Part shown: in pieces, positions 1 through 64,000 of the stretch | Layout: the number at the start of each line of letters is the position of its first letter | How positions within the stretch are numbered: the first letter of the stretch is position 1 | Source: Prevotella multiformis DSM 16608 | GTDB lineage: Bacteria; Bacteroidota; Bacteroidia; Bacteroidales; Bacteroidaceae | Direction: 5' to 3' | DNA: 64,000 bases | Assembly (NCBI RefSeq): GCF_000191065.1 | Contig: NZ_GL872282.1 | Coordinates: forward strand, 216,952-280,951 | Translations under genes and position numbers: made by a program | The notes under the pieces: generated by a model | The model's input: only the letters and a program-made list of their open reading frames with translations | The model's database searches: none | What the model was told of the DNA's origin: nothing

Positions 1-282
1 TCTCAAAAAACTCATGTCGTCCTTGTGAAGTTCCGGCGTGTACTTCTCCTTGATGAACCAGTCCTGCTTGTGGACGACGGAGAAGTCCGGCAGCACCTTG
101 ATCGCCTTGCACCAGCAGCCGTGTATAGCCTCGTACTCCGCACCCGTCACGGTATAAAGCTCCGGCAGTTCCACCTCGAAAGCCACCGTGATGTCGGCGT
201 CTTTGGAGATGATGCAACCTTGCTCCACCGCCAATAGCGGGAACTTGTTTTCCAGTGTTGTCATTTTGGATGTATTCCTCAT
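1..282 (-). CDS. traG: TraG conjugation ATPase, N-terminal part (cut by window edge)
   Basis: Only the first 94 codons are present; the gene continues beyond position 1. The start at 282 (MRNTSKMTTLENKFPLL) overlaps the traF stop as ATGA, the usual coupling in this operon. The visible part matches my recollection of the N-terminus of CTnDOT-family TraG, a VirB4-like ATPase that powers assembly of the mating apparatus at the inner membrane. The Walker motifs lie outside the window, so the ATPase role comes from family knowledge and gene order. An internal ATG at 264 is a possible alternative start, but the overlap favours 282. Confidence 0.85.
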   Translation of the reverse strand, partial: MRNTSKMTTLENKFPLLAVEQGCIISKDADITVAFEVELPELYTVTGAEYEAIHGCWCKAIKVLPDFSVVHKQDWFIKEKYTPELHKDDMSFLR

Positions 283-611
283 GTCGTTTCTTCCTTTCGT
301 TTCCGTTTGAATAATCGGGTGATCCGCCGCCGGTTGATAAGGTATCGGGGATGGCTCCTTGTTGCCCCTAATTTCATCAGTCCGTGTTCGCCGTACCGGG
401 CGTTCAGCGCGAAGGTCTGCCATACGAGGATGGAAGACGATGCCACGCCGAAGCCGATACATACCCACTGGTCGATGCCGACCATGTAGAGGATGACGAA
501 CAGGACGAAGAGAGCCAGCAGACCTCCGCAGAAGATGAAGAGGTACTGAGCCTTCAAACCCTTGAACTCTACCGGACGGCCGATACCCTTGTTTATCGGG
601 TATTCAGCCAT
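279..611 (-). CDS. traF: TraF, DUF4133 conjugative transposon membrane protein
   Basis: A protein of 110 residues starting MAEYPINKGIGRPVEFKGLK. The open frame extends upstream, but this methionine begins the conserved family sequence. Two hydrophobic segments lie at about residues 20-45 and 48-65, followed by a basic C-terminus rich in Arg and Lys (RRRITRLFKRKRK). This is the DUF4133/TraF family, a VirB3-like small inner-membrane component of the Bacteroidales mating channel. It lies between traE (10 bases upstream) and traG (4-base overlap), the standard CTnDOT order. Confidence 0.9.
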   Translation of the reverse strand: MAEYPINKGIGRPVEFKGLKAQYLFIFCGGLLALFVLFVILYMVGIDQWVCIGFGVASSSILVWQTFALNARYGEHGLMKLGATRSHPRYLINRRRITRLFKRKRKEETT

Positions 612-621
612 ACATTGTTTA

Positions 622-933
622 TTAAAGGAAGAATGAGCGCAGGATGGTGGCGGCGACAATCAGGAAGATGCACGCCCCGAACCACGAGGCGGCAGTCTTG
701 GATGTGTCGGGATCGCCGGACGAGAATTTCCCATACACTTTCACGCCCCCGATAAGCCCGACTACCGCGCCGATGGCGTAGATGAGTTTCGTGCCGGGGT
801 CGAAGTACGAACTCACCATAGAGGTGGCTTCGTTGATGCCCGCGATGCCGTTTCCCTGCGCGAAGGCGGAGGCGGTTGCGGCAACCAGAAGTGCCGCAGA
901 GAGGATAAGTTTCTGTCTGTTGTTCTTGTTCAT
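622..933 (-). CDS. traE: TraE, DUF4134 conjugative transposon protein
   Basis: A protein of 103 residues starting MNKNNRQKLILSAALLVAA. An N-terminal signal-like segment with an Ala-Gln cleavage site (ASAFAQ, about residue 26) is followed by two membrane segments (YAIGAVVGLIGGVKVYG and WFGACIFLIVAATIL). This is the DUF4134/TraE family, resembling VirB2-type pilin-like subunits in size and topology, although the pilin role is inference. It follows an unusually long 202-base spacer after traD. That spacer carries a copy of the recurring leader motif (1006-1019), so traE may be a separate control point in the operon. Confidence 0.88.
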   Translation of the reverse strand: MNKNNRQKLILSAALLVAATASAFAQGNGIAGINEATSMVSSYFDPGTKLIYAIGAVVGLIGGVKVYGKFSSGDPDTSKTAASWFGACIFLIVAATILRSFFL

Positions 934-1005
934 AAACTGTTCTTGTTTTGTGCCGTCCAAAGGGTGGATGGTCCTTTGTCGGGCGGTTGATACTCGATTA
1001 CTTTA

Positions 1006-1019
1006 CTTTGGTTTAGTGG
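1006..1019 (-). promoter_or_regulatory. Leader motif copy in the traD-traE spacer
   Basis: On the transcribed strand it reads CCACTAAACCAAAG, which is the motif CCACTAAATCCAAAG with one T missing. It lies about 73 bases upstream of the traE start. Related copies precede mobA, topB, the DUF1896 gene and a helix-turn-helix gene. It can pair, with one bulge, with the sRNA encoded at 25420-25513. Confidence 0.5.
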
Positions 1020-1135
1020 GTTGCCCGTTTGTTTCTACGGACTTGGGTGTGTCCGTTGCGAATTGGCTGTACCTTGTACCGCCGTGCGCGTGGGTGATGC
1101 CGTCTTACGTTTTCATTCTCATTCTTTTTTAGTCG

Positions 1136-1870
1136 TTATACATAGTTGCGGATGTCGAAGTTCTCAATACTGTCCGGGACGACAAAATCCTTTTTCGGTT
1201 TATTCTTCTTCAGCCGGATTTCGATAAGTCCCTTGATGCGGATGCTCATTTCAGACGAGCCGGTCATCAGCTTCTCGTACAGCTCCGTCCCTTCCATGTC
1301 GGTGAAGACCTTTGCCGCCCGCTCCCGTTCCGTCGTTGTCGCTTCCGGGTTCTTGGCGGTTCTGACCGCATCGTCTATCTCGTCGAAACTGCTTCCCGAT
1401 GCCCTCGGCGCGTCGGGCGTTTCTTCCTCCGGCTCGTCCTCCCCGAACTCCAGTTCCGAAGGCGTGAGGCTCGTGAAGGTTTCGTCGAGTTTATCCTCCG
1501 GGACTTGTGCGGGACGGGACACGGTTTCCGTGTTTCCGTCGTCAAAAGTAGTCTCTTCCTCCGTCAGCTCAATGCCTTTTTCCGAAGTGGCGGCTTCTTG
1601 CGTCGGTATGGCAGCGGTTGTCCGGGGCGATGCCATCCTGAAACGGCTCTTGCCGATGATGTCCGGGGTGTCTGCGGGCGGTGTGTCCCTTACCGTTTCG
1701 GGCTTTGCCGCCGTGCCGCCCAACGACCGCCACACTCCGGCTATGCTTCTTAGGAAGCGGACAAGTCTGGTTTCCATGATCCTGTCATAAAGGAGCAGGA
1801 ACAGGAACCACAGGTTGCAGCCGACCGATACGGTCAGCAGAATATCAGTCATGCTTATTGTTTCACTCAT
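1136..1870 (-). CDS. traD: TraD, conjugative transposon membrane-anchored protein
   Basis: A protein of 244 residues starting MSETISMTDILLTVSVG. One membrane segment lies at about residues 9-28. It is followed by a long acidic, Ser/Thr/Pro-rich linker with repeated EE and DE clusters, then a more ordered C-terminal part (EIDDAVRTAKNPEA and onward). It matches TraD of the CTnDOT tra operon, named from position between traC and traE and from composition. Its molecular role is not known to me. The upstream frame to 1945 was not used because it overlaps traC and lacks family-like sequence. Confidence 0.78.
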   Translation of the reverse strand: MSETISMTDILLTVSVGCNLWFLFLLLYDRIMETRLVRFLRSIAGVWRSLGGTAAKPETVRDTPPADTPDIIGKSRFRMASPRTTAAIPTQEAATSEKGIELTEEETTFDDGNTETVSRPAQVPEDKLDETFTSLTPSELEFGEDEPEEETPDAPRASGSSFDEIDDAVRTAKNPEATTTERERAAKVFTDMEGTELYEKLMTGSSEMSIRIKGLIEIRLKKNKPKKDFVVPDSIENFDIRNYV

Positions 1871-1890
1871 GCACGTTCTCTTTTTGAGGG

Positions 1891-2238
1891 TTAAAATACT
1901 GCGTCGTAATTCTGGGCGTAAAGGCTCTTTATCGCCTCCTCGCACTGGTTGAAGTGGTGCGTAAGCACATGGTCGATGTAGGCGGACAGCGACAATTTGT
2001 CATGCCCGATCACACGGGTGATGCGCATGATGCGGTCGTGGTACTCCGGACGCACATACGCCATCTTTCCCTCGCGTGCCTTCACTTCGGCTTCACGGAT
2101 GAACAGCCGTTCATAGTCCTTTTCACCGCATTTGCCGCCTAACGGCACGGGGGATAGGATTTCCACACTCGCCTGCACTTGGGCAAGCATACCGCCGCCG
2201 TCATGCTGCGGACTTCTGTTTTTCTGGTTCTTTTCCAT
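1891..2238 (-). CDS. traC: TraC, DUF3408 protein
   Basis: A protein of 115 residues starting MEKNQKNRSPQHDGG. The C-terminal half (about residues 45-115) is a DUF3408 domain: a short basic segment (KAREGKMAYVRPEYHDRI) followed by helices ending in CEEAIKSLYAQ. TraB upstream carries the same domain, so the pair looks like a tandem duplication. DUF3408 proteins resemble ribbon-helix-helix partners of ParA ATPases, so a DNA-binding role alongside TraA is plausible but inferred. The ATG at 2238 lies two bases after the traB stop. Confidence 0.82.
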   Translation of the reverse strand: MEKNQKNRSPQHDGGGMLAQVQASVEILSPVPLGGKCGEKDYERLFIREAEVKAREGKMAYVRPEYHDRIMRITRVIGHDKLSLSAYIDHVLTHHFNQCEEAIKSLYAQNYDAVF

Positions 2239-2240
2239 AT

Positions 2241-2681
2241 TCAAATCAAGTCTTCACGTTGTTTCTTGTACAGTTCGTTTATTTTCTCCTTGTGCTGTTC
2301 CAGATGTTGGCGCAGCACGGTGTCCACGTAGCCGCCTACCGAGATTTCACGCCCGGCGATGTCGTTCACGATTTTGAGAATCTTGCTGTGGACATCGCGG
2401 CTGATATAGACGCACTGGCGCGTCTTTATCTCGTTGCGGCGGAGGAACAGCCCGGAATAGTCGTCCTCCTGCCGTTTGCGGCGGACAGTGTCCCTCTGCG
2501 GTTTTTCCTTTGCCGTGTATTGCGCGGGCGGCGGTTCCGTTTCAGGGACGCTTTTTTCTTCGGGAGCAGGCGCGGGCGGCTCCTGCGCGTGGTACAGGGT
2601 CCCGTCCTGCCTGCGTCTGCCGATGGAGGCTATCAACAGTTCCTCGTCAATGCCTTCGGTGTTCACTTTCCTGCTGCCCAT
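2241..2681 (-). CDS. traB: TraB, DUF3408 protein
   Basis: A protein of 146 residues. The N-terminal half is a Pro/Glu-rich linker (PPAPAPEEKSVPETEPPPA). The C-terminal half is a DUF3408 domain with the basic stretch RRNEIKTRQCVYISRDVH and the motif GYVDTVLRQHLEQHKE, paralogous to TraC. It starts two bases after the traA stop, indicating co-transcription and probable coupling. By analogy with ParA-adjacent small DNA-binding proteins it may act with TraA on element DNA; this is inference. Confidence 0.82.
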   Translation of the reverse strand: MGSRKVNTEGIDEELLIASIGRRRQDGTLYHAQEPPAPAPEEKSVPETEPPPAQYTAKEKPQRDTVRRKRQEDDYSGLFLRRNEIKTRQCVYISRDVHSKILKIVNDIAGREISVGGYVDTVLRQHLEQHKEKINELYKKQREDLI

Positions 2682-2683
2682 GA

Positions 2684-3445
2684 TTATTGAGGTCTGATGA
2701 TACGGCTTATCTCTTCCGAGAACTCACGGATGCCGCTCCCTTTCAGCAGGGACGCATCCATCGGGAAGATGGTCGAGCGGAACACGCTCTTGCGCTCTTC
2801 CGAGAGGTCGCGCCGGAACTTCTTGCTGTCGGGCAGGCGGGTGGACAGCACCGGCAGCCCCATCTCGGCGATCACATCCTCATACAGGTCGTAAAGCCCG
2901 TTCTTCTCCCTGCCGTCCACCATCGTCCAGAACAGGTACAGCCCTTTTGTTTTCGCCTGTCCCGTCGTCATGAGGTTGTCACGGAACATCACAGCGAATT
3001 GCAGGGTGCTTTCCACGACAAAACGGTCGGCACTCATGGGCGCGAAGATGTAGTCCATCTGCGAGAGGGTCTTGACCACGCCGTTGCTTTTCAGGGTTCC
3101 CGGCATGTCGAAAAACACGATGTCGGGTTTCACCTCTTCTTCGGCAAGCATCCTTTCGGCATCATCGAGGGCGTTAAGGGCGTCGCTTGCGATGACCGGG
3201 TAGGCGTTCTTCCTTATCTTGCGGAAGTGGTCACACGCGAGTGCCTTGAAATAGAGGCTCCCGCCGATAAGTCCCGTTTCACGTTCACGCAACCCGTGTA
3301 TGCTGTGCTGCGGGGTGTCGCAGTCTATGACTGCGACATTGTGTCCTTTCACGTTGTGGAGGTAGTTGGCGGCAAGTGCCGTGACGGTGGATTTGCCGAT
3401 ACCCCCTTTCTGTGTTGCGAATGCAACGAATGTTTCATTACTCAT
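2684..3445 (-). CDS. traA: TraA, ParA-family ATPase of the transfer operon
   Basis: A protein of 253 residues starting MSNETFVAFATQKGGIGKST. It has the deviant Walker A motif of ParA/MinD ATPases (KGGIGKST, about residues 13-20), then DCDTPQ (A' region) and VFFDMPG (Walker B). It is the first gene of the tra operon in CTnDOT-type elements. The open frame continues 108 codons further upstream (to 3769) with an in-frame ATG at 3733. I chose 3445 because the family sequence starts there and the upstream part contains short palindromes that look regulatory. The true start should be tested. Confidence 0.87.
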   Translation of the reverse strand: MSNETFVAFATQKGGIGKSTVTALAANYLHNVKGHNVAVIDCDTPQHSIHGLRERETGLIGGSLYFKALACDHFRKIRKNAYPVIASDALNALDDAERMLAEEEVKPDIVFFDMPGTLKSNGVVKTLSQMDYIFAPMSADRFVVESTLQFAVMFRDNLMTTGQAKTKGLYLFWTMVDGREKNGLYDLYEDVIAEMGLPVLSTRLPDSKKFRRDLSEERKSVFRSTIFPMDASLLKGSGIREFSEEISRIIRPQ

Positions 3446-3785
3446 GGTTCTGTTGGTTTTAATGGTTGATGAATTGTTTTCCTGCTCCGATACGGAATCG
3501 GTGACATGTATATCCGCGTCCGCGAATCTCTGACTGTCCGGTTCGTCACGTATCCGCTTCAACGGTGGGGCAGGGATTCGGATAACTGATGAATGACGAC
3601 ATTGCGTCATGAAGTCATTGAATCCGTGAATCACCGCGTCATTGTAAAACCGGGTATCCGAAGGTTCGGGTATCCGGTCAGGCAAATAGCCGCCGAAGCG
3701 GTTTGCCGGGTATTTGAAAGCCTCATTTTTCATATCTTCAAATCGTTCGTTTCTTGAATCATGCTGCAAATAAACAAGGATATTT
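3446..3785 (-). promoter_or_regulatory. Leader region upstream of traA with inverted repeats
   Basis: This 340-base stretch lies between the chosen traA start and the mob-side gap. It has short repeats around the core TGACG...CGTCA (about 3592-3615, then GTCATTG again at 3613-3619 and 3639-3645). It stays open in the traA frame but has no recognised domain. The tra operon promoter should lie here or just upstream; I could not place a full Bacteroidetes -33/-7 pair. Confidence 0.35.
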
Positions 3786-3971
3786 TTGAACCTGTATCAC
3801 TTCCCCGACAAGTGGCGGCATGTTGCGCCGGTTGGCACTGATTGTCCGGGTCAAGCCTCTGTCCGATACCGCTTTAAGGGCGTAACTTTGCACCCGAACG
3901 GCAGGGTTCGCCGCAGGTGGCGCAGCCCGGAGTTTGAAAGGCATTCCCCCAATCCGGCCCCGACGGATTTT

Positions 3972-4026
3972 TATGTTCGCCTGAACATAGCAAGATGTCT
4001 TTTCAGCCGCTCAAAACGTTTTGAGC
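3972..4026. other. Palindrome cluster, candidate oriT/operator region upstream of mobA
   Basis: Two inverted repeats lie in the gap between traA and mobA. TATGTTC and GAACATA (3972-3978 and 3983-3989) are separated by 4 bases. GCTCAAAACGTTTTGAGC is a perfect 18-base palindrome at 4009-4026. The stretch from 3786 to 4155 has no convincing gene. Because the relaxosome and relaxase genes start just downstream and oriT sits beside mob genes in CTnDOT, this is the best oriT candidate in the window. The nick site is not visible by eye. Confidence 0.45.
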
Positions 4027-4135
4027 AGCCACGAAAAGCACTTGCCCTTGCAGGGGGCGGGCTTCCTCTCCGAAGTCGGGAAGCTTTTCAAACCTGCGGT
4101 GTCTGTGACCCCAAGCGGCGGCTTATGCCGTCCAT

Positions 4136-4150
4136 CCGCTAAATCCAAAG
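4136..4150 (+). promoter_or_regulatory. Leader motif copy just upstream of mobA
   Basis: CCGCTAAATCCAAAG ends five bases before the mobA ATG (4156). It differs from the complement of the sRNA segment (25455-25469) at one base, and that base can form a G-U pair. All 15 positions could therefore pair, over the ribosome-loading region of mobA. Confidence 0.55.
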
Positions 4151-4155
4151 TTTAT

Positions 4156-4581
4156 ATGAAAGAGAAAAGAAACAAGACCGGGAGAAATCCCAAACTTGAT
4201 CCGGCGGTATTCCGCTACACCGTCCGTTTCAACGAGGAGGAACACAACCGTTTCCTCGCCATGTTCGAGAAGTCGGGCGTTTACGCCAAGTCGGTTTTCA
4301 TCAAGGCGCACTTCTTCGGGCAGCCGTTCAGGGTGCTGAAAGTGGACAGGACGCTGGTGGATTACTACACCAGACTGTCCGATTTCCATGCGCAGTTCCG
4401 CGCGGTAGGCACGAACTACAACCAAGTCGTGAAGGAACTCAGGCTGCATTTTTCCGAGAAAAAGGCAATGGCGTTGCTCTACAAGCTGGAGCAACAGACC
4501 GTCGAACTCGTGAAACTGAGCCGTCAGATTGTGGAACTTTCAAGGGAAATGGAGGCGAAATGGTCGCAAAAATCAGTGTAG
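4156..4581 (+). CDS. mobA: MobA, relaxosome accessory protein
   Basis: A protein of 141 residues starting MKEKRNKTGRNPKLDP. It has a ribbon-helix-helix-like N-terminal half (FRYTVRFNEEEHNRFLAMFE, then SGVYAKSVFIKAHFFG) and a helical C-terminal part (NYNQVVKELRLHF and a coiled-coil tail). This pattern fits MobC/MobA-type accessory proteins that bind oriT and load the relaxase. The frame is open back to 4021, but that part lacks family sequence. It overlaps mobB by 22 bases, implying coupled translation. Confidence 0.85.
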   Translation: MKEKRNKTGRNPKLDPAVFRYTVRFNEEEHNRFLAMFEKSGVYAKSVFIKAHFFGQPFRVLKVDRTLVDYYTRLSDFHAQFRAVGTNYNQVVKELRLHFSEKKAMALLYKLEQQTVELVKLSRQIVELSREMEAKWSQKSV

Positions 4582-5810
4582 GAAAGTCGCTGTACGGCGC
4601 ACTTGCCTACAACGGGGAAAAGATCAACGAGGCGAAAGGGCGTCTGCTCACCACCAACCGCATCTACAATGACGGCACGGGGACGGTGGACATACGCAAG
4701 GCGATGGAGGGTTTTCTCGCCTGTATGCCGGAGCATACGAGGGTGGAGAAACCGGTACTCCATATCTCGCTCAACCCGCATCCCGACGATGTGCTGACCG
4801 ATACGGAATTGCAGGACATCGCACGCGAGTATCTGGAAAAACTCGGCTACGGGGACCAGCCGTATCTTATTGTAAAGCACGAGGACATAGACCGCCACCA
4901 CCTGCACATCGTGACAATCAATGTGGACGAGAAAGGCAGGCGGCTCAATCAGGATTTCCTTTTCCGCCGCAGCGACCGCATCCGGCGGGAACTGGAACAA
5001 AAGTACGGGCTGCACCCGGCGGAACGTAAGAATCAACGGATAGAGAACCCTCTGCGAAAGGTGGACGCTTCGGCGGGCGACGTGAAAAGGCAGGTCGGGA
5101 ATACCGTCAAGGCTCTGAGTGGACAGTACCGTTTCCAGACGATGGGCGAATATCGCGCCCTCCTTTCCTTATATAATATGACGGTGGAGGAAGCGCGGGG
5201 AAACGTGTGCGGGCGTGAGTATCACGGGCTGGTCTATTCCGTCACCGATGATGCCGGGAACAAGACGGGCAACCCGTTCAAGTCCTCGCTTTTCGGGAAG
5301 TCCGCAGGCTATGAAGCCGTGCAGAAGAAGTTTGCCCGTTCCAAGCAGGAGATTAAGGACCGGAAACTCGCCGACATGACAAAACGCACCGTCCTTTCCG
5401 TGCTTGAAGGCACGTATGACAAGGAGAAGTTCGTTTCGCGGCTCAGGGAGAAGGGTATCGACACCGTGCTGCGCTACACGGAGGAAGGGCGCATCTACGG
5501 AGCCACGTTTATCGACCATCGCACGGGCTGCGTGCTGAACGGCTCGCGCATGGGCAAGGAACTTTCCGCCAACGCTTTGCAGGAACACTTCACGCTGCCT
5601 TATGCCGGACAGCCACCGATTCCGCTTTCCGTTCCGGTGGAAACAGTAGAGGATATGCGCGAACAGACAGCATCCGACCACGAGAACACGGCGGGAGGTA
5701 TCGGTCTGCTCACTCCCGAAGGTCCGGCTGTGGATGCCGAGGAGGAAGCCTTTATCCGGGCGATGCAGCGCAAGAAGAAAAAGAAAAGGCGCAAGGGTTT
5801 GGGAATGTAA
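4560..5810 (+). CDS. mobB: MobB relaxase, MOBP-type
   Basis: A protein of 416 residues that nicks one strand at oriT and pilots it to the recipient. The relaxase domain spans about residues 1-170. The histidine triad region is HEDIDRHHLHIV (residues 107-118), the metal-binding motif of MOBP relaxases. Early tyrosines at residues 12 and 17 (SLYGALAYNG) are candidate nucleophiles. The C-terminal half has charged segments and ends in a Lys/Arg run (KKKKKRRKG). It overlaps mobA by 22 bases and precedes mobC. Confidence 0.9.
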   Translation: MVAKISVGKSLYGALAYNGEKINEAKGRLLTTNRIYNDGTGTVDIRKAMEGFLACMPEHTRVEKPVLHISLNPHPDDVLTDTELQDIAREYLEKLGYGDQPYLIVKHEDIDRHHLHIVTINVDEKGRRLNQDFLFRRSDRIRRELEQKYGLHPAERKNQRIENPLRKVDASAGDVKRQVGNTVKALSGQYRFQTMGEYRALLSLYNMTVEEARGNVCGREYHGLVYSVTDDAGNKTGNPFKSSLFGKSAGYEAVQKKFARSKQEIKDRKLADMTKRTVLSVLEGTYDKEKFVSRLREKGIDTVLRYTEEGRIYGATFIDHRTGCVLNGSRMGKELSANALQEHFTLPYAGQPPIPLSVPVETVEDMREQTASDHENTAGGIGLLTPEGPAVDAEEEAFIRAMQRKKKKKRRKGLGM

Positions 5811-5841
5811 TCGAGGTATCAACATCAAAATTTTTCAATCT

Positions 5842-7851
5842 ATGTCACAACAAGAAGACGATTTGAGGGCATTGGCGAAAATCATGGATTTTCTGCGTGC
5901 CGTGAGTATTATTTTAGTGGTCATGAACGTGTACTGGTTCTGCTATGAAGCCATACGGCTCTGGAGCGTGGACATCGGCGTGGTGGACAGAATCCTGATG
6001 AATTTCAACCGCACGGCGGGGCTGTTCCGTTCCATCCTCTACACGAAACTGTTTGCCGTCCTCCTCCTTGCCCTGTCCTGTCTGGGAACGAAGGGCGTCA
6101 AGGGAGAGAAAATTACTTGGGGACGGATCTGGACGGCTCTTGCCGCAGGGTTCGTACTGTTCTTCCTCAACTGGTGGATACTGGCGTTGCCGCTACCGGT
6201 TGAAGCGGTGACGGGGCTTTACGTGCTGACCGTAGGCACGGGCTATGTATGCCTGCTGATGGGCGGTCTGTGGATGAGCCGCCTGTTGAAACACAACCTC
6301 ATGGATGACGTGTTCAACAACGAGAACGAGAGCTTCATGCAGGAAACACGGCTCATCGAAAGCGAGTATTCGGTCAATCTGCCCACCCGCTTTTATTACA
6401 GGAAACGTTGGAACAACGGCTGGATTAACGTAGTGAATCCCTTCAGGGCTTCCATCGTATTGGGTACGCCGGGCAGCGGAAAGTCATACGCGGTGGTAAA
6501 CAATTTTATCAAGCAGCAGATTGAGAAGGGCTTCTCGATGTATGTTTACGACTTCAAATTCAGCGACTTGTCCACGATAGCCTATAATCATCTGCTCAAC
6601 CACCCGGAGGGATACAAGGTGAAGCCGAAGTTCTACGTGATAAACTTCGATGACCCGCGACGCTCGCACCGTTGCAATCCCATTCACCCGGACTTCATGG
6701 AGGATATTACGGACGCTTACGAAAGCGCGTACACCATCATGCTCAACTTAAACAAGAGTTGGGTGCAGAAGCAGGGCGACTTCTTTGTGGAATCGCCCAT
6801 CATCCTCTTCGCGGCTATCATCTGGTATCTTAAAATTTTCCAAAATGGCAAGTATTGCACGTTCCCCCATGCCATCGAGTTCCTGAACCGCCGTTACGAG
6901 GATATCTTCCCGATACTGACATCTTACCCGGAATTGGAGAACTATCTCTCACCGTTCATGGACGCGTGGCTCGGAGGGGCTGCCGAGCAGTTGATGGGGC
7001 AGATTGCATCGGCGAAAATCCCGCTGTCACGCATGATTTCCCCGCAGCTCTATTGGGTGATGTCGGACAGTGAGTTCACGCTGGACATCAACAATCCCAA
7101 AGAGCCGAAAATACTCTGCGTGGGCAACAATCCGGACCGTCAGAACATTTACGGGGCGGCTCTCGGTCTGTATAATTCCCGTATCGTGAAGCTCATCAAC
7201 AAGAAAGGGATGTTGAAGTCGTCAGTTATCATCGACGAGCTTCCGACGATATATTTCAAGGGGCTGGACAACCTTATCGCCACCGCACGAAGCAACAAGG
7301 TTGCCGTATGTCTGGGATTTCAGGATTTCAGCCAGTTGGTGCGTGACTACGGGGACAAGGAGGCGAAAGTGGTGATGAACACCGTCGGCAATATTTTCTC
7401 CGGTCAGGTGGTGGGCGAAACCGCCAAGACGCTCTCGGAACGGTTCGGAAAGGTGTTGCAGAAACGGCAGTCCATTTCCATCAACAGGCAGGATGTTTCC
7501 ACCTCCATCAACACGCAGATGGACGCGCTTATCCCGCCGAGCAAGATTTCCGGCTTGACGCAGGGAATGTTTGTCGGTTCGGTGTCCGACAACTTCAACG
7601 AACGTATAGAACAGAAGATTTTCCACTGTGAGATTGTCGTGGATGCCGAGAAGGTCAAGCGCGAGGAGAAAGCCTACAAGCCGATACCCGTAATTACTGA
7701 CTTCACGGACGAGGATGGCAAAGACTGCATGAAGGAAACAGTGCAGGCGAATTACAGGCGTATCAAGGAGGAGGTGAAACAGATTGTCGCCGACGAGCTG
7801 GAACGCATCGCGGGTGACGAAAATCTGAAACATCTGTTGCAGCAGAAATAG
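5842..7851 (+). CDS. mobC: MobC, type IV coupling protein (VirD4/TraG-like ATPase)
   Basis: A protein of 669 residues starting MSQQEDDLRALAKIMDF. Membrane segments occupy roughly the first 150 residues. Walker A is GTPGSGKS at about residues 209-216; a Walker B-like SSVIIDELPT lies near residue 463. It belongs to the TraM/VirD4-type coupling proteins that link the MobA/MobB relaxosome to the mating channel. The start was chosen at 5842, 31 bases after mobB, because the upstream frame only duplicates mobB codons in another phase. A terminator follows at 7871-7904. Confidence 0.9.
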   Translation: MSQQEDDLRALAKIMDFLRAVSIILVVMNVYWFCYEAIRLWSVDIGVVDRILMNFNRTAGLFRSILYTKLFAVLLLALSCLGTKGVKGEKITWGRIWTALAAGFVLFFLNWWILALPLPVEAVTGLYVLTVGTGYVCLLMGGLWMSRLLKHNLMDDVFNNENESFMQETRLIESEYSVNLPTRFYYRKRWNNGWINVVNPFRASIVLGTPGSGKSYAVVNNFIKQQIEKGFSMYVYDFKFSDLSTIAYNHLLNHPEGYKVKPKFYVINFDDPRRSHRCNPIHPDFMEDITDAYESAYTIMLNLNKSWVQKQGDFFVESPIILFAAIIWYLKIFQNGKYCTFPHAIEFLNRRYEDIFPILTSYPELENYLSPFMDAWLGGAAEQLMGQIASAKIPLSRMISPQLYWVMSDSEFTLDINNPKEPKILCVGNNPDRQNIYGAALGLYNSRIVKLINKKGMLKSSVIIDELPTIYFKGLDNLIATARSNKVAVCLGFQDFSQLVRDYGDKEAKVVMNTVGNIFSGQVVGETAKTLSERFGKVLQKRQSISINRQDVSTSINTQMDALIPPSKISGLTQGMFVGSVSDNFNERIEQKIFHCEIVVDAEKVKREEKAYKPIPVITDFTDEDGKDCMKETVQANYRRIKEEVKQIVADELERIAGDENLKHLLQQK

Positions 7852-7870
7852 TATATCCGTTTATATATGG

Positions 7871-7904
7871 AAAATCCGTAGCCGACGACCGGTTACGGAT
7901 TTTT
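7871..7904. terminator. Hairpin terminator between mobC and the convergent cargo gene
   Basis: AAAATCCGTA (7871-7880) pairs perfectly with TACGGATTTT (7894-7903), followed on the + strand by a T-rich tract (TTTTATTTTC). It ends the mob transcript. Its right arm overlaps the stop codon of the convergent gene at 7893. Confidence 0.75.
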
Positions 7905-8285
7905 ATTTTCAGATTGGAGATGCTTGTTGATGGTGGTAATGACAAGCATGAGCAGATAGTTTTTCAGTTCTGTATCATCTTTTAGTAGTATGCTGTATTC
8001 TTCGGCGAAGATTCTCAACAGTCGGATTCTGAGTTTCGACATTTCCTCACCGAAAGGTATCTGCCGGTTTTCTTTCCAATACTCTATTGTTATAGAAGAC
8101 GCCAACCATTTGAACTCCGCTTTCATTTCCTTGCGGAGTTTCTTGAAACGGGTTTGCTCGGTGACAGGCGGGTCATTGTATGGCATCATATCAACCGGGT
8201 CATAAATGGATATGCAACCGATGCCGTAATCCATGATTACAGGCAAGTCTGCATCTGAATCTTTCTTATGTTTCTTCTTAGCCAT
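7893..8285 (-). CDS. Hypothetical protein paired with the AlbA-type protein
   Basis: A protein of 130 residues starting MAKKKHKKDSDADLPVIMDY. I do not recognise the family. It has a Lys-rich N-terminus, an acidic/aromatic stretch (YDPVDMMPYNDPP), then predicted helices with mixed charge (RFKKLRKEMKAEFKWL; RLLRIFAEEYSILL). No membrane segment or signal peptide is visible. Its start overlaps the end of the upstream gene by 8 bases, so the two are translationally coupled. The frame runs on to 8384, but only within that gene, so the downstream start is preferred. Confidence 0.7.
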   Translation of the reverse strand: MAKKKHKKDSDADLPVIMDYGIGCISIYDPVDMMPYNDPPVTEQTRFKKLRKEMKAEFKWLASSITIEYWKENRQIPFGEEMSKLRIRLLRIFAEEYSILLKDDTELKNYLLMLVITTINKHLQSENKNP

Positions 8286-9741
8286 CCTTCCTGTTGCCTT
8301 TTGACAAAATGATTTTTCCAGCTTCAGTAAGCCTGTATTTTTGGTTGCGGTGCTTGGGATTTTCCGGATGGGTTTGTTCGACAAGTCCCTCTCTCAATGC
8401 AGGATTTAGGTAACTGGTAAGGAAATTATCACGTCCCCTCAAAGATAAACGCTCCATGATTTCTTTCAACGGCAAAATATCATTTCCCAAAGCTGATACA
8501 AGCGACATTACTTGTCCTGCTACTTGTCCTGCTACTTGTCCTGTTTCTTGTCCTGTTTCTTGTCCTGCCACCTTATATCTGAAGACAAGTTTCACTTCAT
8601 TGGTTGTTATTTGATATTCAGGCTCCGGCAAATTAACCTTTTGACATTCTTCTATTATGAGATTTATGCCGCGTCCCCAGCTCTCCAATACTTTTCGCAC
8701 ATAAAGCGTGTCTGCAATTAAAGGATTATGGGGCTTTGAACCATGTTCGGATTTGATTTTATTCATATCCCATTCGGACGGAAACGAACCGGGATTCTCT
8801 ATTTCAACACGGTCATCATAGATGGCTATGGCTACCGAACCTCCAATATCACGGTAACTCCTGTGACATAGGGAGTTGATTACAGCTTCTCGTATAGCCT
8901 TATGCGGTATTTCCAAATGTTCCTCACGCTCCAATGCGTCCGTTGTTCCGGATAATGAAAGATGTCTGAACACAAAAGCCATTGCCTCGTCAAGCAGATG
9001 GAACAAGTTCCCGTGTACCCGTTTGTTGTCTATAAATACGGTTTTGTCTGTACCTCTGAATCGGGCAAGTCGCAGCAAGTTCTGCGGATAATGTACCAGT
9101 TTCTTTTTGGCGAACAATACGGCGGCTGCATTTTTAAGTACACCGCCTTCAAGAAGATTCAGTTTTTCAAGTATGATAGGAACTTCGTCACCTGTCGATT
9201 CGGGTAAACGTCCGTACTCTATTCCTAAACGTACCGTCTTGTGGATTTCCTCTTCATCCAAATCCGTAATCTTCAAATCGGTATTCGGGTAGGTTTCCCA
9301 GCTATGCCAGACTTTTTCATGCTGCAAAAGAAGTTCATTATACTTTGATTGTGGCATCGTTGTGGTCGCACTTTCCACCCGCATATATGGTCTTCCTTTA
9401 TAGCAGAACGGACGGTTGAGCCTTGAATCTTCAACACGAAAAACAATTACTTTCTTCTCACTGTCCGGCAGCGGTGCATAAGATATTTGTACCATTGCCA
9501 CAGGCTCCAACCGGTTGATCGCGTCCGCTATATCCCTCTTGGTCTTGTCGCTCACGTCTTGTCCGATGATTTTTTCCTTGTCGGTAACACCGAACAATAC
9601 CGTGCCGCCTTCTCCGTTAAGGAAAGCGCAAAGCGTTTCCATGCCACGCTCCAACTGTCCGGTGGTTTCCTTGAACTCCACCCGTCCGCATTCTTTTTCG
9701 GCTATCAGCCGTTTTACTATGTCGAGGTTGTCTATGCTCAT
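8278..9741 (-). CDS. Schlafen/AlbA_2 and GHKL-like ATP-binding protein (RecG-related annotation)
   Basis: A protein of 487 residues starting MSIDNLDIVKRLIAEKE. The N-terminal AlbA_2/Schlafen domain (residues about 1-130) is shown by GRVEFKET, then LCAFLNGEGGTVLFGVTDK. A GHKL-like ATP-binding domain (about 240-390) is shown by REAVINSLCHRSY, DDRVEIENPG and SWGRGI. A winged-helix tail (about 420-487) follows a GQ[VE][TA] repeat. Such proteins are often labelled ATP-dependent DNA helicase RecG-related, but no helicase motifs are present. They are common cargo of mobile elements; regulator and defence roles have been suggested and neither is shown here. It is coupled to the small gene downstream. 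Confidence 0.8.
   Translation of the reverse strand: MSIDNLDIVKRLIAEKECGRVEFKETTGQLERGMETLCAFLNGEGGTVLFGVTDKEKIIGQDVSDKTKRDIADAINRLEPVAMVQISYAPLPDSEKKVIVFRVEDSRLNRPFCYKGRPYMRVESATTTMPQSKYNELLLQHEKVWHSWETYPNTDLKITDLDEEEIHKTVRLGIEYGRLPESTGDEVPIILEKLNLLEGGVLKNAAAVLFAKKKLVHYPQNLLRLARFRGTDKTVFIDNKRVHGNLFHLLDEAMAFVFRHLSLSGTTDALEREEHLEIPHKAIREAVINSLCHRSYRDIGGSVAIAIYDDRVEIENPGSFPSEWDMNKIKSEHGSKPHNPLIADTLYVRKVLESWGRGINLIIEECQKVNLPEPEYQITTNEVKLVFRYKVAGQETGQETGQVAGQVAGQVMSLVSALGNDILPLKEIMERLSLRGRDNFLTSYLNPALREGLVEQTHPENPKHRNQKYRLTEAGKIILSKGNRKDG
8510..8570 (-). repeat. 12-base tandem repeat encoding Gly-Gln tetrapeptides
   Basis: Five copies of a 12-base unit (consensus on the + strand ACTTGTCCTGCT, two copies TTTCTTGTCCTG) encode GQETGQETGQVAGQVAGQV between the ATP-binding and winged-helix domains. 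Copy number changes would stay in frame, so the linker length can vary without inactivating the gene. Confidence 0.85.
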
Positions 9742-9891
9742 ATACAATTCTGTAAGGTGGGTACAAAGATAGTGCTTTTCGCTGGTTTTCGGGCGAATAG
9801 ATAACGAAATGTATCTGCACGGCAGGTACAAAACCTACAAAAAATCAGAGAGTGGCATAACGTCACCCCCTGATTCATCATTGGTACAGGA

Positions 9892-10509
9892 TTATTTTCT
9901 CAAACGTTCCATTTCCTCGTCGCGGAGCATCTTCTCGTTCAGTTTCTCCTGCATCCTGTCAAGGAAGTAGGTGCGGCTTTCGTTCTTCCGTCGTTTGATG
10001 TCGATATAGAAGCGGTAGCAGTCCTTTGATTCGACACCGAAAATCTTGTAGAGGAGCGGGGCGAGCTGTTTGAGCGGCATGTTGCCGTTATTGATGCAGC
10101 CCATCTCGTTGATGCCGTAGATAAGTTCCACGAGGTCGATGGCGTTGCCCGTCCATTGCAGGGGTGAGGCGGGATTTTCGGTTGTGTTGTCGGAGGATGT
10201 ACGGATGGGGATTAGTGGTGACACTTGGGGAGCGGCAAGGAACTTCTGCATCTTCCTAACGAAAGAGAGTGCCTTGCTGATGTAGGCTGCAACCTCCCTC
10301 TTTTCTTCGGGAAGATTGCGCACGGGATGGTGCTGCAACTCGATTTCAATGTAAGCCAGCGCGATGATGGTGCGGGTGGTGTCCACATTGCCGTTGCATA
10401 GTTCGATCACTTGCGTGGCGAAAGCCGTGTATGCCGTTTCCATATTGCAGTCCCCGGCTTCGTTTATACGGCGGAAGAACTCTGTTTCCGTCAATAAGAA
10501 ATAATTCAT
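9892..10509 (-). CDS. rteC: RteC, activator of the excision operon
   Basis: A protein of 205 residues starting MNYFLLTETEFFRRINEAGD. It matches RteC of CTnDOT, a mainly helical protein that binds upstream of xis2c and activates the excision genes once RteB has induced it. Typical segments are QWTGNAIDLVELIYGI and FGVESKDCYRFYIDIKRRK. It follows the RibD-like gene after a 211-base gap holding a terminator and two palindromes, so it has its own promoter, in line with separate RteB control. Confidence 0.92.
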   Translation of the reverse strand: MNYFLLTETEFFRRINEAGDCNMETAYTAFATQVIELCNGNVDTTRTIIALAYIEIELQHHPVRNLPEEKREVAAYISKALSFVRKMQKFLAAPQVSPLIPIRTSSDNTTENPASPLQWTGNAIDLVELIYGINEMGCINNGNMPLKQLAPLLYKIFGVESKDCYRFYIDIKRRKNESRTYFLDRMQEKLNEKMLRDEEMERLRK

Positions 10510-10590
10510 GTCCTGTCAATTTTGAAATTTTACACTCTGTTTTTTCGGTATGCGCACATGAATATGATTGGCAAAAAGCGTGTCCATAAA

Positions 10591-10628
10591 ATAAAAAATC
10601 CGGCACGCTCTCTGCAAGGTGCTGGATT
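10591..10628 (-). terminator. Intrinsic terminator after the RibD-like gene
   Basis: On the - strand AATCCAGCAC (10628-10619) pairs with GTGCCGGATT (10606-10597) with one mismatch, followed by TTTTTTAT. It lies in the rteC leader and separates rteC from transcription arriving from rteB and the RibD-like gene. It could also act as an attenuator if the rteC transcript starts upstream of it. Confidence 0.7.
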
Positions 10629-10684
10629 TCAGAGTGATAATTTCGCGATTTATTTATCTGAAAGGAATTGTATTCAGCTTAAAG

Positions 10685-10719
10685 TGTTCATTTACTGAAC
10701 ATTCGTCCATTTTATGGAC
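10685..10719. promoter_or_regulatory. Two adjacent palindromes upstream of rteC, candidate RteB sites
   Basis: TGTTCA-TTTAC-TGAACA (10685-10701) and GTCCAT-TTT-ATGGAC (10705-10719) are perfect inverted repeats about 180-200 bases upstream of rteC. GTCCATAAAAT recurs at 10582-10592 as the inverse of ATTTTATGGAC (10709-10719). The distance suits binding of an NtrC-type activator such as RteB; the assignment is inference. Confidence 0.45.
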
Positions 10720-10720
10720 A

Positions 10721-11134
10721 TCAAACGCACGCTTTATAGATATGGCGGACCACTCCGTTGCGGTACACCTTCTGTGAGGTCAGCGTCCATTGTTCCTGCG
10801 GCAAGGCGGATTGGAAGAAACGCTTTCCCGTTCCGGCAATGAAAGGAATCGTGTAAAGTATGATTTCATCCACCACACGCATACGCAGCAGCCCGTTGAT
10901 GTAGTCCGCTTTTTCAGGAGTGACTTCCGCCAGATAGCAGATGTCTGTTGTGGATTTCCGCCATTCGTCAAGCATGGAGATGGAATAATCCGGTGTGATA
11001 TGATAAAGGGCGTTTTCCCTTATCTCATTGATGCCGCAATCTTCAAGGCGCAGTTCCTTATACGCTTTGCAATATAACTCGGAGCTTTGACAACCGTCTA
11101 TCGTGAGGACGGCAAGAATCTGTACTTTACCCAT
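10721..11134 (-). CDS. RibD C-terminal/DHFR-fold protein
   Basis: A protein of 137 residues starting MGKVQILAVLTIDGCQSSE. It is a short member of the RibD C-terminal (dihydrofolate-reductase-fold) family: an N-terminal strand and TIDG motif, VDEIILYTIPFIAGTGKRFF near residues 88-107, and a C-terminal strand. Full RibD_C domains are about 170-200 residues, and the central cofactor-binding part looks shortened, so reductase activity is doubtful. A homologue is common between rteB and rteC in tetQ elements, but its role there is unknown to me. It lies between a large structured element (11204-11298) and a terminator. Confidence 0.78.
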   Translation of the reverse strand: MGKVQILAVLTIDGCQSSELYCKAYKELRLEDCGINEIRENALYHITPDYSISMLDEWRKSTTDICYLAEVTPEKADYINGLLRMRVVDEIILYTIPFIAGTGKRFFQSALPQEQWTLTSQKVYRNGVVRHIYKACV

Positions 11135-11203
11135 TATCGTTTCCTTTCGTTGGGCAAGGGCAAAAAAGTAGCGTGCAAATCACACTACTTTCAAGCGACG
11201 GCT

Positions 11204-11298
11204 CTGGTAAAGCCTTTTACGGAGAGTACGTGAATGCACGCTATGCGTAGGCATAGCATAAGCATCACGCAATCGTCTCCGTAGTGTCAATTTACCAG
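11204..11298. other. Large imperfect stem-loop between rteB and the RibD-like gene
   Basis: Four nested pairs build one long hairpin: CTGGTAAA (11204-11211) with TTTACCAG (11291-11298); TACGGAGA (11218-11225) with TCTCCGTA (11276-11283); CGTGAATGC (11229-11237) with GCATCACG (11262-11269, one bulge); and GCTATGC (11240-11246) with GCATAGC (11251-11257) around a GTAG loop. There is no coding frame. It could be a structured leader or untranslated RNA, an rteB 3' end, or a folded single-stranded DNA site. Confidence 0.75.
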
Positions 11299-11415
11299 AT
11301 TTTCGCTCGAAACGCCTTGCGGTCTTATGTTATATATAGGCGGCAAAAGGCTCTGCCAGTCGCCGTTACCTTCTAATATGTCATGCAAAGATAGCCATTT
11401 TCAGCGAATTGCGGG

Positions 11416-12738
11416 CTATGGTTGCTCAAATTTATACTTCAATCCATATTCTTCCAGTTTATTATAGAGTGTTGTCCTGCCTATTCCAAGCAATTCGGCA
11501 GCAACCTTCCGGTTCCCGCCAGCCTGCTTCAAAGCACGTATAATCCGCTCTTTATCTTCCTCTTCGTTGCGTAGGGAGAAGCCGACAACAGAGGTTGTTT
11601 CGGTTATTCCAAGTTCCAGATGCTCTTTCGTGACAAGTCCCGTCTGAGCCTGCAACACCGCACCCATGATTTTCTGCCGAAGTTCGCGCACGTTACCCGG
11701 CCATGAATGGATCAGTAACACTTTCCGCGCTTCGGAACTGAAGCCACTAACATTGCATTCCAATTCCTTATTGGCAATCTCACGGAAGAACTCCGCCAGC
11801 GGCATGATGTCCTCCTGACAGTCACGTAAGGGCAGAACGGTTATCTCGAAGTCATGTAGGCGGTATAACAAATCCTGTCGGAAACGCTTTTCATTGACCG
11901 CCTTTTCCAGATCCTCGTTGGTGGCGGCGATGATGCGGACGTTGAAACTGCGGTCGGACTTGTCGCCAACGGGACGGAACCGCCGTTCCTGTATGGCACG
12001 GAGTAACATCTGTTGGGTTTCCGGTGCGAGATTACCCACTTCATCCAAAAACAATGTGCCGCCTTCCGCCTCGTGGAAATAGCCTTTCTTTGTGTTTTCA
12101 GCACCAGTGAACGCTCCTTTAACGTGTCCGAAGAACGCCGATGGCGCAAGTTCTTTGGTGAGTGAGCCGCAGTCCACCGCCACGAAAGGCTTGCCTGAAC
12201 GCTTGCTTTTATCGTGCAGTAGATGGGCAATATGCTCTTTGCCAGTACCGTTCTCCCCGAATATCAGTACGCTCATGTCGGTAGGAGCTACCAGCCTTAT
12301 CCGGTGCATGATTTTCTGAAAGGCTGAACCGTCACGGGCAAATACGGGCATGCGGCTTCGCCCGATATTCCGCTCTTTCAGTATGGTGCGGAGCAAAGGC
12401 ACGAGTTTGTCCTCCACGAGTTGCTTGGGTATGTAGTCCAGCGAACCGAGTTTCATGCTTTCAACCGCCGTATGTACTTCGGCATAGTCGGTCATGATGA
12501 TGAACGGCTGCGTCATGCCTTCTTTGCGCATCCAGCGCAATAGGTCGATGCCGTCACCGTCAGGCAAACGCAAATCAGAAACTACTATATCATTGTCAGC
12601 GGCTTGTTGCAGAAGTTTCTTCGCTGTCGAGAGGTGGAAAGCCTGCACGGTACGGAATTTCTCCCGTGCCAGCAGGTTGCAGACAAACTCGCAATATACG
12701 ATGTTGTCCTCCACCACGATGATTTTTGTTTTATCCAT
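11416..12738 (-). CDS. rteB: RteB, NtrC-type response regulator
   Basis: A protein of 440 residues. The receiver domain (about 1-120) has phospho-acceptor SDLRLPDGDG (Asp near 55). The AAA+ domain (about 145-375) has Walker A GENGTGKE, the GAFTGA loop (near 210) and Walker B GGTLFLDEVG. A C-terminal Fis-type helix-turn-helix reads RKVAAELLGIGRTTLYNKL. It is phosphorylated by RteA and activates rteC. The start overlaps the rteA end by 8 bases, forming one tetQ-rteA-rteB operon. GAFTGA implies dependence on a sigma-54-type mechanism, although no clear -24/-12 site was seen before rteC. Confidence 0.95.
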   Translation of the reverse strand: MDKTKIIVVEDNIVYCEFVCNLLAREKFRTVQAFHLSTAKKLLQQAADNDIVVSDLRLPDGDGIDLLRWMRKEGMTQPFIIMTDYAEVHTAVESMKLGSLDYIPKQLVEDKLVPLLRTILKERNIGRSRMPVFARDGSAFQKIMHRIRLVAPTDMSVLIFGENGTGKEHIAHLLHDKSKRSGKPFVAVDCGSLTKELAPSAFFGHVKGAFTGAENTKKGYFHEAEGGTLFLDEVGNLAPETQQMLLRAIQERRFRPVGDKSDRSFNVRIIAATNEDLEKAVNEKRFRQDLLYRLHDFEITVLPLRDCQEDIMPLAEFFREIANKELECNVSGFSSEARKVLLIHSWPGNVRELRQKIMGAVLQAQTGLVTKEHLELGITETTSVVGFSLRNEEEDKERIIRALKQAGGNRKVAAELLGIGRTTLYNKLEEYGLKYKFEQP

Positions 12739-15049
12739 TTTCGTATTTTCTCCTTTCTTCTTTTGCCAGCCGGATTATCTCCGAACCCTTATCCAATACG
12801 GCAGTCACGGCGTTGTTCAATGCTTCATAATCGGGAACGGCACTCCCATGAAGCTGTTTATAAAGTTCCCTTAATGGTTGGTCGGCACGCAGTATCTCCC
12901 ACGAACTACGTAGGTGGTGTGTCAGGGCGTCCAGTTCTTGAAAGTCTTTCCGTTGTTCCCCATCCCTGACCGACTGCATTTCCTTTTCGGTTTCCGCTAT
13001 CAGTTTATCCAACATGACGGATTCATTGCCGTAAGACAGTAGGGAGGAGAAATCAGGCTTTTCATTTTGTTTACCTTTCATGGCGCACTTGTCGGAAACT
13101 TCCATCAGCTCCGATATGGAAAACGGCTTGAGAAGGCAATCAGAAAATCCACGTTCTAAAAGTTCCTCTCTGTTGCAACTGCCCGAAGCGGTTGTTACAA
13201 TAATCGGAATGATCCTTGAATTGCCCACATTGGAGGTGCGTAGCAGTTCCAACAGCTCGAAGCCGTTTATATCCGGCATATTCAAATCGGTCAGAAGCAG
13301 ACTGTATTCTTTCCGGCGTATCATTTCCATCAGTTCCGCCGCATTGGTACAGGTATCGCAATGTATCCCTTCTTGTGCATACATTTCTTTCAGCATTAGG
13401 AGAAGTACCTTGTCATTGTCGATGGCAACAATATCATGGAGTGTTCGGTTATGATGAATCTGTGTTTTATTTATCCGTTCCGGCAATTCCTCGGCTGACT
13501 GCATGGGTATCTCCACCGTGAAACGGCTGCCCTTGCCTTTCTCGCTCTTCAGCTGGATTGTGCCGCCGAGCATTGTCACAATGCGCTGAACAATGGAAAG
13601 ACCTAATCCGAAGCCGTCCTTTGCGGCAGCGTTTGACAAACGTTCAAACGCACCGAACACACGTTGCTGTTCCTCTTCGGTCATACCCGAACCCGTATCT
13701 TTGACGATAAGTTTCAGCATACCGTTATCATACCCCATTGTCAGAGAAACGGCACCGTTCTCAGTGAACTTGATGGCGTTTGACAGCAGGTTATTTCCAA
13801 TTTGTAGAATGCGTTCCTTATCGGTCAGTACAACAGCATCCGTGTGATTCGTCACAGTAAGAGCAAGTCCCTTGTTTATGGCAATTGGCATAAACTCTGA
13901 TTCGAGCGTATGCGCTATTGATGAAATCCTACACGTGGAGAAATTAGGTTGTTCCTTGCCGTCGTCCAGCCGGAAGAAACTCAGAAGAGTATTAAGCATT
14001 TCACGCATACGGTCGGAGGATTGCTGAATATTTCGGATATACATCCCGGTTTTATCCGCATTGAAGTTTTTTTGTATCAGTCCGGCATAGCCCGTTATTG
14101 CAGTCAGCGGTGTGCGTAATTCATGGGTAATGGTATGTACGGCTTTCTTGCGGGAGGTTATCAGTGCCTCGTTTCGCTTTGCCATTTGTTGCAGTCGCTC
14201 GATTAAATCTGCGGTTTCCTGTTTATATCGCTTGATGCGGTTGGCATTTCGGTGTATGATGATATATGATATGACCAGTAGCAGTATAACGAACCCTGTC
14301 AAGCCCCCAATCTGAATGAACGACCGTTCCCGCATGGCTGTTATCTCGGCTTCCCGCTTTTGTAGGTCAGTTTGTACTTTCCCGTCTATTTGAACAACCA
14401 GTCCTTGCAGTTGCCTGTTAAGTTCCGCATTTCGTGCGGCAAGGCTATCGGCATGAACCGATAAGCGGCGGCTTTGCGCCTGTTGTTCGGTTCTCATATT
14501 CCGGTTAAAGGAACGGTGCATCGTGGTAGTCACAGTTGGTTTCGCTTCTTCCTTTTTGCCGAAGATGCCCAAGAAACCTTTGCGCTTGGACTTCTTGGGC
14601 TGTTCCTGCACACTCTTCTGCACGATTACAGGTACTTGACTGGTTATCTTATCGTTGATGGCTTGTTGTTGTTCAAGTATTTGAACGATTTGGCACATCT
14701 GCCGTTCCTTATCTTCGAGAAGATGGCGTACGCTGTCTATACGCTCTGCCGGATAGGTAGCTTTGAAACGGCAGAGCATACTATCCATTGCCATACGCTG
14801 TGCATGGTAATGTTCGATATCTTTATCGTTCCATTCCAGTATTGTTTCACCAAATAGAGAAAATTTTATCATTTGAATATTGATATTGTTTATCTCTTTT
14901 CGGAACTCGTCTATTTTTTTATTGTCAAGTTCTAATGCTTCTATCTCCTGCCATTCATAGAAGCTATTATATGCTATACATCCGATAAGAACGGAGATAA
15001 GTATATACCCCAACCGTATTGTCTTATAGAAATTCCTGGATCGTTCCAT
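12731..15049 (-). CDS. rteA: RteA, hybrid sensor histidine kinase
   Basis: A protein of 772 residues. One membrane segment lies near residues 11-27 and a second near 250-268, enclosing a helical sensor region. The HisKA domain has HELRTPLTAITGY (His near 308), followed by an HATPase domain with SNAIKFTENG and GFGLGLSIVQR. A receiver domain (Asp near 585, TDLNMPDINGFE) precedes a C-terminal HPt-like segment (LTHHLRSSW). It is the sensor of the tetracycline-induced regulatory cascade. Its ATG overlaps the tetQ stop by one base (TAATG), so its synthesis follows tetQ translation. Confidence 0.95.
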   Translation of the reverse strand: MERSRNFYKTIRLGYILISVLIGCIAYNSFYEWQEIEALELDNKKIDEFRKEINNINIQMIKFSLFGETILEWNDKDIEHYHAQRMAMDSMLCRFKATYPAERIDSVRHLLEDKERQMCQIVQILEQQQAINDKITSQVPVIVQKSVQEQPKKSKRKGFLGIFGKKEEAKPTVTTTMHRSFNRNMRTEQQAQSRRLSVHADSLAARNAELNRQLQGLVVQIDGKVQTDLQKREAEITAMRERSFIQIGGLTGFVILLLVISYIIIHRNANRIKRYKQETADLIERLQQMAKRNEALITSRKKAVHTITHELRTPLTAITGYAGLIQKNFNADKTGMYIRNIQQSSDRMREMLNTLLSFFRLDDGKEQPNFSTCRISSIAHTLESEFMPIAINKGLALTVTNHTDAVVLTDKERILQIGNNLLSNAIKFTENGAVSLTMGYDNGMLKLIVKDTGSGMTEEEQQRVFGAFERLSNAAAKDGFGLGLSIVQRIVTMLGGTIQLKSEKGKGSRFTVEIPMQSAEELPERINKTQIHHNRTLHDIVAIDNDKVLLLMLKEMYAQEGIHCDTCTNAAELMEMIRRKEYSLLLTDLNMPDINGFELLELLRTSNVGNSRIIPIIVTTASGSCNREELLERGFSDCLLKPFSISELMEVSDKCAMKGKQNEKPDFSSLLSYGNESVMLDKLIAETEKEMQSVRDGEQRKDFQELDALTHHLRSSWEILRADQPLRELYKQLHGSAVPDYEALNNAVTAVLDKGSEIIRLAKEERRKYENG

Positions 15050-16974
15050 TATTTTGATGATACTGATTTTTCAAACATGAATAAAAGTTTATCCTTTTCT
15101 TCCATACGGGTATTATCAGAATAACCGCCTTTTGTTATTTGATACCCACACGGCTTAACCATAAAAGTGCCTAAGCCTTTAGTGTATGAACTTACTTCTG
15201 AAGCATAGTCTTTACTTGTATTTAATGGAACTTTCCCTTCAATAAGACACCACTCTTTATTACAACTGATACCTTTAATCTCAGACATCATTTTTTGCAG
15301 ATCTGTAATAGCTTTGGAACTTGCTACTTGTGGTATCTGTAACTCAAAATAGAGCATCGGTTCGAGAATATCCACTCCTGATTGTTGCAAAGCCAACCTG
15401 AAGACATAAGGAGACAATTGTCTAAAATCGGCAGGGGTACTTATCGGACTATAATAAAGGGCATAAGTAAAGGTTACTTTCAAATCCGTCACTTCCCATC
15501 CATGCAATCCCGATTGGCAAGACATACGGATTCCTTCAAAAACGGCATTTTGAAAAGAATGGTTCAGATAACCAAAGGAGATTTCACTTTCGATTTGCAC
15601 CCCTGACCCTATCGGTAAAGGTTCCAGAGTCAGTCCTATTGAGGCCCAGTAAGGGTTGGGAGGGACTTCGATATGGATAATCTTATTCACCTTCTTTTTA
15701 GGTCGTTCTTTGTAGATAGTCTTGATTTCATCAAAATGGGTCTTTACGGAGAATCGTTCTTCCAGCAATGTTTGTATGATTTCTTTTTGGGTTAAACCAT
15801 ATAACGAGATTTCCAATTCATCACTATATGAATTTATGGAAAAGGACAGAGACGGGTCTTCAATAAACAATACATTTAGAGCGGATATCAACTTGCTTCT
15901 CTCTTCGGGCTTGTCTGGTCGGACAGAAGATTTGAGGGCGGGATGCTGATGAGATAATCCTTGAATCAGACAAGGTTTAACACCTAAATAATCTCCGATT
16001 CTTAATTCTTCTATATCTTCTATAATTGCGATATCATTAGCAACCACTTCATCAACATTTATCTCTTTGCCCTGATAAATGGTTTTTAGATTTTTAATCT
16101 TGATGAATTTTTCCGAATCATTGACTTTTATAACGGTTCGAAGTCTCAGACTTCCGTCAATAATTTTTAGAAAACTTCTTTTATGCCCTTTGGGGTCATG
16201 TTCTATTTTATAAAGATAAGCTGAAAGTCTATTTGGGACTGATGCCGGAGGAAATATAAAAGAAATGATGGCGTCTAACAACTCATTGATGCCAATATTG
16301 CACATTGCTGATCCATGCAAGACCGGATAGGCTTTGGCTTTTGCCACAAGAGCGATTATCGCATTCCAATAATCTGCCGGTAAGATTTCTTTATCCGCCA
16401 AATATAGTTCTAATATATCGTCGTCATGGTTGCATACAAATTCTTTGTGTTCTGCCCTTATATCTGTTGAGGTGCAAATCGGGTAAACTACTCCATCGAC
16501 AACCGTTTGCATAAACAAGACGTCTTGCGACAGATTTGTTTTTATGTCCAGATATAAACGCTCAAGATTTACGCCGGCACGATCAATCTTATTGATAAAT
16601 ATAATTGTCGGGATTTGCAGTTTTTGCAAAGTCTTGAACAGCAACTTTGTTTGTGCTTGTATGCCTTCCTTTGCCGATAATATGAGGACTGCTCCATCAA
16701 GCATTTTGAATGTCCGCTCCACCTCTGCAATAAAATCCATGTGTCCCGGAGTGTCAATGATATTGCATTTCACACCATTCCAAACAATAGATGTCGTAGA
16801 AGCCCGAATAGTAATTCCTCTACGTTTTTCTATATCCATAGAGTCTGTTATGGTGTCACCTTTATCAACACTGCCGCGCTTTTCCGTTGCTCCGCAGGCA
16901 AATAGCAGATTTTCGGTTACGGAAGTTTTTCCTGCATCAATGTGAGCAAGAATTCCTAAATTTATAATGTTCAT
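15049..16974 (-). CDS. tetQ: Tet(Q) ribosomal protection protein
   Basis: A protein of 641 residues starting [18 protein letters not shown]. It is an EF-G-like GTPase that removes tetracycline from the ribosome. The G-domain motifs are AHIDAGKTS (G1), DTPGH (G3) and NKID (G4); the C-terminal region keeps the Tet(Q) sequence down to the end. Compared with the common Tet(Q) as I remember it, there are scattered substitutions throughout, for example in the region after YPIC and at [11 protein letters not shown], so this is a diverged allele. Expression is controlled by the leader between 16975 and 17117. Confidence 0.96.
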
Positions 16975-17021
16975 TTGATTAAGCAATAATATACTACAAT
17001 AGATGCATTGCCGAAACGCAC
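16971..17021 (-). other. Upstream mini-ORF overlapping the tetQ start
   Basis: GTG CGT TTC GGC opens a 16-codon frame preceded nine bases earlier by AGGAGG (17031-17036). It ends in TGA overlapping the tetQ ATG (ATGA). Some Tet(Q) entries, as I recall, have an N-terminal extension of similar sequence in frame with tetQ; here a one-base difference puts it in another frame. It may couple tetQ translation to ribosomes loaded at the only strong Shine-Dalgarno sequence in the leader. Confidence 0.5.
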
Positions 17022-17088
17022 CTTTTAATACCTCCTCGTAGCATGTGGAAAACTACAGGATTCTTAACTCGTATTAATATGTATATTA

Positions 17089-17100
17089 TTACTGCCGCAT
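17089..17100 (-). CDS. Three-residue tetQ leader peptide (MRQ)
   Basis: ATG CGG CAG TAA, followed by a second TAA, lies 115 bases upstream of tetQ and just after the promoter. Translational attenuation through a short leader peptide is established for tetQ in Bacteroides. When tetracycline slows ribosomes here, the downstream structure that hides the tetQ initiation region should open. Confidence 0.75.
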   Translation of the reverse strand: MRQ

Positions 17101-17109
17101 AATTGAACG

Positions 17110-17140
17110 CAAATTTACGAAAAAAAAGTTCCCTGACAAA
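17110..17140 (-). promoter_or_regulatory. tetQ-rteA-rteB promoter
   Basis: On the - strand TTTG (17140-17137), 19 bases, then TAAATTTG (17117-17110): an exact match to the Bacteroidetes -33/-7 promoter (TTTG, N19, TAnnTTTG). Transcription would start near 17103 and run through the MRQ leader into tetQ. Confidence 0.85.
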
Positions 17141-17230
17141 AGCACAAAGAACTTTTTTAATCTATACGTATTTTTATTTGGTATTATTAATTTGTTATTT
17201 GATGATGAGGGCTATTCATATAAATGTAGG

Positions 17231-18088
17231 TTAAATTTTTCTGACCATTTCAAACTGTTGTCCTTTTGGGGTAAGTCCTAATGATGACAAGAAACCAGTG
17301 ACTGATTCACAATCGCAATCAACATTAGTAAATTTGAGTACATCGCTTTGAAAATGACTGACAGCACTTTTAAGCAAGGACTTGCCTATTCCTTTACGCC
17401 GGTAATCTTTTGCAACTGCGAGGGATGAAATATCGCCTGATGCCGGTTCAAAGATAACAAATCCGACAAGTTCTTCTCTTTCATAAGCTCCCAATATGTC
17501 CAAATTGTCGATTCCGCGTTCCAGTGAAGCCCTGTCATTTTGCCATGAAGGATGAAAATCGAACCAGGCCGTTTGGTTAAGGCAGTTTTTTAAATCCGAT
17601 GGGAGTATGCGACATGCAGTATGGTTTACTTGCAATACAGGAACAATATCGCTCAGTTTGGCAGAGTAGTAGTTGAAATTTCTCTGTGTTTCAAAGCCTA
17701 ATTTGCGATATATTTTTATTGCTTTGTGATTGTGTTGCAAAACTTCCAGTACATATTGCCGAACTCCTTGTTGATATATCAATTCGAGGCTGAAAGTGAA
17801 TATTTTTTGGGTTAGGTGTAATCCCCGGAATGAAGGTACGGTTCCCGTCCCTGTGTCATAAGCCGTCAAGATGTTGTTGTACATGCCTGTTCCGTTAAAC
17901 ACAAAAGAAATCAGCCGTCCTTCGAAAAATGCTCCGAAAGATAGTTGTGGATTGTATCCTCGTCGGTCGAGCATGCGTCGCAATTCATCCGCATTCAAAG
18001 AGAAATCATAATCTTTGAATGCGGATGAGAATGCCGCATACAAATCTTTGAAAGAAACGGACTCTAAAGAATGAATGATGATTCCCAT
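17231..18088 (-). CDS. GNAT acetyltransferase, two-domain
   Basis: A protein of 285 residues with two GNAT folds. The N-terminal half (about 1-145) has VPSFRGLHLTQKIF and HNHKAIKIYRKLGFE. The C-terminal half (about 155-285) has the acetyl-CoA loop LAVAKDYRRKGIGKSLLKSA. The C-terminal loop (R/Q-x-x-G-x-G/A) is intact, so it is probably the active half. The substrate is unknown; resistance or small-molecule modification is possible because it is cargo of a resistance element. It ends just upstream of the tetQ promoter and is paired with the NTF2-like gene 11 bases upstream. Confidence 0.85.
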   Translation of the reverse strand: MGIIIHSLESVSFKDLYAAFSSAFKDYDFSLNADELRRMLDRRGYNPQLSFGAFFEGRLISFVFNGTGMYNNILTAYDTGTGTVPSFRGLHLTQKIFTFSLELIYQQGVRQYVLEVLQHNHKAIKIYRKLGFETQRNFNYYSAKLSDIVPVLQVNHTACRILPSDLKNCLNQTAWFDFHPSWQNDRASLERGIDNLDILGAYEREELVGFVIFEPASGDISSLAVAKDYRRKGIGKSLLKSAVSHFQSDVLKFTNVDCDCESVTGFLSSLGLTPKGQQFEMVRKI

Positions 18089-18099
18089 ATCGGACGGTG

Positions 18100-18477
18100 T
18101 TATGTGTTTGGATTTTTATCACTATTCTCTACGGTTAAACCGTGCTGTTTGAGAAAGCTGAGCTTATCCCAATAACCTCTTTGGAAAACGATTTTATCGT
18201 TTTGCACATGGAAGAATCCGCATCCTCGCAACCCGAGCGGATCTTTCCATTCCATGATAGCCCATTCTCCATCCTCGAATATATGCTCAACAATACAAAC
18301 CATTTTTGAGGTTGCAAATTCATTTACAAACATTTTATGGATAGCTGTTTTTCCTATAACCGGGGTGTTTGCGACTTGATGGTTTATGGCATCCTGAGCG
18401 TATAAGTTTGCCAAAGCGACTGCATCGGCGGCGTTGAAGCAGTCAATCCATTCTTGTAGTATCTCTTTTGGCGTCAT
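18100..18477 (-). CDS. NTF2/SnoaL-like protein
   Basis: A protein of 125 residues starting MTPKEILQEWIDCFNAADAVALANLY, the usual opening of SnoaL-like NTF2-fold proteins. A cone-shaped fold is expected, with the pocket formed by EDGEWAIMEWKDP and GCGFFHVQNDKIVFQRGYWD. The family includes small cyclases, isomerases and binding proteins; no specific substrate can be read from the sequence. It is followed after 11 bases by the GNAT gene, so the two form a cargo operon. Confidence 0.82.
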   Translation of the reverse strand: MTPKEILQEWIDCFNAADAVALANLYAQDAINHQVANTPVIGKTAIHKMFVNEFATSKMVCIVEHIFEDGEWAIMEWKDPLGLRGCGFFHVQNDKIVFQRGYWDKLSFLKQHGLTVENSDKNPNT

Positions 18478-18534
18478 ATTTTTCGTATCTTTTATTCTTT
18501 AATATTTAATTGTTGCTTTTTCCTCTATAAGTTA

Positions 18535-18556
18535 GAATTAGATATTTTTCTAATTC
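18535..18556. repeat. Short inverted repeat between the NTF2-like gene and the DUF418 remnant
   Basis: GAATTAGA and TCTAATTC flank a 6-base AT-rich loop. It lies upstream of the NTF2-like gene (- strand) and upstream of the DUF418 remnant (+ strand), where it may be an operator or hairpin. Confidence 0.4.
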
Positions 18557-18564
18557 CTTTTGAA

Positions 18565-18873
18565 ATGATCATCAAAAACAAAATTAGTATTTTTTTCTGT
18601 TTTACTGATGATTCTGTAGAAATATTCTCGTTCATATTATTGTGTCATAAGGAACGTGTCAAAAAAGCGGTTTCCACATTACAGCTTTATGGTAAAATGA
18701 GTTTAACCAACTACATAACGCAATCTGTTGTCGGTACTGTTATCTATTTCCCATTCGTATTCTATTTAGCCCCTTATTGTGGGTATGCAGCAAGTTATCT
18801 TATCGAATTCACTCTCTTTGGGAGTCAAATATGGTTGTGCAAATGGTGGCTGACAAAACATAAACAAGGTTAG
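18565..18873 (+). pseudogene. DUF418 membrane protein, C-terminal fragment
   Basis: The segment from about residue 25 (FILLCHKERVKKAVS, LYGKMSLTNYITQSVVG) onward is the C-terminal part of a DUF418 membrane protein. Intact members are about 350-400 residues. The first 20 or so codons do not resemble the family, and the usual end after WWLTKHKQG is also missing. No upstream remainder was found, since the NTF2-like gene occupies the adjacent DNA in the opposite orientation. It is most likely a relic left by a deletion or insertion of the tetQ cargo. Confidence 0.72.
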
Positions 18874-18931
18874 TTGGAATATTTTTTGGTATAATGTTTA
18901 TAAACATAAATCAAGAAAGAATAAATAAATT

Positions 18932-19036
18932 TAATAGAGGCTGCCCAAAAAGAAAGAAATCCTTACAATCACTCTTCTACAGATACTTGCAGAGGGGATA
19001 AGATTTACTTTTAGACCTTTTGGATAGCCCCTATTA
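18932..19036. mobile_element. MITE-like element of about 105 bp with terminal inverted repeats
   Basis: The ends TAATAGAGGCTGCCCAAAAAG (18932-18952, left, first 20 bases used) and the reverse complement of the right end (19016-19036, starting TAATAGGGGCTATCCAAAAG) match at 17 of 21 positions. The interior has no frame. The ends resemble GGGGCTGTCC-type termini of Bacteroidales insertion sequences; family assignment is from memory. It lies between the DUF418 relic and the methylase-helicase gene. Confidence 0.6.
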
Positions 19037-19060
19037 ATATTTTATATAAAATTCATAATT

Positions 19061-22000
19061 TTAAATTTTTATCCCTTTCGATCGGTTTTCATCCTTAAAC
19101 TGAAAACCCGGACGCCCGATAATGATATGATTGGCAATGAAATTGCCAGACGGACTTCGTTTATCCATCGGGCTGCGTATCGGTGGTGCATCATCGGTTT
19201 GTTGTGGCGATATGCTCCGTACACCTTCCGAAACAGGCTTGACCTCCTGTCCGTCGTTCTCCTTTTCGGCGACATCGGGTGTAGGCGGCGCAAGCTCTAA
19301 CTGTATTTTGCGGTCAAGCGCGGCAAGTTCGGACTTCAACTGTTTCAGTTCGTCCTCCTTTTTCCATACCTTACTTGCTATCTCCTGCAACTGTGGGACT
19401 TCCTTTTCCAGCACCTCGTTCTTTCCCTTATACTGGTCGATGATGGACGGAATCCTCTCCAATGCGTTCAGGAAATTACGTGCGGCGGCTACCGGATCAG
19501 CCATCGCCAGATGCCCGTTATTGTAAGTGTACTTGTAGTTTCCCTCCACCACGAAACGGTTGTCGGTAAACTCCAGCCCCTCTTTGAGTATTCTCTCGCT
19601 GACCACCTTTATCGGAAAACCGTAAAGTTCCCCGACAGGCTTGTACAAACCGCCCGTCGTGGCGTTCTTGGCGATTTCCTGCAAACGCTTTCCGATAACC
19701 TTTTCATCGGTAGAATCCACACCGTCCACCTTGACAGCATTCTGGCGATTGCCCTCCTTATCGGTCTTGACAACGGAAAGAAAGCGGTTCCAATCTTCCG
19801 TCATGGCTTCGATTACCGCCGTATTGTTGCGCAGTTCCCCCGTCTTGGCTTCCAGCTTGAACTCCGAATCGCGCTTGCCCTTGTTGAACGACTTGCGTTC
19901 CCCTTCGAGCGAGGCGATACGCTTTTCCAGTTTCGCCTTGTCCAAAAGGTCGGTATTGCCGGAGAGCAACGCCATGTACTCCGAGAAGTTCATGCCCGAT
20001 TTCTCGTCCATAGCCCCCTCGTCGATGGTACGCGCGCCCATCGCCCCGCTTTTGAGCTGCGAGATGAATGTCTGCTTGCAGTGCAGCAGGTTGAACTTGT
20101 AGCTGTCCAGCGACTTTTCCACAGCGTAGATGATGACATCCACGTTGTTCCCGGCAAAATGCTTGGCAATCTCGTTGCCTGCCCTGACTCCCCGTCCGTC
20201 ACGCTGTTGTAGGTCGGACGGACGCCACGGCGTATCCAAATGATGGATTGCGACACACCGTTTCTGCGCGTTCACACCCGTTCCGAGCATGGAGGTGGAG
20301 CCGAACAGCACGCGCACCGTTCCGGCGTTCATGGCGTCTATCACCCCCTTGCGTGCCTTGTCGGTCTTGCACTCCTGAATGAAGCGCACCTCGCCTGCCG
20401 GGATGCCGTAGTCCTCCGTCAGTTTCCGCTTTATCTCGCTGTACACGTTCCACCCGTCGCCCGGCTGGTACGTTCCCAGATCCGAGAACACGAACTGCGT
20501 GCCTTTCTGCGCGTCATACCTGTGGTAATACTCCGCAATCGTCTTGGCGCAGTGCGAAGCCTTGTTGTCGGGGTGGTCTTCGTAATGCGGGTCTATCATG
20601 CGCATATCGAGAGCCATCTTGCGGGCGTAGTCGGTGGCGATAAGCATCTTCGCCTTCTCCTCCGTTTCCGACAGGGGTGGTCTGCCCAGCAGCGTGGCGT
20701 CACCCGTCTTGGCGAACTGCATCAGCTTTTGGATGAAGTCCTCCTGCTCCGGCGTCGGCGGTATGTGGTGCAGTATCTCGTTCTTGTGCGGACGGTCCAC
20801 GCCCACGTCCTCCGCCGTGCGGTAGTCGGTTATCTCGTTGTAGAAGGCGGCAAGCTCCGGCACTTTGATGAAGTAGCGGAAACGCTCCTTCTGCACCACG
20901 TTGTTCGTCACGTTGAACTCGAAGTCGGTCGTCTTCTTGGCAAAGATAGCCGCCCAAGCGTCAAAGCAACGAATATCCTGCCGTTCCAGTTCCTTAGGGC
21001 GAAGGTACTTGAAGAGCAGGTACAGCTCCGTCAGCGAGTTGCTGATGGTCGTACCGGACAGGAACGTAGCCCCCAAGTCCTTGCCCGTGCGTTCCTGTAT
21101 GGTACGTATGGCAAAGAGCATGTTCAGGGCTTTCTGGCTTCCTTCCGAGTTTCCCAATCCCGCCACACGGTCGTGCCGCGTGTTGAAAGTCAGGTTCTTG
21201 AATTGATGGCTCTCGTCAATGAAGATATGGTCGATGCCCATCTGCTTGAAGTCCACCACATCATCCGTGCGCGATTGGATGGCATGTTCCACCTTCTCCA
21301 ACTTCGCTTCAAGGTTGTGCTTGCGCTTTTCCAGCCCTTTCAGCATCGCCCTCGACACGTTCTTGCCCTGTTGCCGCAGGACTTCGAGATTTTCCTCCAC
21401 CGTGTCAAGCTCCGCTTGCAGGATGCGCTGCTGCAACTCCGGCGACTGCGGAATCTTGCCGAACTGGTCGTGCGACATGATGACGCAATCGTAGTCGTTG
21501 TTCTTGATGTTGTTGAAGAAACGCACGCGGTTGGCGGTCGAGAAGTCCTTCTCCGAGGCATAGAGAATCCGCGCGTTGGGATATGCCGCCTGATAGGTGG
21601 CGGCAATCTCCGCGACATTGGCTTTCAGCCCGATAATCATCGGTTTGTGCGCCAAGTTCAGGCGCTTCATCTCATGCGCTGCAATACACATTATCAGCGT
21701 TTTACCGGTTCCCACCTCGTGGTCACAAATGCCACCGCCATTCTGTTTGAGCATCCAGACGCAATCCATCTGTGACGGATAGACGCTCTTGATACCCCGG
21801 CTTGCCAGCCCTTTGAGGTTGAGGTCGGGAAATGTCTGGTGAGAGCCGTCATACTTTGGGCGCACGAAACAGTTGAACTTGCGGTTGTACATCGTCGTCA
21901 GCCGTTCCTTGAACTGCGGCGACTGCTCTTCCAGCCATTCCGAGAACCCGTTGCGGATTTCATCAATCTTGGCGTTGGCGAGCTGTATGCCCTCGCTGTC

Positions 22001-24925
22001 ACGCACCTTGATGTCATTGCCATGCTCGTCCTTACCGATGGATTTCATCATGTCCGGGCAGGTGTTGTGCAGGGCGTGTTTCAACAGGTGCATGCCGTCA
22101 TAGTTCCGGTAATAGCCCTTCACTAAAAACTCGTCCGTGATTTTCATGGTGCGGCAGCCGCACGCCACCGAAAACTCATCCATGCTTGCGGAGTAGGCGA
22201 TTTTCACGTCCGTGTCGAAAAGATGGCTCATATAGGCGGCATACACGCCCGTCGGAATCCAGCGTTCCCCGAAATTGAAGTCGAGGTCCTCAAAGGCGAT
22301 GCGCGGCGGCTCGGCTTCTTTCAGAGCCTCCAACGCCTGCTTCACTTCCGGCATACGTCCGTTTTCGGGGTTGTCGCCCATCCATGCCTCGATGCGCTCC
22401 GCCTTTTCTATCACATTCCCGGCGATGAACCTGTCCTTTATCTCGTAACCGGTTACGAGCGGGTTGTAGAAGATGCGTCCTTTGAGGGCGTCAAGCAATC
22501 CCTCCTCCGTGCTGTCGGTTATCTCCCGCATATAGTCGAGATTGACCGTGCCGAACTTGTTGAGCGACGCGGAGAGTGCCTCTTCGGGAGAGCTTACGTT
22601 GGCATGGCTCTCCACAGAGAAGGAAACGGGACGCTCGAAAATGTCCGCCTTGACGAACCTGCCGTCCTCCGCCCGTTCCAGCGAAAGGATGTCGCGTCCG
22701 GCGACATCCATCATCAACAGTTTCACGTTATGCTTGGCATTGAGGTTGCCGTAGCGCATGACAAACTCATCGTAGCAGGTGTTCAACGCTCCGCGTTGCG
22801 CAGACCCTTCATCGTGATACTCCGCCTCGTAGCGGTAAAGCCGCTCGTATGCGTCACGGAGTGACACATACAACATCGCTTTCTCCTTCTGGTAGCCGGT
22901 CAGGTCAAGCGGTTGGAATGTCGCGCCGTAAGGCGTGAGGCCCTTCAAATAACCGAGATTGCGTGAAGCATCCAGTACCATAGAGCCGTCACGGTAGTGC
23001 GGCTCCAGCATACCGTTGAACGGACGGGGAGAAAGGTCGAGAGGTTCCTCCTTCGGCTTTTCCGTTTCAAATTCAGGGAAAAGGGAAGTTGTTGTCTCAC
23101 TTGCGTTATTGTCCGTAACGGGAACGGTTGCGACTTCCGTCTGTGCTTCGGGGCGTTTTGTCGCTTCCTTTTCCGGCATGTCAATGGCGGGAGCGGCTTT
23201 CACCGCCGTCCCGTCCACCCGTTGCTTCTCCTGATGCTGTGCCGCCAGCCTGCGAAGTTCCTTGCGTCGCTCCGGCGTGAGGTCCATCATCATTTCATAG
23301 AAACCGTTGATGGGCGGATTGGTGTCCCAATCCAAAGAGGCGTAAATATCATCCAGATCGCCTTTGGCTGCGAAACTCACCGGCTTTGTTTCATGGCTGT
23401 CCCTCTTCTCCGTCAGTGGTGCAACAGACGGCTGTGGCGGTGCAGTCGTAACCTTCGGCGTAACCTGCGCCTGCGGTTTGGGAGGCATACGCCTTGCCGG
23501 GCTTTCCTTTTTCGCCGTCTTTTTCTTCTTGGCGGGGGCTTCCTGCTTGCGTACTTCCTCGGTCATGCCCCAGAGGTCGAGCAGGGAGAGCTGCACGCCC
23601 TCCGAATAATCGGGGCGGCGCGGCTCTATCTCCGACTTTTCTTCCTCCGGCTGCGGTGTTGCCGCTTCGGGCTTCGCTGCCATTTCATGACGTGGCTGTA
23701 TCTCAGGAGTGACAACCGGTGTGGAAATGGTTTCTGTTACCGTGCTTTTCCCCTGTGCCGGATGCAGGCTGTGCATTTCATACAGCTTTTTGTCCAACTT
23801 ATACAGCTCAATATCCATATGTTCCCGCAAATCCTCCGCCATTTGCCCGATGCCGTCCCGGTGCATGACTTTATAGGCTGGTTTCCCGTAAGGGTCTGTG
23901 CCGCTTATCAGATCCGAGTGGGGAATCATGCCGATGCTGCCGACATACCCGTTCTGGAAACTGCCTATCGGTGTCTTTTCCGTCTGCACGAACAACTCTT
24001 CATAATCGTACAGCTCCCGTTTCTTGCCGCTGTTCTTTTGCAGGATAATCAGGTCGCTGCCCACTTCCGTACCCGCGTTGTCCGTGAAGAGGTTGTTCGG
24101 CAGGCGTGCGACTCCCACCAGATTGGCATTACGCATCATATACTCGCGTATGGGCGCGTTGGACGGTGCGTCCAGTACCCCTTGAGAGGTGATGAACGCC
24201 ACGATGCCGCCCTCACGCACCGCGTCAAGGCTTTTCAGGAAGAAGTAGTTGTGTATTGCCTTCGGTGCGGAACGCCTTGCCGGGTCTTGGCTTCCTGTAA
24301 ATTCCGGGTCGAACACAGCCACGTCGCCGAACGGGATGTTCGAGATGGCAAGGTCGAAATAGTCCGTGAAGGGCTTCTCTATCTTCTCGAATCCCTGCAC
24401 CCTTACCTTTTGGTCGGGATGCAGGTGTCCCAATATCTTGCCCGTCATCAGGTCTTTCTCGAAAGCCATGATGTCCGCGTCCGGCTTGTTTTCCAGCACG
24501 GCATCCACGAATGCGCCCACGCCCGCCGACGGCTCCAGCACACGGTCGGGACGTATGCCGTGTTCATGCAGAGCCTCCGCAATCGTGCCGGTTATCTCCG
24601 GCGGGGTGTAGAAAGCGGTCAGCACGGACTGCTTCATGGCATCCACGTACCGCTTGTACTCCGTATCGTCCTTGCTGTTTTCACGCACCAGCCTGTGCAG
24701 TTCTACCGTAGGGGTAAACAGTTCGAGGTCCGATTTCGCCCAATGCACGGCATCCGTCAGTTCCTTTGCAGGATTCAGTATGCACTTCAACCCGCCGAAA
24801 CCGCAATACTTCCGAAGTATGGCTTGTTCCTCGGCGGTTGCCGTCCTCCGTTCCCTGTCAAGGATGAATGCCGTCCGTATCGCCTCGATGTTGTCCCGCA
24901 GCCGTTGTTTGCGGTTAAACGCCAT
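19061..24925 (-). CDS. Giant N6-adenine methylase and SNF2-type helicase fusion
   Basis: A protein of 1,954 residues. The N-terminal region (about 60-330) is an N6-DNA methylase: [15 protein letters not shown] (SAM-binding motif I) and SNIPFGD near 193, a variant of the NPPY catalytic motif. A Pro/Lys-rich linker follows (about 430-650). The helicase part has HEVGTGKT (Walker A, near 1073), FIDESHQ (near 1236), LSGTTISNS and the C-terminal motif [13 protein letters not shown]. There is no nuclease motif that I can see, so it is not an obvious restriction enzyme. Such proteins are a conserved part of Bacteroidales conjugative transposons and may protect or process incoming element DNA. It overlaps the DUF1896 gene by 11 bases. 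Confidence 0.9.
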
Positions 24926-25367
24926 ATTCCCCGATATAAAGGACGGCGGCTCCCGTCAGCTCCGTGTAGAGCAGGTCGTATTCGGGCGACAGGGCGAAAT
25001 TGTCGTCCGAAAGGTCATAGGCGGAGAATACGTTGCCGACCGGCGGCAGCAACTTTCGGATGAAGGCTTCGCGTTTCTTTCCCGGCACTTCGTCGGCAAA
25101 CTCGTTTTCCACGACTTCGCGGAGGATGGCGTACTTGGAATAGCGAAGCCCCCGCAGGAGCGTGTCCATCGCCAACTCCTGCGCCCCTTCGGGCGGATAG
25201 CCTTCGAGCCGCGCACGCTCATACGTTTCGGCGGCACGGTCGGCACGCTCCCGGATGAAGGCATCGTCGGAAGCCTGTTCAAACCTGTTCGTGCGGAGGT
25301 AGTCCAGCAGGTACAGACCGTAATAGGAAAAGTCGGTCTGACCCTCGTTTTTCTTCTTGTTGTTCAT
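24915..25367 (-). CDS. DUF1896 protein
   Basis: A protein of 150 residues starting [25 protein letters not shown]. It is a helical acidic protein of the DUF1896 family, which I know only from conjugative transposons; the function is unknown. Typical features are the N-terminal [17 protein letters not shown] and the later [25 protein letters not shown]. The start was chosen at 25367 because the leader motif CCACTAAATTCCAAAG ends two bases before it. It is coupled by overlap to the methylase-helicase gene and lies directly downstream of the sRNA terminator. Confidence 0.82.
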
Positions 25368-25369
25368 TA

Positions 25370-25385
25370 CTTTGGAATTTAGTGG
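25370..25385 (-). promoter_or_regulatory. Leader motif copy at the DUF1896 start codon
   Basis: On the - strand CCACTAAATTCCAAAG ends two bases before the ATG at 25367. It is the shared leader motif with one extra T and forms an inverted repeat with the seed of the sRNA immediately upstream (25455-25469). Confidence 0.55.
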
Positions 25386-25419
25386 ATTGATAATGACGGG
25401 GATAGTCGTCTGAAAAGGA

Positions 25420-25513
25420 GAAAGAAAAGGCACTCGGTATCCCTCCGAGTGCCACCACTAAATCCAAAGTATGAGTGTAATCCGGTATCGAAGAACAATT
25501 CATTACTCTGAAC
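25420..25513 (-). ncRNA. rteR: RteR-like small RNA
   Basis: A -7 element TACCTTTG (25527-25520) precedes a region ending in a strong intrinsic terminator: GGCACTCGG (25453-25445) pairs with CCGAGTGCC (25437-25429), followed by TTTTCTTT. The predicted RNA is about 90 nt. RteR of CTnDOT is a roughly 90-nt sRNA encoded just after exc that lowers tra expression; size, position (80 bases after the topB/exc stop) and strand all agree. Just before the terminator it carries ACUUUGGAUUUAGUGG, complementary to leader motifs before several genes of the element. The exact 5' end is inferred from the promoter. Confidence 0.78.
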
Positions 25514-25605
25514 AAGTGGCAAAGGTAGTGCAAATCGAAGACAATACGAAATAAACCCGTTTATTTCTATTGTTGAGGTGCAGCCTACTTTCTCAAAAGT
25601 TAATA

Positions 25606-27696
25606 CTATTTCTTCCGTCCTGAAAATTTCCTGCTCGTGTTCCTTTCGGGGAACACGAAAGTCGTGTTATAGTCCCCGTCAAAGGCGACTATGGCGTCGA
25701 AGCTCTTGCCCTGCTTGCTCTTGAAGCCTTTGAGCAGCTTCGTATGCCCGTCGGTGAGCAGGTCTTTGATCTCGTCATCGGAAAGGGTGCGGTTCGCTTT
25801 CAGGCGGAACACGGGCAGCCCGCACTCCGCGTTGTCGCAGCGTACCACCTTGCCGTAGAACTGCATGCTGCCCGTCCCGCACTTGGGACACTTGCAGCCG
25901 GAATCCCTGCGGGCGAACAGTTTGTCGCACGAGAGCAGTTCGGAGGTGATTTCGCGTGTGTACGCCTCTATCTCCCTGCGGAAGGTTTCGGCGGGCATTT
26001 CCCCGCGCTCGATGCGTGCCAGATTCTTCTCCCATTCGCCCGTCATGGTTACGTCGGCGATGCGCATCGTCTTCACGACCGAATAGAGGGCAAGCCCTTT
26101 TTCAGTCGGCACAAGCGATTTCTTGCAGCGTTCCATGTAGCCGCGCTTGAAGAGCGTTTCGATAATCGCCGCACGGGTGGCGGGCGTGCCGATGCCGCAG
26201 TCCTTCAACGCCTGACGGAGTGCATCGTCCTCTATGTCCTTGCCCGCCGTTTCCATTGCCGACAACAGTGTCGCTTCTGTATGCAGCGGCTTGGGTTTGG
26301 TCTTTCCCTCCGTGATGGAGCAGCCTTTCAGCGTCAGCGTGTCGCCTTCCCGCCAATCGGGGATGGAGGTTTCTTCCTTGTCCTCCACGCTATAGACGGC
26401 ACGCCATCCGGCTTGCCTGATGACGCTGCCTTTCACCGTGAACTCCACTCCGGCACACTCCGCCGTGACGGTGGCGGTGTCCTTGACGCATTTTTCGGAG
26501 AAAGCCTCGATCATGCGTCCGGCAACCATCTGATAGACGGTGCTGTCCTCTTTGGAGAGGAATAGTGGCTTCTCGCCCGTGACGAGCAGGGCGTGGTGGT
26601 CCGTCACCTTGCCGCCGTCCACGCTTCTGCGTGTCGGGACGCATTTCGGCTGCACCTTGCCTTTCCATTCGGGCAAAGCCCCGATGAAGGCGAGCAGCTT
26701 GGGGATTTCGGCGAACACGTCTTCGGGTATGTAGCGGCTTCCGGTTCGCGGATAGGTGATGAGCTTCTTCTCGTAAAGCTTCTGCGCGATTTCAAGCGTC
26801 TGTTCCGCCGTGAAGCCGTGCTTGGCGTTGGCTTCCTTCTGGAGCGTCGTCAGGTCGTACAGCAGCGGTGTTTCCTCCGTCTTCTCCTTGCGTTCGGCTT
26901 TCGTGACGGTGGCTGTGCCTGCCGACTTCACCTTATTATATAGTTCCGTCGCAGGCTCTTTCTCTTTCCACTTTTCGGAAGAGGAAAACTTCACCGTTCC
27001 TTCATCGCAGCCGTCCGTTGCGATATGGAGCTGCCAGAAGGCTTCGGGCGTGAAGCGGCGGTTCTCCCAATAGCGTGCGCACACCATCGCCAACGTGGGT
27101 GTCTGCACCCGCCCGATGGAGTACGTGCCGTGTCCGGCGGCGATGGAGAGTGCCTGCGTGCCGTTGATGCCCACGAGCCAGTCTGATTCGCTCCGCGCTT
27201 TGGCGGCAAGATAGAGGTTGTCGTATTTGCCGCCCGCTTCGAGGTTGCGCAGTCCCTCGCGGATAGCCTTGTCGGTAAGCGAGCTTATCCAGAGGCGGAC
27301 GAACGGGGTGGTGCATCCGGTATAATGGTAGAGGTAGCGGAAGATAAGCTCACCCTCGCGCCCTGCATCGGTCGCCACGATGATCTGTTCGCTTTCCTTG
27401 AATAGCCGGGCAACGGTCTTGATCTGCGCCACCACGCCGCTGTCGGGCTTGTAGCCCTTCTCCGTCTTTACCTGACGGGGGACGAGCGTGAAGGTGTCGG
27501 GAATGACGGGCAGATTGTCACGGACGAAACCGCGTATGCCGTAGCCGTCGGGCATGGCAAGCTGCACAAGGTGTCCGAACGCCCAAGTCACGGCGTAGCC
27601 GCCTCCCTCGAAATATCCTTCCTCTCTCTTTGTCGCGCCCACGATACGGGCGATCTCACGTGCCACAGACGGCTTTTCTGCAATGATTGTCTTCAT
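25606..27696 (-). CDS. topB: DNA topoisomerase III (Exc)
   Basis: A protein of 696 residues. A TOPRIM domain opens with IIAEKPSVAREIA and has ATDAGREGELIFRYLY. The active-site tyrosine lies in YPRTGSRYIP (near 314). A C-terminal zinc-binding motif reads CKCPKCGTGSMQFYG...CDNAECG. It is a type IA enzyme that relaxes DNA by passing single strands. In CTnDOT the equivalent gene is exc, last of the excision operon xis2c-xis2d-orf3-exc; the gene order here is the same. A leader motif copy lies 34-48 bases upstream of the start. Confidence 0.95.
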   Translation of the reverse strand: MKTIIAEKPSVAREIARIVGATKREEGYFEGGGYAVTWAFGHLVQLAMPDGYGIRGFVRDNLPVIPDTFTLVPRQVKTEKGYKPDSGVVAQIKTVARLFKESEQIIVATDAGREGELIFRYLYHYTGCTTPFVRLWISSLTDKAIREGLRNLEAGGKYDNLYLAAKARSESDWLVGINGTQALSIAAGHGTYSIGRVQTPTLAMVCARYWENRRFTPEAFWQLHIATDGCDEGTVKFSSSEKWKEKEPATELYNKVKSAGTATVTKAERKEKTEETPLLYDLTTLQKEANAKHGFTAEQTLEIAQKLYEKKLITYPRTGSRYIPEDVFAEIPKLLAFIGALPEWKGKVQPKCVPTRRSVDGGKVTDHHALLVTGEKPLFLSKEDSTVYQMVAGRMIEAFSEKCVKDTATVTAECAGVEFTVKGSVIRQAGWRAVYSVEDKEETSIPDWREGDTLTLKGCSITEGKTKPKPLHTEATLLSAMETAGKDIEDDALRQALKDCGIGTPATRAAIIETLFKRGYMERCKKSLVPTEKGLALYSVVKTMRIADVTMTGEWEKNLARIERGEMPAETFRREIEAYTREITSELLSCDKLFARRDSGCKCPKCGTGSMQFYGKVVRCDNAECGLPVFRLKANRTLSDDEIKDLLTDGHTKLLKGFKSKQGKSFDAIVAFDGDYNTTFVFPERNTSRKFSGRKK

Positions 27697-27729
27697 ATTC
27701 TTCTGTCGTTTTGAATTTTACAAATGTTA

Positions 27730-27744
27730 CTTCGGATTTAGTGG
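27730..27744 (-). promoter_or_regulatory. Leader motif copy upstream of topB/exc
   Basis: On the - strand CCACTAAATCCGAAG. All 15 positions can pair with the sRNA segment, one through G-U. It lies in the 59-base spacer between orf3 and topB, about 34 bases before the start codon. Confidence 0.55.
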
Positions 27745-27755
27745 CGGACACGGGA

Positions 27756-29333
27756 TTACATCTTCATGCCCTTGTTGTTTCTTTTCTGCTGCTGTTGCTG
27801 TGCGGTGTCCTTCGGGGCGGTCTGTCCCTTCCGCAACGGCTCTTTCAGGTTCTTGGTAGCCTCGTTGGTCTTGCCCTCGCTGTTCACCGCCACCTGCGTG
27901 CGGCTCTCGTTGGAAGGGGCGACCTTCTGCGCGTTGTCGGGGTTGGTGTCGTAGCGGTACGGGCGTCCCTTCTCCGGGTTGAACTTGATGTACATCGTGG
28001 CGTGGAAGCCCTGCTTGTCGGTCACGTTCTCTAATTTCACGGCTTTGCCAGCCACGTAGTCGGCTTTCTGCTGTTCGGTGAAGTCCACGCCGCTCCATTT
28101 GCTGATGGGGCGGATGCTGCCGTCGGCGTTCGTCCACGTGTTGCGGCGTTGCTCCTTGTTCGTGCCTCCGGCATTCTCCGTACCCTGCGCCTGTCCCTGT
28201 GCGGGGGTGTTCTTCGTTTCCTGCGTCCGGGCGGTACGGGGCGACCTGCCGGTTCCCGGCACGAACTCCACGCCGCGCTGCTCCACGTTCACTTGCAGGG
28301 TGGTGACGAACTTCCTGCCGTCCTTGCGCTCGATGAGCTTGTCGCGCACGGGCAGCCCGGCACGCAGCATGTCCTGCTCCTGCTTGGTGATTTCCGTCTT
28401 GCCGATGCGTTCCGGTATGCGCACCTTGTTCGTCGGGACATCCGTGATTTCGTTCGTCTTGCGGTCAATACTGACGAACGAGGGGATGATCTCGCCCGTT
28501 TCCCTGTCCACGAGGTCCACGACCCTGCCGAGGTTGCCTGTTTCGCGCAGGTTCTTCCGGTCGTCGTCGGAGAACTTGTGTTCCTTGTACTCGTCGAGCT
28601 TCTGCTCCTTGCGGATGAAGTGCGGCACAAGGCTGACATTGCCCTCGCCGTCCTTCTTGAAGGAGAGGCGGGCGTCCAGCTCGAAAGCCTCTCCGCCGAA
28701 ATTGGGCGACACCCTCACCAAGTCGGACTTGCCGTAGTTGAGCATTCTGTTAAGGTCGCCCGACTTTTCAAGGTCGTCGCGCTTCACGCCCCATTTCTCC
28801 TCCAACTCCTGCCAGTTGATCTTGCTCTCGTCGATGGGCTGGTAGCCCCGGTTGCCCTGCGTCTGCTGCGGGCTTTCCTGATTCTGTTCGTTTTTCTGTT
28901 CCATCTCTTCCTGTTTTTTAGGTTCGTCATCTTGTTTCTGTTCCGGTTGTTCCTGCTTTTCGGCGGACTGCTCCTCCTGTACTTTCTTTTCGTAGCCGGA
29001 GGTGTCCACCTTGTGGGGCGCAAGCAGTTCCTTGTTGCCGTCGGGGTCTTTCAGCAAGTCCTTGATAACCTCCAGCAGCTTGTCGGCTTGGTCCGCCGCG
29101 ACACGGTAGAAACCGAAGCGGCTGGGTTCCTTGCACTGCCGGAAGAAGTTCTTGAAGAAGTTGTCCAGCACGTCGCCGTGCCGGTCGAATTGCAGGAAAC
29201 TCTGCGCGTTCTCCGCTTTCGCGGGGATGCGCTTGGGGGAGCCGTCGGCGTTCAGCCCGGCTACCACGCTGATTTCGCCCGTCTTCTCGTCACGGACAAC
29301 CAGCACGTCCTTTTCGTCTTTTTTCTTTGCCAT
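27756..29333 (-). CDS. DUF3945/DUF4099 protein (orf3 of the excision operon)
   Basis: A protein of 525 residues starting MAKKKDEKDVLVVRDEKTGE. It contains a DUF4099-like N-terminal part (SFLQFDRHGDVLDNFFKNFF), a Gln/Glu-rich low-complexity linker (about 120-165), and DUF3945 repeats: SKINWQELEEKWGVKRDDLE, then FELDARLSFKKDGEG and RPISKWSGVDFTEQQK. The tail is Gln/Lys-rich. It equals orf3 of CTnDOT by position between xis2d and exc. The role is unknown; a scaffold or DNA-binding partner of Exc is possible. Confidence 0.85.
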   Translation of the reverse strand: MAKKKDEKDVLVVRDEKTGEISVVAGLNADGSPKRIPAKAENAQSFLQFDRHGDVLDNFFKNFFRQCKEPSRFGFYRVAADQADKLLEVIKDLLKDPDGNKELLAPHKVDTSGYEKKVQEEQSAEKQEQPEQKQDDEPKKQEEMEQKNEQNQESPQQTQGNRGYQPIDESKINWQELEEKWGVKRDDLEKSGDLNRMLNYGKSDLVRVSPNFGGEAFELDARLSFKKDGEGNVSLVPHFIRKEQKLDEYKEHKFSDDDRKNLRETGNLGRVVDLVDRETGEIIPSFVSIDRKTNEITDVPTNKVRIPERIGKTEITKQEQDMLRAGLPVRDKLIERKDGRKFVTTLQVNVEQRGVEFVPGTGRSPRTARTQETKNTPAQGQAQGTENAGGTNKEQRRNTWTNADGSIRPISKWSGVDFTEQQKADYVAGKAVKLENVTDKQGFHATMYIKFNPEKGRPYRYDTNPDNAQKVAPSNESRTQVAVNSEGKTNEATKNLKEPLRKGQTAPKDTAQQQQQKRNNKGMKM

Positions 29334-29352
29334 CTGAAAAATGTTTTAATGG

Positions 29353-29703
29353 TTATTTTTGAAAGAAATTATGGATACGGGCCTTGTAGAAGGCTATATC
29401 TTCCTTGCGGAAGTCCTTTACATGTTCGGAGAGGAACGTCAGCACGTCCGCCTCGCTGTAATAGGTCTTTTTGCCGAGCGTCTTGTAAGGCAGCGCGCCG
29501 ATGCTGCGGTAGCGTTGCAGGGTGCGCTTGCTGATTTGGAGCAGCATGCACAGGTCTTGGTTGTCGAAAAGCCTGATCCCGTTCATCGGGTTCGGGGCTT
29601 TGCCGGACGGCTGCATGGAGAGCAGCATCTCGTCCTGACGGTCGAGCCGTTCCATCACCTTCTGCATCCAGTTCTCGAAATTGTTGCGGGTAAGCAGTTC
29701 CAT
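29353..29703 (-). CDS. xis2d: Xis2d-type helix-turn-helix excision protein
   Basis: A protein of 116 residues. The N-terminal helix (NNFENWMQKVMERLDRQDEM) is followed by a MerR/excisionase-type helix-turn-helix (QDLCMLLQISKRTLQRYRSIGALPYKTLGKKTYY) and a C-terminal helical tail. In CTnDOT the small DNA-binding proteins Xis2c and Xis2d bend the att region so that integrase can excise the element. The assignment rests on order and size. It starts three bases after the upstream stop codon. Confidence 0.85.
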   Translation of the reverse strand: MELLTRNNFENWMQKVMERLDRQDEMLLSMQPSGKAPNPMNGIRLFDNQDLCMLLQISKRTLQRYRSIGALPYKTLGKKTYYSEADVLTFLSEHVKDFRKEDIAFYKARIHNFFQK

Positions 29704-29706
29704 GTC

Positions 29707-30063
29707 CTACGTCCTCCTTCCTTTGGGTCTGCCGCCCGTGCGCAGCGTGTGGTTGCGTTTCAGCTGTTCCGGTGTCGCGGCTTCGCCCGTGACGGTGCTG
29801 TCTTCGAGCAGGCGGTCTATTTCAGACTGCCGGTAGCGGCACTTGCCGCGCAGCACGACATAGGCGATGCGCTGTTCGCTGCGCATGCGCTGGAGGGTGC
29901 GGCAACTCACGTTCAGCAGGTGCGCCGCCTCGCGGGTGGTGAGCAGCCTGTCGGGGGATTCTTCCTTCCTACCGCCGGAAACGGCACGCACGTGTGCCGC
30001 TATCTCGGCTATCTGTTCCGTCAATGCGGTGAAGGCGGAACTTTCCATCGTTATCACTTTCAT
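29707..30063 (-). CDS. xis2c: Xis2c-type helix-turn-helix excision protein
   Basis: A protein of 118 residues starting MKVITMESSAFTALTEQ. The helix-turn-helix lies at about residues 40-80 (LLTTREAAHLLNVSCRTLQRMRSEQ), with the beta-wing Y-V-V-L-R-G-K-C-R-Y following. The C-terminus is basic (RTGGRPKGRRT). It is the first gene of the excision operon, so RteC should act at its promoter in the 30064-30349 gap. The frame is open to 30297, but the upstream part lacks family sequence. Confidence 0.85.
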   Translation of the reverse strand: MKVITMESSAFTALTEQIAEIAAHVRAVSGGRKEESPDRLLTTREAAHLLNVSCRTLQRMRSEQRIAYVVLRGKCRYRQSEIDRLLEDSTVTGEAATPEQLKRNHTLRTGGRPKGRRT

Positions 30064-30349
30064 ATTCAGTCCTTTCTTTTGGTTTATTTGCATGAACATA
30101 GGCTGCGCCTCGGCATACCGTTCAAGCGAGCTTGACGTGCTGCGCTCGGCTTGCGCTATGTTTCTGCGACAAAATTCGGCAATAAACCAAAGGGGCTTTA
30201 ACAGCTCACTACGTGGCTCACGTAAGATTTTTACGGATAATGGCTCCGTAACCCGGACAGACGACGCAACAAGCTGCCTTTTAGTGGGAAACGGCACGTG
30301 TTCAAGGCGGCTTCGTTACCTTTGCGGCAAACTCTGAAATGTTTTGCTT
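30064..30349. promoter_or_regulatory. Divergent control region of the excision operon and the helix-turn-helix pair
   Basis: It has no gene. It holds TCAAGC-GA-GCTTGA (30122-30135), paired copies of CTGCGC...TCGGC (near 30104-30118 and 30140-30154), and ACATAG/CTATGT ends enclosing them, so it can fold into a large hairpin. TACCTTTG at 30317-30324 is a -7 element for the + strand gene at 30350. RteC binding is expected here from the CTnDOT literature; I could not place the site exactly. Confidence 0.5.
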
Positions 30350-30643
30350 ATGGAAATAGTATCTATCGAGAAAAAGACCTTCGAGATGATGGTGGCGTCC
30401 TTCAACGCCCTCGCGGAGAAGGTAGCCGCCCTGAGGCGCAGGAGCGACGGCGGGCGGATGGAAAGGTGGCTCACGGGCGAGGAGGTCTGCGGGCAGTTGA
30501 GGATCAGCCCGCGCACGTTGCAGACCTTGCGTGACAGGCGGCTTATCGGCTACTCGCAGATTAACCGCAGGTTCTATTACAAGCCGGAGGAGGTCAAAAA
30601 GCTCATTCCGCTTGTCGGCACGCTCTATCCCTGCGGGAAATGA
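30350..30643 (+). CDS. Helix-turn-helix protein
   Basis: A protein of 97 residues starting MEIVSIEKKTFEMMVASFN. It has an N-terminal helix (MMVASFNALAEKVAALRRR), a helix-turn-helix (TGEEVCGQLRISPRTLQTLRDRRLIGYSQ) and a wing (NRRFYYKPEEV). It is paralogous to the Xis2c and Xis2d proteins and to the next gene, so four related DNA-binding proteins lie within 1.7 kb. The promoter at 30317-30324 faces it. CTnDOT has two similar orf2-type genes here that were not required for excision, as far as I recall. Confidence 0.8.
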   Translation: MEIVSIEKKTFEMMVASFNALAEKVAALRRRSDGGRMERWLTGEEVCGQLRISPRTLQTLRDRRLIGYSQINRRFYYKPEEVKKLIPLVGTLYPCGK

Positions 30644-30665
30644 TTTGATTTTTATTATTCACAAC

Positions 30666-30680
30666 CCACTGAATCCGAAA
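30666..30680 (+). promoter_or_regulatory. Leader motif copy touching the start of the second helix-turn-helix gene
   Basis: CCACTGAATCCGAAA, whose last A is the first base of the ATG at 30680. Fourteen of 15 positions can pair with the sRNA seed, two through G-U. Confidence 0.5.
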
Positions 30681-30988
30681 TGATGATGAACGAGAACAAT
30701 GAAGTGTTTACAATGGAGGACGAGCCGCTTGCCTCCGTCGTGCAGAACATGCGCAAAGGCTCGAAATGGCTCTCCGCCTTTCTGGAAAGTTACCGCCCGC
30801 CGTTGGACGGGGAACGTTACCTGACGGACAGGGAGGTGGCGGAACTGCTCCGTGTCAGCCGCCGCACCTTGCAGGAGTACCGCAACAACAGGGTGCTGCC
30901 CTTTATCCTTTTGGGAGGGAAGGTGCTTTACCCCGAATCGGGGTTGCGTGAGCTGCTGGAGGCGAACTACCGCAAGCCGATGGAATAA
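30680..30988 (+). CDS. Helix-turn-helix protein
   Basis: A protein of 102 residues starting MMMNENNEVFTMEDEPL. The helix-turn-helix and wing are YLTDREVAELLRVSRRTLQEYRN and LPFILLGGKVLYPESGL, clearly the same family as the other three small genes nearby. It is 36 bases downstream of the previous gene, in one transcript that ends at the strong hairpin 31004-31050. Starts at 30683 or 30689 are also possible. Confidence 0.8.
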   Translation: MMMNENNEVFTMEDEPLASVVQNMRKGSKWLSAFLESYRPPLDGERYLTDREVAELLRVSRRTLQEYRNNRVLPFILLGGKVLYPESGLRELLEANYRKPME

Positions 30989-31003
30989 GGCGGCTGCATG
31001 AAA

Positions 31004-31050
31004 AAAAAGGAAACGGGCAACTCCTTCACGGGGCTGTCCGTTTCCTTTTT
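31004..31050. terminator. Bidirectional terminator between the helix-turn-helix genes and the RhuM-like gene
   Basis: AAAAAGGAAACGG (31004-31016) and CCGTTTCCTTTTT (31038-31050) form a perfect 13-base stem with A-rich and T-rich flanks, suitable for both convergent transcripts. Confidence 0.85.
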
Positions 31051-31079
31051 ATTCTTATTATTATATGTCTTCTGCGTTT

Positions 31080-31442
31080 TCAGCAATACCCGGCTTTTCC
31101 GTTCTGTATGAACATCACGTATGCCTGCCGCTTTTCCTTCGAGAGTGCTTTCTCTACCAGCCACGTGCGGAACACGTGTGCATGGTAGGTGTTCAGCCGG
31201 AAGGCAACGGGGATGATGATTTCAAGCGAGTAAACATCCGCGTGCAGCCCGTTTTCAAGCCGCATGTAGCGGCACACCTCGTAGTCGTTCAGCACGTCCG
31301 GCTTGCGGACGGCTCTGATGGCGGCGTTCACAGCCGGGACGCCCGTGTGGAACAGTCCGGCGATTTCTGTGGCGGTCATCCATATCTCGTTACCGGTTAC
31401 GCTGACCGTGTTGTCCTCTATGATGATGGTTCCTCGTGTCAT
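31080..31442 (-). CDS. RhuM/KilA-N-like small protein
   Basis: A protein of 120 residues starting MTRGTIIIEDNTVSVTGNEIWMTATEIAGLFHTG. The opening (strand, WMTATEIAGLFH, then a conserved turn) resembles the N-terminal domain of RhuM virulence-type and phage antirepressor-like proteins, which are DNA-binding. The C-terminal half (FRLNTYHAHVFRTWL) is the usual end of the RhuM domain; longer RhuM proteins carry a second domain that is absent here. It lies 13 bases downstream of the integrase gene, so it is co-transcribed with it. A role in control of integration is possible, but that is inference. Confidence 0.65.
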   Translation of the reverse strand: MTRGTIIIEDNTVSVTGNEIWMTATEIAGLFHTGVPAVNAAIRAVRKPDVLNDYEVCRYMRLENGLHADVYSLEIIIPVAFRLNTYHAHVFRTWLVEKALSKEKRQAYVMFIQNGKAGYC

Positions 31443-31455
31443 GGCTTCTCTGTTT

Positions 31456-32691
31456 TTAGATGGTGCAACATGAAAATTCCTCGATGCCGTTCAACCTTGC
31501 GGCAAGGTTCTCCATGTCTTGGTTGAGCTTCTCTTTGGTGATTTTCGCGTATATCTGCGTCGTCTTTATGCTCTTGTGTCCCAGCATGGAACTCACCGTT
31601 TCGATGGGTACGCCGTTGGAGAGGAACACCGTCGTGGCTGCCGTGTGGCGGCTCTGATGCCACGTGATATGCTTGGTGATACCGCAACGCTTGGCGACGG
31701 AACGGATTCCGGCAAGGCACGTGTTGTAGTGGGGAACGGGGAAAATCCTGCCGTTCCCGCACAGACCCCGGTATTTGTCGATGATGCGCTTTGCGATGTC
31801 GAGCAGGCGGATATTGGACACCACGCCCGTCTTCTGGCGGTTGATGTTTATCCACTCGTGTTCGTCGAAGTAGGTATGGATGTTCTCTTCCGTCAGGTTG
31901 CGCATGTCGGCGAACGACAAGCCCGTGAAGGCGCAGAACAGGTAGAGGTCGCGGTAAAGCTCCTGCTTGGCGTTTTTCAGCCTGCCCTCCATCAGCAGCC
32001 GGATTTCCTCTTTCGTCAGGAAACTGCGTGTCGTTTCCTCCTTCTTGATTTCATACTCCCGGAACGGGTCGCGTGTGAGCCACTCGTTGTTGATGGCGAT
32101 GAACACCATCGTCCGCAAGGGGCAGACATACAGCCACACGGTATTGGTGCAGCAGTGCTTGTCCGTGCGTAGGAACATCTCGAAGTCGGAGATGAAAGCG
32201 GGCGTAAGCTCTTTCAGCGCGATGTCCTTCACGCGGTAGCGGATGGTGAGGAATTCTTGCAGGTGCTTGTAAACGGTCTTGTACTTCAGGAGCGTGCCTT
32301 TGGCTTTCATGCCAGCCTCCACCTGTTTCTCGTAGTCCTCGTTGTGCTGGCGGAACACCTGCATCAGCGTGTGGTAGCGGTGTTCCAGTCCGAGAAAGGC
32401 GTTCTTGACCTTCTCCGCCGTGACGAAATTGTCACGCTCCATGATTTCCTGATAATGTCTGTTGATGCGCACACGCATCTTGTCGAGCATGCGGTTCGTT
32501 TCGAGTGCCGCCGTGCTTCTGCCCGTGACACGTCCCCCTTTGGTGTCCCACAGCTTGGGATCGACGGTCAGTTTGCAACTGAACTGCGTCTGGCTGCCGT
32601 CCACCGTGATGCGTCCCATGACGGGTACTGTCCCGTCCTTTTTCACTACCTGACGTTTGAGGTAGTAGATTACTGAAAATGTACTCTTCAT
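31456..32691 (-). CDS. int: IntDOT-type tyrosine recombinase
   Basis: A protein of 411 residues starting MKSTFSVIYYLKRQ. An arm-binding/SAM-like region occupies about 1-100, a core-binding domain about 105-210 and the catalytic domain about 225-400. Catalytic positions: TGLSFADM puts Ser259 where most family members have the first Arg; Lys287; His345 and Arg348 (HQSR); His372 (LGHKS); nucleophile Tyr381. Loss of the first Arg in favour of Ser259 is the known hallmark of IntDOT. It integrates and excises the element with little need for core homology. The start at 32691 was chosen from family sequence. Confidence 0.95.
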   Translation of the reverse strand: MKSTFSVIYYLKRQVVKKDGTVPVMGRITVDGSQTQFSCKLTVDPKLWDTKGGRVTGRSTAALETNRMLDKMRVRINRHYQEIMERDNFVTAEKVKNAFLGLEHRYHTLMQVFRQHNEDYEKQVEAGMKAKGTLLKYKTVYKHLQEFLTIRYRVKDIALKELTPAFISDFEMFLRTDKHCCTNTVWLYVCPLRTMVFIAINNEWLTRDPFREYEIKKEETTRSFLTKEEIRLLMEGRLKNAKQELYRDLYLFCAFTGLSFADMRNLTEENIHTYFDEHEWININRQKTGVVSNIRLLDIAKRIIDKYRGLCGNGRIFPVPHYNTCLAGIRSVAKRCGITKHITWHQSRHTAATTVFLSNGVPIETVSSMLGHKSIKTTQIYAKITKEKLNQDMENLAARLNGIEEFSCCTI

Positions 32692-33011
32692 CGTCCTTAA
32701 TTTTTTTAGGTTCAAAATTAGTCGGTGAAGAGTCCGTCGCCGGTACGCAAAACGGGGAGGAACGGCGCAATCTTTTTCCGTAACCGGATTTGTTGCGTGG
32801 GTTGTCAATAACTCACTAATCCTTAACGCCTTGTTTCGTTATCCGTGTCCGTTTGTCGCCTTTTCGGGCATGGTTACGGACAAGTAACGTAGCGGCGTCC
32901 TGATTTGGCTTTAGGGGTGATTGCGATGGCTTCACGAATAATCGGAAGCACAACTGAAACCCTTGTAACTCAATTCTATCACTATATCTTTCCGCATTTC
33001 ACTTTTTTGTA
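32692..33011. other. Right-end region of the conjugative transposon (integrase leader)
   Basis: This 320-base stretch has no gene. It should carry the integrase promoter and the arm-type binding sites for IntDOT, because the integrase gene is the last gene of the element. I see no clear long repeat by eye. The element boundary is placed at the core-like sequence 33012-33021. Confidence 0.5.
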
Positions 33012-33021
33012 GTAACTTTGT
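33012..33021 (+). other. Candidate attachment core overlapping the next promoter
   Basis: GTAACTTTGT matches 9 of 10 positions of the CTnDOT core consensus GTANNTTTGC. It contains TAACTTTG (33013-33020), a Bacteroidetes -7 element, 20 bases before the HAD gene start. The other end of the element lies outside the window, so the junction cannot be confirmed by comparison. Confidence 0.55.
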
Positions 33022-33040
33022 AGCCAAAAGTGACACAGAC

Positions 33041-33829
33041 ATGGCTATTAAAGCAGCTTTCTTCGATATAGACGGAACACTGGTATCGTTTCAGACACAC
33101 CGGATTCCAGATTCAACGGTCAAGGCCATTGAACAGGCAAAAGAACGCGGGGTAAGAATTTTCATTTCCACAGGACGACCCGCGGCCATCATCACGAACA
33201 TCGATGCCATCCGCCATCTCATTGACGGATATATCACCTTCAACGGAGCACGTACGTTCATCGGCGACGAGGACATTACGCTGATGCCCATCCCCGAGCA
33301 GGAAGTCCGCGCGATGATCGCCGATGCCAGCCGGCGGAATTATGCGGTAGTAGTATGTGGAAAAGAGGATATCGGCATCCACAACCACACCAGTATCTTT
33401 GATGAGGTCTTTGTCCGTGGCTTAGGGGTCAACAACATTGATATACACAAGCCGATAGAACCGCTGTTGCGCCGGCCGGTTCTCCAGCTTACCCCGTTCT
33501 TCAGCGTGGACGACGAGAAGCTGATCCTTCCTTCCATGCCTCACTGCATAGCAGCCCGGTGGAATCCGCATTTTACAGACATCACCGTGCGGGGAGCCGA
33601 CAAAGGGAATGCCCTTCGCCGACTGACGGAGCATATCGGAATCAGCCCGGAGGAGTGCATCGCTTTCGGCGACGGCGGCAACGACATGAGCATACTCCAT
33701 GCAGCAGGCATCGGGGTGGCCATGGGCAATGCCAATGAGGAGGTAAAGGCAGCGGCTGATTACGTGACGACAAGTGTGGATGAAGACGGTATATGCAACG
33801 CCTTCATCCATTTCGGGATAATTCCATAA
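33041..33829 (+). CDS. Cof-type HAD-IIB sugar-phosphate phosphatase
   Basis: A protein of 262 residues. HAD motifs: FFDIDGTL (nucleophile Asp9), ISTGRP (motif II), ADKGNALRRL (motif III Lys) and FGDGGNDMSIL (motif IV). The cap between about 85 and 190 is of the C2B type. Members hydrolyse sugar phosphates and related metabolites in the cytoplasm. It is the first chromosomal gene after the transposon; its -7 element is at the junction, and no good -33 TTTG stands at the right distance (TTTC near 32989), so the insertion may have changed its promoter. Confidence 0.92.
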   Translation: MAIKAAFFDIDGTLVSFQTHRIPDSTVKAIEQAKERGVRIFISTGRPAAIITNIDAIRHLIDGYITFNGARTFIGDEDITLMPIPEQEVRAMIADASRRNYAVVVCGKEDIGIHNHTSIFDEVFVRGLGVNNIDIHKPIEPLLRRPVLQLTPFFSVDDEKLILPSMPHCIAARWNPHFTDITVRGADKGNALRRLTEHIGISPEECIAFGDGGNDMSILHAAGIGVAMGNANEEVKAAADYVTTSVDEDGICNAFIHFGIIP

Positions 33830-34027
33830 TGGGTTCTGTCTTCATAACTCATTCGTCAAAACACTGCCTGTCAACTTCTCGTTCCTTCCGCCTTCAAGTA
33901 TATCAGCAACGGGACACGTGCAGGAAACCGGACGACTGAAAACATACGGTGAATGACAGAGCCGGCTGCAGAAGCGGCACGTTTATTGCAGACTTTGATC
34001 TATGGATTTTGAATTAAACAAGTGACA

Positions 34028-34660
34028 ATGTCAAACAGAATAGAACGCTCTTCACAAGAGAAACGGACATCCTTCGTGGTCGTCTTCGCTTTCTGCATGA
34101 TGCTGGCAGAGATCATCGTGGGACTTACTTCTCATTCCATGGCCCTCTTCGCCGATGGTGTCCACATGGGATCGCACGTGCTGGTCATCGGCCTGAACTG
34201 GGCAGCATACGTACTGGTACGGCATCTGGAAAGCAAGGAGACAACAAAATATGATACGGAGAAAATCCTGGACCTATCGGCCTTTACGAGTGGTATTCTC
34301 CTGATTATCATGGCTGTATTCATCATCATTGAAGCAGTAGAACGGATGACGACCCATGGAGAGATCCTGAATTACAGACTTGCTTTGCTGACAGCGGGCA
34401 TCGGTCTGGTCGCCAACACCATCAGTGCCTCCGTCCTACATGGTCACCATGGCACGACAGACTACAACAGCCGGGCAGCCTATCTTCATGTCCTTTCAGA
34501 TGCCCTGACAGAGACGGGGGCCATCGTCGGCCTGCTCTGTGCAATGTTCTGGAACATCACCTGGATCGATTCCGCCGTCGCCGTCGCCAGCGCCCTGGTG
34601 GTGCTCAGATGGGCGAAACGGCTGCTCTGGGATACAGGACGGTCGCTGACACGACGATGA
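34028..34660 (+). CDS. Cation diffusion facilitator, DmeF-like
   Basis: A protein of 210 residues with about six membrane segments (first SFVVVFAFCMMLAEIIVG). CDF metal-site motifs are ADGVHMGSH (TM2, His and Asp) and HVLSDALTET (TM5). The short His-containing loop LHGHHG lies between TM4 and TM5. There is no large cytoplasmic C-terminal domain, so it is shorter than most CDF proteins (about 300). It exports divalent metals such as Co, Zn or Cd; specificity is not clear. GTG at 34022 is an alternative start. Confidence 0.88.
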   Translation: MSNRIERSSQEKRTSFVVVFAFCMMLAEIIVGLTSHSMALFADGVHMGSHVLVIGLNWAAYVLVRHLESKETTKYDTEKILDLSAFTSGILLIIMAVFIIIEAVERMTTHGEILNYRLALLTAGIGLVANTISASVLHGHHGTTDYNSRAAYLHVLSDALTETGAIVGLLCAMFWNITWIDSAVAVASALVVLRWAKRLLWDTGRSLTRR

Positions 34661-34736
34661 CCGCGACCCTCCGGGACGGAGACAGGAGCCGGCTGTATCA
34701 GCCTCCTGACCGTCCGGCAGCAGTCCCGACATCCGC

Positions 34737-37700
34737 TCACGCTCCCACGTTTCCGGTCCGTTTCAGTACGCCCCAGGTCTGTAACTCCCCCTTGATTGCC
34801 TTGAGATAACTCTTGAAAAGCACGTAATACATGATCCAGCGATAGAAAAACCGTTGGGGAATAATCCACAGTAGCACCCACAGACGTTCATGCTCGAAAA
34901 TATAAGCCATGATCGACACACTGGCATCCACGAGGAGGAACAGCAGGTAATAGAGGAATATCTGCCAGGCGTTACCCGTAAACAGACCGAGCAGCATCAG
35001 CATATCTGCCAGTGGAGAGAAGGTCGGGATGATGTACTGGAAGATGAGCATATTCGGCATTGCCCATAGGCCGAAGCCGCCTTTCGATCTGGCGAAGAGT
35101 GACGAACGGTGCTTCCAGAAAGTCTGCATCACACCGAAAGACCAGCGGATACGTTGTTTGACAAACTGCCGCAGCGTCTCTGGTGCTTCGGTCATGGCGA
35201 CGGCATAGTTCTCATTTTCAATGACGTATCCATACTCGTTGATGCTCATGGTAAGGTCGCAGTCCTCAGCCAATGTGTCGGTCGTAAAGCCGCCGACCGC
35301 TTCCAACGCCTTCTTGCGGAAGGCACCGATGGCTCCGGGAACAACCGTGACAGCATTGATGTTAGAATAAGCCATGCGGTCGAAGTTCTGGCTTGTCGTG
35401 TACTCGATAGCCTGCCAGTAAGTAAGCATATTGCGCTGGTTGCCCACCTTCACATTACCGGCCACGGCACCGACCCGGCCCGCCTCATCAGCAATGAAAT
35501 GCTTCATCAGCCTGCTGACAGCATCAGCCTGCAACTGCGTATCGGCATCGACACAAACGACAAAGTCCGTCTTACAGGCTGCAATCCCATAGTTCAGAGC
35601 CGATGCCTTCCCGCCGTTCTTCTTTGCAAGGACAGTGACTTTCCCGTCGTTGCCGAACTTTTCCATGACCTTTCCGAGCGTATGGTCTTTGCTCCCGTCG
35701 TCCACCAGATAGATGTGGAGTGCCGGATAATCCTGCTGTTTCAGATTATCAACAGTGCGGACAATATTCACCTCTTCATTGTAGGCTGGAACGATCACCG
35801 ACACCGCCGGTGCCGTCTCGGCATCTATAGGAGCATAGAACCGGCGGTTTTCTGCCCGCTTCTCACGTATCATCAGGATATACATGAAGACAAGCCTCAG
35901 GAATCCGAGAACCAGAAACACCAGAAAAAGGGCCGTGAGGAAATCGCTGACATGGTAAATCAGTTCTGCCAGACTGAGGTTCGCCTGCATGGCATAATAC
36001 TCCTTGCCTTTCTTTACCGGAGGCATGAGAGTCTGACGATTCATGCCGAGATACTGTTCCAGAGAGATGAACTGATAGCCTTCCCGCTGCAGCGTCTCGA
36101 TAATCCTGGGCAGCGCAGTGACGGTCGGCTTTCGTGTCGAACCGCCGGCATCATGCAGCAGAATGATATGCCCGTATTCATTGTGTACCCCTTCCAGCAC
36201 GCGTCTGTAGATCTGGTCTGCCGTCACACCCGGCTGCCAGTCATTCGGGTCGATGGACTCTCCGACAAACAGATAATTCCTCCGGCTCGCAATCACCATC
36301 GGCCAGATCTCCTCATGACCGGTGGGGTCGGCATCAGCGTTATAAGGAGCGCGGAAGAGGATGGTGCTCTGCCCCGTTATGCTTTCCAGGAGCATACGCG
36401 TCAGTTTCAGCTCGGCAAACGAACGCTGGTCGGAGTTCTCTGCCATGTCATGATGGGTGAAAGTGTGGTTTCCTATCGTGTTTCCGGCATCATAGACCTG
36501 CTTCACAAGAGGGAGGTTCTTCTCCATCTGCAATCCCACCATGAAGAAAGCGGCAGGCACATGATACTTCTTCAGCGTACTCAACACCGACGGTGTCCAC
36601 CGTCCGTCAGGGCCGTCGTCGAAGGTCAGGACCAGCTGTTTGTCCCCGCATCGGCCCAGCCGCTGAACGGTGTATGTGGCGGGAAGTTCCCTATAATGTT
36701 CTTCTGTTATCAGCCGGTTGTCCTTGTCAATGCTCACGGCGATCTTCCCCGGATGAGGTTCTGAGGTCACATTCAGCACTTCACCGTCACCGACGAAGTT
36801 GACATCATCCGTACCGCTGAGCCGCATCAGCCGCCCGATGGACATCCTGGCGACACTCTCCCATGACATATCTTTCCCATAGAAACGCCATATACGCTTG
36901 TCTTCCGTACCCAGCCGCCACACGGCATAGCCTGCTACATGGTACTCTGCCCCGAAGCGCATGATGTTGAATGTAGTGGCTGCGTCGGGGAAGAATACCC
37001 GGTGAAGACTGCCGTCATCTTCATTCTTATACGAGAAATTGAGGTTATAGGTATCATCATTGAAGCTGACGGCGGCTCCGGCATTCTGTGCAGAAGCCAT
37101 CATCTGGTCGAACGAAACGGCAGTACCGCCTTTCTTTCCCTGCACCCAGTCATAGCCGTAAGCTGCCAGACCCAGCACGATCTTGTCGTTGGGAACATTC
37201 CTTGCAGCCCAGTCCGTCGCTTTCTCAACCCACCGCTGTGAACAGACAGGGCCGGGCCGGCTCGCTGCATTGTGCTCGTCATAAGCCATGAGAAAGAGGT
37301 AGTCGTCGTATTTAGCCAGTTCCGGCATATTGTAGTCGTCATTGAAAGCGGCGACGGCCTGTGTCACATAGAGACCTTGGGAATGGAAGACCTGCGCAAA
37401 ATCCTTCACCAGAGTTATCAGCAGTGCATCATCATTGATATCCAGTTCCTCCAGATCAAGATTGATGCCGGAAAAGCCGTTCTTCCTGCATATTGAAGCC
37501 AGCTCGTTGATCATCGCCATGCGCTTTCGATCATCCCGCATAATCCGTCCGATGGCTTCCGGACGGAAAGCAGAACCGTAATTGTTCGTCAGCATGGGAA
37601 GAACAGGGATACCCGCATGGCGCATGAGTCTCAGGGCGCGCCGGTCGATCCTTGTCTCTATCCTGTCCGTCCTGGGGTTGATGAAGAACCACTCCGGCAA

Positions 37701-38141
37701 TACCATGTTGAGATGTTTCAGGTTGTTTTTCAATGACAGATAAGCGTGCTTGTCCCAGTTCACATACCATGCCGAACGGATGCCCATACGTGGATCGGAC
37801 CATTCCGACATGTATTTTGCCGCGGCACGGCCCGCCTTGCCCACAAAACGGTGCTGCCTTGCCGCCACTTTGACATAGTTGCTGTGCATCCGCTGTTCCT
37901 TGAAGAAGTCCCGGAAAGACTTGTAGACTTTCGCCGTCTCGTTGTCCTTCATGAAAGGAGCCCCTGCCGACACCACCTTCCGGTAGTCGTGGCGAAAAGG
38001 CATCTGCGGACTTTCTTCCAAGGCGAACATGGCAAGAAACACCAGTCCTAGCAGGAATACCACCGTAACAATCACACGCAATGTCCACTTAAACCGATTC
38101 CAACGCTGCCGCGAATCGGTCTGAAAAACCTGTCTATCCAT
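34737..38141 (-). CDS. GH18-like, NodB deacetylase and GT2 synthase fusion
   Basis: A protein of 1,134 residues. A membrane anchor lies at about 20-40. A GH18-like domain (about 120-425) has GINLDLEEL (Asp229, Glu231). A NodB/CE4 domain (about 503-695) has LTFDDGPDG, NHTFTHHD and FRAPYNAD. Membrane segments (about 730-757) precede a processive GT2 domain (about 775-1000) with VDDGSKD, VDADTQ, AEDCDL and QRIRW, then further membrane segments to the end. The layout fits a machine that makes an N-acetylhexosamine polymer (GT2), trims acetyl groups (NodB) and cuts or binds it (GH18), all on the cell surface. Related fusions are known in Bacteroidetes; the polymer is not identified. Confidence 0.9.
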   Translation of the reverse strand: MDRQVFQTDSRQRWNRFKWTLRVIVTVVFLLGLVFLAMFALEESPQMPFRHDYRKVVSAGAPFMKDNETAKVYKSFRDFFKEQRMHSNYVKVAARQHRFVGKAGRAAAKYMSEWSDPRMGIRSAWYVNWDKHAYLSLKNNLKHLNMVLPEWFFINPRTDRIETRIDRRALRLMRHAGIPVLPMLTNNYGSAFRPEAIGRIMRDDRKRMAMINELASICRKNGFSGINLDLEELDINDDALLITLVKDFAQVFHSQGLYVTQAVAAFNDDYNMPELAKYDDYLFLMAYDEHNAASRPGPVCSQRWVEKATDWAARNVPNDKIVLGLAAYGYDWVQGKKGGTAVSFDQMMASAQNAGAAVSFNDDTYNLNFSYKNEDDGSLHRVFFPDAATTFNIMRFGAEYHVAGYAVWRLGTEDKRIWRFYGKDMSWESVARMSIGRLMRLSGTDDVNFVGDGEVLNVTSEPHPGKIAVSIDKDNRLITEEHYRELPATYTVQRLGRCGDKQLVLTFDDGPDGRWTPSVLSTLKKYHVPAAFFMVGLQMEKNLPLVKQVYDAGNTIGNHTFTHHDMAENSDQRSFAELKLTRMLLESITGQSTILFRAPYNADADPTGHEEIWPMVIASRRNYLFVGESIDPNDWQPGVTADQIYRRVLEGVHNEYGHIILLHDAGGSTRKPTVTALPRIIETLQREGYQFISLEQYLGMNRQTLMPPVKKGKEYYAMQANLSLAELIYHVSDFLTALFLVFLVLGFLRLVFMYILMIREKRAENRRFYAPIDAETAPAVSVIVPAYNEEVNIVRTVDNLKQQDYPALHIYLVDDGSKDHTLGKVMEKFGNDGKVTVLAKKNGGKASALNYGIAACKTDFVVCVDADTQLQADAVSRLMKHFIADEAGRVGAVAGNVKVGNQRNMLTYWQAIEYTTSQNFDRMAYSNINAVTVVPGAIGAFRKKALEAVGGFTTDTLAEDCDLTMSINEYGYVIENENYAVAMTEAPETLRQFVKQRIRWSFGVMQTFWKHRSSLFARSKGGFGLWAMPNMLIFQYIIPTFSPLADMLMLLGLFTGNAWQIFLYYLLFLLVDASVSIMAYIFEHERLWVLLWIIPQRFFYRWIMYYVLFKSYLKAIKGELQTWGVLKRTGNVGA

Positions 38142-38192
38142 ACTGACAACCTCTTTTGTACTTTCTGTCTTTATTATCCTGAACAGTACTGC

Positions 38193-38200
38193 AAAAGTAT
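38193..38200 (-). promoter_or_regulatory. -7 promoter element before the GH18-NodB-GT2 gene
   Basis: TACTTTTG on the - strand (TAnnTTTG), 52 bases upstream of the start codon. The -33 TTTG is not clear at the expected place. Confidence 0.55.
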
Positions 38201-38354
38201 AATTTTATCTGTTCGGAACGGAAAAATACCCTGTAAAAAAACAAAAAGAACAATTAATTTAATATAACAGGTCGCCATACTTCTCAGTGTAAGTCACGGC
38301 CGGAACAGACCGGGAGGCAGTCGGCCCCGACAGCCGGGACAGATGCTCCTTCCC

Positions 38355-40367
38355 CTACCGTCCTATGCAACGGACCAGCCTTCCCTCACTCGTCACACCC
38401 TCGACAACAACCTGACAGCCCCTGCGGAGAGCCTCCGGCAACAGCAGACGGAAAGAAGTGCCCTGCAAGAAGGGAATCCATACAGGGGTACGCCGGCTGG
38501 GCGTATATTTCCGGGGCATCTGATACCCCAGGGTGGTAAATGTCTTCGTATTCGTCAACGGTACGTCAGAAGCCCTGAAATCACCTTTCTTTGTCGTGAT
38601 GGAAATGACGCCCATGCCGCCGACAGCCCCCCAGATGACCGTCGACCCGCTCTTGAAGACATCCACCCGCGCTACATCGCCCATCTGGACATTGTCCAGG
38701 TCATAGTCTTCATTGACGAATATCCCGTCAATTGCGACAGCTGCCGGACGACGGCCGCCCACCGTCACGCCGCCTCTGACATAGCATTTCCCGAACTCCA
38801 CGGTAACGCCCGGCACCCTGCGCAACAATTCGTGCAGGCAGGTCGCACCGATCTCTTCTATATCACGCAGACCAAAGGAGAAATCAGCCGTATGGGCATA
38901 AGGGTCCGAGCGGGAAGCGTAGCTGGGACGATGACTGAACACCTGCACCTCTTCCATCCGGATTCCTCCTTCCGGAACATCCAGCGTAGCATCCGTGCGC
39001 ACCGTATCATCGGCGATCCACTCGAACGGCGGCAGAGCACCCGCATAAGGCGGGAACACGTCTTCGTCCAGCACCAGTTTCACCCACGATTTCCCCGTCT
39101 TCGTAAAGGCATTCAGCACATATTGAGTACCTTCAGGGAAATCCATCCCTTCAAAGAAAAAATGTCCTTTCTCATCGGTTTTCGTCGCAGCATAGAATCC
39201 TTTGTCAGGGGATATGAGATTGACGACACCGTCTTTTATCGGCCGGTGTCCGATCAGCGTCTCCACTTTCCCGCATATCACCGCCGACTTCTCCGCTTCA
39301 TTCTTTCCTCGCCGGCACATTCCCCTTATCACTTCGTCCATGCGGTACCGTCCCCAGCTGTTCCCTGCAAGGAATGCCTGCAGTGTGTTTCTCTTGCCAA
39401 GGACGGAGGCGGGTTCTTCCGGACAGCCGCACAGGTCTTGATCGAAAAGCAGATGGGCGACAATGTCCGAACCGGCCCCGTCGTCCTGTTCTCCGACACG
39501 CTCGATGCGTACCGACAGGTTCATCGTCTCGCCCTCTTTCAGCCCTTCTGCCGTAACAGAGCAGGGGACAAGCCCGTCCGGGGTCTTATGGGCTTCCTCC
39601 CACCTCACGGACACGGGGCATTGTTCTTTCTCCGGATACAGGAAACAGAGCTGTTCCTCTACGGTACGGAAGCTGCTGTCAAGCAGCAGAAAGGCATAGA
39701 TACCGCCTTGGGCCAGGCTGTCTCCATGAAGAACGACTCCCTCCCTGCCGTCTATCTTCCCGAAATAAGAGGGGATGGAACGGCAATGGACCAGCAGCCA
39801 GTACGTCCGCTGCGCCGGATCCTGACTTCCTGAAAGGGTTACATGGACATCCGTCCCCGATCTGCTGACGTGCAACAGCCTGCCCCCGTGCTGTACACTC
39901 TTGTCGACCGTATGGGCATACTTAGAAGGCAGCAACCGGCCGCATCCGCCGACAAAGATGCTTTTCAGACTCTCAAATCCCTCCACATTCAGCATATTCC
40001 GGGTATAGGAGCGAAGCATGTAACGCCCTTTCACGACACCTTCCGGAATATCCATGTACCCGACAAAGCCCTGGTCGCTCCTCAGCAGACGCACACGCTT
40101 CACGATGAGCCTTTCAGGATCCAGGAGTTCAACATACACATAGCGGCTGATGCTGTCTGTCTGATGCGTGATGGCGTTCACCAGAAAGACACGCAGGAAT
40201 ATGCGCTGTCCCGCCTGATAGCGATCGGCATCGGTGCAGACGTATGTTTTCTCCTGTGGAAACAGCTTCACCTGGCGGAGAATACGGTTCAGAAGTACGT
40301 TTTCCGTCTGCGCAGACAAAACCACATGGGCACATAGCAATAGAATCGTGAAGAGCAGTTTTCTCAT
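38355..40367 (-). CDS. Surface protein with MG2-like and TonB-plug domains, no barrel
   Basis: A protein of 670 residues with a signal peptide (MRKLLFTILLLCAHVVLSAQ, cleavage near 19). The N-terminal part (about 25-120) looks like the MG2-type beta-sandwich common in Bacteroidetes (YQAGQRIFLRVFLVN). A carboxypeptidase-like regulatory domain lies near 360-430 (DEKGHFFFEGMDFPEG). A TonB-plug domain is near 515-600 (LRRVPGVTVEFGKCYVRGG, GRRPAAVAIDGIFV, GVISITTKKG). There is no C-terminal beta-barrel, so it is not a classical receptor. It is probably an outer-membrane or periplasmic partner in nutrient uptake or protease-inhibitor-like function; the exact role is unknown. Confidence 0.82.
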   Translation of the reverse strand: MRKLLFTILLLCAHVVLSAQTENVLLNRILRQVKLFPQEKTYVCTDADRYQAGQRIFLRVFLVNAITHQTDSISRYVYVELLDPERLIVKRVRLLRSDQGFVGYMDIPEGVVKGRYMLRSYTRNMLNVEGFESLKSIFVGGCGRLLPSKYAHTVDKSVQHGGRLLHVSRSGTDVHVTLSGSQDPAQRTYWLLVHCRSIPSYFGKIDGREGVVLHGDSLAQGGIYAFLLLDSSFRTVEEQLCFLYPEKEQCPVSVRWEEAHKTPDGLVPCSVTAEGLKEGETMNLSVRIERVGEQDDGAGSDIVAHLLFDQDLCGCPEEPASVLGKRNTLQAFLAGNSWGRYRMDEVIRGMCRRGKNEAEKSAVICGKVETLIGHRPIKDGVVNLISPDKGFYAATKTDEKGHFFFEGMDFPEGTQYVLNAFTKTGKSWVKLVLDEDVFPPYAGALPPFEWIADDTVRTDATLDVPEGGIRMEEVQVFSHRPSYASRSDPYAHTADFSFGLRDIEEIGATCLHELLRRVPGVTVEFGKCYVRGGVTVGGRRPAAVAIDGIFVNEDYDLDNVQMGDVARVDVFKSGSTVIWGAVGGMGVISITTKKGDFRASDVPLTNTKTFTTLGYQMPRKYTPSRRTPVWIPFLQGTSFRLLLPEALRRGCQVVVEGVTSEGRLVRCIGR

Positions 40368-40441
40368 AATTTACAGGGTATCGGTCAGGTCGTCTTGCCA
40401 CAGTCTGCAGGCACAAGGACGACAGTCTGTAGAATACAGTG

Positions 40442-40449
40442 CAAATATA
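40442..40449 (-). promoter_or_regulatory. -7 promoter element before the plug-domain gene
   Basis: TATATTTG on the - strand (TAnnTTTG), 75 bases upstream of the start codon at 40367; -33 not clear. Confidence 0.5.
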
Positions 40450-40559
40450 CATAAAATATTCCGGATTACGGTATCTGTAAAACAGGGAAAAGCTCTTCCC
40501 GGTCGGTTCCGACCCGATTTTGTCATGAAAAATCCACAGCCGGAGTTTCACTGACCCTC

Positions 40560-40660
40560 ACTTGCACCCTTACCAAGCCTTACTTGAGCTCTTACCGGTG
40601 CTTGTTTGAAGGGCAAGTGGTGCTTGGTTGGGAGCTGACCAGGCATCTTTTCCAAAGGGA
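40560..40660. repeat. Intergenic repeat-like segment between the plug-domain gene and mutS2
   Basis: Short inverted pairs occur here: CACTTGCACCCTT with AAGGGCAAGTG, and ACCAAGC with GCTTGGT. Together they could fold into one hairpin. The divergent gap 40368-41021 contains no gene, only this segment and the two promoters. Confidence 0.4.
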
Positions 40661-40922
40661 ATCATAACACTCTCTTTCACTGACCGTTGGAAATACAGAT
40701 CCAGGTGTCCGACAACCCTGTTACCCAAGGATGGAAAGCATCTGATTGTAATATATTTTCAGAACGGCAGAAAGTCTGTGGAAAGAAAAAGCGAATGGTA
40801 GCGGGAAAAAGCAATCAGGCAACAGGCCGTCGGCAGACTCCTTGCCGGCCAGACAGGGCAGGTTATCCCGATCGGAACGAAAGGTTCTGCCCTTGCACCC
40901 GTCGTTTTACAGAAACATTTTG

Positions 40923-40930
40923 TAATTTTG
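40923..40930 (+). promoter_or_regulatory. -7 promoter element before mutS2
   Basis: TAATTTTG (TAnnTTTG), 92 bases upstream of the mutS2 ATG at 41022; no clear -33 at the usual distance. Confidence 0.5.
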
Positions 40931-41021
40931 CAGTTCAAAAGAATGTCATAGGCGGTCCCGGCTTCTCCGAAAGACCGCACTGATGCGTCTTTCCTGCAAA
41001 TGAAAAAATGAATAAAGAACG

Positions 41022-43709
41022 ATGATATACCCCAAGAACTTCGAGCAGAAAATCGGTTTCACGGAGGTGCGCTCGCTCCTGCGGGAACGTTGCCTGTCGC
41101 CTCTGGGAAAGGAACAGGTAGACGCCATGACCTTTTCTACGGATGCCGGACAGGTGAACACATGGCTGGAAGAGACAAGGGAGTTCCGCCGGATACAGGA
41201 GGAACAGGATGATTTCCCGCTGGACCACTTCTTCGACATGCGAGAGAGCGTGTCGAGGATACGGCTGGAGGGGACACACATGGAAGTGCAGGAACTGTTC
41301 GACCTGAAGCGTTCGCTGGAGACGATCATCGCCATCGTCGACTTCCTCAGCCGAGGGGACGAGACCGAACAGGGAGAAACACGTCCCTGCTACCCCGCCC
41401 TCCATGCACTGGCTGACGGCATTGCGACCTTCCCGGTGCTTGTCCAGCGCATCTCGCAGATCATAGACAAATTCGGCAAGATGCGCGACAACGCCTCTCC
41501 CGCACTGCTGCAGATCCGGCGGGCGCTCGCCCAGACGGAGGGAAGCATCTCACGGACGCTTTACAGCATCCTGCGTTCGGCACAGGGAGAGGGACTTGTC
41601 GAGAAGGATGTCACGCCTACCCTGCGCGACGGCCGGCTGGTCATCCCGGTCGCTCCGGGACTGAAACGGAGAATATCAGGCATCGTCCACGACGAGAGTG
41701 CCACCGGACGGACGGTCTATATCGAACCGACCGAGGTGGTGGAAGCCAACAACAGAATCCGGGAACTCGAGAATGAGGAACGCCGTGAAATCATCAGGAT
41801 TCTCACAGACTTCGCAAAGAAAATGCGCCCGAACGTGCAGGAAATCCTCGACTCCTACCGCCTTATGGCGGCAGTGGACTTCATCCGTGCCAAAGCCGAG
41901 CTTGCCAGACTCTTCCAGGGATTTGAACCGGAGGTGGGCGACGAGCCTCACATCGACTGGATAGGAGCTGTCCACCCCTTGCTGCAGCTGTCTCTGGAAC
42001 GCAAGAACAAGGAAAAGGCATCCCGCAACTTACCCGCGGAACCGGCCGGAGACGTTTCTTCACAGGCAGACGCGACAATACAGGAAGAGGGGGACGAGGC
42101 ACGCAATGTCCCCTCAAAGGTCGTACCGCTCGACATACAGCTCACCAGGGACAGGCGTCTGCTGATCATCTCCGGCCCCAACGCCGGAGGTAAGTCGGTC
42201 TGCCTGAAGACGGTGGGACTGCTGCAATACATGCTCCAGTGCGGGCTGTCCATCCCCGTCGGCAACCGCTCCACGACAGGCTTCTTTTCCGACATCATGA
42301 TTGACATAGGCGACGAACAGAGCATTGAGAACGACCTCAGCACCTATTCCTCCCACCTCATGAACATGAAAATCATGATGCGGTGCGCCACCGGGCGCAC
42401 CCTCATTCTCATCGACGAGTTCGGAACGGGCACGGAACCGCAGATCGGCGGTGCCATTGCAGAGGCGGTCCTGCACCGGTTCTGGCAGAAACAGGCCTGG
42501 GCGGTGATCACAACCCACTACCAGAACCTCAAGCACTTTGCGGAAGACCATCCGGGGACGGTCAACGGAGCAATGCTCTATGACCGGCATGAGATGCGCC
42601 CGCTCTTCCAGCTTGCCATCGGAAGACCGGGCAGCTCGTTCGCCATCGAAATCGCCCGGAAGACGGGACTCCCCGAGGAGGTCATCCGGGAGGCGGCCGA
42701 CATTGTCGGTTCCGACTACATCCAGAGTGATAAGTATTTACAGGACATCGTCAGGGACAAGCGTTACTGGGAGGGCAAACGGCAGACGATCCACAGTCAT
42801 GAAAAAGAGCTGGAGAAACGGATCGCACAGTACGAGAAGGACATCGCCACACTGGAGCAGAGCCGCAAGGACATTCTCAGACGTGCCAGAGAACAGGCTG
42901 AGGAAATCATCAAGGAGAGCAACCGTCGCATAGAAAACACCATCCGGGAAATCCGGGAGAAGCAGGCGGAGAAAGAAGCGACCAAGCGGATAAGACAGGA
43001 ACTGGCCGCCTATGAAGAGGGACTGCGGGCTTCAAGTCCGGCTGACGGGCCCGGAAAGGACAACAAAAAGAAACTGAAAGACAGCGGACTGCTGTCTGAT
43101 GAGGACTTCCAGAAGAAAGTCGACAGAATAAAGAACCGCAAAGAACGGCACGAACAGCATCTGAAAGAGAAGACGGACAGGCAGCAGGCCGCCGCCGAAG
43201 CCCTGAAGAATGCCGTCCGGAAACGGCAGGCGGACGGCGAGGTGAAAGCCGGTGATGCCGTCCGGATAAAGGGCCTTACGACCGTAGGAAAGGTTGAGAC
43301 CGTCGACGGCAGACAGGCTACCGTCATCTTCGGCGATATGCGGACAAAGATGGCCGTGAGCCGGCTGGAGCACGTAGATGCCGCCGCTGTCCAGACCGAA
43401 CAGCAGCAGTTTCAGGCCTATCACTACGGCCGTGAGACACGTGAGACCATAGACAAGCATCGCAACCAGTTCCGTCAGGAGCTGGATGTGCGGGGCATGA
43501 GGGCGGACGAGGCGCTGAACCAGGTGCAGTACTTCATCGATGATGCCATCCTCGTGGGAGCCGGACAGGTGAGGATTCTCCATGGAAAAGGCAACGGGAT
43601 ACTGCGCCAGCTCATCCGGCAGTACCTCGGCAGCGTGCCGAACGTGAAAAGCTACCGAGACGAGCACGTACAGTTCGGCGGTGCGGGTATCACGGTCGTG
43701 GAACTATAA
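41022..43709 (+). CDS. mutS2: MutS2 endonuclease
   Basis: A protein of 895 residues, somewhat longer than usual (about 780-800). The MutS core and ATPase have GPNAGGKS (Walker A, near 385), LILIDEFGTGTEP (Walker B, near 462) and STYSSHLMNMK. A coiled-coil region lies near 590-690 and a KOW-like segment near 740-780 (KAGDAVRIKGLTTVG). A C-terminal Smr nuclease domain (about 815-895) reads LDVRGMRADEA and LHGKGNGIL. MutS2 limits homologous recombination and, in some bacteria, rescues collided ribosomes. An insertion at about 330-365, rich in Glu and Ala, partly accounts for the extra length. Confidence 0.93.
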   Translation: MIYPKNFEQKIGFTEVRSLLRERCLSPLGKEQVDAMTFSTDAGQVNTWLEETREFRRIQEEQDDFPLDHFFDMRESVSRIRLEGTHMEVQELFDLKRSLETIIAIVDFLSRGDETEQGETRPCYPALHALADGIATFPVLVQRISQIIDKFGKMRDNASPALLQIRRALAQTEGSISRTLYSILRSAQGEGLVEKDVTPTLRDGRLVIPVAPGLKRRISGIVHDESATGRTVYIEPTEVVEANNRIRELENEERREIIRILTDFAKKMRPNVQEILDSYRLMAAVDFIRAKAELARLFQGFEPEVGDEPHIDWIGAVHPLLQLSLERKNKEKASRNLPAEPAGDVSSQADATIQEEGDEARNVPSKVVPLDIQLTRDRRLLIISGPNAGGKSVCLKTVGLLQYMLQCGLSIPVGNRSTTGFFSDIMIDIGDEQSIENDLSTYSSHLMNMKIMMRCATGRTLILIDEFGTGTEPQIGGAIAEAVLHRFWQKQAWAVITTHYQNLKHFAEDHPGTVNGAMLYDRHEMRPLFQLAIGRPGSSFAIEIARKTGLPEEVIREAADIVGSDYIQSDKYLQDIVRDKRYWEGKRQTIHSHEKELEKRIAQYEKDIATLEQSRKDILRRAREQAEEIIKESNRRIENTIREIREKQAEKEATKRIRQELAAYEEGLRASSPADGPGKDNKKKLKDSGLLSDEDFQKKVDRIKNRKERHEQHLKEKTDRQQAAAEALKNAVRKRQADGEVKAGDAVRIKGLTTVGKVETVDGRQATVIFGDMRTKMAVSRLEHVDAAAVQTEQQQFQAYHYGRETRETIDKHRNQFRQELDVRGMRADEALNQVQYFIDDAILVGAGQVRILHGKGNGILRQLIRQYLGSVPNVKSYRDEHVQFGGAGITVVEL

Positions 43710-43818
43710 GCAGCCGGACGAGGCGACCGGTCGACGGGACGACGGAATCGAAGTCCCCTTACATGGTGTTTAAGACGGCCGAAGCAATAAATCGGCAGCA
43801 GAAGCGTTATATCAGAAT

Positions 43819-45912
43819 ATGAAACATCTAAGGTTTCGGCACATACTCCACAGGCGGCAGAAGCACGTTCTTCTGGCCATCGGCATCGCGGTGATGCTGG
43901 CGGCTTGCGGCGTAGACCGCAATATAAAGAAAGGTGAGAAGTTCCTTGCCTTGGGCGAATATTATGACGCTGCCGTACAGTTCAAGACGGCTTATCAGCG
44001 TACCTCTCCCAAGGACAGGCGCCAGCGCGGCGAACTGTCATTGAAGATGGCGGACTGCTACGACCGCATTTCGTCATCGCAAAGGGCCGTCGCCGCCTAC
44101 CGGAATGCCATCCGGTATAAGCAGGATAACGGCGAGACACACAGGAAACTGGCAGAGAACCTGATGAAGAACGGCAGCTATGCAGAAGCCTTGAAGGAAT
44201 ATCACATTGCCCTTGACTCGCTGCCTGATGCCCCGGGCATCGCTCAGGGACTGCAGGCCGCCGGGAAAGCCGCCGCCGAGAAGGCGCACGGTTCGAAGTA
44301 CATCGTGAAACGGATGGACGTATTCAACTCCCGCCGGCAGGACTACTCGCCCATGCTGGCCGGCGACAAATCTGAACAGCTGTATTTCACGTCGACACGC
44401 AATGAGGCGAAAGGGGACGGACTGAGCGGGATCACGGGAGTAAAGGCCGGGGACATCTTCCTGAGTGAAAAGGACGAAAAAGGCAAATGGAGCCCGCCGA
44501 AGGCCATTGAGTCCGGCCTGAACACAGAGGCAGACGAGGGTACACCCGCCCTCTCCGCAGACGGCAGGGAAATGTACATCACGCAGTGCCTGACCGATCC
44601 CAGCTACCCGCGTTACGCCCAGATAGCCGTCAGCAACCGTTCGGATGCAGCATGGGGAAAGGCTACGAAGCTGGAAATCAGCCGTGACACCCTGTCGAGT
44701 TTCGCCCATCCTGCTGTGTCGCCGGACGGGAACTGGCTTTACTTCACCAGCGATATGCCCGGCGGAAAAGGCGGTCTCGACATCTGGCGGGTACGCCTCA
44801 CAGGCGGAACGACAGGAGGGGCGGAAAACCTTGGAGAGCCCGTCAACACGCCGGGCGACGAGGAGTTTCCGACATTCCGGCCGAACGGCGACCTTTATTT
44901 CTCCAGCAACGGACATGGCGGGCTGGGCGGACTTGACATCTACATCGCCAAGGTGGGCAGTGACCGCCGTTACCATCTGGAACATCCGGGCTATCCGCTC
45001 AACTCGCAGGGGGACGACTTCGGCATGACCTTCGAGGGGCTGCACAACCGGGGCTTCTTCTCCTCCAATCGGGGAGACGGCCGCGGATGGGATCACATCT
45101 ACAGCTTCGAACTGCCTGAAATCATACAGACCGTCAAGGGATGGGTCTATGAGAGGGACGGTTACGAGCTGCCGGCCGCACAGGTGTTCATGGTGGGCGA
45201 CGACGGAACCAACCGGAAACTGGCCGTCAAGGGTGACGGCTCTTTCGAGCAGGAGATACAGCCCGGTGTCAATTACGTTCTCCTTGCGACCTGCAGCGGC
45301 CATCTGAACCACAAGGAGGAAATAAGGGTCAGTCCGGTTGAAGCATCCAGGGAATATACCCTCCAGTTCCCGTTGGCTGGCCTGCATGTACCTGTACTGA
45401 TCGACAACATCTTCTACGATTTCGACAAGGCGACACTCCGACCGGAATCTGAAAAGGCGCTGAACGAACTCGTCAAGCTGCTGGACGAAAATCCAAATGT
45501 GACGATAGAACTTTCAGCCCATACCGATTACATCGGTTCTGCCGAGTACAACAAGCGGCTCTCACAGAGGCGTGCGGATGCAGTGGTGGCCTACCTCACC
45601 GCACACGGCATTGCCCGCGACCGTCTCACACCGGTAGGCTATGGGAAGGAACGCCCGAAGAAGATACGCAAGAAGCTCACCGAGAAGTATCCCTGGCTGA
45701 AAGAGAATGATGTCCTGACCGAAGACTTCATCAGGAAACTCGACAAGGAGAAGCAGGAGACAGCCAATCAGCTGAACCGCCGGACTGAGTTCACGGTTCT
45801 CCGTACCACCTACGGCATGTTTGACGAAAAGGGAAACCTGAAGCAGCAGCCCAAGCCGAAGGCAAAGAAGGACGATGCCGACGACGAAATCATCATCGAC
45901 CTCAATTCCTGA
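43819..45912 (+). CDS. porE: PorE-like OmpA-family lipoprotein of the type IX secretion system
   Basis: A protein of 697 residues. A lipobox lies at AIGIAVMLAACG (Cys near 31). TPR repeats occupy about 35-160 (YYDAAVQFKTAYQ, YAEALKEYHIALD), a five-bladed beta-propeller about 170-440 (LYFTSTRNEAKGDG, LYFTSDMPGGKGGLDIW), a carboxypeptidase-regulatory-like domain about 445-525, and a C-terminal OmpA domain about 530-640 (FDKATLRPESEKALNEL, SAHTDYIGSAEYNKRLSQ). This order is the one described for PorE, which anchors the T9SS to peptidoglycan. The system is common in Prevotella and Porphyromonas and supports the host assignment. Confidence 0.85.
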   Translation: MKHLRFRHILHRRQKHVLLAIGIAVMLAACGVDRNIKKGEKFLALGEYYDAAVQFKTAYQRTSPKDRRQRGELSLKMADCYDRISSSQRAVAAYRNAIRYKQDNGETHRKLAENLMKNGSYAEALKEYHIALDSLPDAPGIAQGLQAAGKAAAEKAHGSKYIVKRMDVFNSRRQDYSPMLAGDKSEQLYFTSTRNEAKGDGLSGITGVKAGDIFLSEKDEKGKWSPPKAIESGLNTEADEGTPALSADGREMYITQCLTDPSYPRYAQIAVSNRSDAAWGKATKLEISRDTLSSFAHPAVSPDGNWLYFTSDMPGGKGGLDIWRVRLTGGTTGGAENLGEPVNTPGDEEFPTFRPNGDLYFSSNGHGGLGGLDIYIAKVGSDRRYHLEHPGYPLNSQGDDFGMTFEGLHNRGFFSSNRGDGRGWDHIYSFELPEIIQTVKGWVYERDGYELPAAQVFMVGDDGTNRKLAVKGDGSFEQEIQPGVNYVLLATCSGHLNHKEEIRVSPVEASREYTLQFPLAGLHVPVLIDNIFYDFDKATLRPESEKALNELVKLLDENPNVTIELSAHTDYIGSAEYNKRLSQRRADAVVAYLTAHGIARDRLTPVGYGKERPKKIRKKLTEKYPWLKENDVLTEDFIRKLDKEKQETANQLNRRTEFTVLRTTYGMFDEKGNLKQQPKPKAKKDDADDEIIIDLNS

Positions 45913-45918
45913 TTTTCC

Positions 45919-45975
45919 ATCATTGCTTACCACCGCCTATCATCACCTATCATCGCTTATCACCGCCCCCTCACC
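45919..45975 (+). repeat. Short direct repeats between porE and the rRNA methyltransferase gene
   Basis: The unit (C)CTATCATCACC/CTTATCACCG recurs about four times (ATCATTGCTTACCACCGCC, TATCATCACC, TATCATCGC, TTATCACCGCC). It is low-complexity DNA without a gene, perhaps grown by slippage. Confidence 0.6.
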
Positions 45976-45986
45976 ACCCACCGCCA

Positions 45987-47318
45987 ATGACAGCAGCTCC
46001 CACTCCCCTACCCCCCGCCTTCGCAGCCTACACCCGCACGCTCTTCGGCGACACCCTCTTCCAGACCTTCCTCGAAGCAATGGGAAGGCCGGCTCCCGTG
46101 AGCATCCGGCTGAATCCTTTCAAGCTGCCGGAAGGCGGCTGTAAGGTCCGTGCAGCACTCGACCCAAAGCCGATTCCGTGGTGCAAAGAGGGATATTGGC
46201 TGGAGAGCAGACCCAATTTCACGTTCGATCCGTTGCTCCATGCCGGTGTTTATTACGTACAGGAGGCATCGTCCATGTTTCTGTCCCATGTCCTTCGCCA
46301 ATGGGTGAAACATCCCGTCATGGCACTCGACCTGTGTGCCGCACCGGGTGGAAAGACGACCTGCGCACGCACAGCCCTGCCCGAAGGGTCTTTCCTTTTC
46401 TCCAATGAGCCTGTCGGCAGAAGGGCACAGATACTGGCAGAGAACGTGCAGAAATTCGGTCATGGAGACATTGCCGTCACACAGAACTATCCACGTGACT
46501 ATAAGAAGTCGAAGCTGGTCTTCGATGTCATCATAGCCGATGTCCCCTGTTCAGGAGAAGGAATGTTCCGCAAAGATCCGCAGTCCATCGCAGAGTGGAG
46601 CACGCAGAACGTGGAGAACTGCCGGCAGCTGCAGCGCAGCATCATTGCCGATATATGGGACAACCTGAAGCCGGGAGGTATCCTCGTCTACTCTACCTGC
46701 ACCTTCAATGCCCACGAAGATGAGGAGAATGTGGCGTGGATACTCCATGAATACGGTGCAGAACTGCTTCCCGTACCTACCAAGGAGGCATGGAACATCA
46801 CGGAATCGCTTGTCGGAAACCCGCTGAAAAACGGACACGCATTCCCGGTCTACCGCTTCATCCCGGGCAGGACACGTGGCGAAGGACTTTTCATGGCGGT
46901 CATCCGCAAACAGGGCGTGGACGAGGCATTAAGCCGCAACACGGAAATATCGTACGGAAAAGCCGTCGCTGAAGCGGGCAGACACCTGCGGGTACTGTCG
47001 TACGGGGTGAAGGAAGGAATACTGAAAGGGAAGACCCTCGTCCCCGACCACACACTGGCACTCTCCTGCACTGCCGACAGATCGGCCTATCCAAAGGTTG
47101 AGACCGACTATCCTACAGCTGTCGCCTACCTCCGGCACGAGGCGGTCATACTGCCTGACGATGCGCCGCATGGAATTGTCCTCCTCACATATAAAGGGTA
47201 TCCGATAGGCTTCGCAAAGAACCTCGGCAACCGTGCCAACAACCTCTATCCGCAGGAATGGCGGATAAAGAGCAGCCATGTGCCGGAGGCACCGGCTGTC
47301 CTGACGGAAAGAACATAA
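45987..47318 (+). CDS. rsmF: 16S rRNA m5C methyltransferase, RsmF/YebU-type
   Basis: A protein of 443 residues. The NOL1/NOP2/Sun methyltransferase core (about 90-300) has [10 protein letters not shown] (SAM site), [15 protein letters not shown] (catalytic Cys) and [15 protein letters not shown] (second Cys). The C-terminal part (about 325-443) is the RsmF-type pre-PUA/PUA-like region ([24 protein letters not shown]). It methylates cytosine in 16S rRNA, position 1407 in E. coli. The upstream spacer has direct repeats and no clear promoter, so it may be read from porE. Confidence 0.9.
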
Positions 47319-47332
47319 TCATACAAAGAAAT

Positions 47333-48127
47333 ATGCAACAATACCTCAACCTCCTGGACCGCATCCTCACGGAAGGAATACAGAAAGGTGACCGCACCGG
47401 AACCGGGACGCTCTCCGTCTTCGGCAACCAGATGCGCTTTGACCTGCGGGACGGCTTCCCGCTGTTGACGACAAAGAAACTTCACCTGAAGAGCATCATC
47501 TATGAATTGCTATGGTTTCTGAAAGGGGACACAAACGTACATTATCTCCAGGAACATGGTGTGAGAATATGGAATGAATGGGCGGACGAGAACGGTAATC
47601 TCGGGCCTGTCTACGGTCACCAGTGGCGTTCATGGCCCGACTACAAAGGGGGAACCATCGACCAGATAAAGAATGTCGTGGAAATGATACGCAACAACCC
47701 CAACTCACGCCGTATGCTGGTCACAGCCTGGAATCCGGCAGAGGTCGACGAGATGGCACTCCCTCCCTGCCACTGTCTGTTCCAGTTCTATGTGGCCGAC
47801 GGAAGGCTCTCCCTCCAGCTCTACCAGCGTTCGGCCGACACCTTCCTCGGCGTACCTTTCAACATCGCCTCTTATGCCCTCCTGCTGCAGATGATGGCGC
47901 AGGTGACAGGGCTGGAAGCCGGCGAGTTCGTCCATACGACTGGCGACACACACCTCTATCTGAACCATCTTGAGCAGGCAAGATTACAGCTCACACGTGA
48001 GCCGCATCCCCTGCCGAAGATGAAAATCAACCCGGCTGTCAAGGATATTTTCAGCTTCGAGTACGAAGACTTTGAACTGACCGACTACCACCCCTGGCCT
48101 CATATTTCCGCAGAGGTGTCAGTATAA
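47333..48127 (+). CDS. thyA: Thymidylate synthase
   Basis: A protein of 264 residues starting [15 protein letters not shown], the standard length. Conserved sites: [13 protein letters not shown] (dUMP phosphate-binding Arg), [11 protein letters not shown] (nucleophile Cys), [20 protein letters not shown] and DTHLYLNH. It makes dTMP from dUMP using methylene-tetrahydrofolate and leaves dihydrofolate, which FolA next door reduces. The start at 47333 was preferred to the frame beginning at 47258, which overlaps the previous gene. Confidence 0.96.
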
Positions 48128-48135
48128 AATACCTC

Positions 48136-48239
48136 CCACACCCTACAACCCTCCCACATCCCCTCCCTCTGAGGGGCTTGGGGAGGCCTTCCTCCCTTCG
48201 GACTTAGGGAGGCTTCCTTCATCACCTATCATTCCCATC
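48136..48239. repeat. Purine/pyrimidine-biased repeats between thyA and folA
   Basis: CCCTCCC and GGGGAGGC/GGGAGGC copies are interspersed with CTTCCTCCC (48152-48217). They can pair locally into small hairpins. No gene. Confidence 0.45.
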
Positions 48240-48752
48240 ATGAACATCAACATCATCGCCGCCGTGGCAGCCAATCGTGCCATCGGCTATCAGAACGACA
48301 TGGTCTACTTCATCCGTGAAGACCTGAAAAGATTCAAACAGCTGACAACGGGACATACCGTTATCATGGGGCGCAGAACCTTTCACTCCCTGCCGAAAGG
48401 TGCACTGCCCGACCGCCGGAACATTGTACTGAGCCGGACAGCAACGATGTTCCCCGGATGTGAGGTTTATCCTTCACTCGACGAGGCCCTAAGTCATGTC
48501 AGTGCCGACGAACAGGTATTCATCATCGGCGGAGCCACTCTCTACAAGGAAGCCCTTGCGTTCGCCGACCGGCTTTACCTTACTGAAATCGCCGCAACCC
48601 CTCTCCATGCCGACGTGTTCTTCCCGGCTTACGATGATGGCACCTGGACGGTAGAGGCGCAAGAGGAACATCCTGCCACGGCCGACCATCCTGCTTACAC
48701 CTTTGTCAACTATATCCGGAAAGAACCGAAACGGGCCAATGGCGGGTTCTAA
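48240..48752 (+). CDS. folA: Dihydrofolate reductase
   Basis: A protein of 170 residues. The usual DHFR landmarks are ANRAIGYQNDMVYFIREDLKRF (with the helix-C active-site region), VIMGRRTFHSLPKGALPDRRNIVLSR (NADPH site), FIIGGATLYKEAL and LTEIAATPLHADVFFP. It regenerates tetrahydrofolate for ThyA, located 112 bases upstream. The active-site acidic residue on helix B is probably the Glu of IREDLKRF or an adjacent Asp, as in other bacterial DHFRs. Confidence 0.95.
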   Translation: MNINIIAAVAANRAIGYQNDMVYFIREDLKRFKQLTTGHTVIMGRRTFHSLPKGALPDRRNIVLSRTATMFPGCEVYPSLDEALSHVSADEQVFIIGGATLYKEALAFADRLYLTEIAATPLHADVFFPAYDDGTWTVEAQEEHPATADHPAYTFVNYIRKEPKRANGGF

Positions 48753-48802
48753 CCCAAGTTTATTCCCCTTTGCTTCCAATATCGAAAGAACCAAAAAGTC
48801 CC

Positions 48803-48820
48803 GCCAACTTCTCAGTTGGC
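48803..48820. terminator. Hairpin between convergent folA and the lipoprotein gene
   Basis: GCCAACT-TCTC-AGTTGGC, a perfect 7-base stem, with no strong T tract. Probably a 3' end structure for one or both transcripts. Confidence 0.4.
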
Positions 48821-48866
48821 AGGATCCCATTCAAGTATATATGAAGCTATAGAAAAGCGATTTCTC

Positions 48867-49742
48867 TTACCTCATGTGCAGTCGGTTTACTGAACCGGTG
48901 CTGTTCTGCACATAGTTGTTCTGCTTGGCGGATCCGAAGGATGCCTGGCCGGCAGCCCTTGTCTGGACACCTGAAGCAGCCTTGGCACTTGCAGGACGCT
49001 GACGGGCAAAGTCGAACTTCATCACATCAGTTGTATTGGTACTGTAGGCTGTACCATAGAAGGTGTCATACCCTTTTGCCGACTCATAGCCTAAGTGGAA
49101 GCCCTCCCTTTTATCCTTGCTGTCTAACACGAAAACGGTACCCGACCTGCTGTATTTGATGTAGATGTTTCCATCATTGTTGACATACCATGAGAAGGCA
49201 AGTGTCTGCTGGTTCCCCTTTGCATCCATGTCTACCTCGACACCATTCCCGCTCAAGGAATTGGCAGAAGAGCTGTACTGGAAGAACTTCATGTTTGCTG
49301 TGAACCTGTCACGCTTGCGCTGCTTGGTCTTGTCGTCCGTGTACTCATAGGTCACGTCACCTTCCCACTCTCCGGTCAGCGTCTGAGCCTCTGCTACCAG
49401 CTGGCTGTTCTGTGAATTCTGCTGTCCGTTGTAGTTGTTGTTCCAGTTGTAACCGCCTTGGTTGTAGTAGTTCCAGTAGGCAGAGCGTCCGCTCCCTATC
49501 GCGTCCATGAACTGATAGAACTCCTCTGTGTTAGCATCAGGATAATTGTAATAGAACCAGTTATAAGCCGTGTAATAGTCAGAACCGTTAGGATACTTAT
49601 AGTTGTAATTGCGCACGGCATTCGTTACCAGATCGTCGTAATAATATCCGTTGTTCCAAGGATCGTCATCATCGCAGCTCGTAAACACCATGGGACTTGC
49701 AACTACGGCAAGTGCCAGGAAAAACTTAGTGACTCGTTTCAT
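48867..49742 (-). CDS. Asn/Tyr-rich lipoprotein of unknown function
   Basis: A protein of 291 residues starting MKRVTKFFLALAVVASPMVFTSC. The lipobox (FTSC, Cys near 23) is followed by DDDDP, compatible with export to the outer membrane. Residues about 30-110 are very rich in Tyr and Asn (YNYKYPNGSDYYTAYNWFYYNYP). The remainder (about 115-260) is beta-rich (LTGEWEGDVTYEYTDDKTKQR; QTLAFSWYVNNDGNIYIKYSR), similar in style to lipocalin-like or DUF4595-like Bacteroidetes surface domains, but I do not recognise the family. TAATTTTG at 49797-49790 on the - strand may be its -7 element. Confidence 0.8.
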   Translation of the reverse strand: MKRVTKFFLALAVVASPMVFTSCDDDDPWNNGYYYDDLVTNAVRNYNYKYPNGSDYYTAYNWFYYNYPDANTEEFYQFMDAIGSGRSAYWNYYNQGGYNWNNNYNGQQNSQNSQLVAEAQTLTGEWEGDVTYEYTDDKTKQRKRDRFTANMKFFQYSSSANSLSGNGVEVDMDAKGNQQTLAFSWYVNNDGNIYIKYSRSGTVFVLDSKDKREGFHLGYESAKGYDTFYGTAYSTNTTDVMKFDFARQRPASAKAASGVQTRAAGQASFGSAKQNNYVQNSTGSVNRLHMR

Positions 49743-49867
49743 ATCCGTATTCTTTTGTGAGTATTTACCGTTTCTTATCTTATCTGATGCAAAATTACAC
49801 AAACATGATGACGAGAAATATGTAAATACACTATTTGAAAGTAGGGAAATCCCTATTTACAACGAAA

Positions 49868-49917
49868 AACCCAGTCATCAGCATACCAGATAAAGGTTAG
49901 ATGCTGCTGACTGGGTT
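49868..49917 (-). terminator. Terminator of the GH92 gene
   Basis: On the - strand AACCCAGTCAGCAGCAT (49917-49901) pairs with ATGCTGATGACTGGGTT (49884-49868), with one mismatch in 17, followed by TTTCGTT. It ends the leftward GH92 transcript. Confidence 0.8.
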
Positions 49918-49938
49918 GAAGAATCAGACAGGATAAAC

Positions 49939-52173
49939 TTATTTTACCGGACTGTCGCTCATCGTGAAATTTATCATGGCACCGGCTTTCAACTGCTCAT
50001 GTTCAAGATAATAATGTGGATAGGGCTGCCCGTTCATCATGATACGCTGGATGTAACGGTTCGCAGGATTATCCGTGTCAGCATGGATAGCAAGAGTCTT
50101 TCCGTTTTCCAGATGTACCTTGGCCGTACGGAAATAAGGCGTACCGATCATATACCGTGTACTACCCGGACAGACAGGATAGAAGCCGAGTGCAGAAAAG
50201 ACATACCAGGCAGAAGTCTGCCCATTGTCCTCGTCGCCACAATATCCGTCGGGCTGGGTCGTATAGAGGCGGTTCATCACCTCACGCACCCAGTACTGAG
50301 TCTTCCAGGGCTGTCCGCTGTAGTCGTAAAGGTAAATCATGTGCTGGATGGGCTGGTTGCCATGCGCATAGTTGCCCATGTTCATAATCTGCATCTCACG
50401 TATCTCGTGGATGGTGAAGCCGTAATAGCTGTCGTCGAAGACGGGAGGGAGGTTGAACACACTGTCCAGCATGACATTGAACCTGTCATTCCCACCCATT
50501 AGGCGGGCCAGCCCTTCAGGGTCGTGGAAGACGCTCCAGGTGTAATGCCAGCTGTTCCCTTCAGTGAAAGCATCACCCCACTTGAAAGGATTGAACGGTG
50601 ACTGGAAAGTGCCGTCCTTGTTGCGCCCACGCATCAGGCCTGTTTCTTTGTCGAACACCTTCCGATAATTCATCGCACGCTCCTTGAACGGACGCAGTTC
50701 TTTGGCACTCTTTCCAAGTTTCAACCCCAACTGGTAGATACACCAGTCGTCATAAGCATATTCCAGGGTACGGGCTACGCTCTCGTTTATCCCGACATCA
50801 TAGGGGACATATCCCAGCCGGTTATAGTATTCAAAGCCCTTGCGACCGGTTGAACGGATGCCAGGGTGGACGGAATTGGCACCATGTACCACAGCCTTCC
50901 AGAGCGTCTCTATGTCATAGCCACGCAGCCCCTTGATGTAAGCATCAGCAACTACCGAAGCGGAATTGTTGCCTACCATGCAGTCTCTGTGCCCCGGACT
51001 TGCCCATTCAGGCAGGAAGCCGCTCTCCTTGTAAGCATTGACAAGCCCGGCCTGCATCTTCTCGTTCATCGACGGATAGACAAGGTTAAGCAGTGGGAAG
51101 AGCGACCGGAAAGTATCCCAGAAGCCTGTATCGGTGAACAGATAGCCGGGAAGCACCTTGCCGTTGTACGGACTGTAGTGGATGACGCTGCCCTCCGCAT
51201 CAATCTCGTAGAATGACCGGGGGAAGAGGACGGAACGGTAAAGACAGCTGTAAAAAGTACGGAGATGGTCGATATTGTCGTCCTCCACCTCTATACGACC
51301 GAGCACCCTATTCCACTCAGTCCTGCCCGCTTCCTTCACTTCATCAAACGACCTGCCCTCAACTTCCTTAAGATTACGCAGTGCCTGCTCGTCACTGATA
51401 AAGGATGAAGCTATCTGTACGTTGACCTGTTCGCCCCGTCGGGTGTGGAAACCCACTACCGCCATGGCATGATCGCAGGTTGAAGAGAGTCTGCCATCTT
51501 TCAGCATGCCGTCTTCCAGCGTACCGGTATAGGTGAAGGCATGATCGAAACGAAGGACAAAATAGTTCTTAAATCCATCAGGGACTCCCCCGCTGTTCTT
51601 CGTCGTATAGCCGATGACCGTACGCTGGTCTGGCAGTATCGTCACCGATGATCCCTTGTCAAAAGCGTCCACTACGAAATAGGCCGTATCCGTCTCGGGG
51701 TAAGTAATGCGCACAGCGGCGGCTCTGCTGGTCGGAGCAATCTCTGCCGTGGCATCATGGTCGGCCAGATATACCTTATAATAATAAGGTGTAGCCGTCT
51801 CGGCCTTGTGTGAGAACCAGCTTGCACGTCCCTCCTCGTCAAACACCTTGTGCCCCGTCACCGGCATGATGGAAAACTGTCCGTAGTCGTTTATCCACGG
51901 ACTGGGCTGGTGGGTCTGCTTCAGTCCGCGCATCTTGTCGGCGCCATAGGTATAGACCCATCCGTCCCCCATCTTCCCGGTCTGCGCAGTCCAGAAGTTC
52001 ATGCCCCAGGGCAGGGCAACGGCAGGATAAGTGTTCCCTGTCGACAGTTCCGGTTTTGACTCCGTTCCCACCAGTGGGTTCACATAATCCACGGGTTCAT
52101 TCCGTGTCATCGCATGGCTACCTGTCAACAGTAATAATGAAAGTACAAACAAAAAACATCTATCCATGAACAT
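49939..52173 (-). CDS. GH92 alpha-1,2-mannosidase
   Basis: A protein of 744 residues starting MFMDRCFLFVLSLLLLTGSHA with a signal peptide. GH92 landmarks: DYVNPLVGT at the start of the mature part, GNTYPAVALPWGMNFW, LKQTHQPSPWINDYG, FYSCLYRSVLFPR, DTFRSLFPL and GNQPIQHMIYLYDYSG, EDNGQTSAWYVFSALGFYPVCPGS. These calcium-dependent exo-mannosidases trim alpha-linked mannose from N-glycans and yeast mannan. Start 52167 is also possible; 52173 has GGAGA a few bases upstream. It sits alone rather than in a PUL with SusC/D genes. Confidence 0.93.
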   Translation of the reverse strand: MFMDRCFLFVLSLLLLTGSHAMTRNEPVDYVNPLVGTESKPELSTGNTYPAVALPWGMNFWTAQTGKMGDGWVYTYGADKMRGLKQTHQPSPWINDYGQFSIMPVTGHKVFDEEGRASWFSHKAETATPYYYKVYLADHDATAEIAPTSRAAAVRITYPETDTAYFVVDAFDKGSSVTILPDQRTVIGYTTKNSGGVPDGFKNYFVLRFDHAFTYTGTLEDGMLKDGRLSSTCDHAMAVVGFHTRRGEQVNVQIASSFISDEQALRNLKEVEGRSFDEVKEAGRTEWNRVLGRIEVEDDNIDHLRTFYSCLYRSVLFPRSFYEIDAEGSVIHYSPYNGKVLPGYLFTDTGFWDTFRSLFPLLNLVYPSMNEKMQAGLVNAYKESGFLPEWASPGHRDCMVGNNSASVVADAYIKGLRGYDIETLWKAVVHGANSVHPGIRSTGRKGFEYYNRLGYVPYDVGINESVARTLEYAYDDWCIYQLGLKLGKSAKELRPFKERAMNYRKVFDKETGLMRGRNKDGTFQSPFNPFKWGDAFTEGNSWHYTWSVFHDPEGLARLMGGNDRFNVMLDSVFNLPPVFDDSYYGFTIHEIREMQIMNMGNYAHGNQPIQHMIYLYDYSGQPWKTQYWVREVMNRLYTTQPDGYCGDEDNGQTSAWYVFSALGFYPVCPGSTRYMIGTPYFRTAKVHLENGKTLAIHADTDNPANRYIQRIMMNGQPYPHYYLEHEQLKAGAMINFTMSDSPVK

Positions 52174-52233
52174 CAAAATGTCTCCATAATAAAAAACATA
52201 ACATACCAACCTTTGGTGTCAAACAAAAGCCGT

Positions 52234-53334
52234 TTATCCCTCATATTTTCTGTAAATAGCAACTACTTCATCTGCTATCTCTTCCCAGTTATACTTGCTC
52301 ATATCATAATCAACAGACTTCAAGGGTCTACTAATAACACCTATAAGTTTCTCTGAAAGCTCTTCAACATTTCCACAATGAAAATAATTTTCTTTAGGCA
52401 AACTAATTTCTAAATTTGCAGGAATATCACTCACCAAAACCCTTACACCGTAACTCATTGCCTCTAATAATGCAATAGGTAAACCCTCATGAGAGGAGGG
52501 GAGACAGAAGCAAGAGCAGTTCGTCAACAAGGAATGAAGTTTCCTTCCTTTAATAAATCCAGTAAGTACCACACCATTCTTTCTTGCCATCTCCTTCAAC
52601 TTAATCGAATAGGCATCCTCAAAGTCAGAATCACCAGCAAGAACTAATTTTACTCCTAAATCCTTTCCTTTTCCTCTTAACTTCACATAGGCCTCTACCA
52701 AATGATGCAGATTCTTTTCAGGTACGAAGCGGCACATGGCAAGGATATATCTCTTCTTTTCAATTCCAAGACTCGAAAAATACTCTGGGTAATCGCAGAG
52801 TTCCGGCCTAGATACACCATTATATATAAGATGTACATTCTTTATTCTCCCATACTTCTGAGCTATTATTTTTTTTATTACATCTGAGATAACAATAACT
52901 TCATCTGCAAATAGACAACCCATCCGCTCACCTAACCTCAATATAATCTTGGCTATTCCGCTCCACTTGTCCCGATCATAGTCTGGGCCATGATGTGTGA
53001 AAACAACCCTCATACCAAGCAATTTGGCATAAGGTGTCAGCAGTGCAGGGCCAATCGCATGGATGTGAAGTATATCCGCCCCCAACTTTTTCGCTTTTTT
53101 GATGGCACGGAAAGTATGAATAATAGCCTCAAATGATTTTTTCTTGGGAGAAGGCAATGTAATGAGCTTTACCCCCTTCCACATTTCCAGCCTATCATGT
53201 ATATAGTTCGAGCGTCTAATTACAGTCACATCAAAACCACGAGAAGCAATACGAGAAAATAGTTCCTCACAATGCGTTTCTACTCCTCCCATGATGTTCG
53301 GAATACCACGAGTACCCGTCACGACTAACTTCAT
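52234..53334 (-). CDS. Glycosyltransferase family 4
   Basis: A protein of 366 residues. GT-B fold: an N-terminal domain with GTRGIPNIMGGVETHCEEL (acceptor-side G-G motif), and a C-terminal domain with ILAMCRFVPEKNLHHLVEAY and the EX7E-type donor site CLPSSHEGLPIALLEAMSYG. It adds a sugar to the growing repeat unit at the inner membrane; donor and linkage cannot be read. It is the last gene of the leftward polysaccharide operon and lies 6 bases after the next GT4 gene. Confidence 0.88.
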   Translation of the reverse strand: MKLVVTGTRGIPNIMGGVETHCEELFSRIASRGFDVTVIRRSNYIHDRLEMWKGVKLITLPSPKKKSFEAIIHTFRAIKKAKKLGADILHIHAIGPALLTPYAKLLGMRVVFTHHGPDYDRDKWSGIAKIILRLGERMGCLFADEVIVISDVIKKIIAQKYGRIKNVHLIYNGVSRPELCDYPEYFSSLGIEKKRYILAMCRFVPEKNLHHLVEAYVKLRGKGKDLGVKLVLAGDSDFEDAYSIKLKEMARKNGVVLTGFIKGRKLHSLLTNCSCFCLPSSHEGLPIALLEAMSYGVRVLVSDIPANLEISLPKENYFHCGNVEELSEKLIGVISRPLKSVDYDMSKYNWEEIADEVVAIYRKYEG

Positions 53335-53340
53335 AAAGGC

Positions 53341-54573
53341 TTACTTCTTTATAAATTGATTGTAAAAAGATATTAATTTCAGATAGTACCTGTCCAGACT
53401 TAGATTCCCATGTGCGAAATTCAAAGTCTCAGAACTCAAATGTACGTAATCTTTTGCAGATACAGAATCGGCAAGCATTACTTTATCTTTCAGGGTTTGC
53501 ACATCCCCACTTATAAATTGATAGCCAGTATTCCCTTCCAATATAATCTCTGGAATACCACCAATCTTTGCTCCAATCACCGGAGTTCCTACCGCATAAG
53601 CTTCTATAATGCTCATTGGGTTATTCTCATAGCATTCAGAGGGGACTAAAACAAAAAAAGCATTGGTCACCAAATCTTGCAGCTCCTTACCTCTTTTATA
53701 TCCCAAGAAATTAACATTATTCATACAGGATATATGAGCATACTTCTTTAAAGCCTTTTCTTCCGGCCCTGTACCCACTACGTCCAACCGGCAGTTTGGC
53801 AAGTCTCGAAAAACCTTCAGCAAGGTCTTCACTCCTTTCTCAGACGACAATCTGCCAAAGTATAAAAAATATCTCTCCTTTGGCATAGCTTTGGGAATCC
53901 TGGCAATAGATGTGCAAAAGTTATAGAGGGTAATTCTCGGAATGTCTTTCAGGGCAGGCATATACCTTTCATGAATATCTCTGGCAAAGTTACTGACATA
54001 AAGTAAACCATCGATATACTTGCTGGGATTAAAAAAAACATTACGGAAGTATTGCTCAGAAGCCATAACTGCACTTAACACCTTGCTTCCTTTACAACAC
54101 GTATGTACAAAGCACTTATAAAAATATTTTCCTTTACAATCTTCACAAATTCTACCGCTGCCATTACGAAACACATAAGCAGGACAAACCATGCGATAGT
54201 CATGCACTGTGAACAAGATTGGTATCTGATGTTTTTTTAAGACAGGAAGAATAGAAGCGGTAATCTGTCCCCATATCAGATGGATATGAGCAATATCCGG
54301 CTTCTCATGTTTAATTAACTGTTCTATTTTCTTTGCAGCTTCAAAATGATAAAAATAATTCACCACATTCTTTACCTGCTTCAAGAGGCCTTTCCTGGTT
54401 TCCTTTGATTCCGGAAAATATCCACTATAAGGTGAGGGATTATTCTTGTCCCATCTTAAAGTAAAGTAAACCACTTGGTGACCATGCTCCTCTAACAGTT
54501 TTCCAGTGTTGAAACAAACTGTCTCAGCACCACCTTTGTTGTAATTATAAACATCAATTAACAATATCTTCAT
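53341..54573 (-). CDS. Glycosyltransferase family 4
   Basis: A protein of 410 residues starting MKILLIDVYNYNKGGAETV. N-terminal motifs are YNKGGAETVCFNTG and HIHLIWGQITASILP, with a Cys-rich insertion (CEDCKGKYFYKCFVHTC) that is unusual and may bind a metal. The C-terminal donor domain has FLYFGRLSSEKGVKTLL and VLVPSECYENNPMSIIEAYA (EX7E-type). It acts in assembly of the surface polysaccharide. The start at 54573 was preferred because the frame to 54597 adds only non-conserved residues. Confidence 0.88.
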   Translation of the reverse strand: MKILLIDVYNYNKGGAETVCFNTGKLLEEHGHQVVYFTLRWDKNNPSPYSGYFPESKETRKGLLKQVKNVVNYFYHFEAAKKIEQLIKHEKPDIAHIHLIWGQITASILPVLKKHQIPILFTVHDYRMVCPAYVFRNGSGRICEDCKGKYFYKCFVHTCCKGSKVLSAVMASEQYFRNVFFNPSKYIDGLLYVSNFARDIHERYMPALKDIPRITLYNFCTSIARIPKAMPKERYFLYFGRLSSEKGVKTLLKVFRDLPNCRLDVVGTGPEEKALKKYAHISCMNNVNFLGYKRGKELQDLVTNAFFVLVPSECYENNPMSIIEAYAVGTPVIGAKIGGIPEIILEGNTGYQFISGDVQTLKDKVMLADSVSAKDYVHLSSETLNFAHGNLSLDRYYLKLISFYNQFIKK

Positions 54574-54605
54574 CTTATATATGAAATTATTTATCAATAT
54601 ATGGT

Positions 54606-55562
54606 TTACTTCATTTTATACCAGAGAAAAAACAGCCAATATATAATAAAACCTATTTTATGCTTTATTTTTCGGCTATACAATACATCTTTCCAGAAAC
54701 TTTGAGGTGCATATGTGCCTATTGCCTCATCAGTCTCTTTAAAGAAAGCTTTATTTCTATTCAGGATCGCTTCCTTCATCATATTTCGACGGATGTCAGA
54801 ACGAGCAATTGCTATGTCCCGTTTTGTTACAGGATAATTATTGGCCTTCGCAAAATCCAGAATATAATTCAATGCTATGAGAGCGTCAGGACGAACGGTG
54901 GAGACCAACTTTCTTGTTACACTGCAGTCATTCATTCGATAACCATATAAATCTTGATTTACATATATAAATGACTTAGCTTTAAGCAGTAACTTAAACA
55001 ATATCATCCAATCTTCACCTATACGAACTCCTTGCTGAAAAAAAATGTCATTTTCAAAAAACAGCTTTCTTTTATAGAAAGCCCCCCACACACCTAACAT
55101 TGCCGTCCTCCGAACGACAAGTTTAATATATTCATCTTTATCAGAACTATACTTTTTCCCAAACGAGGCTAACCTACTATTCTCTCCGAAAATATAAGCC
55201 CCATAACGGACAATATCACATCCTGCTACATTCTGATTTTCTAATATCTTGAAAGCACCATTTTTCAAGACATCGTCACCATCCACAAAACAAATCCAAT
55301 CACCATCAGAAGCTTTAATTCCCTCATTCCGGGCTACACTCACCCCCCTATTAGACTGATGAATTACGACAATATTATCCTGACCATCGGCCAAAACATC
55401 ACACTTCTCTCCAGAATTGTCAGTACTCCCATCATCCACAAGAACAATTTGCGTTTCAAAATTTACTGGTACATCTTGATCGAGTATACTATTCACACAC
55501 TCTTCTAACCAAGCTGTACAATTGTAAACGGGGACTACTATTGATATTTTATGCTTTGTCAT
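54606..55562 (-). CDS. Glycosyltransferase family 2
   Basis: A protein of 318 residues of GT-A fold: ISIVVPVYNCTAWLEECVNSIL at the start, LVDDGSTDNSGEKCD, ARNEGIKASDGDWICFVDGDD (DxD-type metal site) and GEDWMILFKLL. It overlaps the previous GT2 gene by four bases (ATGA). The C-terminal hydrophobic, basic tail (IGFIIYWLFFLWYKMK) suggests association with the membrane. Confidence 0.88.
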   Translation of the reverse strand: MTKHKISIVVPVYNCTAWLEECVNSILDQDVPVNFETQIVLVDDGSTDNSGEKCDVLADGQDNIVVIHQSNRGVSVARNEGIKASDGDWICFVDGDDVLKNGAFKILENQNVAGCDIVRYGAYIFGENSRLASFGKKYSSDKDEYIKLVVRRTAMLGVWGAFYKRKLFFENDIFFQQGVRIGEDWMILFKLLLKAKSFIYVNQDLYGYRMNDCSVTRKLVSTVRPDALIALNYILDFAKANNYPVTKRDIAIARSDIRRNMMKEAILNRNKAFFKETDEAIGTYAPQSFWKDVLYSRKIKHKIGFIIYWLFFLWYKMK

Positions 55563-56533
55563 ATCAATCGAGGTATGATTTTGTCATGAAACAACTTTGC
55601 CAAACGATTTCTCAGGATACCTTTTGGGAAAAATAAGACAAAGAAGATTGCAATCTTACCAAAAACTCCACACATAGACTTCAACCTTGTAAACAAGGGC
55701 AGATAATTCCTGCTTTCTTTTCCTGGCAACACCCGATAATCTGCTATCAACAATTTATAGACGACAGCTAATTGCTCATGCCGGCAAAGATCGTCAATAT
55801 TATCCATAAAATCAGAAGCTGATATTAAACGAGATCTTATATTTTGTTCATTTGGAGCTTGTGTAATACTTCCCGGACGAATATTATACATATAAGTATC
55901 CTCCTTGCATATAGCATAAGCCGAAACAAACTTTGCCGCAAAGAAATTCCAATAATCATCTTCATGAAGCAGACCCTCCTTGAAAAAGAGATGATTCTCC
56001 AATAACCATTTTCGTTTAACCAATTTATTCCACGCTGTTGGAGGAAAGTGCGCCATCAGCATCTCACGCTTAATATACTCAGTATCTTCTGAATATTCTC
56101 TCAATTTTTTTGATTTTAAACTTAAATATTCAAAACCACTGCTAGTAGCCTGAGCACCAGCCTGCACAATTTGAGCCTTGGGAAACTTTCTTGAAGTCCT
56201 TTCTAGAACCTCAATGCAATCAGGGGTTATATAGTCATCACTATCCAAGAAATACAGGTAGTCACCCCCCGCTTGCAAAATACCTGTATTGCGAGCCGCG
56301 GAAAGTCCGCCATTTTTAGGCCTATTTATAATATGAAAAGGAATCTCTCCCCTATACTTATCAATTAATTTTTGAGCGATTCTGACGCTTTCATCTTTTG
56401 TACAGTCATTCACAAGGATACATTCAACACCCTTCGTAAAGGACTGTGCCATCACGGATTTTAAACATTTACCTATGTATCTTTCTACTTGATAAATAGG
56501 GATTATTATAGTACAAAACAAAGCGTTATTCAT
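55559..56533 (-). CDS. Glycosyltransferase family 2
   Basis: A protein of 324 residues of GT-A fold: TIIIPIYQVERYIGKCLKSVM, LVNDCTKDES, AARNTGILQAGGDYLYFLDSDDYI (DxD) and LLHEDDYWNFFAAKF. It ends with a membrane-proximal segment (IAIFFVLFFPKGIL). It is coupled to the next GT2 gene by a four-base overlap and lies three bases downstream of the polymerase gene. Substrate unknown. Confidence 0.88.
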   Translation of the reverse strand: MNNALFCTIIIPIYQVERYIGKCLKSVMAQSFTKGVECILVNDCTKDESVRIAQKLIDKYRGEIPFHIINRPKNGGLSAARNTGILQAGGDYLYFLDSDDYITPDCIEVLERTSRKFPKAQIVQAGAQATSSGFEYLSLKSKKLREYSEDTEYIKREMLMAHFPPTAWNKLVKRKWLLENHLFFKEGLLHEDDYWNFFAAKFVSAYAICKEDTYMYNIRPGSITQAPNEQNIRSRLISASDFMDNIDDLCRHEQLAVVYKLLIADYRVLPGKESRNYLPLFTRLKSMCGVFGKIAIFFVLFFPKGILRNRLAKLFHDKIIPRLI

Positions 56534-56536
56534 AAT

Positions 56537-57859
56537 CTACTTTAATTTGTTCATTTGCTGATTCTTTAAAATAAAAGCTGACGTTATCATATAGTATGCA
56601 AATGAGCAATATATATTCGTAAGGAAAATACTTAAAATATAGGCTCCATTAAAAACATAGATATCCACATGTTTGTTATTATCTACTATCATCTTCCTGG
56701 ACCAACTATAAAAGAAAAATATCCATACCATCAAACCGATATAACCAGAATTAGCAATCGCCCATAAGTATAGAGACTCGAAGAACAAAGCATCTGTGTT
56801 TCCTCCATATTTCTCTATATGTTTTGTTGTATATCCATAACCTAAGCCGAATAACTCATTATTGGATATTAGATTATTTACATATTTTGCTTGTGAAAAT
56901 CTCAGTTCTCTATTTGATCCCGTAATCTCATTTTTCTCAGCTAAATTATCATCCCAAAAGAATATTGAAGGTTCAATATTAGCATGATAATATTCTTTTA
57001 AAGTAGGAGTACTATTTACCACAATGACAGATATTCCCAAAACAACCAGAAAACGTATAATGTTTCTTTTCACGAAAAGATTTCTCTCAACCAAATAGTA
57101 AGCAATGACTCCCATTAAAGGAAAAATTGCAGAACGTTTTGTAGACATAAAGCAGTTTAAGATTGCCAAGATGACATAGGCCTTTTTCCAGAATGTGTTT
57201 GACAGCCCTTTAAAGAAGAAACCAAAACACGTTAGAACCAAACAAATCTGTCCCCAGGGGATAGCTCCTTCAGACTGATTACCAGTTGTACTTGAAGTGA
57301 AAGCTCCACGTATGCTTTCTTCGCCATTTCCTATGAACATCTCCTTCGAATAGTTGAAGGTAAGAGCAAAAGCTTGCACCAATGGGTTCAGTCTAATTAT
57401 ATAAGTTACTATACCATAAATCCCAATTATAATAAAACTGAAAACGAAAAACCTTAAACAAATCTGTAGCTTTTCCTGCGAATTAACAATAATAATAAAC
57501 AAAATATATGGAGCAATTTCTGTCAATGTGAATTTGAAGAGTTCTTTACATTGAAAGACATAATCTACGCTTCCAAAAAGTCCGATAAAAGATAGAGGCA
57601 ATATTAATGTGAAAATAGGAAACAATGCAAACTTTACATTACTTCGTGAGAAATCGCATTGCTTATTCCTTAAAAAAACAAAGAACATCAAGACTAAAAG
57701 CATAAACGAATAAATACTGATGCTACCAATTCTTGTGGTCGTAGGTAAAACCATTTTTACGGCAAGAAAAAATGCATATGCTTGTACCAAGGACTTCTGA
57801 CAAAAATAGAGAAAGACCAAGATTATAAGTACAACAAACAGTTTTATTGCTAATATCAT
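56537..57859 (-). CDS. O-antigen/capsule polymerase (Wzy-like)
   Basis: A protein of 440 residues starting MILAIKLFVVLIILVF, with AGGTG eight bases before the ATG. About 11-12 membrane segments and a large periplasmic loop near residues 290-350 (NSTPTLKEYYHANIEPS, GSNRELRFSQAKYVNN) fit the Wzy/O-antigen ligase topology. These enzymes polymerise lipid-linked repeat units flipped by Wzx, whose gene lies two genes upstream. Sequence identity across Wzy proteins is low, so the call rests on topology and neighbours. Confidence 0.8.
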   Translation of the reverse strand: MILAIKLFVVLIILVFLYFCQKSLVQAYAFFLAVKMVLPTTTRIGSISIYSFMLLVLMFFVFLRNKQCDFSRSNVKFALFPIFTLILPLSFIGLFGSVDYVFQCKELFKFTLTEIAPYILFIIIVNSQEKLQICLRFFVFSFIIIGIYGIVTYIIRLNPLVQAFALTFNYSKEMFIGNGEESIRGAFTSSTTGNQSEGAIPWGQICLVLTCFGFFFKGLSNTFWKKAYVILAILNCFMSTKRSAIFPLMGVIAYYLVERNLFVKRNIIRFLVVLGISVIVVNSTPTLKEYYHANIEPSIFFWDDNLAEKNEITGSNRELRFSQAKYVNNLISNNELFGLGYGYTTKHIEKYGGNTDALFFESLYLWAIANSGYIGLMVWIFFFYSWSRKMIVDNNKHVDIYVFNGAYILSIFLTNIYCSFAYYMITSAFILKNQQMNKLK

Positions 57860-58084
57860 AAATTCACCTGATTTTAGTCTATAAGACAAATAGAATGACA
57901 CCAACTATCTTGGGTCAATCGACTCTAACTCAATTAAAACAGTGCTATATTATGCCTCTATCGTAAGAAAACTAATTGTCAACAAGGCCGCTATTCCATA
58001 AGAAATGCACTAAGACAGGAAAAACAGAATATCAACGCCCTAGCTCTGCATCTCAAATTTCACCGATCTCCTCATTTGAAATCC

Positions 58085-58219
58085 CTATAATTCAGATGGT
58101 ACAGCACAACGTGCTAAAGGCATTAACAGCGTCCCACCATGTAACAAAGGGACATGGATAAACACCACAAGAAATGCAAAAATATATCGGAAGAATTCTA
58201 TAGAGGGGTTTCGCATCAT
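58085..58219 (-). pseudogene. Acyltransferase 3 family remnant
   Basis: A 44-codon frame starting MMRNPSIEFFRYIFAFLVVF, then IHVPL and PLARCAVP, is the N-terminus of an acyltransferase-3 membrane protein (usual opening: N-x-S-I-E, F-R, IHVPL, RCAVPFF). It stops at CCATCTGAATTATAG, where the family normally continues with FFIISG. The downstream DNA (57905-58084) has stop codons in all frames, with only weak traces (GIAALLTISFLTI). Intact members are about 330-380 residues. It is a relic of a polysaccharide O-acetyltransferase in this locus. Confidence 0.7.
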
Positions 58220-58272
58220 TCAGTCTTCATTAAGCCTGAATTATATAGAGAGGATACATAAAGAAGATTATA

Positions 58273-59226
58273 TTATGAGCCAGAAATAAACTCATAAAAA
58301 CTATATGTTGTTTTTCCCTTTACTCCTGGAACCTTATGCCTTGTCAGCTTATGGAAATCAGAAATGCTTTTTATCTGTCTGAGTCTCTCCTCACTATACT
58401 CATCGAACAACTCAAACTGAAGGACGTGAGGAGCTGTATTGGGATAGTTGGGTACTTGCTTCCATTGTTCCGAATAACGCTCTGTTGCAATATGAAACAA
58501 TAAATGATAGAAAAGATAGTTCACCGCACTGTCATGCTTACGCCAATAGTAATAAGTCAGCTCTAGCGTGGTTTTAAGAATAGGATTGTTCTTTGTAGAA
58601 GAAATCAGCCAATTTGAACATACACAACCGACATCGCCACCAGGTCGCCAATTCTTAAAAACAAAGAATGGTAAAGCGAACAAGTCCTCATGATAGCCTG
58701 TACAATACACCGTCGAATCAATCCAGACCCCACCATTACGTACCAAAAGGTCTGTACGGAGAATATCAGCAAAGTGCGCTCCTAGAATGATGCCTTTTTC
58801 ATACTTTTCAATAATATACCGGGGTATATTCGTATAGTTCCGATAATTCTCGTTGGTAATAATAATTATTTCATATTGTGGCAAGCTTTTCTTTATAGAT
58901 CGCAGGCAAGCTTTACACAATAGGGGAGCATTTTCTTCTCCTTGCAACCAGCACCACCAGACAATACGAGGGGGCGTTCCTTTTTTCATCTCGTATATTG
59001 GAAGATCATCCAGAAAGTGTCTGCTGCACCGTTTCAAATACTGATAGGCCTGCCAGTCTGACATTTCAGAGGATAACCCCTTCGGAAGATAATTCTTATG
59101 CACAAATACACTTGAATGGTAAAAGAATCCATCCCTTATCTTATACAGTCGATTGACTATCTTTCGTCTGACAAGATGCCACCCGCCTTCTTTATAAAAA
59201 CTATTTACCTTTGAAAAGAGTGTCAT
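58273..59226 (-). CDS. GT32-like capsular polysaccharide synthesis glycosyltransferase
   Basis: A protein of 317 residues. The GT32/DXD-type core is PPRIVWWCWLQGEENAPLL, IIITNENYRNYTNIP, then AHFADILRTDLLVRNGGVWIDSTVY (the DXD-type metal motif, here IDS). Such enzymes transfer mannose, galactose or similar residues during capsule synthesis; the usual Bacteroidales annotation is capsular polysaccharide synthesis protein. It is coupled to the flippase gene by a four-base overlap and is followed by the acyltransferase relic. Confidence 0.85.
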   Translation of the reverse strand: MTLFSKVNSFYKEGGWHLVRRKIVNRLYKIRDGFFYHSSVFVHKNYLPKGLSSEMSDWQAYQYLKRCSRHFLDDLPIYEMKKGTPPRIVWWCWLQGEENAPLLCKACLRSIKKSLPQYEIIIITNENYRNYTNIPRYIIEKYEKGIILGAHFADILRTDLLVRNGGVWIDSTVYCTGYHEDLFALPFFVFKNWRPGGDVGCVCSNWLISSTKNNPILKTTLELTYYYWRKHDSAVNYLFYHLLFHIATERYSEQWKQVPNYPNTAPHVLQFELFDEYSEERLRQIKSISDFHKLTRHKVPGVKGKTTYSFYEFISGS

Positions 59227-60671
59227 TTTCTCCTGATATTCTTGATTGTGTTAACAGCATAGTTGTAACTTTCCAAGGAGAGGAATCTTGCCATTCCTAT
59301 GTAGAATGCACCTCCCATAACAACCTGAATAAAGAAAGAAACGAAAGTATTCAGTGGAAAAAGACCTATGAGATAAATGACTCCCCCCATGGCAAGTGCA
59401 ATTCCAAATTGTGGAGAAACATCCTTAAGTTGATCTTTAAAACTATATCCTATCAGCTTCCTGTTGGGCCAGGAATTAAAGACTGTTCCAACAAATCCAT
59501 AACAAGTACAGGCAATGGCAATAGCCAAAGGACTGATAAACATTCCTGCAGCAATGAGTAAAGGGTAAACGGGCTTTTTGTAGAGTTCCAACTTTAGTGT
59601 CACATCACTTCTCCCCAAGGCATTCAGAGCCTGTAAATTAGCTGTTCCAAGGATTCCGAAAAGATATTGGAAGCAAAGAACCTGCATGAAAGGGACACAG
59701 GACAGCCACTTCTTCGTTAATAAAATCAATACGAGTTTGTCTGAAGTTGCAGCAAGTCCCAAGAGTATCGGACACATGATAAAGCTACTTGTCATCATCG
59801 CACGTCTTACAGCTCGCTTTAGAGCTTCCGGTTCATTCTGAACCTTCGACATGGCCGGAAACAAAACAGCATTAATGGTGTTATTAATATTATTGGAAAA
59901 CAAGGAAGGAAACGAGTCACCTCTATTATAGAACGCCAAATCTGCAGGCTGATACTTGATACCGATAATGAAACTTTTTAATTCATTGAAGAAAGAACCG
60001 ATGACATTTGCACCCATAAATTTAGACCCAAAAGAGAACAGCACCTTAAATCGTTGATAAGAGAATATCAACTTCGGTCTCCAAGTTATAATCCTATTAA
60101 GTGTGAAAGTATTAACAAGCTGGTTGGATAATTGTTGCCCGACAAGAGACCAGACGCCAAAGCCGTGGTACGCCATGAAAATTCCTATGAAGCCTGATAT
60201 AATCGTGCCTATCAACGTTGCATAGAAGAATTTTTTGAAATCAAGTTTCCGTGATATGCTTGCCTGCTGAATGGAATTAATAGCAGAAATCGGGATAATC
60301 AAACCTAAGACCCTGAGTACAGGAGTAATCACTTCGTTTTTGTAGATGTCAGCAATGAAAGGGGCTGCAATGAAAAGAATTGCATATAAGAAGAGTGACA
60401 AGGCATTCCCTGCATGGAACATCGTTGAGAAATCAAGTTCATCAGCATCTCTCTTTTGGATGAGTGAAGTTCCTAGGCCACTGACTGCAAGACAACTTGC
60501 AATATTAATAAAAACCATTGTTAAGGCAATTACTCCATATTCCTTTGGCAGCAGCAATCGAGCAAGTACAACGGAGACAACAAAGCTGACCAGCTGTGAG
60601 GACAGCCGTTCTCCAAAACGCCAGATAAATCCCTTAATAGTCTTAGATTTTATATCCTCTTTATTTTCCAT
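59223..60671 (-). CDS. Polysaccharide flippase (Wzx, MOP superfamily)
   Basis: A protein of 482 residues with about 12-14 membrane segments. Typical of the Wzx-like lipopolysaccharide biosynthesis proteins: GFIWRFGERLSSQLVSFVVS at the start, LARLLLPKEYGVIALTMVF, then SFIIGIKYQPADLAFYNRGDSFP and YLFGILGTANLQALNALGRSDV. It moves lipid-linked repeat units across the inner membrane. It overlaps the CDP-glycerol transferase gene by 11 bases, showing co-transcription of the locus. Confidence 0.9.
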   Translation of the reverse strand: MENKEDIKSKTIKGFIWRFGERLSSQLVSFVVSVVLARLLLPKEYGVIALTMVFINIASCLAVSGLGTSLIQKRDADELDFSTMFHAGNALSLFLYAILFIAAPFIADIYKNEVITPVLRVLGLIIPISAINSIQQASISRKLDFKKFFYATLIGTIISGFIGIFMAYHGFGVWSLVGQQLSNQLVNTFTLNRIITWRPKLIFSYQRFKVLFSFGSKFMGANVIGSFFNELKSFIIGIKYQPADLAFYNRGDSFPSLFSNNINNTINAVLFPAMSKVQNEPEALKRAVRRAMMTSSFIMCPILLGLAATSDKLVLILLTKKWLSCVPFMQVLCFQYLFGILGTANLQALNALGRSDVTLKLELYKKPVYPLLIAAGMFISPLAIAIACTCYGFVGTVFNSWPNRKLIGYSFKDQLKDVSPQFGIALAMGGVIYLIGLFPLNTFVSFFIQVVMGGAFYIGMARFLSLESYNYAVNTIKNIRRK

Positions 60672-61872
60672 ACTTGTTTCGTGAGAAGCAACCAGTCATT
60701 ACATCATGAATTCTTTCAACTATGCGTTCAGAGGCATGACCATCATCAAAACCCTGATACACCTGTGAGAAAGCTTCCATCTTCTTTAGAAAATCTTTCG
60801 AGTCAAAATTTAAAATAACTTTTTCCAGTTCCTCGTTTGTTGTAGTGAGGACAAAAGGCAAATTAAAAAAGAAGGGTTTTAGTCCACGTGATCCTTGGTA
60901 ATCATCTATGTCCGGTGCATATAGAATAACAGGAGTCTGCAAGATTATGCTATCACATAGCGTGGAAGAATAGTCGGTCACCTGTAAATCACAGATAGCC
61001 ATTAGACGCTGCATATCAGGATAACTGCTTACATTAATAATTCTTTTAGTAAAGTGGAATAAATGTTCCGGATGTGGAACATTAGGATGCAACCGAATCA
61101 AAATAATCCACTCTCCGTCATTTCGGCTGTCCAAAGCTCGGATAATACTATTCCAGTTAATATCGTATACCTCCGTATCCCCGTCATCCCTGAAAGTAGG
61201 ACAATAAAGCAGTATCTTTTTATGGGGAGAGATGCCCAAGCTATATTTTATGGACTGCTTTTGAGATTCATCTATTTGAAAATAAAAGTCATTACGCGGC
61301 ATACCACTTTCCATAATTTCACCATTATACCAATAAGCGGAACGAAATTCTCCCGTCTGCAAATTGCTATTTGATATCATCAGATCCGTAATCAGGGACT
61401 CTTTTTGAGAATGTTTAATGTAATACGCACTCAGGTGTTCTTTTGCATCATTCTCTGCGTATTTTGGCCCAAAAGGACCATGCCATGTCTGAATATAGTA
61501 CTGCCCTTTCTTCTTTATGAAAGGAAGAGGATTCTTCACATTATTTACGATAACTTTTGAACCGGCCAATACCCGCATTCCTTTAAAACTTCTAATCTTA
61601 ACAGGCTTTATTCTTTGAGGTAGGAGCTTGCCATCAGCCTTCCCACTAACAAGCCAGAAAATCTTGTATGGAAGTTTCTGTTTCAGTATTTCTTCCGCAA
61701 TATACTTTGGGTTATCCCCATAGCCCTTCCCGTTAAAGTTATTAAAAGTTATGATATCATCTCTTACTGGAAACAGGAGACTTAACTGCCGAAACATCAG
61801 TAATTGCAGTCTGTTTTTCCTTTCTCTAAGTAATCTATATACCTTCTTTATAAAGAGAAATACGGACTTCAT
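60661..61872 (-). CDS. CDP-glycerol glycerophosphotransferase family protein
   Basis: A protein of 403 residues. The family landmarks are DNPKYIAEEIL, KVIVNNVKNPLPFIKKKGQYYIQTWHG, GMPRNDFYF, KKILLYCPTFRDDG and MAICDLQVTDYSSTLCDSIIL, PVILYAPDIDDYQGSRGL. Such enzymes transfer glycerol phosphate or ribitol phosphate (TagF/TagB type) or decorate capsules. In a Gram-negative capsule locus it probably adds a phospho-alditol substituent; the donor gene (CDP-glycerol synthesis) is not in the window. It is the first gene of the leftward operon. Confidence 0.88.
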   Translation of the reverse strand: MKSVFLFIKKVYRLLRERKNRLQLLMFRQLSLLFPVRDDIITFNNFNGKGYGDNPKYIAEEILKQKLPYKIFWLVSGKADGKLLPQRIKPVKIRSFKGMRVLAGSKVIVNNVKNPLPFIKKKGQYYIQTWHGPFGPKYAENDAKEHLSAYYIKHSQKESLITDLMISNSNLQTGEFRSAYWYNGEIMESGMPRNDFYFQIDESQKQSIKYSLGISPHKKILLYCPTFRDDGDTEVYDINWNSIIRALDSRNDGEWIILIRLHPNVPHPEHLFHFTKRIINVSSYPDMQRLMAICDLQVTDYSSTLCDSIILQTPVILYAPDIDDYQGSRGLKPFFFNLPFVLTTTNEELEKVILNFDSKDFLKKMEAFSQVYQGFDDGHASERIVERIHDVMTGCFSRNKYGK

Positions 61873-61983
61873 TTTACAACTTCTTCAAAGAACATATCAA
61901 AAACTATCATGTGTTTTTTTATTATTACAACGACTGATAATCAATTTACATACTATTATTTTTGCTTTAACGAACTTCCCCCC

Positions 61984-62303
61984 TCACCTCCTATATCCAT
62001 AAAGCAAACATTTTAGATACGTACTGCAGGAGAACATCATATAGTCACTTTCATAAGATATGAAAGAGTCCGGACGGATGTATTCCTCCAGTTTGTGAAA
62101 TGTATATAAATGGTTGCAAAATCCGTTTTCTGTCAAAAGTATTCCGTAGACTGCCCAAGCTCTATGCGCTTCTCCAGCCATACACAGAAATTTGCAATCT
62201 TCAAAAGTGTGCTCTTACCTTGGGACTGCGGGTCGATAACTACATTTATGCGCTTCAGTTCAATATCCGCGAAAAATATTGGACCAACATTTCTGAATCA
62301 TGA
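61984..62303 (-). pseudogene. AAA ATPase, degraded N-terminal part
   Basis: In one frame (62133-62300) the - strand reads FRNVGPIFFADIELKRINVV, then PQSQGKSTLLKIANFC (a P-loop where intact members have GPQSSGKST) and WLEKRIELGQSTEYF, ending at a stop. In the next frame (61984-62181) it continues with HKLEEYIRPDSFISYESDY. Together these form the start of a Bacteroidetes AAA/SMC-like ATPase broken by at least one frameshift and missing its C-terminal part and start codon. No Walker B is present. It is not expressed as a functional protein. Confidence 0.7.
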
Positions 62304-62994
62304 ATCTTCTCATAAAACTTGATTTGTCTATGCTTCAGTTCTTGCTGCAAGCCAATGAAAATAGATAAGGGAAAATGGAATAAGGTATGAATACCGGCAG
62401 ACACACAACCCTTCCTCCTTGACATGAAAAAGCCAAGCAGTGGACGAGGAAGGAGGAGGCTACCGCTTCGGGACAGAACAGGGATTGACTGGCTGTCCGC
62501 GGTATTCATAATCCGTCTCAGTAGAAAAGCATCAGACAAACAAAAATGAACCAGTACAAGGAATCATAAGGGCACAGCCGGCTCATAACGAAACCTCTAA
62601 CTCATTCATGTGGAGATGTAAGTCTAATGCGATTCTGAAGTTACCAACACAATATAATTGATGGTCTCTAATTGCGCACAAAGATACGAAATAGTATGCA
62701 GAAAAGAAAAGAAAAAAGAAGATATTTCGTCATGAAGAAATAGAATGAGGAAAAACAGAAAAACAGTTTCACCAAGCAACGGGACGGTGATACCAGAGGG
62801 ATCATAAGCATGTTCTTAAAAATCTGCATTGGCATACGGGGACGATAAGATTTGTCAGATCTGCCTATTCACAGACTTCGTCATTGCGCCACCCAAGAAA
62901 AATAAAGCATCCAATACACCTCAACGAGAACTCAAAATTCGGATTATCTCTCGTATAGAGGGGGTATGAACCCACTATCTCATCCGCTTTTTTA
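62304..62994. other. AT-rich gap with an inverted repeat and no gene
   Basis: Only short frames with atypical sequence occur. The notable structure is the imperfect inverted repeat 62387-62509 listed separately. Confidence 0.5.
62387..62509. repeat. Imperfect inverted repeat of about 123 bp
   Basis: ATGAATACCG (62387-62396) and CGGTATTCAT (62500-62509) are exact complements. Inside, CCTTCCTCCTT (62409-62419) faces AGGAAGGAGGAGG (62441-62453). It may be the remains of a small element or a hairpin in an untranslated region. Confidence 0.5.
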
Positions 62995-63592
62995 GGTTCT
63001 TCCGTTAAATGCGTAGATGTTTTTCGTATAGCTTTAACGGAAGAACCGAAGTGATTCATTAACCAAAAACATGGCCAAGACCGTTCAACTGGCTATTCTA
63101 TCATCCTCCTCCGATATAAAAACCTTTTCGTTTTAATACGTTGAGAATACAGATAAGATTTTGAAAAACCATTACACAAGCTTTAACAGGCTCCTCTGCA
63201 AATATAAAAACACGTGCAAAAAGCAGGTCTTTAACCGGCAGTAAATCAATTGGTTGCCAAGCCGTTCAGAAAAGGTGCTTGATTGGACTTCAAAAGGGCG
63301 TTGGTAACACGCCGAAAGAGCACCTGTTGCAAGCCAGTCAGGCACCTTTTAGCTTCTAAAAGGGCATGTGTTGCCTTGCGTTACATGAAAACAGTTTACA
63401 AATACCGATGATATGGGAATAAGTTGAAGAAGACGGAAAGACAGGCTGATGGACAGGCATCGTATCAATGCGCCTTTTCTGCATCTTATCTTGTAGTCCA
63501 TCCTCCTTTGTAAGACCATCTGATTTCGGACAGTCATACCATGCAAATGTATAAGCCTTTATTCTCCAATCTATGTATTTAACGGAAGAACC
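62995..63592. mobile_element. IS-like relic (~600 bp) with 16-bp terminal inverted repeats
   Basis: GGTTCTTCCGTTAAAT (62995-63010) and ATTTAACGGAAGAACC (63577-63592) are exact complements. Flanks share TTTTTA on both sides (left ...TTTTTTA, right TTTTTATG), a possible target duplication. A third copy of the end (TTTAACGGAAGAACC, 63033-63047) lies just inside the left end. The termini resemble GGCTCTTC-type ends of ISL3-family elements, from memory. No transposase frame remains; the interior includes the stem-loop repeat at 63270-63350. Confidence 0.6.
63270..63350. repeat. Stem-loop intergenic repeat, Prevotella-like
   Basis: AAAAGGTGCTTGATTGG (63270-63286) and CCAGTCAGGCACCTTTT (63334-63350) are complementary at 15 of 17 positions. 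The loop holds a second stem GGCGT...ACGCC (63297-63313). Further fragments of the same words (TAAAAGGGCATG) follow up to 63371. I associate such repeats with Prevotella intergenic regions. Confidence 0.5.
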
Positions 63593-63857
63593 TTTTTATG
63601 CGTTACCCTGGACAAAGACGCAAGCATTGATTATCAAACGCTTACAATCTTACTTCGGAAAAGTGACGAAGTCAGGATTTCTCGGCTCTGCCGATTTCTC
63701 TTGAGCGACAGCTCCAGTTTCCACTGTCGGTTGCATAGTACGGGCATATTCCGTTCAAGGAGGAAGCTGGATCTGCTCGCATAAAGGCGAAGACGCAAAG
63801 AGTTGACCAGTCCCCTGTCAACGAAAGAGCAGCGTGGAATTTAAGCAAAAACTTTTC
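63593..63857. other. Gap without a gene
   Basis: No frame with family-like sequence and no tRNA-like fold was seen. It is downstream of the exonuclease gene on the - strand and may hold its terminator; no strong hairpin with a T tract was recognised. Confidence 0.4.
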
Positions 63858-64000
63858 CTACAAAATCTCCCTCGCTATCCATGCACAGGCCTCCGCATCA
63901 GCAAGGGCATGATGATGATTGGAAAGGTCGTAGCCACACTCGGCCGCAACGGTCTGCAGTTGATGGTCAGGGAGATCAGGAAGCCTGCGGCGAGCGGCTT
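63858..64000 (-). CDS. DnaQ-like 3'-5' exonuclease, C-terminal end (cut by window edge)
   Basis: Forty-six codons and a stop (TAG at 63860-63858) read RRLPDLPDHQLQTVAAECGY, then DLSNHHHALADAEACAWIA. The H-A-L-A-D-A motif with its His and Asp is the third exonuclease motif of the DEDDh superfamily (DNA polymerase III epsilon-like). The rest of the gene lies outside the window, so the first two motifs cannot be checked and the specific member (DnaQ, RNase T-like or a BRCT-fusion type) is not known. Confidence 0.75.
   Translation of the reverse strand, partial: AARRRLPDLPDHQLQTVAAECGYDLSNHHHALADAEACAWIAREIL

What the first reader, a model, noticed from the sequence alone, without database searches (positions are those of the whole stretch)
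1006..1019. Long traD-traE spacer with a leader motif as an internal control point of the tra operon
The tra genes are packed with overlaps or gaps of 2-20 bases except for 202 bases between traD and traE. That spacer holds a motif copy in sense orientation, offering a place where an sRNA could cause discoordinate expression of traE and later genes relative to traA-traD.
Basis: partly seen in the sequence, partly recalled or inferred. Interest (0 to 1): 0.6.

Follow-up and report, generated by a model that had tools for sequence, protein, structure and literature searches.

The report
sRNA docking site ahead of traE
The long gap before the traE gene of a gut-bacterial mobile element holds a conserved docking site that matches, and has changed in step with, a small RNA made by the same element, which suggests how that RNA could throttle the later part of the DNA-transfer machinery.

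Summary
traD and traE are 202 bases apart (934-1135), and 1006-1019 reads CCACTAAACCAAAG on the coding strand. It belongs to a family of boxes (CRCTAAATCCAAAGTA and relatives) before mobA, traE, traI, traN, exc and a DUF1896 gene. In the 3.06-Mb genome the four matches with at most 2 mismatches all lie in this element. The complementary copy is the seed of a small RNA gene (about 25422-25513, minus) just downstream of exc. Rfam's rteR model (RF04181) covers it full length (E 2e-5) but below its curated cut-off. RteR is described as an sRNA that makes tra expression discoordinate. In 18 of 18 elements where I paired an sRNA with a traE leader, the leader holds a complementary stretch (one degenerate; several seeds related). 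Seed changes are matched in the boxes, for example AGUGG to UGUGG with CCACT to CCACA. The traE leader is structured, with the box between hairpins. Best explanation: an rteR-like sRNA pairs in trans with this box and acts from traE onward, while traA-traD, without boxes, escape. Pairing is inferred from sequence; sign, step and expression were not tested. The primary RteR papers could not be read.

The parts
934..1135 (-). traD-traE spacer = structured traE leader (202 nt)
   Evidence: 198-212 nt in 22 aligned leaders
1006..1019 (-). sRNA box CCACTAAACCAAAG; predicted duplex with the element's own sRNA -20.5 kcal/mol, one bulge
1058..1089 (-). leader hairpin 1, GCG(GGC GUAC AAG GUAC GCC)CGC; 4 pairs with compensatory double changes
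1037..1056 (-). leader hairpin 2, ACGGAC/GUCCGU
952..984 (-). leader hairpin 3 between box and start codon, AAAGG/CCUUU, loop with ACYAUCCA
   Evidence: similar loop in distant families
622..933 (-). traE (DUF4134; weak TrbC/VirB2 pilin match below cut-off)
1136..1870 (-). traD
25422..25513 (-). rteR-like sRNA gene, about 92 nt (5' end estimated)
   Evidence: Rfam RF04181 at 25426-25501
25455..25470 (-). sRNA seed ACTTTGGATTTAGTGG, complementary to the boxes; its 3' part is single-stranded in the fold
25421..25453 (-). intrinsic terminator GGCACTCGG-AGGGATA-CCGAGTGCC-TTTTCTTT
25520..25527 (-). -7 box TACCTTTG (consensus TAnnTTTG recalled); kept or one base off (TTCG) in most divergent copies printed
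4137..4150 (+). box before mobA (ATG 4156)
25370..25384 (-). box touching the start of the DUF1896 gene
27730..27743 (-). box about 30 nt before exc (topoisomerase III-like; ATG 27696)
25606..27696 (-). exc-like gene upstream of the sRNA

Best explanation
The spacer is the leader of traE, and 1006-1019 is the docking site for a small RNA encoded by the same element, an rteR-like sRNA just downstream of exc. The sRNA folds into a 5' hairpin, a short seed and a terminator. The seed base-pairs with the box, which lies between leader hairpins. The same seed pairs with boxes before mobA, traI, traN, exc and the DUF1896 gene, most of them within about 30 nt of the start codon. Shown here: the sRNA gene model, complementarity, co-variation of seed and boxes, leader structure. 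Inferred: that the RNAs pair in the cell, that the outcome is repression, and that at traE it acts through leader remodelling or loss of translation followed by termination or decay. traA-traD have no box, so their output would be spared, which would give the reported discoordinate tra expression.
For: In 44 CTnDOT-type loci the window's seed matches (-15 kcal/mol or better) 44 of 44 traE, 42 of 42 mobA, 42 of 42 traI and 40 of 40 traN leaders available, and 0 leaders of ten other tra genes (33-45 each; L055 included in the 45). Antisense copy sits before an intrinsic terminator; Rfam rteR full-length match, E 2e-5. Downstream of exc on the same strand in 23 of 23 divergent copies mapped. Changed seeds have changed boxes: CCACTTAATCC in G042, CCACTAAAAGATC in L065/L084, CCACAAAAATT in the two G242 elements whose rteR passes the Rfam cut-off. 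traE leaders: own seed mean -23.0, other elements' seeds -14.4 kcal/mol; own seed first of 14 in 9 of 13; 0 of 20000 permutations as good. mobA/traE/traN leaders -20.7 (n=36) against other leaders -10.0 (n=136). Genome G233 has two elements: traE own/other -25.4/-12.3 and -24.1/-9.4, traN -21.6/-7.8 and -21.0/-9.7, exc -19.0/-7.5 and -22.6/-9.8. Of 49 loci searched for the sRNA: box and sRNA in the genome 40, box only 2, neither 7, sRNA without box 0. Hairpin 1 covaries, and the box is unpaired in the consensus. RteR: 90-nt trans-encoded sRNA giving discoordinate tra expression (PMC7366714, passage), repressor of the tra operon (PMC9299015, passage).
Against: No expression or binding data. Substitutions away from the perfect complement are not enriched for G.U-keeping ones (15 of 37; 15 of 22 transitions, about 80% expected from composition), so wobble does not separate RNA pairing from a shared DNA site. 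The window's traE box lacks one base, giving a bulge, and is about 70 nt from the start codon. Some control leaders score as well as boxes (MobB in G016 -19.8, TraF in L055 -19.0). mobA boxes are absent in L085, L073, G202, both G242 elements and one G233 element, and own seeds rank only 5th to 8th for mobA in L060, L054, L068 and L073, last in L085; exc has none in G202; traI has none in most distant elements. Run lengths of A and T do not always agree (traN of L068, mobA of L076 and L084). The G118 traE box is degenerate. Elements are related and some seeds identical, so permutation, rank and Fisher values overstate independence. The sRNA scores under Rfam's cut-off, and in one of six folds (L101) the GUGG end of the seed is paired.
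Confidence: 0.84

Rival explanations
1. The boxes are DNA sites for an element-encoded DNA-binding protein, and the copy in the sRNA region is just another site in reverse.
For: Such sites would also change together within an element. The wobble tally does not favour RNA.
Against: The leader boxes used here are in sense orientation before start codons, and the reversed copy is in the seed of a folded, terminated sRNA at one syntenic place. Complementarity often extends to 18-20 nt.
Confidence: 0.08
2. The box is a translation-initiation or leader element (A-rich, near start codons), not an sRNA target; the sRNA match is incidental.
For: At traN, mobA, traI and DUF1896 the box touches the initiation region; the passage seen in PMC7366714 reports A enrichment before start codons (organism not visible in the passage).
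Against: Seed and boxes co-vary; no box before ten other tra genes; the 7 loci without a box by regular expression lie in genomes where the sRNA model found nothing.
Confidence: 0.05
3. The sRNA pairs with the boxes but activates or stabilises (opens the leader or blocks an RNase site), raising traE, a pilin-like gene, relative to traA-D. This is a variant of the best explanation, with the sign reversed.
For: Leader is structured; traE box lies far upstream of the start.
Against: RteR is reported as a repressor of the tra operon.
Confidence: 0.12

Closest known systems
RteR sRNA of CTnDOT (Rfam RF04181)
   Same: About 90 nt, encoded on a CTnDOT-like element, full-length Rfam alignment, same terminator loop GGAGGGAnACC; reported effect is discoordinate tra expression
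   Different: 40.5 bits against a cut-off of 72; seed differs from the Rfam consensus and boxes differ accordingly. The RteR papers were not readable here, so whether they already propose this site is unknown
Trans-acting seed-pairing sRNAs of enterobacteria (recalled)
   Same: Seed between a 5' hairpin and the terminator, several mRNA leaders as targets
   Different: Encoded on and aimed at the mobile element itself; traE site is far from the start codon; no chaperone dependence known here
FinP-traJ antisense control of F plasmids (FinP named in PMC9299015; cis-antisense nature recalled)
   Same: Small RNA control of conjugation genes
   Different: FinP is antisense to one leader it overlaps; this RNA is encoded about 24 kb away and matches several leaders
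papB-papA intercistronic control of pilin genes (recalled)
   Same: Structured spacer inside an operon just before a pilin(-like) gene that uncouples upstream and downstream genes
   Different: pap uses RNase processing; no processing evidence here

Membership tests
rteR sRNA, Rfam RF04181 | score at or above the curated gathering cut-off (72 bits) | tested here: not met
   40.5 bits; so called rteR-like, not filed as an Rfam member. Relatives L181 (96.3) and two G242 copies (94.3, 79.6) pass
rteR sRNA, Rfam RF04181 | full-length alignment with the consensus hairpin and terminator | tested here: met
   model 1-84 of 84, E 2e-5; terminator matches well, the 5' hairpin has 5 non-standard pairs
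rteR sRNA, Rfam RF04181 | represses or discoordinates tra expression in trans | not testable with these tools
   reported for RteR in PMC7366714 and PMC9299015 (passages)
trans-acting base-pairing sRNA | seed complementary to targets and co-varying with them | tested here: met
trans-acting base-pairing sRNA | own promoter and terminator, transcript detected | tested here: inconclusive
   -7 box and terminator present; no RNA data
CTnDOT-type conjugative element | tetQ-rteA-rteB, rteC, exc region, mobABC and traA-Q on one element | tested here: met
   gene map; gene names by similarity and recall, no CTnDOT reference sequence compared

The most novel reading that the evidence does not exclude
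Each CTnDOT-type element carries a private sRNA-box code. One sRNA reads a set of boxes placed before chosen genes along the mob, tra and excision operons, and seed and boxes drift together, so that two elements in one cell regulate themselves without cross-talk. The traE leader is its universal member and the point where the operon is split in two.
Probability: 0.5. Interest if true: 0.78.

Novelty: new variant of a known kind. Interest (0 to 1): 0.64.

Why it matters
RteR is reported to make tra expression discoordinate, and the passages I could read give no target. The site here, with boxes before mobA, traI, traN, exc and DUF1896, gives a concrete and easily tested explanation. It concerns a family of elements found here in many Bacteroidales, of which this one carries tetQ. 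The co-varying seeds and boxes look like a natural set of orthogonal sRNA-target pairs in a group where few sRNA targets are known (recalled).

Tried and rejected
Ungapped motif search alone: at chance level; solved by allowing an indel and by comparing relatives. Region downstream of rteC as the place of the sRNA: read, no complementary copy. A closing helix CGGGC/GCCCG around the box: no covariation, dropped. G.U wobble as proof of RNA pairing: not enriched, dropped as an argument. Whole-window Rfam scan at gathering thresholds: nothing; spacer at lax threshold: nothing; rteR appeared when the sRNA stretch was scanned at a lax threshold. The first energy table picked a wrong seed for G118 and too short a leader for L085; corrected, which is used, except that the single values for traA-traD of the window are printed only. 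In one search the DUF1896 values for OWN, G016 and G118 fall on the sRNA's own 5' end, not on the DUF1896 box, and were not counted. Box accessibility: box more open than its leader in 20 of 20 close and 10 of 10 distant leaders, in the window only slightly (0.63 against 0.59); part of this is base composition. A first count of relatives with the box was recounted. The relatives are the best 80 of 540 in a capped scan, so they are not a random sample; one search used stricter filters that lose weak matches, so 'no sRNA' is not firm.

Literature searches listed no paper, among those I then looked into, that names RteR target sites; the primary papers are not held. That RteR maps next to exc in CTnDOT is recalled, not read.

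Full report
What was checked. The window carries part of a CTnDOT-like conjugative element: tetQ, rteA, rteB and rteC, mobABC, the start of the tra operon, an exc (topoisomerase III-like) region and an integrase (names by similarity and recall). On the minus strand traD ends at 1136 and traE starts at 933, leaving 202 bases; the other tra gaps in the window are 2, 2, 20 and 10 bases, and traF overlaps traG. The motif at 1006-1019 is CCACTAAACCAAAG in the tra sense.

Is the motif real? Searched without gaps it is at chance level. Allowing one inserted or missing base it joins CGCTAAATCCAAAG before mobA, CACTAAATTCCAAAG at the start of the DUF1896 gene, CACTAAATCCGAAG before exc, and a reversed copy at 25456-25469. 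In the whole 3.06-Mb genome the consensus at up to 2 mismatches is found 4 times, all in this element, one of them before traN outside the window; another box precedes traI. TraE was used to fetch relatives from other species; the best 80 of 540 were kept. A narrow regular expression finds the box 85-86 bases before traE in 44 of the 80, and a related string nearer to traE in L055. In these 44 loci the window's seed pairs at -15 kcal/mol or better with 44 of 44 traE, 42 of 42 mobA, 42 of 42 traI and 40 of 40 traN leaders that were available, and with none of the leaders of traA, B, C, D, F, G, J, K, M and O (33 to 45 leaders each, L055 included). The spacer is 198-212 bases in 22 aligned leaders, and its 3' part is highly conserved even where TraD is only 54-60% identical. 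These loci are related by descent and are not independent trials.

The partner. The reversed copy is the seed of a small RNA gene. Reading the minus strand from 25527: a Bacteroides-type -7 box TACCTTTG, about 90 nt, ACTTTGGATTTAGTGG, then a perfect terminator hairpin with a T-run. Folding gives a 5' hairpin, a linker holding GAUUUAGUGG, and the terminator. Six diverse members fold with z from -3.3 to -4.9; the linker is single-stranded in five, while in L101 its GUGG end is paired. Rfam's rteR model (RF04181) covers the RNA from 1 to 84 with 40.5 bits, E 2e-5, below the curated 72 bits. I therefore call it rteR-like. A model built from ten copies finds it in 34 of 43 genomes behind 49 of the 80 loci. 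In 23 of 23 divergent copies mapped it lies downstream of exc on the same strand, at about 15 to 800 bases, and a DUF1896 gene follows in 17 of the 23, while most of its own sequence has changed. Of 16 divergent copies, L181 passes the Rfam cut-off and 10 more are matched below it at E up to 0.54; two copies in G242 also pass.

The test. If the sRNA pairs with the boxes, elements with a changed seed should have changed boxes. They do. G042: seed GGATTAAGTGG; mobA, exc and DUF1896 leaders carry CCACTTAATCC or CCACTTGATCC. L048 and L049 have CCACTTAATCC before traI, traN and mobA but CCACTGAATCC before traE, one mismatch. L065 and L084: seed GATCTTTTAGTGG; traE and, in L084, traN carry CCACTAAAAGATC. 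L054 and L076: seven T in the seed, seven A in the traE box; L060 and L068: six and six; but the run length disagrees at traN of L068 and at mobA of L076 and L084. G242: seed TTTTTGTGG; traE and traN, and exc in one, carry CCACAAAAA or CCATAAAAA. In 18 elements with an sRNA and a traE leader (13, 4, 1) the traE leader has a complementary stretch in 18 of 18, at -16.4 to -26.3 kcal/mol. The G118 one is degenerate, L055's sRNA is known only to lie in the same genome, and some seeds are identical or nearly so. Own seeds pair better than swapped ones (-23.0 against -14.4 for traE), being first of 14 in 9 of 13; no permutation in 20000 did as well. Genome G233 carries two elements on one contig. 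Own against other seed: traE -25.4/-12.3 and -24.1/-9.4, traN -21.6/-7.8 and -21.0/-9.7, exc -19.0/-7.5 and -22.6/-9.8; mobA has a box in only one of them (-26.6; the other -9.8).

Presence together. A wider expression for the box is met in 73 of 80 traE leaders, against 231 of 1600 random segments. The 7 without it (one of them, L018, has a degenerate box by eye) all lie in genomes where the sRNA model found nothing. Of the 49 loci searched, 40 have the box and an sRNA in the genome, 2 the box only (L047, L067), 7 neither, none the sRNA without the box (Fisher p 4e-7, inflated by relatedness; L083 matches the expression only weakly; one search used strict filters).

The leader. Aligning 22 leaders and counting a structure taken from the window's fold, hairpin 1 (1058-1089) has four pairs changed on both sides; the structure has 26 such cells against 13.2 in shuffles, while the number of such pairs (4) does not exceed shuffles (4.4). 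Hairpins 2 (1037-1056) and 3 (952-984) are conserved but vary little, and one pair of hairpin 3 fails in 21 of 22. The window's fold alone is only mildly more stable than shuffles (z -1.5). The box lies between hairpins 2 and 3.

What argues against. Changes away from the perfect complement are not enriched for those that keep G.U pairs, so a shared DNA site is not excluded by that test; orientation, position in leaders and sRNA anatomy favour RNA. The traE box is about 70 nt from the start codon, so simple blocking of the ribosome is less likely than at traN or mobA. Single control leaders score as well as boxes in two elements. mobA, traI and exc boxes are not universal.

How it most likely works. 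The element makes an rteR-like sRNA next to exc. Its seed pairs with boxes before several transfer, mobilisation and excision genes. At traE it meets the operon in the middle; traA-traD have no box (window leaders -12.3, -9.4, -7.0, -11.2, against -20.5 for traE), so the operon is split there. This fits the statements that RteR gives discoordinate tra expression (PMC7366714, passages read) and represses the tra operon (PMC9299015, passages read). PMC5729914 (one figure legend seen) notes a conserved RteR in a CTn341-like element. Pairing in cells, sign and step are inferred.

Novelty. RteR is known; I could not read its primary papers, so the docking site may already have been suggested there. 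New here, to the extent of searches, are the box set, its co-variation with the seed, and the structured traE leader.

Noticed in passing
window 952-984 (-), and traE leaders of L054, L060, L065, L084, L085: A second conserved feature of the traE leader: a hairpin between box and start codon with a loop like ACYAUCCA, recognisable even in distant tra families.
   Followed up: partly
window 25511-25520 (-) and sRNA copies: The sRNA 5' end usually keeps GCCAC right after the -7 box, complementary to its own seed end; it may be promoter sequence or a lid on the seed.
   Followed up: no
window 8278-9738 (-): A SLFN/AlbA_2 plus Fic-like C-terminal domain gene sits between rteC and the mob genes; 12-base tandem repeats lie at 8496-8571.
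   Followed up: no
L202-L206 (genome G233): Two conjugative elements lie within 100 kb on one contig, each with its own rteR-like sRNA and matching boxes.
   Followed up: yes
L159, L161, L162, L182: Identical sRNA sequence in four different genomes, suggesting recent spread of one element.
   Followed up: no
RF04181 against model R1: Rfam's rteR model reaches little of the family: 1 of 149 genomes of the order is over its cut-off, while a model built here finds copies in 34 of 43 genomes that were chosen for having traE (different samples).
   Followed up: partly
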